64,000 nt of DNA, taken from the NCBI GenBank assembly GCA_017937485.1, contig JAGBDN010000020.1:1-64000 (forward strand), written 5' to 3'. A program made the position numbers and the translations under genes. The DNA is from Thermoguttaceae bacterium (GTDB lineage Bacteria > Planctomycetota > Planctomycetia > Pirellulales > Thermoguttaceae). How positions within the stretch are numbered: position 1 is the first letter of the stretch; each line of letters opens with the position of its first letter. Under the pieces are notes generated by a model. The model was not told the DNA's origin, ran no database searches, and worked only from the letters and a program-made list of their open reading frames with translations. This document shows positions 1 to 64,000 of this stretch, one piece after another.

Positions 1-24
1 ATAATCGACCGACTTGTTCTCTGT

Positions 25-48
25 TTCGTCTTTATTACTAAAGACGAA
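25..48. repeat. Perfect 10-bp inverted repeat with 4-nt loop
   Basis: TTCGTCTTTA and TAAAGACGAA face each other across TTAC. Neither side is followed by a T-run, so an operator or RNA hairpin fits better than a terminator. Function unknown. Confidence 0.5.
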
Positions 49-653
49 ATTCCGAAGAATGTAACGTTTTTCGAGTATTCTTGTATCGCTCTATAAAGTT
101 ATTGAACTCAATGAATTCGACAAAATTATAGTTATGTTTCTAAGATCCGCCGCTCAACCGACTTACGCTCCCGCTCCGTTCAACGTTTGACCGTCAAACT
201 CGGCGCGAACCGTCGACCAGCGACAAAATCCCAGACGCCACTCTTGCATCACCTAATTGTAAAATATCGTTTAAAACTCAACGCAACGCTTAACGCCGCG
301 CTCCGTTTTAAGCAACCTTAACGATTTTTTTCAACCGTTAAACTTTCGTTTTTACTTGCCGCTTCGTTCGAGCGACTCGTTTAATTTACCATCGTTTTCG
401 TTTTCGTCAAGAGCTTTTTTCAAAAATTTTTATTTTCGTTTTCGCTTTTGACTTTCCGCTCGAAAGCGGTCGGCGATGGTTGTCGTCGCGGTCATTACCG
501 GCGACAGGTAAGAATATACCCTAAGAAAGAAAAACCGCAAGGGGATTTTTCGAAAATTTTCGCGAAAAAGTTTCCCCGCGCTCCAAAACCGCCGCGACGC
601 GCAACCGTCGCGGCTATTCCATCTCACCGTTTTACGACGTTTACGCGCCCGAC

Positions 654-701
654 AAAAAAACGTCGCGCCGACGAAAAAATTTCCCGCCGACGCGACGTTT
701 T
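654..701 (-). terminator. Rho-independent terminator of the 739-3315 gene
   Basis: Arms AAAACGTCGCG (657-667) and CGCGACGTTTT (691-701) pair perfectly. Read on the minus strand the hairpin runs into seven T residues, 38 nt past the stop codon of the upstream gene. Confidence 0.7.
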
Positions 702-738
702 CCGGTTTTTTAACGTCGAAGTAAGTCGCCGCGACCGG

Positions 739-3315
739 TTACGGCGCCGTTTCCAAAATCTCGGCGATCTCCTCCAACGCGGCGCAAAGTCGCTCGTATT
801 TTTCCGCGATTCGAGCCGGAACGACCCAAATTTTCTCCGCCGATTTCACGTTTTCCGACGCGTCGGCGGCGACGGTCGCGGCCCGTTTTTCCGTCAACGT
901 TTCGAGATACGCGCAACGTTGCGGACGCGGAAGCCCGGCCAGCCAATCGACCAACGTTTCCAACGCTTCTTGCGTCTTTTCCCCGTCTCGCGCTTCGTAA
1001 AAGTCGAGTTGCAGGCTAAATAACTTGAAATCGTCTCGAAGCGTCGACTCGCGAACGTTATGCGCCGCTATTCTCCATTGCGTCGCGTCCGGTCCGTGCG
1101 GGCCCTTCTGTTTGCGGGTTCCGACGCGGGCGAAAAAGTCGCGGTCGCAACGCGTCTTTTCTAAGGTTTTCACTTCGTCCTTCTCTAAATACGGAAGAAT
1201 ACGCAAGTCCAGCTTAACGCGAGCCTCCGACGCTTCGAGCGCCGGGAGTTTATACGTCGTCGGGCCGAGTTCCGCCGAGTCGCGCTCGACGATTCGCGGA
1301 AGCTCGCCCGGTTTCCAATGGTCGCCCCAACCTTCGACCCGCGCCATAAAGTCGTTTATCGCGCGCGGTTTCAGCGTCAATTTTCGTTCGAAAACGACGT
1401 CGGTCGTTTCCCAATCGGCGTCGGCGTCCCGTTTCACCCAACGTTTCGCCGCGACGCGCAACCGCAACTCGACGCCGGAAGTCGCCGAAACGCTCGACCG
1501 CAACTCGTCGCCGCGCGCGCCGTTCCCTAACGACTCGCGCAAAACGCCTATTTTCCTGTTTCGCAAGTTTTGCCAAACCGCCTTCCAAAACGGCGTTCCC
1601 AAATCCTCGGTCGGCGGAAACTCGACGGCAAAACGCCCGACTTCCCGCTCGGCGCCCGGGTCGAGCGTTCGCGGCGTCCGTTCCGGCGTCTTCGCCCCCC
1701 AATCGACCGCGAACTCCGGCGCGAAGTCGTATCGCCCGAACTCGTCGGACTCGAGCGAAATCGATTCGAGCGAATAAAAAAGGTCGGCTTTCGACGGCGG
1801 CTCGGCGGCGTCCGAAAACGCGGCGACGGTCAGCGGCGCGTTCGAAACGTTGCGGTCAAAAAGGCGGCAATAAAGGGAGTCGCCGAACAGAAGCTCCGAC
1901 GTCGGCGACGTTTCCAACGCCGTTTCAAGGCGACCGTCGAACGACGCGACCGTCTCGACCGCCGGGGCCGGAACGCTCGCCGCTTTTTCCTCGACGGCGC
2001 GACGGGCGACCTCGGAGAGACGCTCGACGTCGATCGGAATCGGCTCGGGTTTCGGCGGCTCGACCGGCGGAACCAACGCGTCGCAAAGCCGTTCGTACTT
2101 CGGCGCGATCTCCTTCATATTGAAGTCGATCGGCGTTCGTCCCGTTCCGACGTTGAAGCCGCCGACAAGCCAGCGCCGCGTCGTTATCGACGCGACCAAC
2201 GCCGCCCGTTGCGGGCCCGGAAGCGCGTCGAGCCAAGCTACCAGCGTCTTTAGCGCCGTTTCGGTTTCCACTTCCGCCGAGGCGTTATAATATTCGAGTT
2301 GCAAACGGGTTAGCGTTATTTCGTCGCGCAACGTCGACGGTGAAAACTCCGCTTCGAGCTTGCGCCAACCGTCGAGCGTCGCCGGACTGTTCGGGGCGGA
2401 CGGCTTGCGGTTCCCGTATCGAACGACAAGACGCGGCGAGTATTTTTTCCCGGCGATTTCGACGGCGCTTCGGCTCTCCTCCGCGATTTTTTCCATCGAC
2501 GGAATTTTATATCCCGCGCCTTTTTCCACGTCGACTCGTTCCGGCAACGCTTCTTTCGGCGTCGCCGCAAACCACGCGTCGAGCCGTTTCATCTCCGCCT
2601 CCGGACGGCGTTTCAGGACGATTTTTTTCTCGACGCGTTTCTCGATTTTCCACCACGCCGCCACTTTGCATCCCATCGCGTCGCTATGTTTGCTCGGAGC
2701 GGGAGCCGATTTTTCCAACGTCCGTAAAAAATCGAAACTTACTTGAATTTCGACGCGTCCGTCGGTCGCCAACCGCTTCCGAACGGCGCGCCAAAACGGG
2801 TCGTTCCAATCTTCAAGCGGCGGAAACTCAACCGCGAAGGCGCCGTAATTCAACTCGGCGCCGGGCGGGATTGCGGCGCCTTCGGATTTCCCGAATTGCG
2901 GCGGAAAGGCTCGCCTTGGAAACTCCGGCGTCCAGCGATACGTTCCGACGACGCCGTCCGCCTCGACCTCCGCCCCGCGCGCCATAAAGGAATAATCGAC
3001 GCCGACGTAAGGCGCAAAACCGCCGATTTGAGCGTAAAAGGCGCCGATTCGCTCAACCGGCGTTTCCAAGACGTTGCGCTCGAACGCTCGGAAGTAAACC
3101 GCGTCGCCGAAATAAATCTCCGTCGCCGACGCTTCAAGACCGCTCTCGACCAGTTTAAGGCTCGGATCGTTCATCCGCGCAACGTCGATATGCCACTCTA
3201 TTTCTTTTGCCCGGGATTGGCGGAAATCCTTTTCCTCCCCTTGCGCCCAAGCGGTCGCGCCGAACGCCGTCGCCAGCGTTAGAAACGCCGCGGTCAAAAT
3301 TCGTTTCCAAGTCAT
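739..3315 (-). CDS. Secreted protein of unknown function, internally duplicated
   Basis: 858 residues starting MTWKRILTAAFLTL with a clear signal peptide ending near ATAWAQG, so it is exported to the periplasm or beyond. I recognise no family. Two halves resemble each other: residues about 60-180 (FGDAVYFRAFERNV ... FAVEFPPLEDWNDPFWRAV) match residues about 475-600 (FGDSLYCRLFDRNV ... FAVEFPPTEDLGTPFWKAV), and both halves end in a segment like LQLEYYNA/LQLDFYEA ... LVAWLDALPGPQR/LVDWLAGLPRPQR. A purine-rich GAGGAAAG precedes the ATG. It is followed by its own terminator and lies 268 bp downstream of argC, so it is probably transcribed alone. Known: nothing. Inferred: an extracytoplasmic two-module structural or binding protein. 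Confidence 0.8.
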   Translation of the reverse strand: MTWKRILTAAFLTLATAFGATAWAQGEEKDFRQSRAKEIEWHIDVARMNDPSLKLVESGLEASATEIYFGDAVYFRAFERNVLETPVERIGAFYAQIGGFAPYVGVDYSFMARGAEVEADGVVGTYRWTPEFPRRAFPPQFGKSEGAAIPPGAELNYGAFAVEFPPLEDWNDPFWRAVRKRLATDGRVEIQVSFDFLRTLEKSAPAPSKHSDAMGCKVAAWWKIEKRVEKKIVLKRRPEAEMKRLDAWFAATPKEALPERVDVEKGAGYKIPSMEKIAEESRSAVEIAGKKYSPRLVVRYGNRKPSAPNSPATLDGWRKLEAEFSPSTLRDEITLTRLQLEYYNASAEVETETALKTLVAWLDALPGPQRAALVASITTRRWLVGGFNVGTGRTPIDFNMKEIAPKYERLCDALVPPVEPPKPEPIPIDVERLSEVARRAVEEKAASVPAPAVETVASFDGRLETALETSPTSELLFGDSLYCRLFDRNVSNAPLTVAAFSDAAEPPSKADLFYSLESISLESDEFGRYDFAPEFAVDWGAKTPERTPRTLDPGAEREVGRFAVEFPPTEDLGTPFWKAVWQNLRNRKIGVLRESLGNGARGDELRSSVSATSGVELRLRVAAKRWVKRDADADWETTDVVFERKLTLKPRAINDFMARVEGWGDHWKPGELPRIVERDSAELGPTTYKLPALEASEARVKLDLRILPYLEKDEVKTLEKTRCDRDFFARVGTRKQKGPHGPDATQWRIAAHNVRESTLRDDFKLFSLQLDFYEARDGEKTQEALETLVDWLAGLPRPQRCAYLETLTEKRAATVAADASENVKSAEKIWVVPARIAEKYERLCAALEEIAEILETAP

Positions 3316-3480
3316 TTTCTTTCCTCGTTTGCGTTTGAGAACGAAGTCGAAAAACGCCGCTCGAACCGCTTCGAACGACGCGCCGTCGCTTCCAAGACGA
3401 ACGGCGAAACGCGACGGTTTTCGGAAAACGCCGCTTTTTTGAAAATTTCGCGAAATTTCCGGAAATTTTTTCGCGCAAGA

Positions 3481-3520
3481 AAAAAACGCCGCTCGACGGT
3501 CTGCGCGTCGAGCGGCGGTT
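3481..3520 (-). terminator. Terminator downstream of argC
   Basis: Arms CGCCGCTCGACG (3487-3498) and CGTCGAGCGGCG (3506-3517) pair perfectly around a 7-nt loop. On the minus strand the hairpin leads into a run of T residues, 64 nt after the argC stop. Confidence 0.8.
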
Positions 3521-3583
3521 TCGCGGTTTTCTTTCGTTCGAGCGCGATTTTTCAGAAACGCTCAAACGTTTAAGCGGCGGCGC

Positions 3584-4594
3584 TTAGAGCAACGCGGTCG
3601 TTTCGTCGAAGCCGCAAACGACGTTGAAGTTCTGCACCGCGGCCCCGGCGGCGCCCTTGATCAGGTTGTCGATCGCCGAAACGGTAACGATTCGGTCGCC
3701 GACGACGCGGACGGTCAGGTGGCAGCGGTTCGTGTGCGTAACGTCTTTCGTCGACGGGAGCGCGTCGACGACTTGAACGAACGGTTCGCCGGCGTAGAAG
3801 TCGCGCAGGTACGCGAGGAGTTCTTCTTGCGTCGCCGCTTTGAGCGGTTTCGAATACGTCGTCGAGAGGATGCCGCGATCCATCGGCGTCAGGTGCGGGG
3901 TGAAGATAACCTTCGCCGACACTCCGCTCGCCGTCGTCAAGACTTCCTCGATCTCCGGCGTGTGTCGGTGCGTTCCGACGCCGTAAGCCGCGATCGATTC
4001 GTTGCATTCCGGGTAAAGCGTCTTCATGCTCGGTTTGCGACCGGCGCCGGAAACGCCGCTTTTCGAGTCGATAATAATGTCGTCGCCGCCGATGAAACCG
4101 CCTTTGAGGAGCGGCGCAAGCGGCAAAATCGCCGACGTCGGATAACAACCCGGGTTCGCGACGAGCGCCGATTTTTTAATCTCTTCGCGAAAGAGTTCCG
4201 GGAGACCGTAAGGCGTTTTCGGGAGGCGTTCCGGGTCCGGGTGCGTTACGTTGTACCACTTGTTGAAGACGTCGACGTCATTCAAGCGGTAGTCGGCGCC
4301 AAAGTCGATCACTTTCATTCCGAGATCGAGGAGTTCCGGAGCGACCGCCGCCGTCGCGGTGTGCGGCAGGCAACTGAAGACGACCTCGACGCCGAGGTCG
4401 GCCAAGTCGCGCGGCCCGAGGTTCGCGCAACGCACCAAAAACTGACCGGTCAGCGACGGATGCACTTCGTCGATTCGGCTCGTGTTTTCGCGACTCGTCG
4501 CCGCGACGACCTCCGCCTCCGGGTGCCGACGCAAAAGTTTTAAAAGTTCCAAGGCCGTGTAACCGGTCGCGCCCAAAATCGCTATTTTAACCAT
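3584..4594 (-). CDS. argC: N-acetyl-gamma-glutamyl-phosphate reductase
   Basis: Third step of arginine synthesis: NADPH-dependent reduction of N-acetyl-glutamyl-5-phosphate to the semialdehyde, in the cytoplasm. 336 residues, the usual length of the short (type 1) form. The N-terminal Rossmann motif is KIAILGATGYTALELL, and the catalytic cysteine sits in VANPGCYPTSAILPLAPL near residue 148. The C-terminal half contains HRHTPEIEEVL, a conserved substrate-binding histidine segment. The start ATG is preceded by an AAGGG-type site. No other arg gene is in the window; downstream lies a clear terminator, so it appears to be a scattered single arginine gene, as is common in planctomycetes. Confidence 0.96.
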   Translation of the reverse strand: MVKIAILGATGYTALELLKLLRRHPEAEVVAATSRENTSRIDEVHPSLTGQFLVRCANLGPRDLADLGVEVVFSCLPHTATAAVAPELLDLGMKVIDFGADYRLNDVDVFNKWYNVTHPDPERLPKTPYGLPELFREEIKKSALVANPGCYPTSAILPLAPLLKGGFIGGDDIIIDSKSGVSGAGRKPSMKTLYPECNESIAAYGVGTHRHTPEIEEVLTTASGVSAKVIFTPHLTPMDRGILSTTYSKPLKAATQEELLAYLRDFYAGEPFVQVVDALPSTKDVTHTNRCHLTVRVVGDRIVTVSAIDNLIKGAAGAAVQNFNVVCGFDETTALL

Positions 4595-4771
4595 TTTAAC
4601 CCTTAAATCGGCTCCTAAGCCGCCAAAAAACGGTCAAAACCGGGGGAACGTCGACGCAAAAAACGCGCCTCGACGACGGTCGCGTCCCCCAACAACGCGC
4701 CGCCGCCCGAAAACGAACTTCGTCGTTCGTTTCGATTTTTCGCCAATAGTTATATTAAGGACAAACCGCCG

Positions 4772-5743
4772 TCAAAACCGCCCGGTCGCGAGCTGCCAAT
4801 CGCGGGCTTCGACGATGATTTCGTCGAGCGTTCGCTTCGGGCTCCAGTCGATCAGCTTTCTCGCTCGCTCCAACGACGGAACGCGGCGGCGCATATCGTC
4901 GAAATTCGGGCCGTAAACGCTTTCGTAATCGACGAATTCGATCGGCGATTTCGAGTCGCAAATCTTGACGACGCGCTCGGCCAGTTCGCGAATCGAGATT
5001 TCTTCGTCGCTCCCGAGGTTCACCGCTTGCCCGACCGCCTCTTTCGACTCCGAAAGGCGCGCCAGTCCCTCGACGATATCGAAAACCGACGAAAAACAAC
5101 GGGTTTGGAGCCCGTCGCCGCAAACTTTCAGCGGTTCGCCGCGGAGCGCCGCCGAAACGAAACGCGGAAGCGCCATCCCGTAAGCGCCGGTTTGACGCGG
5201 CCCAACGACGTTGAAAAGTCGCGTAATGTAAACAGGAAGCGACGTTTGACGGTGATGCGCCAAGAGGTAAAATTCGTCGACCAACTTCGCGACCGCGTAA
5301 GCCCAGCGGTTTTTGCAACTCGGGCCCAACACGACGTCCATCTCTTCCCGGAAGGGCGCGTCGTCCGATTTCCCGTAAGTTTCGCTCGTCGACGTCAGCA
5401 AGACCGGGCGGCGGTACTTCGCGCACAAGTCGACGACGTTTTCGGTCGGGCGAATGATGCGACGGATCGCGTCGACCGGCTGCGAAACGATCAGCTGCAC
5501 CCCGACGGAACTCGCCAAGTGGAAAACGAAATCGGCTTCGCGAATCAACCCTTCGAGCAAAACCGGGTCGGCCGCGTCGGCGACGTAAGCGCGGAAGTTC
5601 GGGCGCCCCTCGAACGGCGCGACGTTCGCCCAAGCGCCGGTCGAAAGGTCGTCGACGATCGAAACGGAGTCGCCGCGATTCAAGAAATATTCGGTCAAAT
5701 GCGACCCGACGAAACCGGCGCCTCCGGTGATTAAGTAATTCAT
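4772..5743 (-). CDS. NAD-dependent epimerase/dehydratase (extended SDR)
   Basis: 323 residues of the extended short-chain dehydrogenase family that acts on nucleotide sugars. The NAD-binding motif GGAGFVGSH is at residues 7-15. The catalytic Ser/Thr region TSTSETYG and the YxxxK pair in WAYAVAKLVDE (about residues 148-152) are intact. RLFNVVGPRQTGAYGMALPRF is the usual substrate-domain segment. Closest in feel to UDP-glucuronate decarboxylase or UDP-glucose 4-epimerase-like proteins; the exact sugar cannot be read. A strong AAGGAG site lies 7 nt before the ATG. It follows the methyltransferase by 33 nt on the same strand, so the two are likely co-transcribed and may modify a surface sugar or lipid. 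Confidence 0.9.
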   Translation of the reverse strand: MNYLITGGAGFVGSHLTEYFLNRGDSVSIVDDLSTGAWANVAPFEGRPNFRAYVADAADPVLLEGLIREADFVFHLASSVGVQLIVSQPVDAIRRIIRPTENVVDLCAKYRRPVLLTSTSETYGKSDDAPFREEMDVVLGPSCKNRWAYAVAKLVDEFYLLAHHRQTSLPVYITRLFNVVGPRQTGAYGMALPRFVSAALRGEPLKVCGDGLQTRCFSSVFDIVEGLARLSESKEAVGQAVNLGSDEEISIRELAERVVKICDSKSPIEFVDYESVYGPNFDDMRRRVPSLERARKLIDWSPKRTLDEIIVEARDWQLATGRF

Positions 5744-5776
5744 CGCGCTCTCCTTACGTCGTCTGAAAACGAACGT

Positions 5777-6520
5777 TTAGCTCTCCGAGGGTTTGCGTCC
5801 GACAAAAAAATAACGCGGCGTTTTCACGCCCGGAATCGGGAAATACGGAATCCGGTCTTTCCACTCGCGGAACGCCAACCGTTCGAAACGCTTCGCCAAA
5901 TACGGCGGATGGTCGCAGTTCGGGTAAACGTTGTCGCAACCGAACCAAAGGGGCCAAAACGTCCGCGTTCCCCATTTTTGTTTCGGGAAAGTTTCGCCGG
6001 GATATTTTCGCGCTATATAAAAATCGACGACGCCGATCTTGCCGCCCGGCTTCAAGATTTCAAACGCTTGGTCGAGCGCCGCGAACCAGTCCGGAATCAT
6101 CGTCAGCGAATAGGAAAACGTTACAAAGTCGACTTTTCCCTCCGGCGGCGTCCACGTCGTCGCGTCGGCTTTGACTGTTTCGACGTTCGTCCAGCCGTTC
6201 GCGTCGATCTTTTTTTGCGCGTTTTTCAGGAGCGACTCCGACAAGTCGACGACGTAAACCTTCTTCAACCGCTTCAAATTCTCGCCGAAATTGAAGACGT
6301 TGCGCCCGGTGCCGCCGCCCATATCGACCCAGACGCCGCCGTCGACGACGCCCATTTCGCGCCAAAGTTCCTCGCGCCCGGACAAGAATTTATCGCGAAA
6401 CGAGTCGTAATCGTCCGCTTGCGCGTTGTAAAAACTTTCCAAACGCTCTTCGTGATTCGCGCCTTTTTTCGACGCGAACGCCAAACGGCAAACGGTTTTT
6501 AAGTCGGACGCCTTGCTCAT
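5777..6520 (-). CDS. Class I SAM-dependent methyltransferase
   Basis: 247 residues when started at the ATG at 6520 (MSKASDLKTV), which has a GGAGAGG-like site upstream; an in-frame extension of 45 arginine-rich residues is not credible. The SAM motif I is VWVDMGGGTGRN (residues 64-73 region), followed by the acidic post-I strand VYVVDLSESLL and LKPGGKIGVVDFY. The segment YDSFRDKFLSGRE near the start and the ending IPYFPIPGVKTPRYFFVGRKP resemble lipid N-methyltransferases of the BtaB type (betaine lipid headgroup). That substrate is a guess; no BtaA-like gene is visible. Probably the first gene of a two-gene unit with the epimerase downstream. Confidence 0.85.
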   Translation of the reverse strand: MSKASDLKTVCRLAFASKKGANHEERLESFYNAQADDYDSFRDKFLSGREELWREMGVVDGGVWVDMGGGTGRNVFNFGENLKRLKKVYVVDLSESLLKNAQKKIDANGWTNVETVKADATTWTPPEGKVDFVTFSYSLTMIPDWFAALDQAFEILKPGGKIGVVDFYIARKYPGETFPKQKWGTRTFWPLWFGCDNVYPNCDHPPYLAKRFERLAFREWKDRIPYFPIPGVKTPRYFFVGRKPSES

Positions 6521-6688
6521 ATAAACTCTCGCAACCTCTCCATCGTCAACGCGAACCCGGCCCGCGCTCGCAATCGCCCGCCTCCCGCGTCGGCGACAAA
6601 CGGAACCGTCGTTTATTGTATCCCAAAAACAAACGAACGCAAGCGGGGTCGGCAAACGCGAAAATTTCGCGGCGGCGTCGGGGAAATT

Positions 6689-6703
6689 CTGTCAAATTGG
6701 CAG
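6689..6703. promoter_or_regulatory. Near-palindrome CTGTCAA-A-TTGGCAG upstream of dnaK
   Basis: Seven-base arms CTGTCAA and TTGGCAG around one base, with a single mismatch. It lies about 325 bp before the dnaK start and could be a heat-shock repressor operator. Not a known consensus that I can name with certainty. Confidence 0.35.
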
Positions 6704-6916
6704 AGTCGCGCGCTAAAACGCTCCGCGAAATAAAATTTCCCGAAAGCGCTCGACGAAAAAAGAAAACTTCAACAAGTTTTAACCGCAACGTTCGCAACGA
6801 CTAACAAACAAACCGACGATTTTATTTTTTATTTTTTTATTTTTTTCGCGGATTTGGCGCCGCGTTTGCGTAATTGAAATCAAGCGACGCTCAACCGCGC
6901 CGCCGAACGTCGACGC

Positions 6917-6936
6917 TAATCGAGAAAAGTCGATTA
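6917..6936. promoter_or_regulatory. Perfect dyad TAATCGA-N6-TCGATTA upstream of dnaK
   Basis: Two 7-base arms match perfectly across GAAAAG, 93 bp before the dnaK start. Could be an operator or a hairpin in the 5' leader. No T-run follows. Confidence 0.4.
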
Positions 6937-7028
6937 ACGCTTCGTTCGCCAACAAAATTTAAGAAAAAACGACGCGGGCCGCGATCGCGCCGCCGTCGAC
7001 AAGATACAGCGTTTAAGGAGGATTTAAA

Positions 7029-8933
7029 ATGGCTCAAGGCGAAAAAATCATCGGCATCGACTTAGGCACGACGAACTCCGTCGTCGCGGTGATGGAAGGT
7101 AAGGACGCGAAAGTCATCCCGAACCCGGAAGGGTATCGCTTGACGCCGAGCGTCGCCGCGTTCACCGACTCCGGCGAAAACCTCGTCGGCGAAACCGCGA
7201 AACGCCAAGCGGTTACGAACCCGACGCGCACGGTCGCCTCGATCAAACGCTTTATGGGTCGCAAACGCGGCGAAGTCGGTTCGGAAGAAACGGCGGTTCC
7301 GTACAAAGTCGTCGGCGGCGCGGACGATTACGTCAAGGTCGAGATCGACGGCAAAGGTTACACGCCGCCGGAAATCTCCGCGATGACGCTCCGCAAGCTC
7401 AAGGAATCGGCGGAAGCCTACCTCGGCCATAAGGTCAACAAAGCGGTCATCACCGTTCCGGCTTACTTCAACGACGCGCAACGTCAAGCGACGAAAGACG
7501 CCGGTCAAATCGCCGGTCTCGAAGTCGCTCGTATCGTCAACGAACCGACCGCGGCCGCGCTCGCTTACGGGCTCGACAAAAACGTCAACCAAAAGATCGT
7601 CGTTTTCGACCTCGGCGGCGGGACGTTCGACGTTTCCGTTCTCGACGTCGCGGACGGCGTCTTCGAAGTCGTCAGCACCAACGGCGACACGCACCTCGGC
7701 GGCGACGACTTCGACCAAGCCCTTATTAATTACTTGGCCGACGACTTCCAAGGCAAATACGGCGTCGACCTCCGCAAAGACGCGATGGCGCTTCAACGCC
7801 TCCAAGAAGCGGCCGAAAAAGCGAAGCGCGAACTTAGCTCGCAACAAACGACCGACGTCAACCTGCCGTTCATCACCGCCGACGCGACCGGCCCGAAACA
7901 CCTTCAAATGAAGATTACGCGTCCGGAATTTGAAAAACTCGTCGACGGTTTGATCGAACGCGTCAAGGGCCCGGTGATGCAAGCGCTTTCCGACGCGAAC
8001 CTTACGCCGTCGCAAATCGACGAAGTCGTCTTGGTCGGCGGTTCGACCCGGATTCCGAAAGTCCAAGAAACGGTTCAAAAGATTTTCAACAAAGAGCCGC
8101 ACAAGGGCGTCAACCCGGACGAAGTCGTCGCGCTCGGCGCCGCGATTCAAGGGGGCGTTTTGGCGGGCGAAGTTACCGACATTTTGCTCCTCGACGTTAC
8201 CCCGCTTTCCCTCGGGATCGAAACGCTCGGCGGCGTGATGACGAAGCTGGTCGAACGCAACACGACGATTCCGACCGAAAAGAAACAAGTGTTCAGCACC
8301 GCCGAAAACAACCAAACCGCCGTTACGATCAAGGTTTACCAAGGCGAACGCGAAATCGCGTCGGCGAACCGTCTTCTCGGTCAATTCAACCTCGAAGAGA
8401 TTCCGCCGGCTCCGCGCGGCGTTCCGCAAATCGAAGTTACGTTCGACATCGACGCCAACGGCATCCTGAACGTTAAAGCGAAAGACCTCGGAACGCAAAA
8501 GGAACAAAAGATCCGTATCGAGCAATCGTCCGGTCTTTCCGAAGCGGACATCGAAAAGATGCGTCGCGACGCGGAAGAACACGCCGAGGAAGACAAGAAG
8601 CGCCGCGAGTTGGTCGAGTCGAAAAACCGCGCCGAATCGATGTGCTTCGAACTCGAAAAGCTCCTGAAGGAACACGACGACAAGCTCCGCGCCGAGGACA
8701 AAGCCGCGCTCAACGCCGCGATTACGAAGACCCGCGAAGCCTGCGAATCGGAAGACGTCGACCGCATTAAGGCCGCGCTGACGGAACTCGAATCCGCGTC
8801 GCACGCGATGAGCAAAGCGCTGTACGAAAGCGCGCAAGCCGCTCAAGCCGCCGGCGCTTCGCAAGACGCGCAAGCCGGTTCCGGCGCGAACCCGAACGAC
8901 GACGCGATCGACGCCGACTTCGAAGTGAAATAA
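7029..8933 (+). CDS. dnaK: Chaperone protein DnaK (Hsp70)
   Basis: Cytoplasmic ATP-driven chaperone that binds exposed hydrophobic peptides, working with DnaJ and GrpE. 634 residues, normal length. Actin-like ATPase signatures are [17 protein letters not shown] (residues 7-23), [15 protein letters not shown] and [14 protein letters not shown]. The substrate-binding domain follows ([26 protein letters not shown]), then the helical lid and an Ala/Gln-rich linker ending [11 protein letters not shown], close to the usual EEVD-like C-terminus. An ideal AAGGAGG precedes the ATG. Neither dnaJ nor grpE is adjacent. A strong terminator follows. Codon use is strongly biased, in line with high expression. 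Confidence 0.98.
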
Positions 8934-8960
8934 TTCTCGCCTCCCCGGGAACAATCCTAA

Positions 8961-8998
8961 AAAAAACGCCGAACCGGCAAGGTTCGGCGTTTTTTTTG
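8961..8998. terminator. Strong terminator after dnaK, bidirectional
   Basis: ACGCCGAACC and GGTTCGGCGT pair perfectly around GGCAA, flanked by A residues on the left and eight T residues on the right. It ends dnaK from one side and can end the YbjN-family gene at 9039 from the other. Confidence 0.9.
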
Positions 8999-9038
8999 TC
9001 GTTCTTTACGCGACGTTTAATTCTCGTCGCGTCTCTTT

Positions 9039-9488
9039 TTAATCGTTGGACTTCGACGCTTGTTTCTTGGGAAAAACAAAGTCTTTCTCGGCGTCAAATT
9101 CTTTGTCTACTTCTTCGGCAAACCACGCGACGGCTTCGCGGAATAATTCGATATGGTTCTCTTTAACGTATTCTTCGCTAATTTCAAGATTGGTCGACAA
9201 GCTCCAATCGAGCGTGAAGTTGTCGTGTTGCAAAAAAGCGCGCGGAACGGGATTCGCGGCGTTCCATTCGCTGCAAAATTTCAGCGCTTTGAGTCGAGCC
9301 CCGGGCTTCGCTTTAAAATCGCTCCAAGCCTGACCGTGCGCCCATTGACCTCGAACTTCATAAATTATACAGAACTTCACTTCTTCCGGGTCGAGCGCAA
9401 GGTCGATCAACGCGTCTTCGTCGCGAATATAATCGACGTCGACGACTCTCAAAAGCGCGCCCAGGTCGTTCAATGTAACGTTTTTCAT
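9039..9488 (-). CDS. YbjN-family protein, copy 3 of a tandem set
   Basis: 149 residues from the ATG at 9488 (MKNVTLNDLGALL); this start is chosen because the copy at 10554 begins with the same MKNVTL. The YbjN-type (PF10722) core is KALKFCSEWNAANPVPRAFLQHDNFTLDW, followed by a helical end (SEEYVKENHIELFREAVAWFAEEVDKEF). The C-terminus carries an extra Lys-rich tail (FPKKQASKSND). YbjN proteins are small cytoplasmic proteins of poorly known role, sometimes described as sensory or chaperone-like. It is the most diverged of three neighbouring paralogues. A terminator separates it from the copy upstream, so it probably has its own promoter. Confidence 0.85.
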   Translation of the reverse strand: MKNVTLNDLGALLRVVDVDYIRDEDALIDLALDPEEVKFCIIYEVRGQWAHGQAWSDFKAKPGARLKALKFCSEWNAANPVPRAFLQHDNFTLDWSLSTNLEISEEYVKENHIELFREAVAWFAEEVDKEFDAEKDFVFPKKQASKSND

Positions 9489-9538
9489 TTTTTCCTTTAA
9501 AAAACTTTTAACCCGCCGCAACGCCGGCGCGACCCGTC

Positions 9539-9574
9539 AAAACCGCCGTCGAGATTATCGTCGACGGCGGTTTG
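9539..9574 (-). terminator. Terminator between YbjN copies 2 and 3
   Basis: Arms AAACCGCCGTCGA (9540-9552) and TCGACGGCGGTTT (9561-9573) pair perfectly around an 8-nt loop. It lies just after the stop of the gene at 9597. The arm CCGCCGTCGA recurs in other terminators of this window. Confidence 0.75.
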
Positions 9575-9596
9575 TTATTTTAGCGACGGGCAACCG

Positions 9597-10010
9597 TTAG
9601 CCAAACTTCTGCGCCGCTTCTTCGTAACATTGCTTCGCGGTCGAGACGAAGAGACGCGCGAAGTTCTCTTCGACATACTCGTCGGTCAACGGTTTGTCGG
9701 TGAAGAGCGTCATATCGACGCGCAAGTCGCCGTCGCGATCCAGGTAAGCGCGCGGGTTCGTTTTGACGTAATTCCACTCGTTGCAGAATTCCAACCCTTC
9801 GACGCGACGCGAACCGTCGAAACTAAATCCTTCCTCCCAACCGACGGCTTGAATTTTATTGGTTCCCGCAATGAAAACGCACGCCAACGGTTTTGAAAAA
9901 TCGGCGCCTTTAAAGATCGCGTAGATCGCGCCGTCTATCTTGGCGTGTTGAAAGCCCATTCCGTCCAAAATGTTTCGAAGACGATCGATCGAAAAGCCGT
10001 TCTCGCTCAT
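9597..10010 (-). CDS. YbjN-family protein, copy 2 of a tandem set
   Basis: 137 residues if started at the ATG at 10010, which sits 7 nt after AAGGAG; the ATG at 10016 is only 1-2 nt from that site and is less likely. The core is VEGLEFCNEWNYVKTNPRAYLDRDGDLRVDM, then LTDEYVEENFARLFVSTAKQCYEEAAQKFG. The N-terminal half (IDRLRNILDGMGFQHAKIDGAIYAIF) aligns with the other two copies but with different polar residues. Function unknown beyond the family. Flanked by a hairpin on each side, so likely a single-gene transcript. Confidence 0.87.
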   Translation of the reverse strand: MSENGFSIDRLRNILDGMGFQHAKIDGAIYAIFKGADFSKPLACVFIAGTNKIQAVGWEEGFSFDGSRRVEGLEFCNEWNYVKTNPRAYLDRDGDLRVDMTLFTDKPLTDEYVEENFARLFVSTAKQCYEEAAQKFG

Positions 10011-10076
10011 TTGCATTCTCCTTTATTCGTTTGCGCGTTTCTTCGTCTTTCGCGCTTTTATTTATCTTATTTTCAA

Positions 10077-10107
10077 CGCGGTCGCCAACGCGACGTCGGC
10101 GACCGCG
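10077..10107 (-). terminator. Hairpin between YbjN copies 1 and 2
   Basis: CGCGGTCGCC (10077-10086) and CGCGGTCGCC's complement GGCGACCGCG (10098-10107) pair perfectly. The minus strand continues with a short T-containing run. Placed 36 nt after the stop of copy 1. Confidence 0.65.
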
Positions 10108-10143
10108 GTTTATTTTTGGGGATCGACGCGGATTAGCTCAATC

Positions 10144-10554
10144 TCACTCGAATTCGCGCCCGGCGTCCTTGAAAAATTGCCAGCTCGTCGCTATAAAGAG
10201 ACAAATGAAATTTTCTTTAATATACGCCGCGTCGATTTCAACGTCGACGAAGAGGCTCAGGTCGAGGCTGAAATAGCCTTCCTCGTCGAGATAAGCGCGC
10301 GGAACGGCTTTTTCGGCGTTCCAAGCGTTGCAGAACTCCAACGCTTGGAGTCGGGCGGCGCGCGGCGCTTGAAATCCTCCGCTTCCGGCGACGGCGCGAA
10401 TATGCTCGCCTTCCACCGCGAAGAGAATCAAAACGTCGTGCCCGAAATCCTCGTCGGCGGGTAAGTTAGCGAGCAAAACGTCGTCTTTTTTCGCGTGTCG
10501 AACTCCGGTTTCGTCCAGGAGTTCGCGCAATTGGCTCAGGGTAACGTTTTTCAT
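10144..10554 (-). CDS. YbjN-family protein, copy 1 of a tandem set
   Basis: 136 residues, start ATG preceded by AAGGAAGG. Begins MKNVTLSQLRELLDETGV, a helix followed by a three- or four-stranded sheet (VLLANL, DVLILFAVEGEHIRAVAG). The signature LQALEFCNAWNAEKAVPRAYL and the closing helix YIKENFICLFIATSWQFFKDAG fit the YbjN family. No signal peptide, so cytoplasmic. First gene of a set of three paralogues separated by hairpins, which suggests duplication together with the regulatory ends. What it acts on cannot be told. Confidence 0.87.
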   Translation of the reverse strand: MKNVTLSQLRELLDETGVRHAKKDDVLLANLPADEDFGHDVLILFAVEGEHIRAVAGSGGFQAPRAARLQALEFCNAWNAEKAVPRAYLDEEGYFSLDLSLFVDVEIDAAYIKENFICLFIATSWQFFKDAGREFE

Positions 10555-10945
10555 AATTAACCTTCCTTATCTAGATTTTTACCGTTAACGACGCGTTAAA
10601 CGTCGAACGGCGGCCATTAATCTTTTTTCTTCTCGCTTACTTAGTTCGTCGGAAACGCGAATTTTTACGCCGTCGCGAAGAAATTTTGCCAGAATTTGCA
10701 AATTTTCTCCAAAATCTTTCACCGCTCCCCCAATCGACGGCCCGTTTCTCCTAAAGCGCAAGTCGCCGCAAGAAATCGTCCGCCTTTTTTCATTTTTTTC
10801 TTAGTTATGAAAAATCGCCGCTTTCGACTTTACCGCGGTCGCGAAAAACGCTAAAATAACGCCGCTCGGCGGTTTGTTTTCCCGCCGTTTTTTCCTCGTT
10901 TATTTATTTCGCCCGTTTTACCGCGTCAAGCGCCGCGTTTCGCCG
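10555..10945. other. Divergent intergenic region
   Basis: About 390 bp between the YbjN set (minus) and the BatA-domain gene (plus). Apart from a possible plus-strand promoter at 10829-10857 I see no gene, repeat or RNA. Confidence 0.4.
10829..10857 (+). promoter_or_regulatory. Possible promoter of the BatA-domain gene
   Basis: TTTACC and TAAAAT spaced by 17 bases, about 90 bp before the chosen start. The -35 box is weak. Confidence 0.4.
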
Positions 10946-13555
10946 ATGACCTTTACGACCTTTTCCCTTTTTCTCGCCGGACTCGCCGCGACGACGGTTC
11001 CGATCGTTTTGCATCTCCTTTCGCGGGGCAAGCCGAAAAAAGTCGTCTTCCCGGCGCTCCGGTTCGCTCGGCAAAAGTTCGCGGAGAACAAACGCAAATT
11101 GACGTTAAAGCGGCTCCTTTTGCTCGCGCTTCGCGTCGGAACGCTCGTTTTGCTCGGCTTGACGTTGGCGCGACCGGTCTTTTTGCCCCCCGACGCCGCG
11201 ACGTTTTTAGACGAAGCGCGTCAAACCGGCGAAGTCGGCGAAAACAGCGAGAATAACGAAACAACGCAAACAGAACAAATCGCCGAAAATAGCGAAACAA
11301 GCGAAACCGCGTCGGGGCCGCGCCGTCCCGAGAAAGCCGGAATCGCCGGTCGAAACGCGCCGGTCGCCGCCGCGATCGTCGTCGACTCGTCCGTCCGAAC
11401 GGGTCGCGTTAAGAATAACGAATCGTTTTTCGAAACGGCCCGCGCGACCGCCGCCGCGATCGTCGCGCAACTCCCGCCGGACAGCGAAATCGCGATTCTC
11501 GACGGAACGTTCGACGGCGACGCGTTCCAACCGGATCGTTTCGCGGCGCGAACCCGGCTCGAAAAGCTCGAAATCGAACCGGGCGGGCGACCGGTCGCCG
11601 AAACGACGCTCGAAGCGCTGCGCCTCGTCGAACGTTCTCAACTCCCGACGAAGGAAATTTTCGTTCTTTCGGACGGAACGCGCCCCGGTTGGTCGGCTTC
11701 GGACGCGGCTCGACTCCGCCGCCAATACGCCGCGACCGTTCAAGCCGCTCGACGCAAAACCGGCGCCGCCGCGTCCGAAGAAAACGCCGACTCGCCCGCC
11801 GACGACGCGGAACTTCCCGGCGTCCCGCGCTTTTACTTCGTCGATCTTGGCGACGACGCGTTCCAAAACGTTTCGGTCGGGTCGCTTTCCCTCTCCGCCG
11901 AAACGCTCGCGGCGGGCGGAACGCTCCGAATCGACGTCGACGTCGAACGGGTCGGGCCGGGCGAACGCGACGCGACGCTCGAACTCGTTCTTTTCGACGC
12001 GAAAAAATTACCGCCCAACCTTGAAGAAAACGCGCCGTTCGACGACGAAACGCTCGTTCTGCGCCGCGAATCGCAAACGCTTTCGTTCGCCGACGGTCGT
12101 TCGAAGCGGAGCGCCGTTTTCCAACCGAGCGACTTGCCGCCGGGCGCCTGCGTCGGCGCCGTTCGCGTCGTCGGAGCGGACGCGCTCGCCGCGGACGACG
12201 TCCGTTGGTTCGCGGTCGACGTCGAAACCGATTGGCGGCTTCTCGTCGTCGCGCCGAACCCGGTCGCCGAAAAGTCGCTCTTTTTAACGCAAGCGCTTGC
12301 GCCGGAAGAATTTAAAAAGACCGGCCGCGCGCCGTTTGAACTCGACGTCGTCCCGTTCGCCGCGCCGTCGACCGCTCGAACCGCCGCTTCAAACGCCGCA
12401 AACGCCGACGAAACGCAAGCGCCGCCGTCCCTCGCGACCGCGACGCCGGAAGCGTTGGCGCGTTATCGGGCCGTTTTGCTCCTCGACCCGCCCGCGTCGG
12501 CGTTCGACGAAGCGACCGTTCGTCGTTTGACCGCGTTCGTCGAAAAGGGCGGCGGTCTCGGCGTCTTTCTCGGTCGCAACGCGAACCCGGTCGCGGCGTT
12601 CCAAACGGAAGCCGCCGTTCGACTCCTCGGCGCTCGCCCGGTCGAGCAAGTTCGCGTCGCCGATTGGAACCGCTCGCTGAAACCGGCGAATTACGAAGCG
12701 CCGCTTCTCGCGCCGTTCCGACCGTTCGAGCGCGCGGGCGTTCCTTGGGACGCGCTCCCGGTCGGGCGATTTTGGCGTTTGACCGACTTAACGCCGACCG
12801 CGACCGTCGTCGCCCGGTTCGAGAAAATCGACGACGCGGCCTCGTCCGCCGAAACCGGAGAAAACGGCGAAAATACGCAAGTCGCGCAAAACAAAGAAAA
12901 CGGCGAAAAAAGCAAAAATAACGAAACCGCTCCGCCCGCGCTCGTCGAAAATCGGCTCGGACGCGGAACGGTCGCGACGTTGGCGACGCCCCTTTCGGAC
13001 GGAACGCAAAACGACGCTTGGAACGATTTGGCGGTCGGCGACGCGCCTTGGGTTTTCGTCCTCTTGACGGACGGAATCGCTCGACGGTTGGCGTCGGGCG
13101 ACGCGTCAATCTTGAATTATTCGGTCGGCGAAACGGCGACGCTTCGTTCTCCGCTCGAAACGTTCCCGGCGGTCGCGACGCTGACGACGCCGCAAGGCGA
13201 AGAACTTGCGATTCCGACCGACGTCGAGCGGCGGCAAATCCGCTTCCCCGGAACGTCGCGCGCCGGACTTTACCGACTCCAAACCGCCCCGAACGCCGAC
13301 GGCGAAACGCTCGACAAAGCGTTCGCGGTTTCGATTCCGGACGCCGAATTCGACCTGACGCGCCCGACGCCGGACGAATGGGCCGCGCTTTGGGACGGAA
13401 TCCCGTATAAAACGCTCGACCTGACCGCCGCGGCGACCGAGTTGGAAGCGATTCGCTCCGACGAAACGCCGGAACCTTACGCGCTTTTGGTCGTCGCGTT
13501 GGCGCTCCTTTTCCTCGCCGAAACCGCCGTCGCGAACCGCTTTTACCGGCGTTAA
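10946..13555 (+). CDS. BatA-domain (aerotolerance-type) membrane protein
   Basis: 869 residues from the ATG at 10946 (MTFTTFSLFLAGLAATTVPIVLHLLSRGKP), the standard N-terminus of the BatA domain (PF07584); an upstream in-frame extension is arginine/phenylalanine-rich and unlikely. Two membrane helices lie at about 5-25 and 57-75, and one at the C-terminus (LLVVALALLFLAETAVA). A VWA-like region follows (IVVDSSVRTG, EIFVLSDGTRPGW), then a beta-rich domain and a gatase-like region (ALARYRAVLLLDPP ... VEKGGGLGVFLG). Two Glu/Asn/Thr/Ser-rich low-complexity inserts occur near residues 95-120 and 635-665. In other bacteria BatA-type proteins neighbour MoxR ATPases; none is here. No Shine-Dalgarno is visible at the chosen start. 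Probably cell-envelope maintenance; inferred. Confidence 0.85.
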   Translation: MTFTTFSLFLAGLAATTVPIVLHLLSRGKPKKVVFPALRFARQKFAENKRKLTLKRLLLLALRVGTLVLLGLTLARPVFLPPDAATFLDEARQTGEVGENSENNETTQTEQIAENSETSETASGPRRPEKAGIAGRNAPVAAAIVVDSSVRTGRVKNNESFFETARATAAAIVAQLPPDSEIAILDGTFDGDAFQPDRFAARTRLEKLEIEPGGRPVAETTLEALRLVERSQLPTKEIFVLSDGTRPGWSASDAARLRRQYAATVQAARRKTGAAASEENADSPADDAELPGVPRFYFVDLGDDAFQNVSVGSLSLSAETLAAGGTLRIDVDVERVGPGERDATLELVLFDAKKLPPNLEENAPFDDETLVLRRESQTLSFADGRSKRSAVFQPSDLPPGACVGAVRVVGADALAADDVRWFAVDVETDWRLLVVAPNPVAEKSLFLTQALAPEEFKKTGRAPFELDVVPFAAPSTARTAASNAANADETQAPPSLATATPEALARYRAVLLLDPPASAFDEATVRRLTAFVEKGGGLGVFLGRNANPVAAFQTEAAVRLLGARPVEQVRVADWNRSLKPANYEAPLLAPFRPFERAGVPWDALPVGRFWRLTDLTPTATVVARFEKIDDAASSAETGENGENTQVAQNKENGEKSKNNETAPPALVENRLGRGTVATLATPLSDGTQNDAWNDLAVGDAPWVFVLLTDGIARRLASGDASILNYSVGETATLRSPLETFPAVATLTTPQGEELAIPTDVERRQIRFPGTSRAGLYRLQTAPNADGETLDKAFAVSIPDAEFDLTRPTPDEWAALWDGIPYKTLDLTAAATELEAIRSDETPEPYALLVVALALLFLAETAVANRFYRR

Positions 13556-13635
13556 ACGCGGCGTCGCCGACCGTTTCAACGCCGCCCAACCGCGAACGCT
13601 CGGCGCGATTTTCCCCCTTATTTATTATTAAACGC

Positions 13636-13687
13636 GAAAAGCGCCGCCGTCGAGTTTAACGCTCGACGGCGGCGCTTTCGCTTTTTT
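13636..13687 (+). terminator. Terminator of the BatA-domain gene
   Basis: Arms of about 18 bases (GAAAGCGCCGCCGTCGAG-like, 13636-13654 and 13662-13679) pair around a 7-nt loop and are followed by CTTTTTT. The inner arm GCCGCCGTCGAG recurs in other terminators of this window. Confidence 0.85.
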
Positions 13688-13821
13688 AACGTCTTGCGAC
13701 GCGGCGTTTTTCTCTTGCGAAAAACTCGGACGATAAAAAAGACGACGCGTTATCAAGTCGCCGCCTTTTTACTCGCTTTCCGTCGAGCCGCTCCCTTACC
13801 TCAAACGCCTCCAACGCCGAC

Positions 13822-13857
13822 AAAAAAGCCGTCGTCGAGGCGAACCTCGGCGACGGC
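13822..13857 (-). terminator. Terminator of the 13952-14494 gene
   Basis: GCCGTCGTCGAGG (13828-13840) pairs with CCTCGGCGACGGC (13845-13857), one wobble, loop CGAA. On the minus strand six T residues follow. Its position supports the small gene upstream being real. Confidence 0.75.
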
Positions 13858-13951
13858 GGAAGCAAATTCGACAACTTTCGTTCCTTTCGTTAACGTTCGC
13901 GTTTGCTTAAATTACGTTCCTTCCCGCTTCAACGCGGCAACCGTCGCAACG

Positions 13952-14494
13952 TTATTCGGCCCAGTCGGGTCGCGAGCCGAACCTTGCCGCGGCGGCGAAA
14001 AACCGCCCCTGCGCGCTCCTCGCTTCGCGCCGCGCCAACGACGGCGCGTCGGCGTCGCTAACGCCCGTCGAAGCCGCCGTTTCGAGCGCAAGTTCCGCGC
14101 CGTCCGCAAGCGTTTCCTTCTCGACCGTCCAACGTTCGAGCGCGGCGCGACCGTCCGCCAACGCCGCTTGGAAGTCGGCCGGACAATCGCTCGCGTCGAT
14201 CGCCGAAACCTCGTCGAGACAGCGTCGAAACGCCGTCGCCGTCGCGCGCCGCCATTCGACGACGTCCCGCGCCGTCGCTTTTCCGGCGAGCGTTTTCAGC
14301 TTCAAGTCGCTCGTCGCCGACGCGACCGCCGCGTCGCAACGCTCCAACGCCGCGAACGCCGCTCGCGACGCCGCCCGGACGCGCGCCCGTTCCAGCTCGA
14401 AATTCGTCCAAAAGATTCCGTTCCAAAGGAGCAGAACCGCCGCCGCGCTCGCGACGAACGCTCGCTCCAACTTTTTTTTCGTTCTCCTGCGCAT
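13952..14494 (-). CDS. Hypothetical single-pass membrane protein
   Basis: 180 residues from the ATG at 14494 (MRRRTKKKLERAFVASAAA), with AAAGGG upstream. A positive N-terminus and one hydrophobic segment (AFVASAAAVLLLWNGIFW) give a type II anchor; the remainder is helical, Ala/Arg/Glu-rich and presumably extracytoplasmic, with two or three cysteines (ALERCDAA, RRCLDE, ASDCPAD). No family recognised. The evidence that it is real is the anchor, the normal codon pattern and a well-formed terminator placed right after its stop. Overlapping frames on the plus strand are arginine-rich shadows. Confidence 0.65.
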   Translation of the reverse strand: MRRRTKKKLERAFVASAAAVLLLWNGIFWTNFELERARVRAASRAAFAALERCDAAVASATSDLKLKTLAGKATARDVVEWRRATATAFRRCLDEVSAIDASDCPADFQAALADGRAALERWTVEKETLADGAELALETAASTGVSDADAPSLARREARSAQGRFFAAAARFGSRPDWAE

Positions 14495-15009
14495 CGTTTC
14501 GCCCTTTCGTCGTAAACCGTTCAAAACACCAAGATACAACGACCGAAAATCGACGTTTGAAACGCCGTCGCCGACGCGTTTTCGACCGAGCGTTCGACCG
14601 CCCCGTCGCTCCGCTTTCGACGCGAAACCGCAAAACGCGCCTTTCGAAAAAAGACGCGGCGCGCCGAGCTTTCGCCTCCGCTCGACGCTTAATCAAGAGC
14701 CGTCCAAGAATTTAACGCAAGAATCGCCGGTTCGAAAACCGAACGAAAACGGAAGCGGCTTCGTCGCGAAGTCCCTTCCTTCTCTTATTTTACCTTCTTT
14801 TTTCAACGAACGCAAGCAAAGAAATCGGAAAAAATTCCCATTTTTCGCCAAATTTTTCGCCGACCGTCCGTTTTCGCCTTTTTCGTCGCCGTTTTTCGCG
14901 ATTTTTCCTTTTCGTTTTAACGGCAAACGCCAAACCGCCGCCGTCGAGCGCGAAAACTCGACGGCGGCGGTTCCGGCCTAAACGTTTTAACGTCTATCGT
15001 TAGCGGTCG
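14495..15009. other. Intergenic region with one terminator
   Basis: About 515 bp between two minus-strand genes. Only the terminator at 14932-14972 stands out; the rest has no convincing reading frame or dyad. Confidence 0.5.
14932..14972 (-). terminator. Terminator of the 15010-16863 gene
   Basis: AACCGCCGCCGTCGAG and CTCGACGGCGGCGGTT pair perfectly around CGCGAAAA, 38 nt after the stop. Same arm family as 13636-13687 and 9539-9574. Confidence 0.75.
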
Positions 15010-16863
15010 TTATTTTTCCGCGTCGACGTTCGGCGCGTCGACTTCGACCTTGGCGCCGTCGACGATTTGCGCGTCGCGTTTGTTCTCGGCGTAAACGTTT
15101 CCTTGCGCGCCGCCAACAACATACTTCCCAAAATAAACGCCGGTTTCGTTTACTCGAATTTCGCATTCTTCCACTTTGAGCCACGCGCCTTTTGAACTCG
15201 CGCCAAATCGGTTATTCGGGCCCAAAACGGAATTCATCACATATCCAAACGCGCCTGCTTCGACGTGCAACGCGGAGAGCGAAAAGCCGGTCGCGCTGTA
15301 TTTCCAACAAACGACGGCGCTTTTACGTCCGCTCGCTTTAACGCCGGTCGCCGCTTTCGCTCCGCTTTTTCCGTCGAAAACGCAGTTATAGAGGAGCGCG
15401 ATTCCTTGCTTGACCTCGACGCAACTTCCCGTTTTCGCCTCGGCGTTAACCTGGCGCAACGTAACGCCGTCGAACTCGACGACCGTTTCCCCGTTAACAA
15501 CAATCGGAGCCGCCGCGTCAACGTTTAAAACGACGTCTTCGGGATTCCCGGACGCGCTTTGAATATCGACAAGCGTTTTCAACGTCAATCCGGACGCGTC
15601 GTATTCCCCGGCGTCGAGAACGATTCGCGGAATCGCGTCTTTTCCCGCTTTCTTCGTCGCTTCGTCCAACGCTTCGCGCAACGTCGCGAAATCTTTCGGA
15701 ACGGCAATCGTTGTCGGCGCGGCGAATCGACGGCTCGGCGGCAACATCTTAAAAGTCGCGACCCGAGTCGTTAAGGGTAAATTATCATTCAGGAACGCGT
15801 CCATTTGCCGCCGCCGATGTTTTACAAACTCTTCAAAAGCCGACGCTTGACGTGCTTGGCGTTCTTTTTCTTTATTTTTCTCCGCCTTTTCAAGTTCTTC
15901 AAGATGAAAATCGCCGATTTTCTTCGATTTGCCGTTTTTTAAATCCGCAAGCGCATATTTTGCGTAAACCTCGCCGGTTTTAACGTTATAAATCCAAAAT
16001 TCCGGAAGAGTCGTCAAAACGGCTTGTTTGCTTTCAAAAGTTCCGTTCGGACGCGCCGTCGTCGGTTTCGTCGTTTCCGTACCTCGTACGACAGCGTAGG
16101 GAGTCGCCGTCCCGTCTTCTCGCTTTTCCAAAAAACCTAATTGAAAAACGCAAAGAACGCCTAACCCTTTCCCTATCGTTCGAGCATAGTTAGGCGCGAC
16201 GCCGTGCAAATATAACGTCGAACTCGCGTCTATTCTTAAGTCGCGAGAGTCGGTAAAAACAATCCCGCAAGACCGCCAACATTCTCTTTTTATTATCGAA
16301 TTACGATTACCGTCATTCGCTTCTGGAATCAACTCGCGCTTGATCCCCACTCCATAAAAATCTTTATATTGTTTTTCTATAAACCCTTCCACACCGTAAT
16401 CGACGCGCGATTCAAAAGAAATAGCAAATCGTTCCGCATCGGCGTCGTATTGACAACGCGCCGAAAATCCAAACTTAGCGTCCTGCGTTAGAGCTAACGC
16501 TAAAGTCGACCCAAATTTCAAATTTCCATGAAGCGTTTTTTCCGGCAACGTCTTTTTAAACGTCGCCAATCTTTTTTGAAAATCGACCGTTTTCTCGTAC
16601 TCGTCTTTTTCGACGTTTCTTCTACTAAAGATTTTCGAGACGCTCTCGAGAATCGCTTCGACGTCGTGTCCTCGATACCCCGGCGTTACCTTCGTCGCGC
16701 CGGGGTCGAGCGGTTCAAGCGAGTATACGCCGGCGTTCTCCGTTTCGTTCGTTAAAAACGCCGCGAAAGTTTCGCCGTTTCCGCTAACGCAAAACGCAAC
16801 CAACGCGAAAATCCAAACTTCACACCATATCTTCTTACCTCTTTTAGCGACAAAATCGCGCAT
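15010..16863 (-). CDS. Secreted two-part protein with C-terminal beta-helix
   Basis: 617 residues with a signal peptide (KKIWCEVWIFALVAFCVSGNGETFAAF) and a good GGAGGG site. Residues about 40-330 form an unrecognised domain (VEAILESVSKIFSRRN ... GLGVLCVFQLGFLEKRED). A charged coiled-coil-like hinge follows (LEELEKAEKNKEKERQ). Residues about 390-600 look like a right-handed beta-helix: AVPKDFATLREALDEA, IVLDAGEYDASGLTL, VVEFDGVTLRQV, ALLYNCVFDG, ALHVEAGAFGYVMNSV, WLKVEECEIRVNETGVYFG. The DNA of the N-terminal half is richer in A/T and has less biased codons than neighbouring genes. Likely an exported protein that binds or acts on polymers; no catalytic residues can be named. Confidence 0.8.
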   Translation of the reverse strand: MRDFVAKRGKKIWCEVWIFALVAFCVSGNGETFAAFLTNETENAGVYSLEPLDPGATKVTPGYRGHDVEAILESVSKIFSRRNVEKDEYEKTVDFQKRLATFKKTLPEKTLHGNLKFGSTLALALTQDAKFGFSARCQYDADAERFAISFESRVDYGVEGFIEKQYKDFYGVGIKRELIPEANDGNRNSIIKRECWRSCGIVFTDSRDLRIDASSTLYLHGVAPNYARTIGKGLGVLCVFQLGFLEKREDGTATPYAVVRGTETTKPTTARPNGTFESKQAVLTTLPEFWIYNVKTGEVYAKYALADLKNGKSKKIGDFHLEELEKAEKNKEKERQARQASAFEEFVKHRRRQMDAFLNDNLPLTTRVATFKMLPPSRRFAAPTTIAVPKDFATLREALDEATKKAGKDAIPRIVLDAGEYDASGLTLKTLVDIQSASGNPEDVVLNVDAAAPIVVNGETVVEFDGVTLRQVNAEAKTGSCVEVKQGIALLYNCVFDGKSGAKAATGVKASGRKSAVVCWKYSATGFSLSALHVEAGAFGYVMNSVLGPNNRFGASSKGAWLKVEECEIRVNETGVYFGKYVVGGAQGNVYAENKRDAQIVDGAKVEVDAPNVDAEK

Positions 16864-17386
16864 TTAAACCCTCCAAGAACAATTAGAATTTCCGCCGTGT
16901 CTTCAGCCTTTCAACCTTATTTTTACATTCTCCTTCGTTTTAAAACGACGTCAAGCGAGGGCGGGACGCCCGGCGTCCCGGCTCGCCCTAAAAAACGAAA
17001 AAAAGTCGAAAAATTTGCCGCGTCGTCTAATCGGAGTCTCGTCGCGTTCCCCTCGACGCCACAACCGGCCCGCCGACGCGTCCAGACGCCTCGGCGCGAC
17101 CGTCCGGCGCTCCGTTCGCCGTCCGTTTTCGCTTCGGCGCGTTTTCGGAACCGTTTTCCGCAAAAAAATTTCCGCGAAACGCTTGCAATTCGGCGGCGCG
17201 TCGCGTATACTCGAAAGCGGAAGAATCGGCGCGACGTCCGCAAAGCGCGTTTCCCCGTCGACGGTCGCCAATCGCCGCCGCTAAGCGCGCTTTTCCCATT
17301 GGGACGCGTCCAACGGTCGCCGCCCCGTCGATACTTCCCCCTATTTTCCGCATTTTTCCCATTTCCCCAAAAAAGAAAGCGATACG
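16864..17386. other. Divergent intergenic region with a strong promoter
   Basis: About 520 bp between the secreted protein (minus) and the oxidoreductase (plus). The only clear signal is the promoter at 17183-17211, giving a leader of about 170 nt for the plus-strand gene. Confidence 0.5.
17183..17211 (+). promoter_or_regulatory. Vegetative promoter of the TAT oxidoreductase
   Basis: TTGCAA (17183-17188) and TATACT (17206-17211) with the optimal 17-base spacer. Confidence 0.7.
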
Positions 17387-18850
17387 ATGAAAAACTCCCG
17401 ACGCGATTTCTTCAAACAGGTCGCCGCCCTCCCGATCGCCGCGCAAGTCGCCCTCGCTTACGGCGACGAAAGCAAACTCCGCGACGAAGTCGAAGAGACG
17501 ACGTTAATCCGCAAGGGCCGACGCTCCGTCTTCAATATGAGCGGGTACGCCGCCCCGGCGATTCCGAAACTTCGCGTCGGCTATATCGGGCTCGGGCCGC
17601 GCGGGCTCGCTTCGCTCAAACGCACCGCGATGTTCGAAGACGTCGAAATCCGCGCGATCGCCGACTGTTACGAGTATCCGATTCAACAGGCCCGCGACTT
17701 TTTCAAGTCGATTAATTACCCGGCGCCCGCGGAGTACTTCAAGTCGGAGGAAACTTGGAAAGACCTCGTCGCGCGGGACGACCTCGATCTGATCTTCGTT
17801 ACGACGCCGCAATATTGGCACGCGGAAATGGCTTGCGCCGCGATGGAAGCCGGAAAGCACGTCGCCTGCGAAGTGCCGCTTTGCTACACGCTCGAAGAAT
17901 GTTGGCGGCTCGTCGAAACGTCGGAACGCACCCGCAAGCACTGCGCGATGCTCGAAAACTGCTGTTACGACTTCTTCGAAGCGACGACCGGGAATATGGC
18001 GCGTCAAGGCGTTTTCGGCGAAATCGTTTACGGCGAAGGCGCTTACATTCACTACTTCACGACGGCGCAAGTCTTCGCGGAACCGCAGCCGCCCCTTAGC
18101 AAGAAAGCCGGAATGCACCGCCACGCCGTCGCTTGCACCGTCAAGGGAAACCGCTACCCGACGCACGGCTTCGGCCCGGTTTGCGTCGCGATGAACGTCG
18201 GCGCCGGCGACCGTCCGGACTATTTAACGTCGACCGAAACCGACGACTTCGTCCGCGCTCGCGAATTCGCCGAAATCCTCAAAGAGGGCCGCGACTATCA
18301 TAAACAGTTCGCCGGAAAAGAGTTCAGCGGGAATATGAACCTCTCGACGATTCGCACGGTTAACGGCAAGGCGATTCTCATCAAGTACGACCGCATGTCG
18401 CCGCAACCGTATTCGCGCTCTTACGTCTTGAGCGGCTTGAAGGGGTTCGTTCAAAAATATCCCGACCCGGCGCGAATCTACCTGAACGGCGAGACGCCCG
18501 CGACGGAAGAGGAAATGAAAGCTATCGAAGAACAATACGCGCCGGAACTGATTAAATACTTGCGCGAAAACGCCTTAAAGTTCGGCGGACACGGCGGAAT
18601 GGACTTCGTTTGCGAATATCGCCTGATCGATTCGCTGCGCAACGGACTTCCGCTCGACTTAACCGTTTACGACGGCGCGACTTGGAGCGCGGTCATTCCG
18701 TTGAGTCTTTGGTCGGCGACGCGGCGTTCGCAACCTATCGACTTCCCGGACTTCACCGGCGGAAACTGGAAGACAAACAAACCGCTCGACCTCTCGCTCC
18801 GAGGCGGCGGGTCGACGAAGGTGAAAGCGCCGACCGAAACCGCGAAGTAA
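17387..18850 (+). CDS. Gfo/Idh/MocA-family oxidoreductase, TAT-exported
   Basis: 487 residues. The N-terminus MKNSRRDFFKQVAALPIAAQ carries the twin-arginine motif SRRDFFK, so the folded NAD(P)-loaded enzyme is probably moved across the membrane. A Rossmann segment follows (LRVGYIGLGPRGLASLKR) with the family's DLIFVTTPQYWHAEMACAAMEAGKHVACEVPL, which holds the conserved (C)EKP-like position as CEVP. The C-terminal domain (GGHGGMDFVCEYRLIDSLRNGLPLDLTVYDGATWSAV) is typical of the planctomycete secreted group that oxidises or hydrolyses sugars via a redox mechanism. Substrate unknown. The lysine of the usual EKP motif is replaced by valine, which may alter catalysis. Own promoter and terminator. 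Confidence 0.92.
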   Translation: MKNSRRDFFKQVAALPIAAQVALAYGDESKLRDEVEETTLIRKGRRSVFNMSGYAAPAIPKLRVGYIGLGPRGLASLKRTAMFEDVEIRAIADCYEYPIQQARDFFKSINYPAPAEYFKSEETWKDLVARDDLDLIFVTTPQYWHAEMACAAMEAGKHVACEVPLCYTLEECWRLVETSERTRKHCAMLENCCYDFFEATTGNMARQGVFGEIVYGEGAYIHYFTTAQVFAEPQPPLSKKAGMHRHAVACTVKGNRYPTHGFGPVCVAMNVGAGDRPDYLTSTETDDFVRAREFAEILKEGRDYHKQFAGKEFSGNMNLSTIRTVNGKAILIKYDRMSPQPYSRSYVLSGLKGFVQKYPDPARIYLNGETPATEEEMKAIEEQYAPELIKYLRENALKFGGHGGMDFVCEYRLIDSLRNGLPLDLTVYDGATWSAVIPLSLWSATRRSQPIDFPDFTGGNWKTNKPLDLSLRGGGSTKVKAPTETAK

Positions 18851-18872
18851 CGCCTTTCTCGACTTTTGCGCT

Positions 18873-18905
18873 AAGCGACGGGGCGAAACGCTCCGTCGCT
18901 TTTTT
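18873..18905 (+). terminator. Terminator after the TAT oxidoreductase
   Basis: AAGCGACGG and CCGTCGCTT pair around an 11-nt loop and run into TTTTTT, 23 nt after the stop. Confidence 0.85.
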
Positions 18906-19076
18906 AAAATCGGCGACGCCGTCGGCGAAAAATCGCTCTTGCGCGAAACGGAGAAATTAGGTAAACTCGCTCGCCTCGGAGTTTTTTCGGGCGTTCGTCG
19001 ACTTTCCTTTATTTCCCCGTTTCCCCTTTAAGAGCGGTTCGCCGCCCGGTTTTTTATCCCGTTTCGTCGCGCTAAG

Positions 19077-22000
19077 ATGTTAAAATCTATCGAGTTATAC
19101 GGCTTTAAGAGTTTCGCGGATAGAACGCGAATCGAGTTGGACGAGGGTATTTGCGCCCTCGTCGGCCCGAACGGCTCCGGGAAGTCGAACGTCGTCGACG
19201 CGATCAAATGGGCGCTCGGCGAACAAAGCGCGAAACGCCTCCGCGGCGACGAAATGTCGGACGTCGTCTTTAACGGCTCCGCGACGCGCCAACCTCTTTC
19301 GGCGGCGGAAGTTACCCTCTCTTTCGACAACCGCAAACGCTTCCTTTCCATCGACGCGGACGAAATTCACCTGACGCGGCGCGTCTACCGCAGCGGCGAA
19401 TCGGAGTATTTAATCAACGGGAACGCAAGCCGTTTGAAGGACTTCCGCGAGATCGTCGCCGGCGTCGGACTCGGGTCGCAGGGATACGCCGTCATCGAAC
19501 AGGGCCGCGTCGAAGCGCTGTTGCAAAGTTCGAGCGCGCAACGTCGGGCCGTCTTGGAGGAGGCCGCGGGCGTTTCCCGATTCAACGCGAAAAAACAGGA
19601 AGTCGCCCGCCGACTCGAACGCGTCGAGCAAAATTTGCTCCGTCTCTCCGACTTGGTCGGCGAAGTCGAAAGTCAGCTCCGCAAGACGAAAACGCAAGCC
19701 GGCAAAGCGGAAAATTACCGACTTTACGCCGCGCGGTTGCAAAAGCTCCGCGTTGAAGTCGCCCTCTTCGATTGGCGGCTCAAAACGGCCGAACGCGAAC
19801 AAACGACCGTCGAAACGACCGATTTCGCCGAGTTTCAAGCGACCGCCGAACAACGAATCGCCGCCGCCGAGACCGCGCAACGGGACGCCGACGCCAAACT
19901 AACCGACGTCGAAGCGGAGTTGCGCCGCGTCGAAGCGGAGCTTTCCGGCGTTCGCGAACGAATCGCCGCCGAAACGTCGACCGTCGATTTTCAGTCGGCG
20001 CAAGTCGACGATTGGACGGCGGAAGTCCGACGCGGGCGCGCTCAAGCGGTCGAACTCGGCGTTCAAGGCGTCGACGCCGACGCTTCGTCGCGTCAAACGG
20101 AAACGGAACTCGCCGACGCCCGCGCCGCCGTCGAGCGCATCGCCAAGGAGTTCGCCGCCGAAACCGCCGCGCTCGAAAAATTGGCGACGCAAGCCGAGTC
20201 GCTAACCGCCGAACGAGAAACGTTCCGAGCGAAACGGCAAGAGAAAAACGCCGAAACGAGCCGCTTCGCCGGGGAGTTGGCCGCGCTCGAGACCCGCCGT
20301 CGAACGCTCGAGCAGTCGAAAACGCAAAAAATTCGGCAAAAAGAGGAAGTCGAGCGGCAAATCGCGGAACTTTCGGCGCAGTTCGGCGTTCTCAAGGGGA
20401 ACGTCGACGAACTCGACCGCAAACGCGAAACGTCGTTCCAACGGCTCGGCGAGTTGAAAAAGCGGCGCGAAGAACTCCGACGCGACCTCGGCGCTCGGCA
20501 GGTCGAATTTTCCGAACTCGAACGGAAGCGAACCGCGTTCGTCGAACGCTCGACGCTCCTGCAAGATTTGCTCCGCAAGTACGAAGGGCTAAGTCCCGGC
20601 GTCAAGGAAGTTTTGCGCTCGATCGACAATCCGGAGTCGCCGTTCCGCAACGCGTTCGGTCTCGTCGCCGACCTGATTCGCGTCAACGTCGAGGCGGCGC
20701 CGCTCGTCGAGTTGGCGCTCGGCCCGACGGCGCAATACGTCGTCGTCCCGCCCGATCCGGAGCTTTTCCGCTTCATCGAGCGGAACGGTTCGCGCTTCGC
20801 CGGTCGCGTCGGCTTTATTTGGCTCGACCCGAACCCGAGCAAAGCGATTCCGCTGAACCCGCAATTCGACGGCAAACCGGGCGTTCTCGGTCGCGCCGAC
20901 CAATTCGTCGAGACGGAACCCCGATTCGCCGCGCTCGTTCAACGGCTCCTTTACCGCTCTTGGATCGTCGAGTCGATTTCGGTCGCGAAACAGCTTTACC
21001 GCGAAGGAGGCGAGCCGACGAACTTCCTCGCCGCCGACGGTTCCCTTTTGACCGCCGACGGAACGCTCGTCGTCGGCTCCGCGCAAGGGAGCGCCGGGCT
21101 GATTTCGCGCCGCAGCGAACTGGCCGCGCTCTCGACCGATATGCAAAAGCTCGACGCGGAATTCGAACGTCTTCAAACGACCGTCGCGGAGCTAAAAACC
21201 GCGCTGTCGAAAGCCGACGCCGAGTTCGAAGCGGAAGCGGTCGTTCAGCGCGAAACGACGCAAGCGCTCGACGCGATTCGACTTCGCCAAACGGCGACCG
21301 CCGAACGAGACGCCCAAATCCGCGGGCGTTTCGCCCAACTCGAAAAGGAAACGTCGGAACTCGCGCAAGAACTCGACAAAACGCTCGCCGAACTCGCCGT
21401 CAAGCAAGAGGCGAAAACCGCGTTCGACGCCGGGGTCGCCGAACTCGACGCCCGGCTCGCCGCGATTCAAGAGTCGAGCGACGCGGTCGCCGCCGAACGT
21501 CAAGAAAAGCTGAAACGGACGACGAACCTTAAAATCGAACTCGCCAAGACGGAGGAGCGCGTCGGCTTTTTGAACGACCTCCTCAAACGGCTCGACGACG
21601 CTCGGCTCGAACGCGGGCGCCGAACCGCCGAAAACGAACGCCGCGTCGAATCGCTCCGCGAACGCATCCGCGCCGCCGAGTTGACGATTTTGAACGGAAC
21701 CGCGACCCTCGCCGGACTTTACTCGGCGAAAGAAACGCTCTCGATCGCGCAAAAAACGGCGAACTCCGAACGTCGACGGCTCGCGACTCTCCGCGACGAA
21801 GCGGCGCTCGTCGTCAAAACGAACCGCGACGCGCTCGAAAAACGCCGCGAAGAGATTCGCTCGAAGGAAATCGCCGCCGAACGACTCGCGCAAGAAATCA
21901 AAACGCTCGAAGAACGGATTCGCGAAGATTACGGGCTCGACCTCGCCGACGCAAAATTCCGCGTCGAAGAGGAAAACGAACGACGAAGTTCGAAAAACGA

Positions 22001-22829
22001 CGGTAAAAATTCCGCGAACGCCGCGGGAACCGTCAACGACGCGCAAAATAACGGCGTCGACGACGAACGCGAAATCGTCGTTCCCCGCGACGCGTCGGGC
22101 GCCCGACGCCGTCAAAAGGAAATCGAGGAACTGCGCAAAAAACTCCGCGACCTCGGCCCGGTCAATTTGGAGGCGATCGAAACGCTCGAAACGCTGAAAA
22201 CTCGGTACGCGACGCTGTTCAACCAATACAACGACCTCGTTTCGGCGCGCAAGTCGATTCAAAAGATTATCGAGCGCGTCAACGGCGACTGCCGCCGCCT
22301 CTTCGAGGAAACGTTTGAAGCGGTTAAAATTTATTTTTGCAACATTTTCCAAAAACTTTTCGGGGGCGGGCGCGCCGACTTAACGCTCGAAGACCCGTCG
22401 AACCCGCTCGAAAGCGGCGTCGATATTGTCGCGCGACCGCCGGGCAAAGAATTGAAGAGTTTGACGCTGATGAGCGGCGGCGAAAAGTCGCTGACCTGCG
22501 TCGCGCTCCTGTTGGCGATTTTCCAATACCGAACGAGCCCGATTTGCGTTCTCGACGAAGTCGACGCCGCGCTCGACGAAGGAAACGTCAACCGATTCGC
22601 GAACGCGCTTCGCGATTTCCCGACGACGCAGTTTTTGCTCGTTACGCACTCGAAAAAAACGATGTCGTCGGCCAAGTCGATTTACGGCGTTACGATGGAA
22701 GACTCCGGCGTCTCAAAAATCCTTTCCGTTCGCTTCGACGACGTCGGCGAAGACGGCGAAATTTTGATCAAAGAAAAAACGCCGGTCGCGCAAACGCCGA
22801 AAATCGTCCGCGGAACCGCCGCCGGGTAA
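19077..22829 (+). CDS. smc: Chromosome segregation protein SMC
   Basis: 1250-residue condensin subunit that organises and segregates the chromosome, an ATP-driven DNA loop extruder. The N-terminal head has Walker A GPNGSGKSN (about residues 32-40) after the family start MLKSIELYGFKSFADRT. Long Arg/Glu/Ala-rich coiled coils occupy about 165-490 and 680-1010. The hinge lies at about 500-670 (LSPGVKEVLRSIDNPESPF ... LIRVNVEAAPLVELALGPTAQYVVV). The C-terminal head has LMSGGEKSL (near 1131) and Walker B ICVLDEVDAALDE (near 1157). No Shine-Dalgarno is visible before the ATG, but the family N-terminus fixes the start. scpA and scpB are not adjacent. Confidence 0.97.
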   Translation: MLKSIELYGFKSFADRTRIELDEGICALVGPNGSGKSNVVDAIKWALGEQSAKRLRGDEMSDVVFNGSATRQPLSAAEVTLSFDNRKRFLSIDADEIHLTRRVYRSGESEYLINGNASRLKDFREIVAGVGLGSQGYAVIEQGRVEALLQSSSAQRRAVLEEAAGVSRFNAKKQEVARRLERVEQNLLRLSDLVGEVESQLRKTKTQAGKAENYRLYAARLQKLRVEVALFDWRLKTAEREQTTVETTDFAEFQATAEQRIAAAETAQRDADAKLTDVEAELRRVEAELSGVRERIAAETSTVDFQSAQVDDWTAEVRRGRAQAVELGVQGVDADASSRQTETELADARAAVERIAKEFAAETAALEKLATQAESLTAERETFRAKRQEKNAETSRFAGELAALETRRRTLEQSKTQKIRQKEEVERQIAELSAQFGVLKGNVDELDRKRETSFQRLGELKKRREELRRDLGARQVEFSELERKRTAFVERSTLLQDLLRKYEGLSPGVKEVLRSIDNPESPFRNAFGLVADLIRVNVEAAPLVELALGPTAQYVVVPPDPELFRFIERNGSRFAGRVGFIWLDPNPSKAIPLNPQFDGKPGVLGRADQFVETEPRFAALVQRLLYRSWIVESISVAKQLYREGGEPTNFLAADGSLLTADGTLVVGSAQGSAGLISRRSELAALSTDMQKLDAEFERLQTTVAELKTALSKADAEFEAEAVVQRETTQALDAIRLRQTATAERDAQIRGRFAQLEKETSELAQELDKTLAELAVKQEAKTAFDAGVAELDARLAAIQESSDAVAAERQEKLKRTTNLKIELAKTEERVGFLNDLLKRLDDARLERGRRTAENERRVESLRERIRAAELTILNGTATLAGLYSAKETLSIAQKTANSERRRLATLRDEAALVVKTNRDALEKRREEIRSKEIAAERLAQEIKTLEERIREDYGLDLADAKFRVEEENERRSSKNDGKNSANAAGTVNDAQNNGVDDEREIVVPRDASGARRRQKEIEELRKKLRDLGPVNLEAIETLETLKTRYATLFNQYNDLVSARKSIQKIIERVNGDCRRLFEETFEAVKIYFCNIFQKLFGGGRADLTLEDPSNPLESGVDIVARPPGKELKSLTLMSGGEKSLTCVALLLAIFQYRTSPICVLDEVDAALDEGNVNRFANALRDFPTTQFLLVTHSKKTMSSAKSIYGVTMEDSGVSKILSVRFDDVGEDGEILIKEKTPVAQTPKIVRGTAAG

Positions 22830-23254
22830 CGCGTTCCGCCGACTCGCCGTCGACGCGATTTTTTCGCCAAACGCCGCCGGACGACGCGAAAACAATAAAA
22901 AACAAAAATTCCAAAAAAAACTCGAACAACGCCAAAATCAAAGTAAAACCGCTCCGCGACGCGTTTTCAACCGTCGCGCGGAGGCGGCGCCCCTCAAATT
23001 TTAATTTATTTGACAAAAAAGAAGTTTTTTACTATTTCTTTTTTGGAGACGAAGGAGTATAATTCGCGTTGTCGACCGAACGACTCGACCGTTCGCGCGG
23101 TTTGCGCTCGAAGGCGTTCGTTTGGTCGCCCCTATCCTAACCGGCCCTTCTTCGTCGCGGTCGCCGCGGCGGTTTTCGAACCGCAAGCGCCCGGCGCGAC
23201 GACCGCTGGAGGCGTCGGCCCATTTTCCTGTCTTTGACTTTAAGGAGTCGAATC
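22830..23254. other. Intergenic region upstream of the acidic-protein gene
   Basis: About 425 bp. It starts A/T-rich, holds a promoter region (23010-23063) and a roughly 190-nt leader. The leader's end (about 23208-23233) resembles the sequence before the GH28-like gene. Confidence 0.5.
23010..23063 (+). promoter_or_regulatory. Promoter region of the acidic-protein gene
   Basis: A consensus TTGACA (23010-23015) has TATTTC 17 bases downstream; a consensus TATAAT (23058-23063) has TTTCTT 17 bases upstream. Either or both could start transcription. The surrounding A/T richness fits an UP-element-assisted, strong promoter. Confidence 0.55.
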
Positions 23255-23629
23255 GTGAAATTTGATTTGAATAGCGCTTGGGAAAACGAAAGCTCGTTTG
23301 ATTTTTCGAATAACGGAGCCCTTGGCGCCGTTTTGTCGCCGAATCCCGTCGGATTGGCCGCGTCGCGCGACGACGATGACGATTACGACGACGATGACGA
23401 CGATTGGGACGAAGACGACGACGAAGACGAAGACGACGACTGGGACGAAGACGACGAAGACGATTGGGACGACGAAGACGACGAATGGCTCGACGAAGAC
23501 GACGACGATGACGGCTGGGTCGACGACGACGATGACGACGACGAAGACTATTGGCAAGAAGTCGACGAGGACGACGAAGACGACGACTACGACGGCCAAG
23601 ATTACGACGACGAAGACGACGACTATTAA
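23255..23629 (+). CDS. Hyperacidic Asp/Glu-rich small protein
   Basis: 124 residues from a GTG start placed 7 nt after AAGGAG (23242-23247); a TTG further upstream in frame has no such site. The first 40 residues (KFDLNSAWENESSFDF, then ALGAVLSPNPVGLAASR) are ordinary and conserved-looking; from residue about 41 to the end the chain is almost only Asp and Glu, broken by regularly placed Trp or Tyr (DDWDE, DDWDD, DEWLDE, DGWVDD, DYWQEVD). No signal peptide. It must be intrinsically disordered with an extreme negative charge. Similar acidic tails bind cations, histone-like proteins or replace DNA as decoys; any of these is a guess. It sits between smc and polA, same strand, with its own promoter. 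Confidence 0.8.
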   Translation: MKFDLNSAWENESSFDFSNNGALGAVLSPNPVGLAASRDDDDDYDDDDDDWDEDDDEDEDDDWDEDDEDDWDDEDDEWLDEDDDDDGWVDDDDDDDEDYWQEVDEDDEDDDYDGQDYDDEDDDY

Positions 23630-23920
23630 TCGTCGTTCGCGACCAGCCGTCGCTTAAACGCGGAAATCGAAACGCCGCCGGAAAGTCCGTCGGCGGCGGA
23701 CGCTTGTTTTGCGCCTTATGTTCGCGCTCGGAACGTTTCGACGTTTCCGACGCGCGTTTTTGGCGTTTCTTGCGCGTTTCGTTTCTTCCCATTTTTCCCT
23801 TCTTTCCCTTTTTTTCGCTCGACGGGCGTTTTCGGACGTTTTCCGACGACGAATCGGCGCCGCCGCGCGCTCGTCGCCGCGTTTAGCCGCTTGATCGGCG
23901 GCGTTTAGGAACCCCGTTCG

Positions 23921-26900
23921 ATGATTTCGCTCGCAGGAAAAACGGTTTGCGTCGTCGACGCATACGGTCTTATTTATCAAGTCTTTCACGCGCCCGGAAT
24001 GGAGATGACGAACGCCCAAGGCGAGCCGACCGGCGCCGCGTTCGGGTTCGTCCGCGACGTTCTCGGCTTAATGCGCAAACTTTCCCCGGATTATCTCCTT
24101 TGCGCTTACGACATGCGCGCCAAGACGTTCCGAAGCGAGCTTTACCCGGAATACAAGGCGAATCGGAGCGCGACGCCGGACGATTTGCTCCTGCAGTTCG
24201 ACTTCACCCGCGAGTTTTTAAAGGCGGTCGGCGTTCCGGCGCTCGGCGTCGTCGGGTTCGAAGCGGACGACGTTTTGGCGACGGTCGCGCGAACCGTTTC
24301 CGAACTCGGCGGCGAGACGATTTTAGCGACGAGCGACAAGGACGCCCGCCAGCTGCTCGACGACAAGACGTCGATTTATCTTCTCCGCAAGGAGAAATTT
24401 TATCGCGCGCCGGAACTCCTCGCCGATTGGGGAATTAGGCCCGATCAAGTCGTCGACTTCCAAGCGTTGGTCGGCGACTCGTCGGACAACGTCCCGGGCG
24501 TTTCGCTGATCGGCCCGAAGGTCGCGAGCGACTTATTGCAAAAGTTCGAGACGCTCGAAGGCGTTTTCGACGCGGCGGTCGGAATGAAGGGGAAACGATA
24601 CGAGAACATCCGCAACGGGCGCGATCTCGCGTTGTTAAGTCGCGAATTGGTCAAACTTCGAACCGACGTTCCGCTCGAAATCGATTGGGACGCGGCGCGA
24701 CTCGGCGGCGTCGACCCGGAGCGTTTGCGGCGACTCTTCCAATATTGGGGTTTCCGTTCGCTCGTCGGCAAAGTCGACGAGTTGGCCGAAACGTTCGGCG
24801 TCGCGACCGCCCCGCAATCCGATTGGTTCGACGGTATCGAAGCGCGCCGTCAAGGCTTTTTGAACGGTTCCGCAAGCGCCGCGACTTCCGACGCAAGCGC
24901 CGAAAAAACGCTCTTTAACGCCGACGCCGAAACCTCCGCAACCGCCGTTTCCGCCGAAAGCGCCGACGGCGTTCGCGACGGTTCGTTCGATTTCGACGCG
25001 GCGACGCCCCTTCTCGACCGCCTCGCCGTCTCGCAATACGGTTGCGTCCCAAAACCGCGCCCGGTCGCCGCGACGCCGGAAAACGCCGATTCCCCCGCCG
25101 CGCCAACCGCCGACTTCGAACTTATCGGAACGGAACGCTTTGCGTCGAGCGCCGATTTCCCGTTCCCGGCGTTAAACTCGACGCAAAACGCCGAAACTGT
25201 CCCGACCGCCGCGACGCTCGTCGACGACGCCGAAAAATTGGCCGCGCTCAAAGCCCGGCTCGACTCCGCGAACCTTTTGAGCTTGGCGACGATCGTTCTC
25301 GAAGAGGCGGAGTTCGGCCGCGTTCGCCCGCGTTTCGCGACCCTTTGCGGGTTGGCGCTCGCCGTCTCCCCGTCGGAAGCGTTCTATCTCCCGTTCCGGG
25401 GCCCCCTTGGAACGCCGACGCTCGACGCCGCCGCGACGCTCGAAACGCTCCGCGACGCGCTCGAATCGCCGACGCTTCCGAAAATCGGCGCCGAAATCAA
25501 ATTCGACGCGCTCGTTCTCCGCGACCTCGGCGTCCGGCTCCGCGGCGTCGTTTTCGACGTTCTTCTCGCCGATTACCTCGTCCGGAGCGGGGAAACGCGC
25601 CGAACGCTCGCCGAAATCGCCGAAACTTACCTCGACCGCTCGACGTTCGACCTCAACGCGGCGACCGGAACCGGCAAAAAGCGAATTCCGCTCGACCTCC
25701 TTCCGCCGTCGATCTTAGCCGAACGCGCCGCCGACGCCGTTTTAATCCCGCTCGCCGCCGCTCCGATTTTGCGCGAAAAAATCGCCGCCGAACCCGCGCT
25801 CGAACGCCTCGCGCTCGACCTCGAAACGCCGCTCGTCGAAACGCTCGCCGAAATGGAGCTTTCCGGAATCGCGATCGAACCGGAACGTTTCCGCGCCGCG
25901 AACGCCGACTTTTTGCGCCGTCAAGAGACGCTCGAAGCGGAAATCCGCGCGTCGATCGCCGCCGTCGACGAAACGCCCGGGTTCGCCGAAACGATTAACC
26001 TCAACTCTCCCAAGCAGTTGCAGCGCGTTCTTTTCGACGACCTCAAACTCCCGATTATTAAGAAAACGAAGACCGGCCCGAGCGTCGACGCGGAAGTGTT
26101 GGAGGAGTTGGCCCTTTTTCATCCGATTCCGGAAAAAATCGTCGAGTTGCGCCGCTTGACGAAACTTCGCGGAACTTACCTCGAACCCCTTCCGACGCAA
26201 GCGCTTCCGTTGACCGGCCGCGTTTGCGCGACCTTCAACCAAGCGGCGACGGCGACCGGGCGGCTCAGTTCGAGCGAACCGAACCTGCAAAACATTCCGG
26301 CCCGTTCCGAAAACGGCAAAATCATTCGCGCCGGGTTCGTTCCGGACGCGTCGCTCGGGTTCGACGCCTTCGTCAGCTGCGACTACAGCCAAATCGAACT
26401 CCGCGTTTTGGCGCATTTTTCCGGCGACCCGGAGCTTCGACGGGCGTTCGCGGACGGCGAAGACGTTCACGCGCTCGTCGCGAGCCGCCTCTTCGGCGTC
26501 GCTCAGGCCGACGTAACGCCGGATATGCGCCGCAAAGCGAAAGCGGTCAACTTTGGGCTCGTTTACGGGCAAACGTCGTTCGGCCTCTCGAAAGCGATCA
26601 ACGTAAGCGCTTCGGAAGCCGCCGCTTACATCGACGCTTTCTTCGCGACTTACCCGGGCGTTTTGACCTTTTTCGACCGCGTTCTCGACGACTGCGCTCG
26701 TCGCGGGTTCGTTCAAACGCTCCTCGGACGGCGCCGCGCGCTCTCCGGCGTTCGGGGCGCTCGCGGTCGCAAAACGCTCAACTTCCCGGAGCGCGCCGCG
26801 ATCAACGCCGTCGTTCAAGGAACCGCCGCCGACCTGATGAAGTTGGCGATGTTGGCCGTTTGGCGCCGCCTCAAAAAGGAAAGTTGGATTGCGTCCCGTT

Positions 26901-27301
26901 GGAGCGAGACGTTCGTCGACGCGCCCGGCTTTACCAAAATCGCGCAAACCGCCGGAATCACCTCAAACGCCGCGATTTCGCAAGCCGCGAAGTCGCCGAA
27001 ATCCGCCGCGCCGTCCCTTTTCGACGGTCTCGACGACTTCGTCGCCGAGCAAACCGCGTTAAACGCCGACGTCGCGAACGCCGACGCTTCGCCGCTTAAC
27101 GCCGCGTCGACCGCCGCCGTCGGAACGCCGGAACGCGCCCGACTTTTGCTCCAAATTCACGACGAACTCCTTTTCGAAACGCGCCGCGCCGACGCCGACG
27201 CCCTCGCGAAGATCGTCGTCGAAGAAATGCGACTCGGCGACCCGTTGACCGTTCCGCTCCAAATCGACGCGGAAATCGGCGCGAACTGGGGCGAGCTTTA
27301 A
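23921..27301 (+). CDS. polA: DNA polymerase I
   Basis: 1126 residues, about 200 longer than E. coli Pol I. The 5'-3' exonuclease is residues 1-290 (VVDAYGLIYQVFHA, VGDSSDNVPGV). A long Ala/Ser/Asp-rich linker covers about 290-425. The 3'-5' exonuclease-like domain (about 430-620) lacks the DxE of motif I: where FDTET is expected the sequence is LLSLATIVLEEAEF; Asp in IKFD and AADAV remain. The polymerase domain is intact: CDYSQIELRVLAHFSGD (motif A), RRKAKAVNFGLVYGQTSFGLS (motif B) and QIHDELLFE (motif C). About 80 extra residues (roughly 990-1070) are inserted before motif C. Cytoplasmic, for repair and Okazaki fragment processing; proofreading is probably lost. Start fixed by the family N-terminus. 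Confidence 0.96.
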   Translation: MISLAGKTVCVVDAYGLIYQVFHAPGMEMTNAQGEPTGAAFGFVRDVLGLMRKLSPDYLLCAYDMRAKTFRSELYPEYKANRSATPDDLLLQFDFTREFLKAVGVPALGVVGFEADDVLATVARTVSELGGETILATSDKDARQLLDDKTSIYLLRKEKFYRAPELLADWGIRPDQVVDFQALVGDSSDNVPGVSLIGPKVASDLLQKFETLEGVFDAAVGMKGKRYENIRNGRDLALLSRELVKLRTDVPLEIDWDAARLGGVDPERLRRLFQYWGFRSLVGKVDELAETFGVATAPQSDWFDGIEARRQGFLNGSASAATSDASAEKTLFNADAETSATAVSAESADGVRDGSFDFDAATPLLDRLAVSQYGCVPKPRPVAATPENADSPAAPTADFELIGTERFASSADFPFPALNSTQNAETVPTAATLVDDAEKLAALKARLDSANLLSLATIVLEEAEFGRVRPRFATLCGLALAVSPSEAFYLPFRGPLGTPTLDAAATLETLRDALESPTLPKIGAEIKFDALVLRDLGVRLRGVVFDVLLADYLVRSGETRRTLAEIAETYLDRSTFDLNAATGTGKKRIPLDLLPPSILAERAADAVLIPLAAAPILREKIAAEPALERLALDLETPLVETLAEMELSGIAIEPERFRAANADFLRRQETLEAEIRASIAAVDETPGFAETINLNSPKQLQRVLFDDLKLPIIKKTKTGPSVDAEVLEELALFHPIPEKIVELRRLTKLRGTYLEPLPTQALPLTGRVCATFNQAATATGRLSSSEPNLQNIPARSENGKIIRAGFVPDASLGFDAFVSCDYSQIELRVLAHFSGDPELRRAFADGEDVHALVASRLFGVAQADVTPDMRRKAKAVNFGLVYGQTSFGLSKAINVSASEAAAYIDAFFATYPGVLTFFDRVLDDCARRGFVQTLLGRRRALSGVRGARGRKTLNFPERAAINAVVQGTAADLMKLAMLAVWRRLKKESWIASRWSETFVDAPGFTKIAQTAGITSNAAISQAAKSPKSAAPSLFDGLDDFVAEQTALNADVANADASPLNAASTAAVGTPERARLLLQIHDELLFETRRADADALAKIVVEEMRLGDPLTVPLQIDAEIGANWGEL

Positions 27302-27365
27302 CGGTTTTAACGCCTATAAATTTCCTTCTTCCCGGCGATTCCGGCGCCAGTCGCGGCCCTTCGTC

Positions 27366-27436
27366 GCCGGGTTCGTTTACTTGCTCCCGATTTCCGCTCG
27401 GTTGGGCCGGGTTCGTTCGTTTGCTCGCGAGTTCCG
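27366..27436. repeat. Imperfect 31-bp direct repeat in the leader of the GH28-like gene
   Basis: Copies at 27366-27396 and 27406-27436 share GCCGGGTTCGTT, TTGCTC, CGA and TTCCG at matching positions. Could be a binding-site pair or the trace of a slippage duplication. Confidence 0.5.
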
Positions 27437-27525
27437 GAGCGCGACGCGGCGGAGTCGGCCCGTTTTCCCGCTTTCCTATTCTCCCTAATTTTCCCGTTTC
27501 ACTCCGTTATTTTAAGAGGCCGCCG

Positions 27526-28986
27526 ATGAAAAAAGCGTTTTTCTTCGCCCTGTTCATTCTTTTCGCGACGACGACCGCGCGAGCGGAAGTCCGCCTTTGG
27601 CCGGTTCCGGAAGGAGAGCCGGTCAGCGATATTTGGTCGCTCGAAGTTAACGGCGAGCCCGCCGGCGTTTTGACCGCGCGCACCGCCGACCCGCCGTTCG
27701 AAAAATACGACTTCGGCGGCGAATACGGTTTCGTCTCGCTCGACGCGGACGAGCCGGTCGTTCTCAAATTCCGCGAAAAAACCGGCGTTTCGCTCGACGA
27801 TTTGACCGTCCGCCCCCTTTCGCTCGGCTTAACCCCGACGAAAAACGCCGACGGTTCGTTCGAGCTGAAAATCGACAAGCCTTGCCAAATTTCGGTCGAG
27901 CCGAACGGACGCAAAAACCCGATTCTCGTTTTCGTCAACCCGCTCGAAAAAGACGTTCCGGACGCGAACGCCCCGAACGTCCGCTACTTCGGCCCGGGCG
28001 TTCACAACCCGGAAGGAGGCAAAATTTCGCTCAAGTCGAACGAAACGCTTTACCTCGCTCCGGGCGCCGTCGTTCGTTGCGGCGTCGAAGTCAACGGCGA
28101 AAACGTCCGGATTTGCGGGCGCGGCGTTATCGACTCGAACCCTTGGAAATGGAGAGAGGGCCCGACCGGGCACGTCGTTTCGATGTTCGGCTCGAAAAAC
28201 GTTTCGTTGGAGGGCGTTATTATCCGCGGCGCGTCGCACTGGACGGTCGTCCCGGTCAACTGCGACGGCGTTTTTATCGACAATATCAAAATCTGCGGCG
28301 GTCGCGTCCAAAACGACGACGGAATCAACCCCTGCAACAGCCGGAACGTCCGCGTCGTCAATACTTTTATCCGCTCCGACGACGACTGTATGGCGCTCAA
28401 AGGCCTCAATCTCGAATACGGGAACTGCGAAGATATTGCCGTCGAAAACTGCGTCTTTTGGTGCGACCGCGCCCGAACGGTCTTGATGGGACACGAGAGC
28501 CGCGCCCCGTATATGCGTCGAATTACGTTCAAAAATATCGATATTATCCGCTCCCAAGCGCGCAATTTCCTCCTCGAACCGGGCGAGCGAATGATTTTGG
28601 AAGACGTCGTTTTCGACGGAATCCGCTTCGAAACCGGCCCGCAAAACGCGCTGAATCCGGAAGAGTTGGCGAAGAAAGTCGACTCGTCGGGCCTCCGCTT
28701 CGACGTCGACACGGCGAACCGAGAAAACTGGCTTTTCGTCGGGCGTCCGGTCGTCAACCAGTACATGCAGATCAAGGAGCCGGGCCATATTAAGAACGTC
28801 GTTATCCGGAATATTTCAGTCGTCGGCCCGACGTCTTACGCCGGTTTCCTCTTCTCCGGTTCGGACGAGGCGCACCGGACGGACGGTTTGACGATCGAAA
28901 ACGTCGAAGCGTTCGGGAAGAAAATCGGCCCCGGCGCGCCGACGATTCACCTCGGCGACTTCCTCGATAACGTCGAAGTCAAGTAA
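27526..28986 (+). CDS. GH28-like exported glycoside hydrolase (polygalacturonase fold)
   Basis: 486 residues from the ATG at 27526, with AAGAGG upstream and a signal peptide (KKAFFFALFILFATTTARAEV). After a beta-sandwich start comes the GH28 beta-helix: VRICGRGVIDSNPWKW, VSLEGVIIRGASHWTVVPVNCDGVFIDNIKI. The catalytic motifs are present in modified form: NDDGINP for NTDGIDP (about residue 262), SDDDCMALK for SGDDCIALK (about 283), and GHES for GHG (about 321). Three aspartates of the hydrolytic centre are thus kept. Expected to cleave galacturonan or a related pectin backbone outside the cytoplasm. The altered GHG motif suggests a subfamily with another substrate. A terminator follows. Confidence 0.9.
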   Translation: MKKAFFFALFILFATTTARAEVRLWPVPEGEPVSDIWSLEVNGEPAGVLTARTADPPFEKYDFGGEYGFVSLDADEPVVLKFREKTGVSLDDLTVRPLSLGLTPTKNADGSFELKIDKPCQISVEPNGRKNPILVFVNPLEKDVPDANAPNVRYFGPGVHNPEGGKISLKSNETLYLAPGAVVRCGVEVNGENVRICGRGVIDSNPWKWREGPTGHVVSMFGSKNVSLEGVIIRGASHWTVVPVNCDGVFIDNIKICGGRVQNDDGINPCNSRNVRVVNTFIRSDDDCMALKGLNLEYGNCEDIAVENCVFWCDRARTVLMGHESRAPYMRRITFKNIDIIRSQARNFLLEPGERMILEDVVFDGIRFETGPQNALNPEELAKKVDSSGLRFDVDTANRENWLFVGRPVVNQYMQIKEPGHIKNVVIRNISVVGPTSYAGFLFSGSDEAHRTDGLTIENVEAFGKKIGPGAPTIHLGDFLDNVEVK

Positions 28987-29078
28987 CGCCGCCGTTTAAT
29001 CCGCGCCGGTCGAGCGTCGCGACTTTCTCGCTTCTTTCCGCCAAGGAAACGCGACCGACCGCCGCCCACCAAACGCCA

Positions 29079-29120
29079 AACCCGCCGCAGGCGTTCCAAC
29101 GCCGCGACGGGTTGTTTTTG
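29079..29120 (+). terminator. Terminator of the GH28-like gene
   Basis: AACCCG (29079-29084) pairs with CGGGTT (29108-29113) and encloses GGCGTTCCAACGCC. Followed by GTTTTTGTTTCTTTTG. Confidence 0.75.
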
Positions 29121-29155
29121 TTTCTTTTGTTTAAACGCCGCCGCGTTCGCGACGT

Positions 29156-29197
29156 AAAAAAAAACGCAAGCGTCTTCCCGAAAGAAAACGCTTGCGC
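29156..29197 (-). terminator. Terminator of the 29242-30111 gene
   Basis: CGCAAGCG (29165-29172) pairs with CGCTTGCG (29189-29196); on the minus strand eight or more T residues follow. 45 nt after the stop codon. Confidence 0.8.
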
Positions 29198-29241
29198 TCG
29201 TCAAAATTTAACAAATGAAATCGGTTGCGACAGCGCTTTCA

Positions 29242-30111
29242 TTATTTGAAAATTTCGACGGTGTGGCTGTAATCGCCGGTGATGACGACGGTTTTCTCGC
29301 CGGTTACCGGGTCGGTAACAATTTCGACGGTGGCGCCGTAGACGTTTTCGTTGCCGTTCGCTTTTTCCAGGAAATCGCCCAACGAGAACTCGTCTTCGTA
29401 AGTGTAGTCCCAACCGTCTTTCCAGGAGTTGGTGGAGTGGTCGCCGTTTTCGCCGGTAACGTATTCCCAAATAATTTCGCGAGCGATTTCGTCGGCTTCT
29501 TCGTCGGTGTACGGACGCCAAACTTGTTCGCCGTTTTCATCCGTTTCCCAAACGCCTTCGGCGATCGCGTCGGCGATTTCTTTCGCGAGGTCGCCGTCCG
29601 GGTCGACCCAAACAACCGCGCCGTTGGCTTGCTTGATAACGACGGCGTCCGGGTTGTTGACCGCGACTTGCGTGAACGCGGCGAGGACGTAGTGGCTGAT
29701 ATCGCCGTCGACCGTCATCCAACCGTTTTCGTCGACCGTAACGAGAGCGTTGTATTTCCCGCCCTTAACTTTTTTACCGGTCGCGGCTTGATAGACTTCC
29801 TTCAGCGTGAAATCGCAGGAAGACGTAACGTAAACGTCGTTCCATTTGACCGACGGGTCGACGAACCATTGCGAAAATTCGGCAACGTCGGCGTATTCCC
29901 AATCGGCGAGCATACCGTTCGGGTTGACCCAAAGGAACGTGGACGTCGCTTGTTTCAAAACGACGAGTCCGACGTTCGAAACGTTGAAGCTGTTGTAGCT
30001 CGGATCCGCCAAATCGTCGTACTTGACCGAATCTTGCGCTTTAGCGGAAACGGCGCACATCAGAACGAGCGCCGACATAAGCGCCGTCGCGGTTTTAAAA
30101 ATACGGTTCAT
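29242..30111 (-). CDS. Secreted protein of unknown function with an internal repeat
   Basis: 289 residues, AAGGAG site 8 nt before the ATG, signal peptide cleaved near VSAKA-QDS (residue 25). A short repeated motif appears at residues 49-67 (LVVLKQATSTFLWVNPNGM) and 157-175 (AVVIKQANGAVVWVDPDGD); a second pair is DGDISHYVL (135-143) and TGDYSHTVEIF (278-288). The mature chain is acidic with many Asp/Asn/Trp. No family recognised. The repeated KQA...W(V)(N/D)P(N/D)G could be a ligand-binding loop. Its leader has a terminator-like hairpin close to the start, and the codon use looks moderately to highly biased, hinting at regulated, strong expression. Confidence 0.85.
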   Translation of the reverse strand: MNRIFKTATALMSALVLMCAVSAKAQDSVKYDDLADPSYNSFNVSNVGLVVLKQATSTFLWVNPNGMLADWEYADVAEFSQWFVDPSVKWNDVYVTSSCDFTLKEVYQAATGKKVKGGKYNALVTVDENGWMTVDGDISHYVLAAFTQVAVNNPDAVVIKQANGAVVWVDPDGDLAKEIADAIAEGVWETDENGEQVWRPYTDEEADEIAREIIWEYVTGENGDHSTNSWKDGWDYTYEDEFSLGDFLEKANGNENVYGATVEIVTDPVTGEKTVVITGDYSHTVEIFK

Positions 30112-30137
30112 CTTAAAACTCCTTCATAACAGGTATT

Positions 30138-30162
30138 AAAAACGTTGCGCCCAACGCGCAAC
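30138..30162 (-). promoter_or_regulatory. Terminator-like hairpin in the 5' leader (possible attenuator)
   Basis: GTTGCG (30144-30149) and CGCAAC (30157-30162) pair around a short loop. On the minus strand GTTTTTAAT follows, then the AAGGAG site and start codon 27 nt later. It could stop transcription before the gene, or end a short upstream RNA. Confidence 0.5.
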
Positions 30163-30610
30163 ATTAAAGCGTATAAGACTTCAATAAAAAGGCTTTTGTA
30201 GAGAAAAGGTATTTTCAAATTGACGTTAAAGCGCGTCCGGAAAAACCGAGCGACGGCTTTTCCAATCTTCCTTAACGTTTAATCGTTTCCAATTTGCCGG
30301 ATTTTCCGGCGACAAAATTGAAACGCGGCGGTAAAAACGTTTTATTAAACCTTCTTTGTAACAATTATATTATAGCGCCTGTTTTTCATTTGCAAAGCAG
30401 TAATCAAAAAAAAAAAACAAAATTCTAATTTTTTCCTTTACGCAAGGCAAAGTCTTCCTCTTTTGAAGATTTCGCCTTGCCGACGGTTCCATTATTTTTT
30501 CAATAAATATTTTTACGACGCTTTTTTCTATAAAACGGCGTTAAATCATTTTTTCTTCTTTATTCTATTATTTCCCGCCGCCTTTTTTTGCATTCGCGTC
30601 CAAGAAACGC

Positions 30611-30648
30611 AAAACCCGTCGCAAGCGTCCGACGCCGCGACGGGTTTT
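30611..30648 (-). terminator. Terminator of the 30690-31442 gene, bidirectional
   Basis: AAAACCCGTCGC and GCGACGGGTTTT pair perfectly (12 bp) around 14 nt, 42 nt after the stop. A/T-rich flanks on both sides. Confidence 0.8.
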
Positions 30649-30689
30649 ATTTCGTTTTTCAACCGTTTTCGTTTTTTCCTGTTGCCGTT

Positions 30690-31442
30690 TCAACGCGTTA
30701 CCGTCCAAACGGCGACGATTAGCCCCGCCCCTTCGAGGAGCGCGACGGCGGAAACAATCAGTCCCGCCCAAAAGAGGAGCGTCGTTTGAACGCCTTTCTT
30801 CCGGCAATGAAGCGCGACCGTCCAAAGGGCCCGCGTCGCCAAGAGGAAGAGCGCGATCGCCGTCAAGACAAAGCCTAACGCGCCCCAAAATTGAGACCCC
30901 GCGAGTTTAAATTCGCCGCTAACCTCCCAACGCGGACTTGGCTCGGTCAAAAAACAAGCGATCGCCTTCGCCCAAGAGATCGCGGCGCAGCCCCCGGCTT
31001 CCAGCGTCGAAAAATCGAGCAAAGCCGAAACCGGTTCCAACGTTTCGAAGTCGCGTTTTCCCCGCCGTTCCAGCGCCGACGCGACGCGTCGGCAAGTCGC
31101 CGAAAAGCCCGTCGCCGCGTCGACTCGCTTCGCCGACGTCGCGAAACGTCGGGACGCCGCCTTCAAACCGCGTCCCAACGCCGCGAACGCTCCGAAAACG
31201 CCCGAGCGAACCGCGTCGAAGCGCCAAGCGAACGTCCCGACCGCCGCGACAAAAGCGACCGTCGCCGCCGTCGCGTAAAGCAAAACGCGCTCGCTCGACA
31301 GAGCCGCCCCGACGAACGTCGCGACCGAAAAAAGAACGCAAAGGCTCCCCGAAACCGCCGCGCCCCGCGTTAGCGCGCTCCCGCCTTCTTTCGCCGAACC
31401 GTCGACGCCGACGCGTCCGCCGTTTTCCGTCCAACCGTTCAT
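30690..31442 (-). CDS. Hypothetical four-helix membrane protein
   Basis: 250 residues from the ATG at 31442 (MNGWTENGGRVG), preceded by GGAG. Hydrophobic segments: AAVSGSLCVLFSVATFVGAAL, VLLYATAATVAFVAAVGTFAW, then near the end QFWGALGFVLTAIALFLLATRALW and LLFWAGLIVSAVALLEGAGLIVAVW. The central soluble part (about residues 75-165) is rich in Arg and Ala. No family recognised. It follows the 136-residue membrane protein by 44 bp on the same strand and is probably co-transcribed from the promoter at 31981-32009. Role unknown. Confidence 0.75.
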   Translation of the reverse strand: MNGWTENGGRVGVDGSAKEGGSALTRGAAVSGSLCVLFSVATFVGAALSSERVLLYATAATVAFVAAVGTFAWRFDAVRSGVFGAFAALGRGLKAASRRFATSAKRVDAATGFSATCRRVASALERRGKRDFETLEPVSALLDFSTLEAGGCAAISWAKAIACFLTEPSPRWEVSGEFKLAGSQFWGALGFVLTAIALFLLATRALWTVALHCRKKGVQTTLLFWAGLIVSAVALLEGAGLIVAVWTVTR

Positions 31443-31486
31443 CGTCCTTTTCTCCAACGTCTGTTATTTCAAGAACTTTAACTCGT

Positions 31487-31897
31487 TCAAAGCCAACGTT
31501 GCGCGCCGAACGAAACGACGTAAACGCTCCAAACGCTCGTCAAACCGCAAAAGATCGCGACCGCGAAACGCCCCCAGTCGCCCGCCGTCGACGCGAAAAA
31601 AGCGCAAAACGACGCCGCGCAACGCAACGCCAACGCGCCCCAAGCGACCGCGCTCGCAACGACCGCCGCTCGAACGCAACTCAAAAGGGTCGCCGCGACA
31701 AAAGGCGCGAACCCGCCTTCGCCCCCGCCCGGCGTCGCAAGGTAAAGGAGCGCCGCCCCGACGCCCGCGAAAAGAAAAATCGCGACCGACGCCGCCGACG
31801 CAAAGATCGCGGCCCAGTCGAGCCGACGCGCCCAAACAACCGCCCGAGCGCCGAACGTTTCGCGACGCGCTTCCCTTTGTTTCGTCGATTCGTTCAT
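31487..31897 (-). CDS. Hypothetical small membrane protein
   Basis: 136 residues, start ATG with GGAGG at good distance. After a charged N-terminus (NESTKQREARRETFGARAVVW) there are hydrophobic stretches WAAIFASAASVAIFLFAGVGAALLYLA, FVAATLLSCVRAAVVASAVAWGALAL and FAVAIFCGLTSVWSVYVVSF, so about four helices. Layout is similar to that of the 250-residue neighbour downstream, which may be a relative in size and topology only. A strong promoter lies about 85 bp upstream. Function unknown. Confidence 0.75.
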   Translation of the reverse strand: MNESTKQREARRETFGARAVVWARRLDWAAIFASAASVAIFLFAGVGAALLYLATPGGGEGGFAPFVAATLLSCVRAAVVASAVAWGALALRCAASFCAFFASTAGDWGRFAVAIFCGLTSVWSVYVVSFGAQRWL

Positions 31898-31980
31898 CTC
31901 GTTTCCTCCAACGCTTTTATTTTAACGACTTAAACGTCAAAAAACGTCTTTTTCTCGACGTTTTTCGGCGACTTAACGTC

Positions 31981-32009
31981 ATTATATCCCGTCGCGACGT
32001 CGATTTCAA
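31981..32009 (-). promoter_or_regulatory. Promoter of the two-gene membrane-protein unit
   Basis: Read on the minus strand: TTGAAA (32004-32009), 17 bases, then a consensus TATAAT (31981-31986). It stands about 85 bp before the start at 31897. Confidence 0.75.
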
Positions 32010-32164
32010 GCGCGACGTCGAGTTGTTTCGCAATTTTTCGACAAAAAGTCAAGAAATGTCGAAACGCGCCGCTCGGTTTCTCGCAACCGAACGACGCGTT
32101 CTCGCTAAACCGCCTAAATCAACGCGCTTTCGCCGTTTTTTGGGCCGTCGAGTCCCTTAAATTT

Positions 32165-33451
32165 TCAGCGGTCGACGCAAATTTGCAGAATCCGAACCGC
32201 GTTCCCGGCGCTCCGCTTGTCTTTTTCCGCCGCGATTCGACAAACGACCGAATGCCGCCCGCGCTTCAAACCGTCCGCCAACGCGACCGCTCGCGGGTAA
32301 TGAAGACCGCCGCTATAGTCGTGAAAAACTTCGACTTGCGTCCAGTCGCCGCCGTCGATTTTCACGTCGAGACGCCCGGCGTCCGGCCCGGCCAAGACGT
32401 ACAGCGCGAGCGAACGCCCTTCAAAGTCGAACGAAAACTCCGCGCCGACCTTTTCTCCGCAAAGGAGCGGCAAGTTCGCAAAGGTCGAGCGGAACGAACC
32501 GCGAATCTTCGACCAATCGGGAACGTAAAGTTTGAACCCGCCGTCTTTTACCGACGCGCCGTCGTCGATTTTACCGACGTTCGTCGCGACGCCGTCGAAG
32601 CCGCGGAACCCGGCGTTCATAAAGGAAAATTCGTCGAGCGGTTTCGGCGTTTTATGCGGCGTCAACCCGGCTTCGGCGCTCTCCGCGCTCTCGGCGCAAG
32701 TTTCGCTCCAAGCGTCGTCGAGGAGCGCGGCGATCATATCGGCGCAAATTTTGTTTCCGCGCGGCGCCGGATGAACGCCGCCGAACTCTTGCCAAGTCAA
32801 CCGTTTATCGTCGATTCGCTCTTGAATTTCCTTCGCGAGGTTAATCGTCGAAATCGCCCAACGTTCCGCGACCGCCGAATGCGCTTGAATACTCGGCGCG
32901 ACCTTTCCGGCGCGGTAATCCGCCATCAGCCGTTCGTTGACGAAAAACGTCATAACGACGTCGACGTTCGGGTTCTCCGCGCGCATTCGCCCGATAATCC
33001 CCTCCATCCCGCGAATCGCCCGCTCGACCGAAAAGCGCCCGTCTTGGTCGTCGTTGACCGAAAACTCGACGAAAAACAAGTCGACCGGCCCGTTTTTGAG
33101 GACGTCCGTTTCGAGTCGGAACGCGCCGACGTCGGAGCAAGTCGACGAAATCCCGGCGGCGACGAAGTCGAACTCCGTTTGCGGGAATTTCTTCGTCAAA
33201 TAGTCGCAAACCATCGGGCGGTACCCGTCCATCTCGGTGATCGAGCCGCCGAGAAACGCGACGCGCCCTCGCCCGGTCGTCTCGAAAACGCGCTTCGAGT
33301 TCCGGTACTCGCCGCGTCGAACGACGTTTTTCGGGAGTTTTCCCGACGCCGACGTTTCTTCCGCCGAGCAAACGCCGACGCTCGCCCAACGAAGCGCCGA
33401 AACGCCGAGCGCCGTTCCGACGACGCCGTTCAAAAATTCCCGTCTTTTCAT
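32165..33451 (-). CDS. SGNH/GDSL-type esterase, exported
   Basis: 428 residues. The N-terminus MKRREFLNGVVGTALGVSALRW looks like a twin-arginine leader (KRREFLNG). The SGNH core is residues 60-250: GRVAFLGGSITEMDG with the nucleophile Ser70, then the oxyanion region (AAGISSTCSDVG), FFVEFSVNDDQDG with the Asn block, and FGGVHPAPRGN with the catalytic His. The C-terminal 170 residues form a beta-rich domain (FDFEGRSLALYVLAGPDAGRLDVKIDGGDW) that resembles carbohydrate-esterase accessory domains. Likely removes acetyl or similar ester groups from polysaccharides outside the cytoplasm. It follows the 191-residue membrane protein by 46 bp and may share its transcript. Confidence 0.9.
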   Translation of the reverse strand: MKRREFLNGVVGTALGVSALRWASVGVCSAEETSASGKLPKNVVRRGEYRNSKRVFETTGRGRVAFLGGSITEMDGYRPMVCDYLTKKFPQTEFDFVAAGISSTCSDVGAFRLETDVLKNGPVDLFFVEFSVNDDQDGRFSVERAIRGMEGIIGRMRAENPNVDVVMTFFVNERLMADYRAGKVAPSIQAHSAVAERWAISTINLAKEIQERIDDKRLTWQEFGGVHPAPRGNKICADMIAALLDDAWSETCAESAESAEAGLTPHKTPKPLDEFSFMNAGFRGFDGVATNVGKIDDGASVKDGGFKLYVPDWSKIRGSFRSTFANLPLLCGEKVGAEFSFDFEGRSLALYVLAGPDAGRLDVKIDGGDWTQVEVFHDYSGGLHYPRAVALADGLKRGRHSVVCRIAAEKDKRSAGNAVRILQICVDR

Positions 33452-33497
33452 CTCCGTCTCCTTGGTTTCTTAAAAATTGCAATAAAGACTTTTACGC

Positions 33498-34073
33498 TCA
33501 ACCCCGCCGCCGCGGACGCGAACGCCGGTCGCGTTCCCGTTCGTCGCGCGCCTCCGCTAATTCGTCTTCGGCGTATTCGTATTCGCGGCGCTCTCTTTCG
33601 CTCCGTTCGTCGCGCTCCCAATCGCGGCGGTCGGCGCGCTCGTATTCCCGACGTCGAGGGGCGTCGCGACGTTCGCGGCGGCGCGCCTCTTCCCCGACTT
33701 TTTCGCGCTTTTCGTTTTCCGCGCTTTCTTCGCCGTTCTCGTCCTCTTCGTCGTCAAAACGCGACGGGAAAAAGAAAGCGACGGCGTAAAACAGACACAA
33801 CGTCGCCGTCGCCGCGCAAACCGACGCCAGCAACCCGCACGGGCCGATCGGGTCGAAACGGTCGACGTTAAAAAACGAACGCAACGCAAAAGGCCCCAAA
33901 CACGAGCCGACGAAGCCCAAGCAGAGCGTCAACCACGGCCCGCGCACGACTCGCGCCGGAATCAAAAAACGCGCCGTCAGCCCGATCCAAATCGCGACGC
34001 CCGACCAAAAAAAGAGAAGCGTCGCCCATTCGCGAACTTTCGGCGGAAACTCCCAAAGCAGTAATTCTTCCAT
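33498..34073 (-). CDS. Hypothetical membrane protein with Arg/Glu-rich tail
   Basis: 191 residues, AAGGAG about 11 nt before the ATG. Three hydrophobic segments: WATLLFFWSGVAIWIGLTARFLI, WLTLCLGFVGSCLGPFAL and GLLASVCAATATLCLFYAVAFFF. After residue about 108 the chain is entirely charged, rich in Arg and Glu with Tyr (EARRRERRDAPRRREYERA ...), so a long cytoplasmic alternating-charge tail that could form a single alpha-helix or bind RNA or DNA. No family recognised. Own promoter at 34168-34196. Probably co-transcribed with the SGNH esterase. Confidence 0.75.
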   Translation of the reverse strand: MEELLLWEFPPKVREWATLLFFWSGVAIWIGLTARFLIPARVVRGPWLTLCLGFVGSCLGPFALRSFFNVDRFDPIGPCGLLASVCAATATLCLFYAVAFFFPSRFDDEEDENGEESAENEKREKVGEEARRRERRDAPRRREYERADRRDWERDERSERERREYEYAEDELAEARDERERDRRSRPRRRG

Positions 34074-34167
34074 CGCGTCGTTTTCTCCTTCGCCCGGCGA
34101 CGATGTTTCGCCATTATTTTTTGCGCGCTTTTTTAGTCGCGCGGCTTATTCTTCCGCGTTTTTATTT

Positions 34168-34196
34168 ATTGTACTCGGTTCGGGCCCCCTTGTAAA
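34168..34196 (-). promoter_or_regulatory. Promoter of the 34073 gene
   Basis: Minus strand: TTTACA (34191-34196), 17 bases, TACAAT (34168-34173), about 95 bp before the start codon. Confidence 0.6.
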
Positions 34197-34250
34197 GCGT
34201 TTATTCTCTTTCTCGCCCTTTCCTTGTTAAAATTACCGTTCGCGCCAATA

Positions 34251-34300
34251 AAAAAACGGTTTCGCTCGACGTCTTTCGACGACGCGACGAAACCGTTTTT
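34251..34300 (-). terminator. Terminator of the small lipoprotein gene
   Basis: AAAAACGGTTTCG (near 34252-34264) and CGAAACCGTTTTT (34288-34300) pair perfectly. T-runs on both strands make it usable in both directions. Confidence 0.85.
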
Positions 34301-34350
34301 CAATTATTGCAACGCAAACCCGTCTCGCGAGGCCGGGTTTCCCGCGGCGA

Positions 34351-34575
34351 TTAGTACATCGCGTTGGCGGCTTGACGCTCGGCGTTGATTTTGTTCATTT
34401 GGTCAACTTCCTCTTGATATTGGAACTCGTTGCCGGACGGATGATATTGAATATCGTCTTTGAGATACTGCGGACTCGGCAGCGTTTGACCGTTGCGGGT
34501 AACTTGGCACCCGACGAACGGAACGACGAACAACGCCGCGAGCGCGAGAGCGCCGATGGTTTTCATCGATTTCAT
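34351..34575 (-). CDS. Small outer-envelope lipoprotein
   Basis: 74 residues with AAAGGA before the ATG. Leader MKSMKTIGALALAALFVVPF ends in the lipobox VVPFVGC, lipid-attached at Cys23. The mature part is only about 50 residues: NGQTLPSPQYLKDDIQYHPSGNEFQYQEEVDQM, a pattern I associate with small planctomycete lipoproteins (LPSP.YL.DD.QY.P.G.EF). Function unknown. Separate transcript with its own terminator; codon bias suggests it is well expressed. Confidence 0.85.
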   Translation of the reverse strand: MKSMKTIGALALAALFVVPFVGCQVTRNGQTLPSPQYLKDDIQYHPSGNEFQYQEEVDQMNKINAERQAANAMY

Positions 34576-35025
34576 TTCAAATCCTTTGCTTTCATGAAAA
34601 CAGGAGACGCGTCGCCCGGCGGCTCGAAGCGCGTTCCGGAACGCCTTCGTCGCGCTTGACCTAAATCAACGGACTTCGTTCGACGGAACGTCGTCGCGGC
34701 GACGGACAATACTTCGCCCTATTTCGAGGGGTCGCGGCGTCTCGCAATTAATTCTTAAACGGCTTCGCGTCCTTGACGTAAGCCCCGACCGACGACGACG
34801 GAACGCGCCGACGCCGCTTGTCTGCTGAATGTATCGGTTATTCCGTCGGCGCCGCTTCAAAGTTTTCTTAAAAATCGGAGTTTTTTTTCTATCGGCAAAA
34901 GAAGCAAACGAGGCAAATTAGGCGCTTTAGAAAAACAACGTAAAAAAACGACGCGCCGCCCCGACAAGCAAGGCTCAACGCGTCGTTTTTCCTTTTAATT
35001 GCGTTAAAACGGGCAATTTAGGAGA
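34576..35025. other. Intergenic region with one terminator
   Basis: About 450 bp between the GTPase and lipoprotein genes. It holds the GTPase terminator (34942-34990) and an unusually long leader region for the lipoprotein gene in which I cannot name a promoter or RNA. Confidence 0.45.
34942..34990 (-). terminator. Terminator of the TGS-domain GTPase
   Basis: AAAAACGACGCG and CGCGTCGTTTTT pair perfectly across 23 nt; seven T residues follow on the minus strand, 36 nt after the stop. Confidence 0.8.
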
Positions 35026-36030
35026 TTACGGGGCGACGTTAATCTCGACGACGTCGCCGTCGCGGACGACGTAATCGCCTTTAACGACCGTGCCGTCGTG
35101 CACCGCTTCGCCCCAAACGCGCGCCGACTTGAATTTCGCGGCGTAATCTTTGTGAATTTGGTCGCAAAGGTCGAAAACGTTGCTTCCTTCTTTGAGCGTG
35201 AACGGCTTGTCGCGGTCGGCTTCTTTTTTCGTCGGCTGTTTGGTGTAAACGCGGACGACGTTCATCGCTTCGTAAATCGCGTTGCGCAGCTCTTCGGTTC
35301 CGCTTCCGTCGACGGCGGAAATTTGGAACTCGCGGAACGGCGTCGAGCAGAACTCGCGGAAGAGTTCGAGTCGGTCGTTGAAGTCCGGCAAGTCGCATTT
35401 ATTGAAGACGAGAAAAGTCTTCGTGTACGAGAGCCCGACGTCCTCTTCGTCGAGCGACGATTCCGCCGCCAGCCGCGTTTTCGTCCCTTGCAGACGGTCG
35501 AGCACGTCTTGGCACTGCTGGATTCCGTCGTCGTCGCCGAGGTCGACCATCAGCAGAACCAACTCCGCGCCGCGAATGTAACCGTATAAATACGACTCGA
35601 AAAAGTCCGGCGTGATCGGCGGCGTGTCGATGAGTTGAACGAACACGTCCTCCCAAGCCATCATCCCGGGCGACGCGGTTTGCGTCGTGAACGGATACGG
35701 CGCGACTTCCGGCTTCGCTTTGGTAAAATAGGTAAGAAGTTGCGACTTTCCGGAGTTCGGCCCGCCGATAATGACCGCGGTTCCGGCGCCCTGACGCGGA
35801 ATCTTGACCGATTTTCCGCCCGATTTTTTCCCGGCGCCGCGCGACGCTTCGACCTCTTTTTTGGCGTCGGCAATCTTCGTTTTCAGCATCATCTGCATTT
35901 TTTCGCTGGCTTTGTGCTTCGGAATCTCCTGAAGCATCACTTGGAGCCAACGCAATTCTTCGTCCGGCGACTGCGCGCGACGATACTCTTCTTCGGCTTT
36001 CAAATATTGGGGCGTTAAATTAGCGGCCAT
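35026..36030 (-). CDS. TGS-domain GTPase of the DRG/Obg type
   Basis: 334 residues from the ATG at 36030 (MAANLTPQYLKAEEEYRRA), the usual start of this planctomycete family; the longer frame adds 25 unlikely residues. An N-terminal helical hairpin (1-75) precedes the G domain: G1 GGPNSGKSQLL (89-99), G3 QLIDTPPITPDF, G4 VFNKCDLPD and a SAVDGSG G5. The C-terminal TGS domain (about 262-334) ends GDYVVRDGDVVEINVAP. Relatives (DRG, Obg, YchF) bind ribosomes or rRNA. Cytoplasmic, probably ribosome-linked; inferred from the family. Single-gene transcript. Confidence 0.9.
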   Translation of the reverse strand: MAANLTPQYLKAEEEYRRAQSPDEELRWLQVMLQEIPKHKASEKMQMMLKTKIADAKKEVEASRGAGKKSGGKSVKIPRQGAGTAVIIGGPNSGKSQLLTYFTKAKPEVAPYPFTTQTASPGMMAWEDVFVQLIDTPPITPDFFESYLYGYIRGAELVLLMVDLGDDDGIQQCQDVLDRLQGTKTRLAAESSLDEEDVGLSYTKTFLVFNKCDLPDFNDRLELFREFCSTPFREFQISAVDGSGTEELRNAIYEAMNVVRVYTKQPTKKEADRDKPFTLKEGSNVFDLCDQIHKDYAAKFKSARVWGEAVHDGTVVKGDYVVRDGDVVEINVAP

Positions 36031-36172
36031 CTTCTCTATTTTACTTTTAAAGGGGAAAAGGCGAAAATCAACGACGTTTCTCGCTTCGCCGTCTCGAAAA
36101 AGCAAGAAAACGCCGTCCGGAGTCGCGCGTTCGTTTGAAACGCTCGGCTTCGCGGCGGCGTTCGCTTAACGT

Positions 36173-36249
36173 CGCGCGAAAATTCGACTCGCCGTCAAGC
36201 GACGCCGTTTCTCAACGACGCCGCTTCGACGTTTTAAAATTTTCGCGCG
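36173..36249. repeat. Perfect 12-bp inverted repeat after the oxidoreductase gene
   Basis: CGCGCGAAAATT (36173-36184) and AATTTTCGCGCG (36238-36249) enclose 53 nt that itself has partly pairing AAGCGACGCCG/CGACGCCGCTT segments. It starts 14 nt after the stop of the 36263-37474 gene. Likely a structured 3' end; no clean T-run follows. Confidence 0.55.
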
Positions 36250-36262
36250 TTCGACCCGTCGA

Positions 36263-37474
36263 CTATTGAATGTCTTCGAGTTTGACCCAGCTGCGTTCGG
36301 CGATCGATTTGTCGCAAGCGGCCAACGTGCGTTGGACGTTGAACGCGTCGCGGAAGGTCGCGATCGGGGATTCGCTTTCGTAAGCGACGCCCTTGTTGAG
36401 CGCGTCGATGGCGCGGAGGTTTTCGAGAATACCGTAAACGGTAATGTCGCGATAACCGATCATATGGCCGTCGGCGAAGTCGAAGTAGTTGCCGTAAACC
36501 GCGCGGTTCGTGCAGATTTTGCTCCAGCCCCAGAGTTGCGGGTCTTCGGCGGTTTTATCGAAGACTTCGAGATAGTTCATTTCGTCGAAGCAGAACTTAA
36601 TCGTCCCCTTTTCGAAGCGGAGTTCGTAACCGTTTTGGTTTTCCGAACCGCAAGCGTTGCGGGTAACGGAGAGCGTCCCGATGGCCGAGTTGTCGTCCAA
36701 CGTGAACATAACGCGCATCGCGTCGTCGACGTCGCAGTCGCGGATTTCGAAATCGTCTTGCGCTTGTTGACCGGCGCCCATATTGCTCAATTGCGACGCG
36801 AAGGTTTTCTTCCATTTGCGTTGTTTGACGTGCGTCGCTTGCATCGCGCAGAGTTCGATCGGACGAAGACCGGTGATGTAGTAAAGCATGTCGAGGGAGT
36901 GCGAACCGAGGTCGCCCGCCGCGCCGCCGCCGTGCGATTTTTCGAAACGCCAGCTGCCGTCGGCGCCCCAACCCCAACCTTGGTTGTAGAACATACGGGC
37001 TTCGATCAAGCGACCGAACTTGCCGGAACGCGCCAGTTTGCGAGCGTAAACGTTCGCCGGAACGCGACGGTAAATGAAGTTGACGCTGTTCAATTGGCCT
37101 TTGCAAGCGTCCGCTTTGTCGGCCATTTCGCGACCTTGTTCGAGGTTCGCGGAGAGCGGTTTTTCGCAGAAGACGTGTTTGCCGGCGTCGAAAGCGGCCA
37201 TCGCGGCGGCGTAGTGCGCGGCGTTCGGCAAGCAAATGTCGACGTAATCGGTGTCGGCTTTCGCGATAACTTCTTTCGAAGCGTCCGGCCCGACGATCGC
37301 TTTCCAGCCGTCGCGTTCCGCCATCGCTTTTTCGCCGTCGTTCCAGCAGGACGCGTAACCGAGAACCGGTTGAATCGGAGCATTCTTGAAGTAGCCGACG
37401 ACGCCGCGGTACGCCAAGCTGCGAATAACGCCCATCATCCCGTAACCCAAAACCGATACGTTCAAATTATCCAT
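36263..37474 (-). CDS. Gfo/Idh/MocA-family oxidoreductase, cytoplasmic
   Basis: 403 residues from the ATG at 37474 (MDNLNVSVLGYGMMGVIRSLAYRG), with AAGAGGA upstream. No leader peptide. The Rossmann start is VSVLGYGMMG; the family motif AAFDAGKHVFCEKPLSANLEQG is complete, with the catalytic lysine of EKP (near 125). GGGAAGDLGSHSLDMLYYITG contains the usual D-x3-H pair. NAD(P)-dependent sugar or inositol dehydrogenase; substrate unknown. Codon use is strongly biased, so probably well expressed. It reads from a textbook promoter at 37576-37604. Confidence 0.93.
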   Translation of the reverse strand: MDNLNVSVLGYGMMGVIRSLAYRGVVGYFKNAPIQPVLGYASCWNDGEKAMAERDGWKAIVGPDASKEVIAKADTDYVDICLPNAAHYAAAMAAFDAGKHVFCEKPLSANLEQGREMADKADACKGQLNSVNFIYRRVPANVYARKLARSGKFGRLIEARMFYNQGWGWGADGSWRFEKSHGGGAAGDLGSHSLDMLYYITGLRPIELCAMQATHVKQRKWKKTFASQLSNMGAGQQAQDDFEIRDCDVDDAMRVMFTLDDNSAIGTLSVTRNACGSENQNGYELRFEKGTIKFCFDEMNYLEVFDKTAEDPQLWGWSKICTNRAVYGNYFDFADGHMIGYRDITVYGILENLRAIDALNKGVAYESESPIATFRDAFNVQRTLAACDKSIAERSWVKLEDIQ

Positions 37475-37819
37475 TAAAAATCCTCTTGCGCTTGATAAAG
37501 CCGGTAAAATATTTCGTTTACGCAAAATATTCGCGCTAACGGCTCGTCAACGTCGCCGACGCGCTACTTTTCGCTCATTATACCAAATTCGCCGCGCGGT
37601 TGCAATCGTTTTTCCCGGCTTTTCCGCGTTTTTTCAAAAATTCTTTTCCGCCGCGAAATCGCTTTCAAGTCGCGTCGGCGACAAAAGTTTCGCGTTTTTC
37701 CTAAATTTCGCGTTTTTTTAAAGCGACGCGTCCCAGGGCTGGACGCCGACGCAAAAACGGTTACAATTGAAGCGGTTGCGCTTGCGACGAGCGCGTTATT
37801 AATAATGTAAGGGCAAAAA
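37475..37819. other. Divergent intergenic region with one clear promoter
   Basis: About 345 bp between the oxidoreductase (minus) and the KaiC-like gene (plus). Contains the minus-strand promoter at 37576-37604; no plus-strand promoter could be chosen with confidence. Confidence 0.5.
37576..37604 (-). promoter_or_regulatory. Consensus promoter of the cytoplasmic oxidoreductase
   Basis: Minus strand: TTGCAA (37599-37604), 17 bases, TATAAT (37576-37581), giving a leader of about 95 nt. Confidence 0.8.
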
Positions 37820-38719
37820 ATGACGACTCAACGCCTCTCGACCGGCGTTCCCGGTCTCGATGAACATCTTGGCGGCGGGCTGCTTCCCGGAACGACGACC
37901 GCGCTCGTCGGAAGCTCCGGCGCCGGAAAAACGCAGTTCGGTCTTCAATTTCTCAACGCCGGACTCGACGCGCCGGAACGTCGACGCGGAATTCTGCTCG
38001 ACTTGACCGCGCGCGGCGACTCCCAAAATCACGCGGCTTACGCTAAGTCGCTTTTCGGTTGGGAAATGAGCGAAGAAAGCGGCGAACGCCCGTTCGACCC
38101 GGCGGCGTTTTTCGCTTGCGTCGCGGCGAACGAACGTTTCGCGGGCGACTATTTTCACGCGTTTTCGCAAGCGGGACGCCGCGTTACCCGTCGCGACCTC
38201 GGCGACGACGCTTGGCGCGAGTGGAAGCTCGATTTGACGAAACGCCTGCAGTCGACGATCGCGTTCCTTTACGCCAACTTTGCGCAAGGCGCGCGGCGGC
38301 TCGTCGTCGACGGCGTGGAGCCGGTCGAACGTCAAGGCGAGTCGATTCAGTTCGAGTTGCTCGAATACGTCGAGCGGCAGATCGTCAAGAAGGAGTCGGC
38401 TTGGGTCGCTCGCGATCTTTTCCGGCAAAATTTTCGCGAGTTCGAAGCGCAAATCGGCGCCCGACCTTACCCGGAAAACGAAATCGGAACGCTCTTCTCG
38501 TACACCGCGCCGGAAACGTCGCTCGACGCGCTGATCGAGAAACCGCTCGAAGAGGGCGACTTCTTCGCGCAGGCGAACACCGTTATTTATCTCGGCAAAA
38601 TCCGCGACGGTCGCCGCTTCCGTCGCGCGCTGTACATTATGAAGCATCGCGGTTCCGCTTGCTCCGACGAAATTTTATTTTACGAAATCGACGACGCCGG
38701 TCTTAAGATCGTCGACTGA
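37820..38719 (+). CDS. KaiC/RecA-like ATPase
   Basis: 299 residues. It starts RLSTGVPGLDEHLGGGLLPGTTTALVGSSGAGKTQFGLQFL, the standard opening of KaiC-type RecA-fold ATPases, with Walker A GSSGAGKT at 31-38. A Walker B-like strand is RRLVVDGVEP (near 160). Only one ATPase domain is present, against two in KaiC. The segment LLDLTARGDSQNHAAYAKSLFGWE is typical in position; the C-terminal third (FAQANTVIYLGKIRDGRRFRRALYIMKHRGSACSDE) matches the KaiC output strand. Cytoplasmic; may act in signalling or DNA transactions, but no role is proven. It is followed after 46 bp by a sulfotransferase on the same strand, likely co-transcribed. Confidence 0.9.
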   Translation: MTTQRLSTGVPGLDEHLGGGLLPGTTTALVGSSGAGKTQFGLQFLNAGLDAPERRRGILLDLTARGDSQNHAAYAKSLFGWEMSEESGERPFDPAAFFACVAANERFAGDYFHAFSQAGRRVTRRDLGDDAWREWKLDLTKRLQSTIAFLYANFAQGARRLVVDGVEPVERQGESIQFELLEYVERQIVKKESAWVARDLFRQNFREFEAQIGARPYPENEIGTLFSYTAPETSLDALIEKPLEEGDFFAQANTVIYLGKIRDGRRFRRALYIMKHRGSACSDEILFYEIDDAGLKIVD

Positions 38720-38765
38720 CGCGCCGCTAATTCCCGTTAATTCCGCGCTTTAAGAAAACGTAGCA

Positions 38766-39926
38766 ATGAAAAACGATAAAAGCAATAAAAAAACGTCGTC
38801 CATCGTGAAAATGTCGACCGGAGGGAGCGCCGACCGCTTTTGGAATCCGCGCATGTGGGACGGCGTAACCGTTTCCGCTTGGCTGAAAATCTTGAACGCC
38901 GGTCGTTGGCGGGTCGCGCCGACGCGCTTTCCGATGTTCTGCGTTATTTCCGGGTTGGCGGTTACCAACTCGCTTTTAGCCGGTTGGCAAAAGTTGACGC
39001 GCGGCAAGAAAATCCGAAACGCGCAACTCGTCGACGCTCCGGTTTTTATCGTCGGACACTGGCGCAGCGGCACGACGCTCCTTCACGAATATATGATGCG
39101 CGACGAACGCTTCGCCTGCTCCGACACTTACGACTGTTTCGCTCCGGCGCACCTGCTCGTTTCCGGGCCGCTTTTCCGTCCTTGGGTTAAATATTTGATG
39201 CCGAAAAAACGCCCGATGGACAATATGGCCGTCGGGCTCGACCGTCCGCAAGAGGACGAGTTCGCCATCTGCGCGCTCGGGTCGCCGTCGCCGTATCGCG
39301 AAATCGCCTTCCCGAACAACGGTCGAATCGACGCGGATTATTTGACGCTCCGCAATTTAAGCGACGCCGACCGTTCGCGTTGGCTCGACGCGCTCGAATA
39401 TTTCCTTAAAGAGCTGACGGTCGGACGCGGCAAGCGAATTATTTTGAAGTCGCCGCCGCACACCGCTCGCGTTCGCGCGATTTTAGAGCGGTTCCCGAAC
39501 GCGAAATTCGTTCACATTTCCCGCGATCCGTTCGCGCTCTTCCCGTCGACGGTCAACCTTTGGAAAAAGCTCGCCGCGACGCACGGTCTGCAATCGCCCA
39601 AGGGAGGCGCCGCGCTCGAAGAGAAGGTTTTGAGCGATTTCGAAGCGATGTACGACGCGTTCTTCGCCGACGTTAAACTCCTCAAAAAAGAAAACTTCTG
39701 CGAAATTTCTTACGACGAGTTGGTCGCCGAACCGGTCGCGACGCTCGAACGTATTTACGCCGAACTTGGAATCGACGGTTTCGACGGTCGCCGCGCCGCT
39801 TTCGAAGAGTTCGCGTCGACGCAAAAGAAGTATCAAAAGAACAAATTCGAACTCGCGCCGGAAATCAAAGAAACGATTTCGCGCCGTTGGAAGGCTTACT
39901 TCGACCGCTATTACCCGTCGAAGTAA
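38766..39926 (+). CDS. Sulfotransferase (PAPS-dependent)
   Basis: 386 residues of the Sulfotransfer_3 type. The 5'-phosphosulfate loop is VGHWRSGTTLLHEYM (about 96-110) and the 3'-phosphate site is KFVHISRDPFALFPST. The conserved RIILKSPPHTARV lies between them. A hydrophobic stretch near residues 55-70 (MFCVISGLAVTNSLLAGW) may be a membrane anchor. Expected to move sulfate from PAPS to a hydroxyl of a sugar, lipid or peptide. Planctomycetes hold many such enzymes and often make sulfated surface polymers. Ends before a strong terminator; likely second gene of a two-gene unit with the KaiC-like ATPase. Confidence 0.9.
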   Translation: MKNDKSNKKTSSIVKMSTGGSADRFWNPRMWDGVTVSAWLKILNAGRWRVAPTRFPMFCVISGLAVTNSLLAGWQKLTRGKKIRNAQLVDAPVFIVGHWRSGTTLLHEYMMRDERFACSDTYDCFAPAHLLVSGPLFRPWVKYLMPKKRPMDNMAVGLDRPQEDEFAICALGSPSPYREIAFPNNGRIDADYLTLRNLSDADRSRWLDALEYFLKELTVGRGKRIILKSPPHTARVRAILERFPNAKFVHISRDPFALFPSTVNLWKKLAATHGLQSPKGGAALEEKVLSDFEAMYDAFFADVKLLKKENFCEISYDELVAEPVATLERIYAELGIDGFDGRRAAFEEFASTQKKYQKNKFELAPEIKETISRRWKAYFDRYYPSK

Positions 39927-39954
39927 CCGTTGTTTAACGGTTTAACGCAAACGC

Positions 39955-39992
39955 AAAACGCCGCGTCGACGGTTAATCGACGCGGCGTTTTT
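39955..39992. terminator. Bidirectional terminator between converging genes
   Basis: AAAACGCCGCGTCGA (39955-39969) pairs with TCGACGCGGCGTTTT (39977-39991) around a 7-nt loop. Serves the sulfotransferase from the left and the triple esterase from the right. Confidence 0.9.
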
Positions 39993-40026
39993 CGCGTTTT
40001 AACGTTTTTTTACGTCGGAGCGCGTT

Positions 40027-42378
40027 TTACTTCGCTTCCGCTTTCGTTTTCGAGAGGAGCCAAGTATAAAGTTCCGGTTCGGCGTAAGCGTTAATCCAGC
40101 TGTTGTGTCCGACGCCGGGGTAAATCGTCAGTTTCGCTTCTTCGTTACCGGCGGCTTTAACCGCGTCGATCATTCGTTGCGACGCGCCGAGCGGAACCGC
40201 TTTGTCTTGGTCGCCGTGGAACGCCCAAATCGGCGTCGACGCCATTTTCGCCGCCGCGTCGACGTTCCCGCCGCCGCAGATCGGAGCCGCCGCCGCGATC
40301 TTTTCCGGCGCTTCGGCGAGAAGATTCCACGTCCCGTAACCGCCCATCGAAACGCCGGTTACGTAAACGCGGCTTTTGTCGATCGGGTACTTTTCGCAAA
40401 GTTTGTCGATCATCGCGCTAAGTTGCGGCGCCGACCAACCGACGTTGCGCGGGCATTGCGGCGCGACGGTGAAGAATTTCCAGTCTTTCGCGCTCTCCGC
40501 CTTCGAGCAATACATCGCCGGGCCGTAAACCTTCAATTTGTTCAAATCGTCGCCGCGCTCGCCCGAACCGTGCAACATCAACATCAGCGGAAAACCGGCG
40601 TCCGTCTTCGCCGACTCGTCCGACGGTTGGAAGACGTAATATTTCAGCGTTTCCGTTTTCGTTTCGTCGAGTTTATCCGCGACGCCGCGACCGCCGCGAA
40701 CGACCGCCGGAAGCTCGATCGACGCCGCGACGAGAACGCCCGCTTTCGGCGTTTCGTCGTCCGCGACCGGTTCGACTTTCGCCGGTTTGCCGCTCGCGCG
40801 CTTCGAAAGGAGCCAATCGTAAAGCGCCGGATCGTCGTAGGCTTTGTTCCAAGAATCGTGTCCGACGCCGGGGTAAACGGTCAGTTTAACGTCCGGGTTG
40901 CCGGCTTTTTTGTTCGCGTCGACCATCGCTTGCGACATGCCGAGCGGAACGACGTTATCTTTATCGCCGTGGAACGCCCAAATCGGCGTCGTCGCCATCT
41001 TCGCCGCCGCGTTCGGGTCGCCGCCGCCGCAAATCGGAGCCGCCGCCGCGATTTTTTCCGGGCAATGCGCCAATAACGACCAAGTTCCGAAACCGCCCAT
41101 CGAAAGACCGGTAACGTAAACGCGGTCTTTGTCAATCGGATACTTTTCGCAAACCTTGTCGATCAAGACGCTAAGCTGCGTTGCCGACCACCAAGAATCC
41201 GCGAAACATTGCGGCGCGACGGTGAAAAACTTCCAATTTTTCGCGCGTTCCGGGTTCGAGAGAATCGCCGTCGGGCCGTAAATCTTCAAGCGATTCAAGT
41301 CGTCGCCGCGTTCGCCGATCCCGTGCAGGAAGATAAGGAGCGGAAAGCCCGCGTCCGTCTTCGCCGACTCGTCGACCGGTTGGAACGCCAAGTAACGCAA
41401 CGATTGCGACTTCGTTTCGTCGAGCGTTTCCGGCCCGAAGAGTCCGCGTTCGCGTTTCGAAAGGGGAACTTCGACCGCGCCTTGAACCAACTCGCCCGCC
41501 TTGGGAGCCTCGTCGAGCGCCGCTTCTTGAATCGGTTCGACCTTCGCCGGTTTGCCGCTGATTCGCTTCGAGAGGAGCCAAGCATAGAGGTCGGCTTCCG
41601 CGTAAGCGTTAATCCAGCTGTCGTGTCCGACGCCGGGGTAAACGGTCAGTTTCGCGTCCGGATTCCCGGCTTTTTTGTTCGCGTCGATCATCGTTTGCGA
41701 TTGTTCGAGGCGGACGAGCGGGTCTTTGTCGCCGTGAAACGCCCAAATCGGCGTCGTCGCCATTTTCGGCGCGGCGTTCGAGTCGCCTCCGGCGCAAATC
41801 GGCGCGGCGGCCGCGATCTTTTCCGGGCAAGTCGCGAGGAGCGACCAAGTCCCGAAACCGCCCATCGAGACTCCGGTAACGTAAACGCGGTCGCGGTCGA
41901 CCGGGTAAAGTTCGCAAACTTTGTCGATCATAAAGCTAAGTTGCGCCGCCGACCACCAGCCGTTCGCCGGGCATTGCGGCGCGACGGTGAAGAATTTCCA
42001 GTTTTTCGCGCTCTCCGCCTTCGAGCAGAACTCGACCGGGCCGTATTTTTTCAACAGTTCCAAATTGTCGCCGCGTTCGCCCGCGCCGTGCAACATCAAC
42101 ATCAACGGGAAGCCCGCGTCCGTCTTCGCCGACTCGTCGCTCGGTTGGAAGACGTAATATTTCAACGTTTGCGGAGCCGCCGACGGGTCGAGCGTTTCCG
42201 GCCCGCGACGCCCGCCTTCGCGCTTGACCGCCGGGAGTTCGACCGACGCCGCGACCAACTCGCCCGCTTTCGGCGTCGCCGCGCCGCCGTTTTCTTGCGC
42301 AAAAATCGCCGTCGCGCCCCAAAGCGCCGCGACGCATCCGACGACGCAAAGCGCCGCGAATCGAATCGTTCGTTTCAT
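40027..42378 (-). CDS. Secreted esterase with three tandem alpha/beta-hydrolase domains
   Basis: 783 residues with a signal peptide (FAALCVVGCVAALWGATAIFAQ). The mature part is three similar domains of about 250 residues, starting near 40, 290 and 545. Each has LMLHGxGERGD or LIFLHGIGERGDD (oxyanion), the nucleophile in GVSMGGFGTW/GLSMGGFGTW/GVSMGGYGTW (Ser near 170, 427 and 679), an acid in AFHGDKDPLV/AFHGDKDNVV/AFHGDQDKAV and the His in YPGVGHDSW/YPGVGHNSW. So all three look active. The family is that of PHB-depolymerase/CE1-like esterases; feruloyl or acetyl ester removal from plant polymers is likely. Neighbour 42550-43401 is a one-domain relative on the same strand. Three catalytic copies on one chain is uncommon. 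Confidence 0.92.
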   Translation of the reverse strand: MKRTIRFAALCVVGCVAALWGATAIFAQENGGAATPKAGELVAASVELPAVKREGGRRGPETLDPSAAPQTLKYYVFQPSDESAKTDAGFPLMLMLHGAGERGDNLELLKKYGPVEFCSKAESAKNWKFFTVAPQCPANGWWSAAQLSFMIDKVCELYPVDRDRVYVTGVSMGGFGTWSLLATCPEKIAAAAPICAGGDSNAAPKMATTPIWAFHGDKDPLVRLEQSQTMIDANKKAGNPDAKLTVYPGVGHDSWINAYAEADLYAWLLSKRISGKPAKVEPIQEAALDEAPKAGELVQGAVEVPLSKRERGLFGPETLDETKSQSLRYLAFQPVDESAKTDAGFPLLIFLHGIGERGDDLNRLKIYGPTAILSNPERAKNWKFFTVAPQCFADSWWSATQLSVLIDKVCEKYPIDKDRVYVTGLSMGGFGTWSLLAHCPEKIAAAAPICGGGDPNAAAKMATTPIWAFHGDKDNVVPLGMSQAMVDANKKAGNPDVKLTVYPGVGHDSWNKAYDDPALYDWLLSKRASGKPAKVEPVADDETPKAGVLVAASIELPAVVRGGRGVADKLDETKTETLKYYVFQPSDESAKTDAGFPLMLMLHGSGERGDDLNKLKVYGPAMYCSKAESAKDWKFFTVAPQCPRNVGWSAPQLSAMIDKLCEKYPIDKSRVYVTGVSMGGYGTWNLLAEAPEKIAAAAPICGGGNVDAAAKMASTPIWAFHGDQDKAVPLGASQRMIDAVKAAGNEEAKLTIYPGVGHNSWINAYAEPELYTWLLSKTKAEAK

Positions 42379-42418
42379 TTTTTTGCCTCGTTTCGTTATT
42401 CAAAAAACGCTAATAAAA

Positions 42419-42459
42419 CAAAAAACGCCGCCGTCCTTGACGAACGACGACGTTTTTTA
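42419..42459 (-). terminator. Terminator of the one-domain esterase gene
   Basis: AAAAACGCCGCCGT (42421-42434) and ACGACGACGTTTTT (42444-42457) pair with two positions that become G-U wobbles only in the minus-strand RNA, which fixes its orientation. Confidence 0.75.
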
Positions 42460-42549
42460 AACGCTTTTAGACGGCGAAAGTTCCGCGTCAAACGCCGCCG
42501 AACGCCGCTTTTAAGCGTTTTCGTCTTTTAAAACGCTCGCGTTAACCGC

Positions 42550-43401
42550 TTATTTTTCGAGCTTTTTCGACAGGAACCAACGATAAAGTTCCGGATTGTC
42601 GTAGGTTTGCGTCCAGCAGTTGTGGTTGACGCCCGGGTACGTCGTGAATTGAATATCGTCGTTTCCGGCTTTTTTAACCGCTTCGACGAGATTCTTCGTG
42701 TACTCGTACTTGACGGCGCCGTCCGCGTCGCCGTGGAACGTCCAAATCGGCGTTTTCGCCATTTTCGGCGCGAATTTAACGTCGTAACCGCCGCAAAGCG
42801 GAGCCGCCGCCGCGATAATATCGGACGAATGCGCGATCAGGCCCCAAGTTCCGAAACCGCCCATCGAAAGGCCGGTAACATAAATGCGGGAACGGTCGAC
42901 CGGGTAATTTTCGCAAATTTGGTCGATCAAGACGCGCAGTTGAGCCGGCGACCAAAAACGAACGCCCGGGCATTGCGGCGAAACGGTCAGGAACGGCCAA
43001 TCCTTCGCTTTTTCCGGTTTCGAGCAAAGCATCGCCGGGCCGTGAATTTTCACTTTTTCCGGATTGTCGCCGCGTTCGCCCGCGCCGTGCAGGAAGAGCA
43101 TCAACGGGAAACCGGCGTCGGTTTTCGCCGATTCGTTCGACGGGAGAAAGAACCAGAATTTCAGCGTTTCAGTCTTCGTTTCGTCGATCGGGTTCGGGCC
43201 GCCGAGCGGCATAGCGTCGCCGCCGGTCCAGGTTCCGCCGGTCGCCAAGGGCAATTCCGCCGACATCAAAATTTGTTCGCCCGCTTTCGGGGCCGGATTT
43301 TTCTCTTTCAAAGTTTCAGCCTTCGCGACGCTTCCCGTCGAAAACGCGGCGCAAAGAGCCGCGACCGCGAGCGCCGACGTTAATTTCGCAACGTTTTTCA
43401 T
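42550..43401 (-). CDS. Secreted one-domain CE1-like esterase
   Basis: 283 residues from the ATG at 43401, with GGGAG upstream and a signal peptide (LTSALAVAALCAAFSTGSVAKAE). A 59-residue upstream extension in frame is Arg/Lys-rich and rejected. One domain like those in the three-domain neighbour: LMLFLHGAGERGDNPE, YVTGLSMGGFGTWGL (Ser near 179), WTFHGDADGAVKYEY and YPGVNHNCW. The acid and His loops differ slightly (GDADG, GVNHN), so its substrate may differ. Own promoter (43507-43535) and terminator. Probably the ancestor or descendant of the triplicated gene next to it. Confidence 0.92.
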   Translation of the reverse strand: MKNVAKLTSALAVAALCAAFSTGSVAKAETLKEKNPAPKAGEQILMSAELPLATGGTWTGGDAMPLGGPNPIDETKTETLKFWFFLPSNESAKTDAGFPLMLFLHGAGERGDNPEKVKIHGPAMLCSKPEKAKDWPFLTVSPQCPGVRFWSPAQLRVLIDQICENYPVDRSRIYVTGLSMGGFGTWGLIAHSSDIIAAAAPLCGGYDVKFAPKMAKTPIWTFHGDADGAVKYEYTKNLVEAVKKAGNDDIQFTTYPGVNHNCWTQTYDNPELYRWFLSKKLEK

Positions 43402-43506
43402 TTTAACAATCTCCCGTCGACGCGCAAGCCGCCCCGCCGACTTGTTATTTTTACTATTTCGCCTAAATTCCGTCGACTTCCCAAGCGAACGCCGACGTTT
43501 AGCGTT

Positions 43507-43535
43507 AATATAAAGGAAAACGCGCCGCGACGCAA
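43507..43535 (-). promoter_or_regulatory. Promoter of the one-domain esterase
   Basis: Minus strand: TTGCGT (43530-43535), 17 bases, TATATT (43507-43512), about 105 bp before the start codon. Same hexamers as the frr promoter. Confidence 0.7.
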
Positions 43536-43680
43536 GCGCTTTTCGCGCTTTCCCGCTCTTTTCCGCTCTTTTCCGCAAAATATCGGAAAGTTCGCCCTTA
43601 GAAAACGCGGCGAAACGACAAATTAGTTAAAAGAAATAGAATAGAAAAACCGATCGACGCCGAACGCGCCGTCAAGAAAT

Positions 43681-43830
43681 AAAAAAACCCCTTCGAACGC
43701 GACGAGTCGAAACGACTTGGCGAAGGAACGGGCAAGGTATCCTAACGCCACCCAGCGCGCCGCGTTCTCAAGGGGAACGCCCGCAATTAAGCAATCGCGG
43801 CGCCAAACCGAAAAAACGCCGTTTTTTTTC
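43681..43830 (-). ncRNA. Candidate structured RNA of unknown class
   Basis: No coding frame. Several helices can be drawn on the minus strand: GCGTTC/GAACGC (43762-43767 with 43775-43780), GCGGGC/GCCCGU (43779-43784 with 43728-43733, a G-U pair only in the minus-strand RNA), and a terminal hairpin CCTTCG/CGAAGG (43690-43695 with 43721-43726) with inner AGTCG/CGACT, followed by a run of T (43681-43687). The last looks like a terminator. It does not match tmRNA, RNase P, SRP or riboswitch cores I know; a 6S-like RNA is possible but unproven. Confidence 0.35.
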
Positions 43831-43972
43831 TCTCCTCTAAACCTTTTTCAACGCGACAAAGTCCAACAACTCCCTTAACGAAAAAACTTACAACTCCGTC
43901 TAAATCTCAAAAAAATTTTCGATACAACTTTTCTTTTTCTTTTTCCCGATCTGAAAAACAACAAAACAAAGC

Positions 43973-44012
43973 GCGGCGCCGCGTTTTAAAGCGCTTCAAA
44001 ACGCGGCGCCGC
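43973..44012 (-). terminator. Terminator of the beta-helix gene
   Basis: GCGGCGCCGCGTTTT and AAAACGCGGCGCCGC are perfect 15-base arms around 10 nt. On the minus strand TTTGTTTTGTTGTTTTT follows shortly. 51 nt after the stop. Confidence 0.8.
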
Positions 44013-44063
44013 TCCTTTTCGCTCGCCGCTCGACCGTTCGACCGTTCGAACGCTTTCGCCGCG

Positions 44064-46157
44064 TCAACGAACGAGCGCCGGAACGCCTTGAATCGTCAGA
44101 TGGAAGTCTTCCAAAACGCCGACGGTCGGCTTTTCGAACCGAACGCGCCAAAATCCGGGTCGCGGCGGCGCGGTCGGGCGTCCCGTCGTTTCGTCGACCG
44201 GAAGCGTCCAAGTCGCGATTCCGGCGATATTTTCGCTCCGCCAAACTTGCTTTCCGGTCGGGTCGAAGAGGGTCGCCGAAACGCGCTCCGCGTCGTCGCC
44301 GCTAACGCGGACGCCGAAATCGGACGCGTTTTTCGGAATGTAAACCCAAAATTCGCCGGTTGTTCCGATCAAATTCAACGCCGGACGCGCGGCGGTTAAA
44401 ATCGGCGTCGACTCCGCTTCCCAACGGAACGCGTTCGCGCCGACGTCGACGGCGACTCGGAACCAACCGCTCTCCTCGACGCGAACGGCGAAGCGCGTCA
44501 AAACGCCGTCTTTCGACGCTTCGCCCGCAAGGTTCGCCGTTTTCCCGCTCGGCGCGATCAGTTCGGCTTTCGGCGCGGTCAACGAATACCGTCCGACTTG
44601 CCGCAAACGAACCGCGAAGGAAACGTCGGCGCCGCTTTCCGCGTAAAACCAGCCGACGCCGCCGTTTCGAACGCGCAATTCGCTCCGCTTCCCGTCTTTT
44701 TCCGCCGCTTTCGAACGCCAAGCGTCGGCAAGTTCCGCCGCAAGGGCCCGTTCCGTTTCGTTCGTCGGCGCGGTCAAACGGTCGAGTTCGAACGGCGCGA
44801 CGCGGCGGAACGCCAATTCCGGGAAGAGCCGGTCGAAATTTTCGTCGTCGAGCCGCGTTTCGGTCGCTTTTTCTCCGCGAACGATTCGGAGCGCCCCGCT
44901 AATTTCCTCCGCGCCGCAACCGTCGCCGGAACCGTCGTAAATCGAGAAAAGACGCGTCTTTTCGTTTTCCGGCGCGTCCGCGTCGACGATTTCGACGTTT
45001 TCGAACGCGACGCCGCCGAGCGGTTCGGTTCCGTCGGCGGTCGCGCGCAACGTTATCCCGGCGCCCGGCGACGGCGTTTTGTCGATAACGAAGAGCGGCG
45101 CCGTTTGTTCGTCCGCGTTCGGCGCTTCCGCGTCGGCGCTCGGCGTCGTCAAGCGAACGTCGCGGAAAACGAGCGGCCCGCAAGCGGTCGTTTTGTTGAT
45201 CGCCAAGATTCCGCGCCCGTTTCCGAGCAGTTCGCAATTCTCGACGAGCGTTTTCCCCGGGAGCGCGCGGTTCACCCCGCCCTTGGCCGACCAATAGAAC
45301 CCGCAGCCGCGGTTCCGAACGGCGCGGCAGTCGACGATTTCGACCGTCGTTTCGGGCCCGTCGGAGTCGAGGTTCCCCAAGTAAAATAGGAACCCGTCCC
45401 CGGCGTTGTTTTCCGAGAGGACGCGACGCATCACGACGTTCGAAATTTGCTCGTCCTCGCGGTTCGGCTCGAAATCGATTCCGGATTGCGGCGCCGTCCC
45501 GAACGTGTCGCGCAGAACGCTGTCTTCGATCAGCAAACCGTCGACGCTAATGACGCTGATTCCTTGGCGGTTGTTCGCGACGCAGTCGACGCGGCGAATT
45601 ACGACGTCGCGGCAAGGAACGCCCCGGGTCGCGACGCCGAGATAAATCCCGTCGCCGCCGGTTTCCGCGATTCGCAAATTCTCTATTTTAACGTTTTTCG
45701 AACTCAAAATCGAAATTCCGTGCCGCCATTCCGACTTCTCGTAAGGCGCTTCCCAATATTCCGGCTTGCGCATTCGGAGCGTCGCGCCGGCGCCTTCGCC
45801 GCGAATCGTCAAATTTTCGACGTTTGCCGCCCGCATTAGGCAATCGCCCTTCGGAAGGAACGCCCCGACTTTCGCGACGATTTCGACGCCCTCTTCCAAA
45901 ACGAGTTCCAAATCGCTCCGCAACGTCAACGGCGTTACCGTCCAAGGCGCGTCTTGCTTGTCGACGACGACCGTTCGCGCTCCGGAGTCGATCGCCGCTT
46001 GCAGAAACGCCGTCGAGTCCGCCGCGTCGAACCCAAACGACGACGCGACGACGCGTTCCGGAGGCGCCGCTTTTTCCGGTTCGTTCGCGTTAACGCTCGC
46101 CGTCGCCGCCGCCCAAACGCCAACCGCCGCTAAAATCTCTCTTATTTTCCGCCGCAT
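44064..46157 (-). CDS. Secreted right-handed beta-helix protein (pectate-lyase-like fold)
   Basis: 697 residues from the ATG at 46157, with GGAG upstream; leader KIREILAAVGVWAAATASVNANEPEK. Begins with the fold's usual (S)FGFDAADSTAFLQAAIDSGARTVVVDKQDAPW. Coils continue to about residue 400: NLTIRGEGAGATLRM, NVKIENLRIAETGGDGIYLG, DVVIRRVDCVANNRQGISVI, LLIEDSVLRDTFGTAPQSGIDFEPN. The C-terminal 200 residues are beta-sandwich-like (RLRQVGRYSLTAPKAELIAPSG; PGFWRVRFEKPTVGVLEDFHLTIQG). Probably acts on or binds pectin-type polymers. Starts 96 nt after the GH140-like gene, same strand, likely an operon. Exact activity unknown. Confidence 0.87.
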   Translation of the reverse strand: MRRKIREILAAVGVWAAATASVNANEPEKAAPPERVVASSFGFDAADSTAFLQAAIDSGARTVVVDKQDAPWTVTPLTLRSDLELVLEEGVEIVAKVGAFLPKGDCLMRAANVENLTIRGEGAGATLRMRKPEYWEAPYEKSEWRHGISILSSKNVKIENLRIAETGGDGIYLGVATRGVPCRDVVIRRVDCVANNRQGISVISVDGLLIEDSVLRDTFGTAPQSGIDFEPNREDEQISNVVMRRVLSENNAGDGFLFYLGNLDSDGPETTVEIVDCRAVRNRGCGFYWSAKGGVNRALPGKTLVENCELLGNGRGILAINKTTACGPLVFRDVRLTTPSADAEAPNADEQTAPLFVIDKTPSPGAGITLRATADGTEPLGGVAFENVEIVDADAPENEKTRLFSIYDGSGDGCGAEEISGALRIVRGEKATETRLDDENFDRLFPELAFRRVAPFELDRLTAPTNETERALAAELADAWRSKAAEKDGKRSELRVRNGGVGWFYAESGADVSFAVRLRQVGRYSLTAPKAELIAPSGKTANLAGEASKDGVLTRFAVRVEESGWFRVAVDVGANAFRWEAESTPILTAARPALNLIGTTGEFWVYIPKNASDFGVRVSGDDAERVSATLFDPTGKQVWRSENIAGIATWTLPVDETTGRPTAPPRPGFWRVRFEKPTVGVLEDFHLTIQGVPALVR

Positions 46158-46253
46158 TTTTCGCTCTCCTCGCTTCGCTTCGTCGTTTATTTCCCGAGAA
46201 AAAAGACGCGCCGCCGACTTTTCCGTCGACGACGCGTTGCGTTTCCGTTTCAA

Positions 46254-47735
46254 TTAACGGTTTCCATTCCATTTCTTCGCGCCCGGTTTCGGGTAGTTTT
46301 TCGACGCGTCGTCGAGAACGAGAACCCAGTCGAGCGTTTCGCCCGGCGTCGGCGGGAGGAAGCTCCGTTCGCCGGTGTTTTCAAATTCGCCGATCAAACG
46401 CGCTTCGCCGGTGCGCGGGTCGAACCAATGCGCGCGGATTTTTTTCGCGTTCAACGCTTCCGTTTTGACGGTAAACTCGCGCCCGAGCGGAACATAGACG
46501 AACGCGTAAGTTCCCGCTTCGTCGCGAGTCGCCGCGAAACGACGCGTTCCGGCGCCCGGGATCGAACTTTGAATCCGGTCGGCGACGATCAGCGACATAT
46601 CCGGAATCCGCGTCAGGAACGGACGCGACTCGATCAACGCTTTGCCGTATTGCATTTGCGCGGCGCCGGGCGCTTCAATTCCCTCGCGCCAACTCGTCAG
46701 CGGACGGTTAACCTCCCACTGCGCCGGGTCTTCCGGGTCGAACATTTGCCAAATCGAGTGGCAGCCGTAAGTGTGTCCGAACGCGCCGTTAAACAAGTCC
46801 CAATAGAGCGGGCGGCGGACGTCGGCGGCGGTCGTGTGCCCGAGATTGTCCGGATTGAACGCGACCGGGTGGTCTTCGTAAACCGGTTCGCCGTCGAGAA
46901 TCGGCTTTATCGGCGTTCGCTCGTACTCGCGGCGCGTTCCGTCGTAAGTTCCGTATTCGACGCCGTGTCCGTTTTGCCGCATATTAAAGTCGAGCCAATC
47001 GTCGTTGTGGAAGTAATCCGCCGAACTCCCGCCGCCGCGCGGGTGGAACGTGCGCAGGTGCGCGCCGCCGTCGCCCTGTCGCAAACCGCGCGCCATCGCG
47101 ACAACCGTCGCCCGTTCTTCGTCGTTATCGATGTTTCGATCGCCGCCGAGAATCCAAACGATTCCTTTGTCGCGGTAACGTTCGCCAAGCCAACGCCCGT
47201 AACGCTCGGCGTTTTCCGGGTTGAAGAAGCCGCCTTGGTCTTTCTTCCACCAACGTCCCCAAGTCGGCAAGAAACCGACGTAAATCCCGCGCTTGTTCGC
47301 TTCGTCGACGACGAAATCGACGTGATCCCAATAATCGTTGTTCGGGCCCGGAACGGTCGCCGGTTCGACCGATTGCAAATCTTTAAACGGAAGGAACCCG
47401 TAAGCGTTCGGCTCTTTCGGGCCCTCCAGCTCCGCGACCGCGACCGCTTGCACGACCGTAAAACCGCGCTCTTGGCGGTTGTCGAGGTAACGAATAACTT
47501 CCTCGCGGTTCAAGCGGTGAAAAAGTTCCCAAGCGGTGTCGCCGAGCCAAAAGAACGGCGCGCCGTCTTCGGTCGTTAAAAAACGCCCGTTTTCGCTAAC
47601 TTTCAAACGCGGAAGCGGTTTCGCCTCCGCCCCTTGCGTCGAACCGCCGCAAAGAACGGCGCCCCCGACGACCGCCGCCGTCGCGACGCCAAGAAACGTC
47701 CGAATCCCGTTGAAGTTCCAAGTTGTTTTTCTCAT
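46254..47735 (-). CDS. GH140-like glycoside hydrolase (DUF4038), exported
   Basis: 493 residues, AAGGAG before the ATG, signal peptide ([23 protein letters not shown]). TIM-barrel DUF4038 features: [59 protein letters not shown] (a catalytic Asp candidate, near 198) and [14 protein letters not shown] (a catalytic Glu candidate, near 277). The C-terminal PF12904-type domain ([14 protein letters not shown] ... [19 protein letters not shown]) completes the family. Characterised GH140 enzymes are apiosidases that act on rhamnogalacturonan-II side chains; equal activity here is inference. First gene of a likely two-gene unit with the beta-helix protein. Confidence 0.92.
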
Positions 47736-47779
47736 TCAAACGCTCCTTTATTAAAACGTTTTTCAAAAACTAAAAAGAA

Positions 47780-47840
47780 ACGCCGGAACGTCGGCGCTCT
47801 CGCAAGTTTAAACCCCGAGAAAGGCCCGACGTTTCGGCGT
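47780..47840 (-). terminator. Terminator of DUF1559 gene C
   Basis: ACGCCGGAACGTCGG (47780-47794) and CCGACGTTTCGGCGT (47826-47840) pair with one mismatch across 31 nt, 59 nt after the stop. A T-rich run follows on the minus strand. Confidence 0.65.
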
Positions 47841-47898
47841 CGCAAAAATCGCTAATCAAACGCGGGAACGACGGAAAGCGCCGCCCGAACCGCGACGA

Positions 47899-49008
47899 TT
47901 AGAGGCTCGCGTCGGTTTCGCCGCCGGCGCGGGTGCCGATAGCGCCCCAAACGCCGTAAGGCGATTTCCCGCCGTAGTCTTGCGGACGCGATTTGTTCGT
48001 CGCGACGTCGGCGGCGGAAAGGGATTGGTTCCCCGCGTCGACCGTTTCGCTAATGAAACGAACCGAACCGTCGCACATCACCGCGTTGACGCCGCCCGAG
48101 TGGTAGCTCGAAGCCGCCGCGATGCACCAGTCTTCCGCGCTGCCGTTCGCGCAGGACGGCGAGTTCGGCGGGAGAATCGTAAAGAACAGCGTGTAGTTGC
48201 CGTTGCAGTCGCCCCAACGGTAACCGTTTTGCCAGTCGCCGCTCCCTTGCGCGCTCGTGCCGGAAACGTATTCGCCGTTCGAACCGCGAACCGCCGCGCA
48301 GTTAACCGGTTTGAAACCGAGGGCCGGCCAATCGCAGGAGTGCGAACCGAAGTTCGAGCCGAGAATCGCGATGCCGCCCTTGACCTTGTTGACCGTCGAG
48401 CCCGTGCCGATGCAAACTTCCGACGCGAACATCGTGTTCGACGTGCCGTCGGTGATACCGGCGTAGTTCAGGTCGATTTTATTGTTGTCGGCGGCGATCC
48501 CGCGACATTCGTCCCATTCCCAACCCATCGCGATGTCGCCGCAGTTAATGCGGTAGCTCGTCGGTTGGATTTGACCGTCGGAGCGTTGCGCGCCGCCGTC
48601 GGACGGGCAAAGGAACGCGTCGATTTTGTTCGTCCAAATGAATTGACGGTCGGTCGACCACGGAACGCCGTTGCGCCCCTTTTCCGCGTCGTCGATGAAA
48701 TCGTTGTACATCGCGGTTTGTTCGATGAACGGAAGCATAACCGTCAGGTACGACCAACGTTCCCAACTGCCGTTGTTCGCGGCGTATTTTTTCAAAATGT
48801 GTTGCGCCGAACGAGCCGGAAGCATATTGTTGACGTCGTGGAAGTTTTGCGCGGCCAAACCGAGTTGTTTCAGTTGGTTCGTGCATTGCATACGACGCGC
48901 CGCTTCGCGCGCCGCTTGAACGGCCGGAAGCAAAAGACCAATCAAAATACCGATGATCGCGATAACGACCAACAGTTCGACAAGGGTAAAACCTCGACGT
49001 TTGGACAT
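47899..49008 (-). CDS. DUF1559 pseudopilin-like protein, array copy C
   Basis: 369 residues, AAAGG before the ATG. The prepilin leader is [24 protein letters not shown], with cleavage after Gly6 and methylation of Phe7 expected; the following helix is the type IV pilin-like anchor. [23 protein letters not shown] is the family signature. The C-terminal H-X9-DG motif ([17 protein letters not shown]) is present. DUF1559 proteins are exported by a type II/IV-like system in planctomycetes; their job is unknown, possibly surface fibres or polymer binding. Last gene of the alternating array. Sits after its own promoter. Confidence 0.95.
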
Positions 49009-49203
49009 AACTCAACCTTTCAAAATTCTTACAATCGTAAAATAAAAAACGCGTCGACCGCGCCCGCGCAAGAAATAAAAATTCGCGAACGTTAAACGTC
49101 GTTAAAAATTTCGTTTCTTGCGCGGGAACGGTCGACTTCAAGCGACGAAACGTCCGAAGGATTTCCGAACGCTTTTGCCTCTCGCCGCTTTTAATCTTCT
49201 TTT

Positions 49204-49232
49204 ATTTTACTCGTTTGTTTCAAGAATCTCAA
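49204..49232 (-). promoter_or_regulatory. Promoter of DUF1559 gene C
   Basis: Minus strand: TTGAGA (49227-49232), 17 bases, TAAAAT (49204-49209), about 195 bp before the start codon. Confidence 0.6.
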
Positions 49233-49353
49233 GCGATTTGCAACGTCAAACAAAAAATTTTATAAAAAAACGTTTTTTTTGCGAAACATTTTTGAAAAAC
49301 CGGAAAACCTTAACTTGCCGGTTGCGTAAAATAGGCGCTCTACATAAAAAAAT

Positions 49354-49408
49354 AAAAAAACGCCGAAACGTCGGCGCTTTTTACCAAGCGAACCTGCGTT
49401 TCGGCGTT
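49354..49408 (-). terminator. Terminator of lipoprotein gene 1
   Basis: AACGCCGAAACG (49359-49370) and CGTTTCGGCGTT (49397-49408) pair perfectly across 26 nt; seven T residues follow on the minus strand. The gene-34 counterpart at 51558 uses nearly the same arms. Confidence 0.75.
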
Positions 49409-49450
49409 CTTCGTTAACGTCGCTTTTCGCCGACGCTCAAAAATCCGAAA

Positions 49451-49951
49451 TTACTCTTCGAATTTGAGGTCGAAGTCGAATTTGTTTTTCGACGCGTCGT
49501 CGGTAACCGTAATGGTCAACGGCGTGGCGGCGGCGCTGGAATAAATTTCCGGGACGAGGTTTTCGCCGACGGCGCCGGTTCCGCTAAGACCGCCGTTCCC
49601 GTACTTGCGTTCTTGAAGTTCGTCGTAGGTGATTTCGCCCGCTTCGAAAGCCGCTTGGTCTTCGTCGACGACTTCTTCACGTTTCGAAATCGTAACTTTG
49701 TATTCGCCCGGAAGGAGACCTTCGCCGACGCTGCCGGAAACAGCCGAGTACGCGCCTTGAGCGTCGGTGATCGCGCTGCCGCTTTCGCCGCCTTGAACGT
49801 TCGGAATGAAAACGATCGTCGCGCCTTCGATCGGCGCGCCGTCGACCGTAACGACGCCGGTCGTTTTGCGATGGCCCGTGTCTTTAGCGCAACCGGAAAC
49901 CAAAACCGCGCTCGCGGCGATCGCGAGCAAAGCAAACATTTTCATTTTCAT
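49451..49951 (-). CDS. Small lipoprotein with Ig/transthyretin-like fold, array copy 1
   Basis: 166 residues. Leader MKMKMFALLAIAASAVLVSGC with lipobox Cys21. Mature chain: GVVTVDGAPIEGATIVFIPNVQGGESGSAITDAQGAYS, the pattern of a carboxypeptidase regulatory-like/transthyretin-like beta-sandwich, then LLPGEYKVTISKREEVVDEDQAAFEAGEI and an Asp/Lys-rich end. Such lipoproteins stand beside DUF1559 genes in many planctomycetes. Likely an envelope partner of the pseudopilins; inferred from position. About 65-70 % identical by eye to copy 2 at 51615. Lies between two DUF1559 genes. Confidence 0.9.
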   Translation of the reverse strand: MKMKMFALLAIAASAVLVSGCAKDTGHRKTTGVVTVDGAPIEGATIVFIPNVQGGESGSAITDAQGAYSAVSGSVGEGLLPGEYKVTISKREEVVDEDQAAFEAGEITYDELQERKYGNGGLSGTGAVGENLVPEIYSSAAATPLTITVTDDASKNKFDFDLKFEE

Positions 49952-50096
49952 CGTAAAATATTCTCCCGCGAACGTCGTTCGACAATTCGCCGTTATTTTT
50001 GGAAAATTAATAAACGCGCCGACGCAAACTAACGTTCGCGGCGGCGCGACTTTTAGCGCGTCGCGCTCTCAAACGCGCGCCGCTTTTTCGTTTTTA

Positions 50097-51200
50097 TTAG
50101 AGGCTCGCGTCGGTTTCGCCGCCGGACTTGGAGCCGAGAGCGCCCCAAACGCCGTAGACGGATTTACCCGCGTAGTCTTGCGGACGCGATTTGTTCGAGC
50201 AAACGTCGTACGCGTTTTTCGATTGGTCGCCGGCGTCGACCGTTTCGCTGATGAAGCGAACCGAACCGTCGACGAAAACCGCGTTGACGCCGCCCGAGTG
50301 ATAGCTCGAAGCCGACGTAATAACCCAGTCTTCCAAACCGTTGACGCCGCACGACGGGGAGTTCGGCGGGAGCATCGTGAAGAAGAAGGTGTAAACGCCC
50401 ATGCAGTCCGCCCAGCGCGTGCCGGAAAGTTGGTTGCTCGTCGTGCCGACTTTCGTGCCGGAAACGAATTCGCCGTTCGAGCCGCGAACCGCCGCGCAGT
50501 TCGACGGACGGAAGTTGATGTTGCCGTGGTTGCCGCCGATGAGAGCGACGCCGCCCTTGACTTTGTTCGTCGTGCCGCCCGAACCGACGCAGGCTTCCGA
50601 CGCGAAAATCGTGTTCGACGTGCCGTCGGTGATACCGGCGAAGTTCAGTTGGATTTTGTTGCCGTCCGACGCGACGCCGCGGCATTCGTCCCATTCCCAA
50701 GACATCGCAATATCGCCGCTGTTGATGCGGTAGTTGGTGGCTTTCATTTCGCCTTCGGCGCGTTTGTTGTTGCCGTCCGACGGGCAGAGGAACGCGTCGA
50801 TGTTGTTCATCCAAACGCGACGTTGACCGGTCTTATGCGGGTCGTCGGTCGTCCACGGCGACATACCGCCGTCTTCGAGGTCGCTAATGAATTGTTGGTA
50901 CGCCGCGTTTTGTTCGATGTACGGAAGCATCGTCGTCATGTACGAGAAGCGTTCCCACGAGCCGTTGTTCGACGAATATTTCTTCAAGATGTATTGCGCC
51001 GAACGGTTCGGGAGGTGGTTGTTAATATCGTGGAAGTTTTGCGCGGCCAAACCGAGTTGTTTCAGTTGGTTCGTGCATTGCATACGACGAGCCGCTTCGC
51101 GCGCCGCTTGAACGGCCGGCAAGAGAAGACCAATCAAAATACCGATGATCGCGATAACGACCAACAACTCGACAAGGGTAAAACCTTGGCGTTTAGACAT
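50097..51200 (-). CDS. DUF1559 pseudopilin-like protein, array copy B
   Basis: 367 residues. [24 protein letters not shown] leader, cleavage after Gly6, followed by the same [38 protein letters not shown] block as copies A and C. The C-terminal motif is [17 protein letters not shown] (H-X9-DG). The central domain differs most from its neighbours ([22 protein letters not shown]), so each copy may bind a different partner. Single-gene transcript, promoter at 51394-51421. Confidence 0.95.
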
Positions 51201-51393
51201 AGCTCAACCTTTCAATGTGCGATAAAAATGGAACGCAAAGACGCCGAACCCCGCGAAAACGCGTAATGCAATAGAAGTCCCGTCGTTCGGAGCGGAGCGC
51301 CCCCAACGTTAAGTAGGTTCGATTCGTCGCGACGAAACGTTTCGGAACTCTTTCCAAAGCGTTTTTGCCTCTCGCCGCTTTCAATTCTTGTTC

Positions 51394-51421
51394 ATTCTAA
51401 CAGCCGTTACGATTCCGGCAA
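51394..51421 (-). promoter_or_regulatory. Promoter of DUF1559 gene B
   Basis: Minus strand: TTGCCG (51416-51421), 16 bases, TAGAAT (51394-51399), about 190 bp before the start codon. Confidence 0.55.
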
Positions 51422-51557
51422 GAGTTTTGACGAGTAAAACGTTGAAAAATTCCAAAAAAAGACCTTTTTTTGCGAAACTTTTCCCCAAAACCGGAAAATT
51501 TCGCTTCTTCATTTCGGCGTTCTTTTCTCGACGCGCCCCCCGACGCCAAGAAACGCC

Positions 51558-51595
51558 AAACGCCGAAACGAAGATTTCGTCTCGGCGTTTTTTAC
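51558..51595 (-). terminator. Terminator of lipoprotein gene 2, bidirectional
   Basis: AACGCCGAAACGAA and TTCGTCTCGGCGTT pair with one mismatch around GAT, 27 nt after the stop. Confidence 0.75.
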
Positions 51596-51614
51596 TTTCG
51601 CTTGACGCGAACGA

Positions 51615-52106
51615 TTAGAAAGTCAGGTCGAAATTGAAGACGTTGTCTTTCGAGCTTTCCGTAACGGTCGCCGTCAAGTCGGTCGTCGCCGCGCTCGAAT
51701 ATTGTTCCGGAACAAGACTTTCGCCAACCGGCGCGCCGCCGCTGAGGCCCTTCTTCGCCTTGCGCTTTTGGAGTTCGTCGTAATCAATTTCGCCCGCGTC
51801 GAAGGCCGCTTGGTCTTCGTCGACGACTTCTTCGCGTTTCGAAATCGTAACTTTATATTGACCCGGCGCGATACCTTCGCCGACGCTTCCGGAAATAATC
51901 GAGTAAGCGCCTTTCGCGTCGGTGATCGCGCTTCCGCTCGCGCCGCCCGACGTCGACGGAACAAAGACGACGGTCGCGCCTTCGATCGGAGCGCCGTCGA
52001 CGGTAACGACGCCGGTCGCTTTGTACAGACCGTTGTTGCCGCCGCAACCGGAAACCAACATCGCGCACGCCGCGAACGCAATCAACGTCAGCGTTTTCAT
52101 TTTCAT
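51615..52106 (-). CDS. Small lipoprotein with Ig/transthyretin-like fold, array copy 2
   Basis: 163 residues. Leader MKMKTLTLIAFAACAMLVSGC, lipobox Cys21. Mature chain GVVTVDGAPIEGATVVFVPSTSGGASGSAITDAKGAYS, then KVTISKREEVVDEDQAAFDAGEIDYDELQKRKAKKG. Clearly a paralogue of copy 1, with the same pattern through the middle and a diverged end. Stands between DUF1559 genes A and B. Role unknown; probably an envelope-anchored partner. Confidence 0.9.
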   Translation of the reverse strand: MKMKTLTLIAFAACAMLVSGCGGNNGLYKATGVVTVDGAPIEGATVVFVPSTSGGASGSAITDAKGAYSIISGSVGEGIAPGQYKVTISKREEVVDEDQAAFDAGEIDYDELQKRKAKKGLSGGAPVGESLVPEQYSSAATTDLTATVTESSKDNVFNFDLTF

Positions 52107-52271
52107 TATTCTACTCTCCCAAACGGTCGACTCGCCGCCGACCGAGTTTTTACGTTGTTGAAAAGACTCGCTAAAAGAAAACGACGCCGCCGACCTAAGT
52201 CCGCGACGCCGTTTTGATCCGTTTTTCCGGGAAGCGCTCGACGACGCGTTCCCGAACGTCGCCGTTATCTA

Positions 52272-53405
52272 TTAAAGATTGACGTCGGTCTCGCCGCCGT
52301 AAATGGTGCCCATCGCGCCCCAGACGCCGTACGGGGATTTCCCGCCGTAGTCTTGCGGACGAGCCGAGTTCGGCGCGACTTGGTCGATCGAAATCGATTG
52401 GTCGCCGGCGTCGACCGTTTCGCTAACGAAACGAACCGAACCGTCGCAGAAAACGGTGTTGACGCCGCCCGAGTGATAGCTCGAAGCCGCCGCGATGCAC
52501 CAGTCTTCGCCGCCGCTGTTCGCGCAGGTCGGGGAGTTCGGCGGAAGAATCGTGAAAAACAACGTGTAGTTGCCGTTGCAGTCGCCCCAACGGTAACCGT
52601 TTTGCCAGTTGCCGCTCGCTTGAACGTTCGTGCCGGAAACGTAGGTTCCTTCCGAACCGCGAACCGCCGCGCAGTTGACCGGTTTGAAGCCGAGCGCCGG
52701 CCAGTCGCAGGCCGCGGAACCGAAGTTCCCGCCAAGAATCGCGATACCGCCCTTAACTTTGTTCGTGCCGTTAGAGGTCCCGATGCAGACTTCGGACGCG
52801 AAGACGGTGTTCGACGTGCCGTCGGTAATCCCGGAGTAATCCAGCGTGGCTATTTCGTTGTCGGCCGCGACCCCGCGGTTTTCGTTCCATTCCCACCCCA
52901 TCGCGATGTCGCCGCAGTTAATGCGGTAGCTCGTCGGTTTCACGTCGGAGGAGCGTTTCGAGCCGCCGTCGGACGGGCAAAGGAACGCGGAGACGGTCTT
53001 TTCCCAAACGAAATCGGCGTTAGCGTCCCACGGAGTCGGGTTTTTACCGGCTTCCAAGTCGGAGATCAGGTCTTGGTACAGCGCGCTTTGTTCGATGTAC
53101 GGAAGCGTCATCGCCAACCACGAAATACGAATCCAAGCGTCGGGGTTATTGCCGGAATACTTCTTCAGAATTTCTTGGCTCGAACGCCCCGGGAGGAACC
53201 CGTTCGTGTCGTGGAAGTTTTGCGCGGCCAAGCCGAGTTGTTTCAGTTGGTTCGTGCATTGCATACGTCGGGCCGCTTCGCGAGCCGCTTGAACGGCCGG
53301 CAAAAGCAAGCCGATCAAAATCCCGATAATCGCGATAACGACCAGCAATTCGACGAGGGTGAAACCGCGAAGTTTACCCCCCCCCCCCAGTTTAACATTT
53401 TTCAT
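52272..53405 (-). CDS. DUF1559 pseudopilin-like protein, array copy A, with poly-G start region
   Basis: 377 residues. The N-terminus is [28 protein letters not shown]: unlike copies B and C, a Gly4 stretch coded by a 12-G tract precedes the prepilin cleavage site (after Gly14). The rest is standard: [38 protein letters not shown] and YHSGGVNTVFCDGSVRF (H-X9-DG). With the tract as given the frame is open. One added G would bring a stop codon right after the tract, and one lost G would shift the frame too, so expression could switch. First gene of the alternating array. Own promoter. Confidence 0.93.
   Translation of the reverse strand: MKNVKLGGGGKLRGFTLVELLVVIAIIGILIGLLLPAVQAAREAARRMQCTNQLKQLGLAAQNFHDTNGFLPGRSSQEILKKYSGNNPDAWIRISWLAMTLPYIEQSALYQDLISDLEAGKNPTPWDANADFVWEKTVSAFLCPSDGGSKRSSDVKPTSYRINCGDIAMGWEWNENRGVAADNEIATLDYSGITDGTSNTVFASEVCIGTSNGTNKVKGGIAILGGNFGSAACDWPALGFKPVNCAAVRGSEGTYVSGTNVQASGNWQNGYRWGDCNGNYTLFFTILPPNSPTCANSGGEDWCIAAASSYHSGGVNTVFCDGSVRFVSETVDAGDQSISIDQVAPNSARPQDYGGKSPYGVWGAMGTIYGGETDVNL
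53377..53388. repeat. 12-base homopolymer C (G on the coding strand)
   Basis: Twelve identical bases inside codons 6-10 of DUF1559 gene A. Tracts of this length are prone to slipped-strand change. It could also be a read or assembly error. Confidence 0.9.
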
Positions 53406-53481
53406 TTTCTGCCTCTGTTGGTTTGATAAGATTTATCAACAATAAACGCGACTTCGTTCCATAAAGCCGCTAAAAGTCCCA

Positions 53482-53509
53482 ATTATAAGTCGCGCAGTTT
53501 TTCGCGCAA
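53482..53509 (-). promoter_or_regulatory. Promoter of DUF1559 gene A
   Basis: Minus strand: TTGCGC (53504-53509), 16 bases, consensus TATAAT (53482-53487), about 75 bp before the start codon. Confidence 0.7.
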
Positions 53510-53667
53510 AATAAAAATAAGCCGTTCGGAGGAAACGTCGTCGTTCCTCGCGTCGGGATTCTTTTCCGTTGAAACGCGCCGCCTCAAGTCGACGCGCAAC
53601 GGCGACAATCGTTTCCTTAAACCCTAAAACTTCCCCGACGGTTCCGCTAATTTTTCTAAAAAAGACT

Positions 53668-53706
53668 AAAAAAAATCGCGCCGAGTCTTTTTTTGACCCG
53701 GCGCGA
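53668..53706 (-). terminator. Terminator of the OPA transporter
   Basis: TCGCGCCG (53676-53683) and CGGCGCGA (53699-53706) pair perfectly; on the minus strand eight T residues follow, 50 nt after the stop. Confidence 0.75.
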
Positions 53707-53755
53707 CAAAATTGCGCAAAACAGAACGGTTAAACCGTTTTTGACGGCGCGTTCA

Positions 53756-55441
53756 TTACGCCTTCGCGGCTTTCGCCTTTTCTTCCGCTTTGACCAGTTC
53801 CGGCGAGCGGAGGTTCAGAATCGACGCGAACAGAGCCGCGGCGATCAACGACGAAATAACGAGCATCCCGAAAACGCGCGGCCAACCGGCTTCGGCGATT
53901 TTCGCGCGTTCGAGCCCGGCAGTTTTCTTCACTTCCTCGACCGTGTCGACGGAAGGCTGAGCGCCGGTCGCGGCGCTCAGCTTATCGATCAACGCGACGC
54001 GCGCGTCCCCAACTTTCACCTTCAACGCTTCCGCTTTCGCCGGTTTCGCGTTTTGGAAGCGGCGTTCGGCGTCGTACAGCCCTTCGGCGGCTTTGACGAT
54101 ACCGGCGAGGTTTTCGTCGTTCGCTTCGATTTGAACGATCGCGGCGATCGTTTGGTCGCGTTCCGCTTTCACCGGCGCCGTCGCGGAGTCGACCAAAACG
54201 CCGACGCCGAGCCCGGTAACGAGCGTCGAAAGGTAGCCGAAAAGCCCGGTGAGACCGCTCGACGCGGCGGCCGCTTTCTTCGTCGCGACCGTCGAGGCGA
54301 CGCAACCGATCAAGCATTGCGGGCCGTAAATGAAGAACCCGATCAAGCTCATCAGAAGCGCGTTCAGCACGAGGTTGCTCGAGTTAAACTTCCAGAAGAG
54401 GAACGCCGCGCCCGCGCAGCCGAGCATATAATAGAAACACGTCTTCGCGCCGCGACCCCGGAAAAGTTTGTCCATCATGAAGCCGCTCAAAAGAATGCCG
54501 AACGCGCCGAAAATTTCGTAACTCGCGGTCGTCCAGCCGGCGGCTTTCAGGTCGACGCCCTTCGCTTGCGTCAGGAAGGTCGGCGCCCAGTCGAGAATCG
54601 AGAAACGAACGACGTAAACGAAGAAGTTCGCCCAGCAGAGAACCCAAATCGCCCAGTTCGAAAAGACGTGTTCGCAGAGGTTCGCCCAGCAACCGGCGTC
54701 TTTCTCCGGCTCCGCGTCGACGACCGGCGCCGCTTCGACCGCGGAACCGTCCGCTTTGCCGCGGGTCCGTTCGTAATATTGTTCGACCGGTTCGAACCCT
54801 TCTTTCTCCGGCGCGTCGCGCAACGCCCAGAAGAGGAAAATCGCGCCGCTCAAGCTCAACGCGGCCGGAACCAGGAAGCAGTAATGCCAACCGAATCCGA
54901 CGACGAACGAGTTCAAAATGAAGACCAACCCGGCGCCGAGCGAGTGCGAAATGTTCCACGTCGCGAACTTGACCCCGTGTTCGCGCGGCGCGAACCAGTG
55001 CGTCAAACTCTTAGCGCAGGGCGGGAACCCCATCCCTTGCACCCAACCGTTGATAATCCAAAACGTCCCGATGACCCAAGCGAGTCTCGTCGCGCCGATC
55101 GATTCCGGAGCGACGCCGCAGAATACGTTCGTCGACGCGGCCAGGAAAAGCCCGATCGACATAAAGTAACGCGGGTTGACGCGGTCGCTCCAAATCCCGT
55201 TGACGAAGCGCGAAACGCCGTAAAGGACGCCGTGAATCGTCAAGAAAAGACCGAGCGTCGTCTTCGTAACGCCGACCTCTTCGAGGCCCGGCATCGCCAT
55301 CGTGATCGATTTGCGAACGAAGTAGAAGAAAATGTACCCGATCATCGTCCCGAACAGGATGCGCCAACGCCAATATTCGTATTGCGAGTCGGGGCGCGCC
55401 GGTTGCGGGGTCGCGGTGTTTGCGAGTTGCGGAGAAGACAT
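53756..55441 (-). CDS. MFS transporter of the organophosphate:phosphate antiporter (OPA) family
   Basis: 561 residues from the ATG at 55441, with AAGGA upstream; an 18-residue longer frame is rejected. Twelve helices are readable. The OPA hallmarks are FFYFVRKSITMAMPGLEEVGVTKTTLGL, the loop SRFVNGIWSDRVNPRYFMSIGLFL and GMGFPPCAKSLTHWFAPREHGVKFATWN, as in GlpT/UhpT/UhpC. Two features are unusual: an acidic cytoplasmic loop (about 235-275) and an inserted helical domain of about 90 residues (roughly 440-530, QTIAAIVQIEANDENLAGIVKAAEG ...) before the last helix. Takes up a phosphorylated sugar or glycerol-3-phosphate in exchange for phosphate, or senses it; substrate unknown. Confidence 0.9.
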   Translation of the reverse strand: MSSPQLANTATPQPARPDSQYEYWRWRILFGTMIGYIFFYFVRKSITMAMPGLEEVGVTKTTLGLFLTIHGVLYGVSRFVNGIWSDRVNPRYFMSIGLFLAASTNVFCGVAPESIGATRLAWVIGTFWIINGWVQGMGFPPCAKSLTHWFAPREHGVKFATWNISHSLGAGLVFILNSFVVGFGWHYCFLVPAALSLSGAIFLFWALRDAPEKEGFEPVEQYYERTRGKADGSAVEAAPVVDAEPEKDAGCWANLCEHVFSNWAIWVLCWANFFVYVVRFSILDWAPTFLTQAKGVDLKAAGWTTASYEIFGAFGILLSGFMMDKLFRGRGAKTCFYYMLGCAGAAFLFWKFNSSNLVLNALLMSLIGFFIYGPQCLIGCVASTVATKKAAAASSGLTGLFGYLSTLVTGLGVGVLVDSATAPVKAERDQTIAAIVQIEANDENLAGIVKAAEGLYDAERRFQNAKPAKAEALKVKVGDARVALIDKLSAATGAQPSVDTVEEVKKTAGLERAKIAEAGWPRVFGMLVISSLIAAALFASILNLRSPELVKAEEKAKAAKA

Positions 55442-55580
55442 AAATTGCTTCCTTATTTTAAAATTGCGACGAAAATTTTCCAAAAAACGGAACAAAACAA
55501 CGTCGGCGCCCTCGCCCGCTCGACTTTTCGCCGTCGGGAGAGAGCGTTGCGTTTCGCCGTTTTACGCAAACCGCGTATTT

Positions 55581-56456
55581 TTACTTTTTCTTCGTTTTCG
55601 CTTCGACGAGCAAGTCGGCGAGGACGGAGATGTCGTCGAGAACGAGTTCCGGCGTCCACCCGGCTTCTTTGAGCGTTTCGAGCGTCGCTTCGCCGGTGAG
55701 AACGAGGACGCCCGGAATCTTGGCGCGACGGGCCATTTCGAGGTCGGTGTAAATGCGGTCGCCGACCATCAAGATTTCGTCGCGTTCGAGACCGTATTTA
55801 TCCATCACGCCGCCGATCGTCGCCGGGTCGGGTTTGCCCGGGACGGCTTCCGGTTTGCGCCCGGTAACGTTTTCGATCAACGCTTGAACGGCGCCGCAGT
55901 CGACGAGAATCGTTTCTTGGTCGGTCGGGCAGACCGTGTCCGGGTGCGTCGCGATATACGGTTTGCCCTTGCCGATCCAGTAGGTCGCTTTGCAAAGGCG
56001 GTCGTAGGTAAGCGTCGTGTCGAACGCGACGACGACCAAATCCGGCTCGTCTTTTTCGTTGTATTCGTCGATCAGCGTATAGCCTTGTTCGGCGAACTCT
56101 TCGCGGAGCGACGCCGTCCCGAGGACGTAAACTTTCTTGACGTTCGGGTAATTTTTGCGGAGGAAGAAATACGTCGCCGTCGCGGAAGTCGAGACGTTGT
56201 CCGGCGTCGCTTTGAGATTCAAGCTCAAAATCTTTTTGAGGTAATCCTTCGCGCTTTTCGACGAGTTGTTCGTCAGGTAGGTGTACCCGATCCCGAGCTT
56301 TTCGAGCGTTTCGAAGACGCCGGGCGTGAATTCGAAGAGCGTGCCGCCCTTGTAAATCGTGCCGTCCATATCGAAGGCGACGTGCTTAATTTTCGTCAAA
56401 TCGACGGTCGGGTTGATATAGTGAACCGGGTAATGATCGTTTTTCGCGTCGAGCAT
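55581..56456 (-). CDS. HAD-IIA family phosphatase (NagD/PGP-like)
   Basis: 291 residues from the ATG at 56456, with AAAGGAG upstream; an extension of 44 Arg-rich residues is rejected. HAD motif I is AFDMDGTIYKGG (nucleophile Asp29, Asp31), motif II TNNSSKS, the lysine in PGKPDPATIG and motif III/IV MVGDRIYTDLEMARRAKIPGVLVLTGEA. The C2a cap lies between. Members hydrolyse small phosphates such as 2-phosphoglycolate, nucleotides or glycerol phosphate. A phosphatase next to an organophosphate antiporter (same strand, 139 bp upstream) might work on the same metabolite; inference. Confidence 0.92.
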   Translation of the reverse strand: MLDAKNDHYPVHYINPTVDLTKIKHVAFDMDGTIYKGGTLFEFTPGVFETLEKLGIGYTYLTNNSSKSAKDYLKKILSLNLKATPDNVSTSATATYFFLRKNYPNVKKVYVLGTASLREEFAEQGYTLIDEYNEKDEPDLVVVAFDTTLTYDRLCKATYWIGKGKPYIATHPDTVCPTDQETILVDCGAVQALIENVTGRKPEAVPGKPDPATIGGVMDKYGLERDEILMVGDRIYTDLEMARRAKIPGVLVLTGEATLETLKEAGWTPELVLDDISVLADLLVEAKTKKK

Positions 56457-56612
56457 TCGGGAAGCTCCTTTCAAAAAAACTCGCTTTCGCCGCTTCCGAC
56501 GAGAAACGAGAAAACAGCCGACAAAGGCGACGCGGTCGACGCTAAAAATTCTGGCGAACCGCGACGGAGAGAAAAACCTATTATACATCGTCGGAACGGA
56601 AATTTCACCCCC

Positions 56613-56661
56613 CCGAACGCCGAAAAAACCGGCGTTTTTTAGAAAAATCTAAAAAAACGCG
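56613..56661. terminator. Two back-to-back hairpins with T-run, not next to a plus-strand gene end
   Basis: AACGCCG/CGGCGTT (56616-56636) around 7 nt is followed by TTTT, then TTTTTTAGA/TCTAAAAAA. It looks like a plus-strand terminator although no plus-strand gene ends here; it may shield the region from read-through. Confidence 0.5.
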
Positions 56662-56764
56662 TCGCGCCGCTCCGCCTATTTTAACCATTTATCCCAATCC
56701 TATTATTTTATCTTCCGTTTGAGTTATCTCCGCCTTACTTCGCGGTTAATAGGAACGCTTCCCC

Positions 56765-56792
56765 TTAACAAAACTCCGCTAGGCGCTATAAT
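56765..56792 (+). promoter_or_regulatory. Promoter of ribBA
   Basis: TTAACA (56765-56770), 16 bases, consensus TATAAT (56787-56792), leaving a leader of about 88 nt. Confidence 0.7.
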
Positions 56793-56886
56793 AATAAGGA
56801 TAAATTTTTTCGCTCGCTCGCCGTTTTTCAAAACGAAACGCGACCGAGCCGTTCCCGTCGGGCCCTCTCGTTTGGAAGGAAGCGTT

Positions 56887-58101
56887 ATGACCAGTCGACT
56901 CAACACGATCGAAGAAGCGATCGAAGCGTTCAAAAAAGGCGAAATCGTTATCGTTATGGACGACGAAGACCGCGAAAACGAAGGCGATTTCATCTGCGCC
57001 GCCGAAAAAACGACGCCGGAACACGTCAACTTTATGCTGAAACACGGTCGCGGTCAAACGTGCGTTCCGCTCCTGCCGGACACGTGCCGCCGCCTCAACT
57101 TGACGCAAATGGTCAAGGACAACACCGCGCCGCTTCAAACGGCGTTCACCGTTCCGGTCGACCATAAGGACGCCCGCACCGGCATCACCGCGCAAGAAAA
57201 AGCGATGGCCGTTCGCGCGCTCGCCGACCCGAACTCGCAAATTTCCGACTTCGTTCGCCCGGGCCACTTGTTCCCGTTGGAAGCGAAGGAAGGCGGCGTT
57301 TTGCGTCGCGCCGGACACACCGAAACGGCGGTCGACTTGGCGCGCTTGGCGGGCCTTTTCCCGGCGGGTCTTCTCATCGAAATCCTCGACGAAACCGGCG
57401 ACCGCGCGACGACTGAAGAACTGTTCGAAATCGCGAAAAAATTCGACTTAAAGATTATTTCGGTCGCCGAATTGATCAAGTACCGTCGCCAACGCGAAAA
57501 GATCGTCGAGCGCGTCGCGGAGGCGAATCTTCCGACGAAATACGGCGACGGAAAGATTCTCGCTTACAAGATCAAATACGAAGAAGGCGAACCGATCGCG
57601 ATCGTTTATGGCGACCTTTCTTCGCAAGAAGCGCCGCTCGTCCGCCTGCATTCGTCGTGTTTTACCGGCGACTTGGTCGCGTCGTTGCGTTGCGACTGCG
57701 GCGACCAGCTTCACTTGGCGCTGAAAAAGATTCAAGACGAGGGCGGCGTCGGCGTGTTGGTTTACCTCCCGCAAGAAGGGCGCGGCATCGGCTTGACGGA
57801 AAAGATCAAGGCGTACAAACTGCAAGACGGCGGGATGGACACCTGCGAAGCGAACCTCGCGCTCGGCCACGGCGTCGACCTGCGCGACTACGGCGTCGGT
57901 ATTCAAATCTTGAAAGACTTAGGCTTGCATAAAGTTCGCCTGATGACGAACAACCCGAAAAAAGTCGAAGCGTTCGTTTACGACGGTTTCGATTTAAGCG
58001 TCGTGGAGCAGGTTCCGCTCGTCGCGCCGTGCAACAAGCACAATCGCTTCTATATGGAAACGAAGCGCGACAAAATGGATCATACGCTCGAAGAGATGTG
58101 A
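56887..58101 (+). CDS. ribBA: Bifunctional DHBP synthase / GTP cyclohydrolase II
   Basis: 404 residues from the ATG at 56887 (MTSRLNTIEEAIEAFKKGE), AAGGA upstream. Makes both starting compounds of riboflavin. Residues 1-205 are RibB: VIVMDDEDRENEGDFICAAE, LKHGRGQTCVPL, RPGHLFPLEAKEGGVLRRAGHTE. Residues 206-404 are RibA: zinc cysteines in HSSCFTGD...LRCDCGDQL, LPQEGRGIGL, and YGVGIQILKDLGLHKVRLMTNNPKK with the catalytic Tyr/Arg. Both catalytic sets look complete. Cytoplasmic. Transcribed alone from a good promoter to a strong terminator. Highly biased codons. No other rib genes nearby. Confidence 0.97.
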   Translation: MTSRLNTIEEAIEAFKKGEIVIVMDDEDRENEGDFICAAEKTTPEHVNFMLKHGRGQTCVPLLPDTCRRLNLTQMVKDNTAPLQTAFTVPVDHKDARTGITAQEKAMAVRALADPNSQISDFVRPGHLFPLEAKEGGVLRRAGHTETAVDLARLAGLFPAGLLIEILDETGDRATTEELFEIAKKFDLKIISVAELIKYRRQREKIVERVAEANLPTKYGDGKILAYKIKYEEGEPIAIVYGDLSSQEAPLVRLHSSCFTGDLVASLRCDCGDQLHLALKKIQDEGGVGVLVYLPQEGRGIGLTEKIKAYKLQDGGMDTCEANLALGHGVDLRDYGVGIQILKDLGLHKVRLMTNNPKKVEAFVYDGFDLSVVEQVPLVAPCNKHNRFYMETKRDKMDHTLEEM

Positions 58102-58130
58102 TTCGCCGCCGCAAAATTTCTTAAACGATA

Positions 58131-58173
58131 AAAACCCCCGCCCGCGCTCCCCAAGAACGCGGGCGGGGGTTTT
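58131..58173. terminator. Bidirectional terminator between ribBA and rny
   Basis: AAAACCCCCGCCCGCG and CGCGGGCGGGGGTTTT are perfect 16-base arms around 11 nt. Serves both converging genes. Confidence 0.9.
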
Positions 58174-58195
58174 CGCTTTTAAATCTAATCGCCGC

Positions 58196-59758
58196 TTACT
58201 TCGCGACTTCGGTCGCCCGCGTTTCTCGAATGACGGTAACCTTGATTTCGCCGGGGAATTGGAGCCGCTCCGTCAACGCTTGCACGACGTCGCGGCACGT
58301 CTTCGCGGCGCTTTCGTCCGTCGTCAAGAGCGGATTCACCAAAACGCGCATCTCGCGGCCCGCTTGCACGGCGTACGCCTGTTCCACATACGGGAACTCC
58401 ATCGCGATCTTTTCGAGTTCCTCCATTCGCTTGACGTAATGCTCCAACGTCTCGCGCCGAGCGCCCGGACGCGCCGCGCTGCACGCGTCCGCCGCCGCGA
58501 CGATCGTCGTGTAAGGGTCGGCGACGCGAGGGTCGTCGTGATGGTTCAACGCCGCTTGAACGACCTCCGCCGGTTCGCCGTAGCGTTTTAAGATATTCGC
58601 GCCAATTTTCGGGTGCCCGCCTTCAAGTTCGTGGTCGGCGGCCTTCCCGACGTCGTGCAAGAGACCGCAACGCCGCGCCAGTTTCTCGTCCAAGCCCATT
58701 TCGACCGCCATCATTCCGGCCAAAAACGCGACTTCGATCGAGTGCCGCAACACGTTTTGACTGTAACTCGTGCGGAAATACAAACGTCCGAGCAAATTCA
58801 CCACGCGATCGTTCAGCCCGTGAACGTCCGCCTCTTGGCACGCCTCGACGCCGGCTCGCTGAACGAACGCCTGAATTTCGCGGTGCGTTTGCGCGTAAAC
58901 CTCCTCGATGCGCGACGGGTGAATCCGACCGTCGGCGATCAAACGCGTCAACGCTAAGCGCGCCGCCTCGCGACGAATCGCGTCGAACGCGCTCACGATC
59001 ACGACGCCGGGCGTGTCGTCGATGATCACGTCGACGCCGGTGATTTTTTCAAACGCGCGGATGTTGCGCCCTTCGCGACCGATAACGCGGCCCTTCATAT
59101 CGTCGTTCGGAATGTCGACCGTGCTGGTCGTCGACTCGGCGGTGTGCGCCGCCGCGTACCGTTGCAACGCGGAAAGCAACGTCTCGCGCGCCTGTTCTTC
59201 GCAACGTTCCGCCGTCTTTTTCTCGTGTTTCAGAATAAGCGCGCCCTGTTCCTCGATCAATTCTTGGTCGAGTTTTTTCAGGATTATATCCTTCGCCTCC
59301 TCCTTAGAAAGATTCGCCAAGTCGTATAAAACTTGATCTTGCGCGGCTATCTTTTGTTCGAGTTCGGCGTTCAACTCCGTTTGACGCGCAATTTTTTCGC
59401 TCAACTCGCGCCGCGTCGACTCGACCGCCTTCTCCTGTTTGCGCAACTCGTCGGCCTGTTGGTCGAGAACGTCTTGCCGTTTGTCGAGCTGTCGTTCCTT
59501 TTCGTTTTGCTCCGCTCGCGCCGCACGTTTTTCGTTTTCCAGCTCTTCCTTTTGGCGCATTCCTTTTTCTTTAAGCTCAATTTCCGCTTCGCGACGGAAA
59601 TTTTCGGCGTCGAGTTTAGCGCGCCGCACGACGTCGTTCGCTTCGTCTTCCGCTTCTTTTTGACGGAGTTTGTTTATATATTGCAGACCGAAGAAGACGC
59701 CGCCTCCCGACAGGAGCGCCGCGCCCAAGGTCGAAATTGCCGTTACAATAGAATTCAC
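58196..59758 (-). CDS. rny: Ribonuclease Y
   Basis: 520 residues, GTG start at 59758 with GAGGA upstream. Membrane-anchored endoribonuclease that starts mRNA decay, part of the degradosome-like complex. N-terminal helix ([21 protein letters not shown]), then a long coiled coil (about 30-190), KH domain ([28 protein letters not shown], about 219-275) and HD domain with [11 protein letters not shown] (near 337) and [10 protein letters not shown] (near 363). The usual length of 510-520 is kept. End region [16 protein letters not shown]...EIKVTVIRE is typical. Convergent with ribBA. Single gene. Confidence 0.97.
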
Positions 59759-60219
59759 CCAAATATCCTCGCGCGTTTGCGCGACGCCGCGGACGCGTTT
59801 CCCGGAGAACGTCGAGCGCGAACCAAACGCCGACGACGAACGCCGATCTCCAAGCCGACGCCCAACGCGACGAGAAAAGGATATTATTCGGCCTCCGACG
59901 GCCCATAAAATCGCGATTCAAGAAAAGCGCGTCCGACAATTCCCTTCCAACAACGCGAACCGTCGACGCTGCGCTCGACGTTTGCCCGTTCGTTCAAAAG
60001 TTTCGACGCCGACGAGCGCCGAATAATTATCGTCGAGTCGCTCGCCCCGTTATTTCGGCGCGAAAACAACCCTTTCGCTATTTTAACAAAGATTCGCGGC
60101 GTTGGCAATCGAAAAACCGGAAATTTTCGTTCGTTTCAAGAAAAAAACGTCGCGACGCTCGCCAACTTGACAAACGTCGCGACGTTTCGAGCCGCCGTCG
60201 AAGATTCGACGCGCCGTCG
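59759..60219. other. Intergenic region between frr and rny
   Basis: About 460 bp between two minus-strand genes. Only the frr terminator (60145-60187) is clear. A TAATAT near 59880 could be a -10 box for rny but has a poor partner. Confidence 0.5.
60145..60187 (-). terminator. Terminator of frr
   Basis: AAACGTCGCGACG (60145-60157) and CGTCGCGACGTTT (60175-60187) pair perfectly; several T residues follow on the minus strand, 33 nt after the stop. Confidence 0.8.
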
Positions 60220-60780
60220 TTAGTCTTCCATCACGTCTTTTTCGCGATTCTTGGCCAACTCGGTCGCCATTTCTTCGTATTTTTTCGTCAACTCTTGAAT
60301 CGATTCCTTCGCGTCGTCGCGTTCGTCCTCGGAAATCGCCTTCGCTTTTTCTTCGGCGTCGACTTGTTTGTTGCCGTCGCGGCGGACGTTGCGGATCGCG
60401 ATTTTGCACTCTTCGCAGAGTTCGCTGATCATTTTCGCCATTTTACGACGCACGTCCGTCGAGAGCGGCGGAATATTCAAGCGAATGACTTTGCCGTCGC
60501 TGTTCGGCGCGTACCCGAGTTCGGAGTTGATAATCCCCTTCTCGATATCCTTCAACGTTCCGACGTCGAACGGACGAATCAAGATTTGTTGCGGTTCCGG
60601 GCAAGCGATCGTCGCGATCTGCTTGAGCGGCATTTCGGAACCGTAAGCGACGACTTTAACGCCCTCGACCAACCCGGGATTCGCGCGCCCGGTGCGGACG
60701 CCGGTCAACCCCTTGCGAAGTCGAGCGACCGCTTTGTCCATTCGGTCCTCGACGTCGAATAAAATTTCTTCCGTCGACAT
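60220..60780 (-). CDS. frr: Ribosome recycling factor
   Basis: 186 residues, the standard length. With EF-G it splits the post-termination ribosome. Two domains: the three-helix bundle with DRMDKAVARLRKGLTGVRTGRANPGLVEGVKV and RKMAKMISELCEECKIAIRNVRRDGN, and the small beta domain (GSEMPLKQIATIACPEPQQILIRPFD). All conserved stretches are present. In most bacteria frr follows pyrH; here pyrH is absent and frr is transcribed alone from the promoter at 60939-60967. No good Shine-Dalgarno is visible. Confidence 0.98.
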   Translation of the reverse strand: MSTEEILFDVEDRMDKAVARLRKGLTGVRTGRANPGLVEGVKVVAYGSEMPLKQIATIACPEPQQILIRPFDVGTLKDIEKGIINSELGYAPNSDGKVIRLNIPPLSTDVRRKMAKMISELCEECKIAIRNVRRDGNKQVDAEEKAKAISEDERDDAKESIQELTKKYEEMATELAKNREKDVMED

Positions 60781-60938
60781 AATCGATACTTTCGTTTGGT
60801 AATCGGTGAAACAAGGCCCGCCGACCGACGCGCGGAAAGCGGCGCAAAAGACGCCCGCGACGTTCGCGTAAAAACGCCCGCCGCAAGCGACTTCCGTTAT
60901 TTGGCGCCAAAACGCAACGTCGGCGCCCGTACCCTAAC

Positions 60939-60967
60939 AATATAAAGCGAATTCGCCGTCGACGCAA
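60939..60967 (-). promoter_or_regulatory. Promoter of frr
   Basis: Minus strand: TTGCGT (60962-60967), 17 bases, TATATT (60939-60944); leader about 150 nt. The same hexamers occur before the one-domain esterase. Confidence 0.7.
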
Positions 60968-61043
60968 GGAGCGGACGCGATATTTTCCAAAAATTTCCTT
61001 AGGAAACCGCGCGTTCCGCTCCGTTTGCGCCGAACGCGACGCG

Positions 61044-63917
61044 TTAACCGACCGCCGAATCCTTCGAATCGTCCGATTCGTCGTCATCGTACCCGGCGCC
61101 GTAACCGTATCCGGCCCCGTAACCCGCGCCGTAGCCGTAACCGGCCCCGTACCCCGCGCCGTAGCCGTAACCGCCGCCGTAACCGTAGCCGCCGCCGTAG
61201 CCGTACCCGCCGCCGTAACCGTAGCCCGCGCCGTACCCGCCGCCGTAGCCGTAACCGTAGCCGTAATCGCCGTTTTGGTCTTCTTCGGCGAACTCGTTGT
61301 AAAAACGGTGTTTTTCATGGCAGTTGACGACGCAACCGATGATATTCGCGCCGACTTCCGCCAACGACTTAATACCGGCGACGACGTCCGGACGTCCGCG
61401 ACGGCGAACGCGGAAGACGTAGGTAACGCCGTCGACTCGCGTCGCCATCGACGCGGCGTCGGAAACGTACAACGTCGGCGGGGAGTCGATCAAAACGACG
61501 TCGAAATTCGAACGCAACTCTTCGAGCAACGCGTCGAACTCGGCGCCGGCGACCAATTCGGCCGGATTCTTACGTCGCGCGCCGGCGGTAACGACGGTCA
61601 GGTTTTTAACCGGAGTCGTTCGCAAAACGGATTCCAGCGCCATTTCGCCGCTCAACACGTTCGAAACGCCCTCTTTATTGTCCAATCCGAACCACTTGTG
61701 AACGTCCGGCTTGCGCAAGTCGCAGTCGACCAAAACGACGCGTTTGCCCGTTTCGGCGATCTTCACGGCGAGGTTCGAGAAGAACATCGTCTTCCCGTCG
61801 CTCGGGTGCGGACTCGTGTTCAAAACGACGCGACCGCGACCGTTCGACGGCTGATTGAAAAGTCGCGTGCGGATTTGTCGGAAAACTTCGCACGCCGGGG
61901 CGTTCGGTTTATAGAACGCGAGCAATTCCGGGTCGGGTTGCCGAGCTTCGCGCGCTTCCTTCTTCTTTTTCGGCGTCGCGTCTTTCAAAGCGGACTTGAA
62001 CGACGGCAAATGCGTCAAGATCGGAACGCGAAGCGCGCGGGAAATTTCGCTCGGCGAGCGGAAGGTCGCGTCGCAAACGTCGACCAAATAGGCCAACGCA
62101 AAACCGCAAACGAACCCGAGCGCGAAACCGACGAACGCGAATTTAATCAAGTTCGGGTAAACCGCGACGTAATTCAAACTCGGCTCCGCGACGCGCAACT
62201 CGTGTTCGTCGACGTTGCTGACGAGCGCGAGACTTTCCAAACTTTGCCCAAAGTTCTGGTGCATCGTTTTGAGCGACTCAAGCGCGACCCGTTTCGCCGC
62301 GAGTTCTTCGCGGTACTCGTTCATTTTACGAACTTCCGGATCGTAAGAACGCATATATTCTTCCGTTTTCATTTGAATCGCGTTCAATTCCGCGATCTTT
62401 TGACGAACGGCGTTAACGTATCCTTCGAAGAAGTCCGGATAATTGAGCGTGCCGATCGAGCCGACGTCGTTAATATTCGCCAACGTCTCCGCCAACTGTT
62501 CTTTCCGCAACGCGAGTCGTTTTTCAAGTTCGACGACTTTCGGGTGCGAGTCCGCAAACTTAAGTCGTTCGGCCGACAGCTCCCCTTCGAGCTTGGCGAC
62601 CTCTTCTTCTTCGCGTTGGCGCGCCGTGGTGGCCATCATACTGGCGGAGAGCGTTTCCGTGTCTTGCGAACCGCGCGCCGTGTTCAACATTTGCGACAAA
62701 ATCGTATCGTTGTCGCTGGAGCCCAACATCGAAATAATTTCATGCGTCGGCACGTCGTGAATATCGCGGCCCATCAACGCGTCTTCAAGGCTGTCCAACC
62801 GCGTGTTCCACTTCATAATTTCGAGGTCGATCGCGACTTGCCCTTCGCTCATCCCGACCAAACGCGCCAACAACGGGTTGTTTTCCTCGTTCCCCATATG
62901 CGTAACGTCGGCGGAACTGGCCAAATCGAGCAGCTCGCGCGTTTTTTCTTCGATTTCGACGTGCAACGCGGCTTGGTGCTTTTCAATCTCTTTGCGAACA
63001 AACTCGCTCTTGTTGTTGTACGTTGCGTGGAAGTATTTCTTGAATTCGTCGACAACGACTTGAACGATCAGCTGCGCTTCTTCCGGATCCAGCGTAACGC
63101 AGGACACCGAAATAACGTTCGCGTCTTCGAAATCGCGCCCCTTCCCGCCCTTTTTAACGGAAAGCATTTTACGCAACATACCGATGGCGATCGCTTTTTT
63201 CCGTCTCTCTTCCTTCGCCGCGACGGAAGTCGCGCGGGTTTCGTCTTGCGTCTCCTCGACGGCGACTTCGCCGTCGGATTCGGCGACGGGTTCAACGTTC
63301 GCTTTCTTTTCTTGCGCTTCCGGCTCGACGCCTTTCGTTTCCGCGACCAATCGCGCGCTCGCTTCGACCAGCTCATTAAAACTCTGAGAGAAAAACGGCG
63401 CGTCTTGCGAATATTTCCCCAAAAGCGCGTTGCTCACCGGCTCCAAAATCACGTCGCTAACGATAACCGTGGAAAGCGTCTCCAGGTTGTCGATTTTCGT
63501 TTGATTATTCGCGGCGCTCGTTTGGTCGTAGGAACGCAACAACGCCGACGCGCTCGCCGACGGGAAATACATTTCCACGCTCGACTCGTATTCTTTGGGC
63601 GTAACGGTGTATTTGTAAACAGCCAACGCGCCGCCGATAATCGTCATCAAAACGACGATCCAAAGTTGACGACGTAAAATCCCCAAAACGTCGAAGAAAT
63701 TTAAATCGCGTTCGCCCATTCCGGTTCCGCCGATTTGCGGAGCGGGTCCGCGCGGAACGTCGACGGAACGCCGTTCCCCCCACGCCCCGCCGCCGACGTC
63801 GCGTTTTTTCTTCGCCGTCTTCGGCGCGCCGTCTCGAAGCGTCGAGGAAGTCGACGCCGCGTTCTTCCATTGCGGAGAATTGTTCTGCGAACCGTTCTCT
63901 GTAGTCATATCTTTCAT
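61044..63917 (-). CDS. Polysaccharide biosynthesis tyrosine autokinase (Wzc/BY-kinase type) with Gly-Tyr tail
   Basis: 957 residues from the ATG at 63917 with an AGGAATTGGG site; a second ATG lies 9 bp on. An N-terminal Ser/Lys-rich stretch precedes a Wzz domain with helix 1 (LWIVVLMTIIGGALAVYKYTV), a long periplasmic coiled-coil part, a GNVR-like segment and helix 2 (FAFVGFALGFVCGFALAYLVDV). The cytoplasmic kinase has Walker A SPHPSDGKTMFF (about 698-709), Walker A' VVLVDCDLRKPD and Walker B VVLIDSPPT. The C-terminal tail (about 883-943) is a pure Gly/Tyr/Ala repeat with 20 Tyr, far more than the 5-7 in Wzc. Controls chain length and export of a surface polysaccharide by cycles of tyrosine phosphorylation. 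No export or glycosyltransferase gene adjoins in the window. Confidence 0.95.
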   Translation of the reverse strand: MKDMTTENGSQNNSPQWKNAASTSSTLRDGAPKTAKKKRDVGGGAWGERRSVDVPRGPAPQIGGTGMGERDLNFFDVLGILRRQLWIVVLMTIIGGALAVYKYTVTPKEYESSVEMYFPSASASALLRSYDQTSAANNQTKIDNLETLSTVIVSDVILEPVSNALLGKYSQDAPFFSQSFNELVEASARLVAETKGVEPEAQEKKANVEPVAESDGEVAVEETQDETRATSVAAKEERRKKAIAIGMLRKMLSVKKGGKGRDFEDANVISVSCVTLDPEEAQLIVQVVVDEFKKYFHATYNNKSEFVRKEIEKHQAALHVEIEEKTRELLDLASSADVTHMGNEENNPLLARLVGMSEGQVAIDLEIMKWNTRLDSLEDALMGRDIHDVPTHEIISMLGSSDNDTILSQMLNTARGSQDTETLSASMMATTARQREEEEVAKLEGELSAERLKFADSHPKVVELEKRLALRKEQLAETLANINDVGSIGTLNYPDFFEGYVNAVRQKIAELNAIQMKTEEYMRSYDPEVRKMNEYREELAAKRVALESLKTMHQNFGQSLESLALVSNVDEHELRVAEPSLNYVAVYPNLIKFAFVGFALGFVCGFALAYLVDVCDATFRSPSEISRALRVPILTHLPSFKSALKDATPKKKKEAREARQPDPELLAFYKPNAPACEVFRQIRTRLFNQPSNGRGRVVLNTSPHPSDGKTMFFSNLAVKIAETGKRVVLVDCDLRKPDVHKWFGLDNKEGVSNVLSGEMALESVLRTTPVKNLTVVTAGARRKNPAELVAGAEFDALLEELRSNFDVVLIDSPPTLYVSDAASMATRVDGVTYVFRVRRRGRPDVVAGIKSLAEVGANIIGCVVNCHEKHRFYNEFAEEDQNGDYGYGYGYGGGYGAGYGYGGGYGYGGGYGYGGGYGYGAGYGAGYGYGAGYGAGYGYGAGYDDDESDDSKDSAVG
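61085..61265. repeat. Tandem DNA repeat coding for the Gly-Tyr tail
   Basis: Repeats of CCGTA(G/A)CCG(C/T) units of 6, 12 and 18 bases code for GY, GAGY, GGGYGY. Third-base changes differ among the units, so the repeat is kept at protein level rather than being recent exact copies. Confidence 0.8.
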
Positions 63918-64000
63918 CCCAATTCCTAGTTGCGACTATACCGCGCGACCCACTAGCCGTCGCGAGTCCGACCGGAGACGGAGCGACCTTTACCGTCTTT

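Follow-up and report, generated by a model that had tools for sequence, protein, structure and literature searches.

A Wzc-type BY-kinase of gut Thermoguttaceae with a 20-tyrosine Gly-Tyr repeat tail

The 64,000-nucleotide stretch of DNA analyzed here (the window) encodes an intact Wzc-type BY-kinase of 957 aa that carries 20 tyrosines in a Gly-Tyr (GY) repeat at aa 885–943, confirming what had been proposed from the sequence alone, whereas the usual BY-kinase tail contains 4–9 tyrosines. The account that we consider reasonably probable is that of a genuine Wzc-type BY-kinase in which the tail tyrosine cluster has expanded from about 10 to 20–32 residues, which would give a longer ratchet track and a buffered, graded switch. 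The expansion is real and inherited through the lineage. It exaggerates an on/off switch that is already known and does not make the protein a novel type; the family, the tail and the GY chemistry all have precedents, and what is new is the size and regularity of the tail, fixed in the clade. The gene and its parts are located as follows.

61044..63917, minus strand: Wzc-type (PCP-2a) BY-kinase gene, 957 aa (ORF; Pfam Wzz and AAA_31; TIGR01007)
63426..63707, minus strand: Wzz chain-length determinant domain, aa 71–164 (Pfam PF02706, 30.9 bits, cut-off 25.5)
63603..63659, minus strand: transmembrane helix 1, about aa 87–105 (Kyte-Doolittle scan)
62082..62138, minus strand: transmembrane helix 2, about aa 594–612 (Kyte-Doolittle scan)
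61308..61925, minus strand: BY-kinase domain, predicted cytosolic, about aa 665–870 (Wzc K30 alignment, AF2, Foldseek)
61089..61265, minus strand: GY tail, aa 885–943, a 59-aa X-Gly dipeptide array with 20 Tyr (residue count, AF2, homologous tails)
61047..61088, minus strand: acidic C-terminus DDDESDDSKDSAVG, aa 944–957, different in other genera

Pfam AAA_31 matched the protein at aa 708–825, and the NCBIfam profile for polysaccharide-biosynthesis tyrosine autokinases (TIGR01007) scored 132 bits vs. a cut-off of 108. The best solved relatives in a PDB search were BceF (E 8e-38) and Wzc K30 (E 3e-32), with CapAB and Etk also found; similarly, a Foldseek search with an AF2 model, built with an alignment of 50 sequences, ranked CapAB, Wzc, BceF and Etk highest and matched 7nhr/3la6. 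Alignment with Wzc K30 located Walker A (K709), Walker A′ (D731/D733) and Walker B (D811), as well as the EX2RX2R oligomerisation motif (E677/R680/R683, equivalent to E508/R511/R514 of Wzc K30), and the residues identical to Wzc K30 comprise E508, R511, R514, P536, D562, D564 and D642. The Tyr-pocket residues are P705 (Wzc P536) and D844, an Asp for Wzc E675. Both the lysine and the threonine of Walker A are kept in the window kinase, while the solved Wzc is the K540M form. Thus Walker A/A′/B, EX2RX2R and a C-terminal tyrosine cluster, the marks of a BY-kinase, occur together, and the Wzz domain, two transmembrane helices and the kinase lie in a single chain as in PCP-2a co-polymerases. Given the two predicted membrane helices and the known PCP-2a plan, from which the topology is borrowed, the kinase and its tail should be cytosolic. 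In the AF2 model, most of the kinase domain had a pLDDT above 90, and the entire tail fell below 50 without secondary structure, so that the tail is predicted to be disordered; a disorder prediction was among the checks that had been suggested.

The 59-aa GY block consists of 33 Gly, 20 Tyr and 6 Ala, with all alternate residues being Gly; it is one third Tyr, uncharged, and without Lys or Arg. The distances between neighbouring tyrosines are exclusively 2 (9 times) or 4 (10 times), that is, a YxY (i/i-2) arrangement occurs at 9 of the 19 pairs and a spacing of four at the other 10, while two paralogues of the sister genus g34 have no YxY at all. Against a Tyr background of 2.2% in the remaining ORF, the binomial probability of at least 20 Tyr among 59 residues is about 1e-18. 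Among the window ORFs of at least 150 aa, no further one exceeded 8 Tyr per 60 aa. A search of the 4.37-Mb genome with the pattern YGYGxGYG returned seven occurrences, every one inside the kinase tail, and no second GY-rich protein. The acidic end noted in the sequence-only reading is present in the window but absent beyond its closer relatives, as other genera end, for example, in ERRSA or SKQTRKTG; a conserved acidic C-terminus was therefore ruled out.

The tail tyrosines of relatives were counted over the stretch that begins at the conserved Asn in the VVN motif and runs to the stop, a measure by which the window kinase has 21, 20 of them within the block. The nearest organisms are Thermoguttaceae MAGs from the ruminant gut (RGIG series), with 87–94% identity over the kinase domain. 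The kinase was found in 20 of 20 genomes of the genus, with the tail in frame in all 20; the 18 complete genes carry 20–32 tail tyrosines, and two further genes stop inside the tail at a contig edge. In the sister genus g34, 12 proteins from seven genomes, with up to three paralogues per genome, carry 20–29 tyrosines. Lower counts were found in the outgroup genera g27 (12–13) and g40 (10–15), and other sampled members of the family and order have 0–16, G020 with 20 being the exception. These counts across planctomycete Wzc homologues, the comparison that had been suggested for checking the unusual tail length, bear it out. In a FastTree phylogeny of the kinase domain, the long tails form one clade (g1 and g34; g27 falls within it or next to it) whose nearest outgroups have 10–15 tyrosines, and G020 is placed elsewhere, so that, going by the FastTree topology, the long tail appears to have arisen at least twice. 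The even Tyr register is kept in 7 of 7 subclade members, while genus members outside the subclade lose it and use a 3-residue spacing too. The tyrosines in the tails of L056 and L059 (g34) lie almost exclusively four residues apart and form no YxY pair, unlike the published ratchet motif.

Shorter runs are widespread. YGYGxGYG was present in 75 of 392 Planctomycetota genomes, and many of the runs inspected form the C-termini of BY-kinases, where the count reaches at most 13 Tyr. The search also picked up Tyr-Gly runs in ORFs that are small or do not encode kinases (L141, L150, L159, L176 and others), which were set aside as artefacts of frame or as unrelated proteins. Ten plasmid-borne BY-kinases from Bacillota, Pseudomonadota, Deinococcota and Bacteroidota carry 4–9 Tyr, several as GYGYGYG.

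The sequences come from metagenome assemblies, and the contigs of two relatives break inside the tail, which suggests that the repeat hinders assembly and that the number of copies may be wrong by one or two units. A tail created by misassembly, which the sequence-only reading had allowed for, or by contamination is nevertheless scarcely credible, since the tail is open, in frame, homologous and diverged in 18 complete genes from the genus and in 12 from g34. Furthermore, the gene order HD-domain gene, small secreted-type protein, BY-kinase, frr, rny and ribBA is largely kept in named relatives, some contigs being short. The presence of the tail as an artefact is refuted by these relatives, and a frame error was likewise ruled out because all of them have a homologous, open block in the same frame. 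The repeat count in these assemblies is only approximate, but the tail itself is real.

The tail DNA is tandemly repeated with periods of 12, 18, 30 and 36 bp, and tail length and unit order differ freely among close relatives, which together show growth by repeat expansion. Both observations would also be expected if the expansion were neutral, with a few N-proximal tyrosines sufficing and extra GY units accruing by slippage without measurable effect, and E. coli Wzc indeed needs no single Tyr (PMC8285477). We regard neutral expansion as unlikely, though with a real chance of being right. Slippage should produce contractions too, yet every complete gene of the genus and of g34 has at least 20 tail tyrosines; several g34 paralogues retain long tails; and the X-Gly composition is retained as synonymous codons diverge. 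Across the tails of seven close relatives, 445 synonymous and 206 non-synonymous codon differences were counted pairwise, in a comparison that also covers flanks outside the repeat, enters related pairs more than once and rests on an ambiguous repeat alignment. The window block uses all four Gly codons and relatives outside the subclade use both TAC and TAT, indicating that the block did not arise by recent copying of a single DNA unit. Taken together, the codons suggest that the X-Gly/Tyr make-up is kept at the protein level and are no proof that the number of tyrosines matters; the 2/4 register could simply reflect slippage of 6/12-bp repeats.

No EPS gene cluster was found around the kinase gene or around the OPX gene. 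The genome contains one OPX and three LMWPc genes, all on other contigs and unlinked to the kinase, so the usual Wzc context, with OPX/Wza and phosphatase/Wzb in an EPS locus, was not observed. This context is usual for Wzc but not defining, and Etk is likewise unlinked in many strains. The LMWPc on contig 75, which carries CHGNICRS and DPWY, would be the likely eraser of the tail phosphates as an unlinked low-molecular-weight tyrosine phosphatase. Another, at L173:7835-9010 (contig 45), is a Sua5/YrdC-like domain apparently fused to an LMW phosphatase domain (about 391 aa), and the third resembles arsenate reductases as judged from its motifs. The only OPX (Wza-like) gene, at L171:9990-11321 (contig 14), lies directly before apparent rpsB and tsf. 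The small secreted-type protein just upstream of the kinase (196 aa; L032:4465-5055, contig 44) is fast-evolving, being only 50–65% identical where the relatives' kinase is 80–87% identical. Elsewhere in the window, three prepilin-type genes of about 370 aa each (DUF1559-like, judged from sequence) lie at 47899-53405 on the minus strand, interleaved with two lipoprotein-like genes of about 165 aa, a pattern of tandem amplification that seems usual for planctomycetes.

In E. coli Wzc, one subunit inserts its tail into the active site of its neighbour, and this holds the octamer together; phosphates are added from the C- to the N-terminus through a YxY clamp, with Tyr i-2 in a pocket; and in the published model every added phosphate makes the octamer less stable, until the fourth marks the tipping point and dissolves it (PMC8285477; PMC11986026). 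Function is set by the extent of phosphorylation and not by any single Tyr (PMC8285477; PMC11986026), and many alternative combinations of phosphorylation sites were found for Wzc of E. coli K12 (PMC12881504). Since the tail-binding and threading residues of E. coli Wzc are conserved in the window kinase, the best reading is the published ratchet on a roughly threefold longer track. Accepting this, a (YG)n tail that ancestrally held some 10 Tyr would have expanded to 20–32 in one gut Thermoguttaceae lineage, on a kinase that presumably regulates polysaccharide polymerisation and export. The disordered tail would thread the active site of the neighbouring subunit, with one Tyr in the catalytic site and the Tyr two positions before it in the pocket. 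With 20 or more equivalent tyrosines per chain, the dephosphorylated octamer could bind in many alternative registers and, with room for more phosphate in each ring, take up many phosphorylations before coming apart, so that the output would be a buffered, graded function of the kinase/phosphatase balance. Given the 3-residue spacing in the genus and the absence of YxY from the two g34 paralogues, the i/i-2 clamp cannot be necessary at every step, and long tails therefore seem able to do without a strict YxY clamp. Of the two functions put forward in the sequence-only reading, a graded phosphorylation switch is favoured by the published Wzc work and the conserved active-site residues.

The other function put forward was condensation, in which the export machine would cluster at the membrane through Tyr stickers and Gly spacers, and phosphorylation, able to put as many as about 40 negative charges on a chain, would dissolve the cluster. 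The predicted disorder, the one-third Tyr content, the Gly spacers and the uncharged GY block are consistent with it. However, the block is without Arg, so that intra-tail Tyr-Arg contacts are missing, ordinary BY-kinases bear short (YG)n tails of like make-up, and a literature search combining Wzc with phase separation found no Wzc paper; we hold condensation to be improbable. The resemblance drawn to adhesive or phase-separating GY proteins is unneeded to account for the composition, because short (YG)n tails are common on BY-kinases. For a broader proposal, that the switch has become in gut planctomycetes a multivalent phosphorylation-controlled condensate or a high-capacity phosphate counter at the inner membrane, we have considerable doubt. 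If it were true, about 160 to 250 tyrosines per octamer would set polysaccharide chain length or export timing.

The natural series of about 5, 10–15, 20 and 32 tyrosines on one kinase scaffold offers a test of tail-length tuning, and bears on the question of how tail phosphorylation of a BY-kinase sets polymer length. It is also a clear bacterial case of regulatory low-complexity repeat expansion.

No paper describing such a GY-expanded BY-kinase tail was found in a literature search, with most subscription journals being outside its reach. Like Wzc of K30 and K12, the window protein combines a Wzz domain, two transmembrane helices, a BY-kinase and a C-terminal Tyr tail, with identical catalytic, EX2RX2R and P536 residues; unlike them, it has about three times more tail tyrosines in a regular X-Gly repeat, an Asp for E675, and a gene outside an EPS cluster. 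The CpsD of S. pneumoniae has a (YGX)4 repeat domain of four repeats with three phosphorylated tyrosines (Morona 2003, as cited in PMC4574921). CpsD is similar in that its tail is built of Tyr-Gly repeats, and different in that its kinase and membrane modulator are separate proteins. The tail chemistry is shared with the short-(YG)n BY-kinases of other Planctomycetota and other phyla, e.g., GYGYGYGYGYGYG, although those sampled have at most 16 Tyr vs. 20–32 in the window's clade, with the separate lineage G020 also reaching 20. Because (YG)n tails are common in the BY-kinases of planctomycetes and occur in other phyla, the long tail is best described as a lineage-specific expansion of an ordinary tyrosine cluster.
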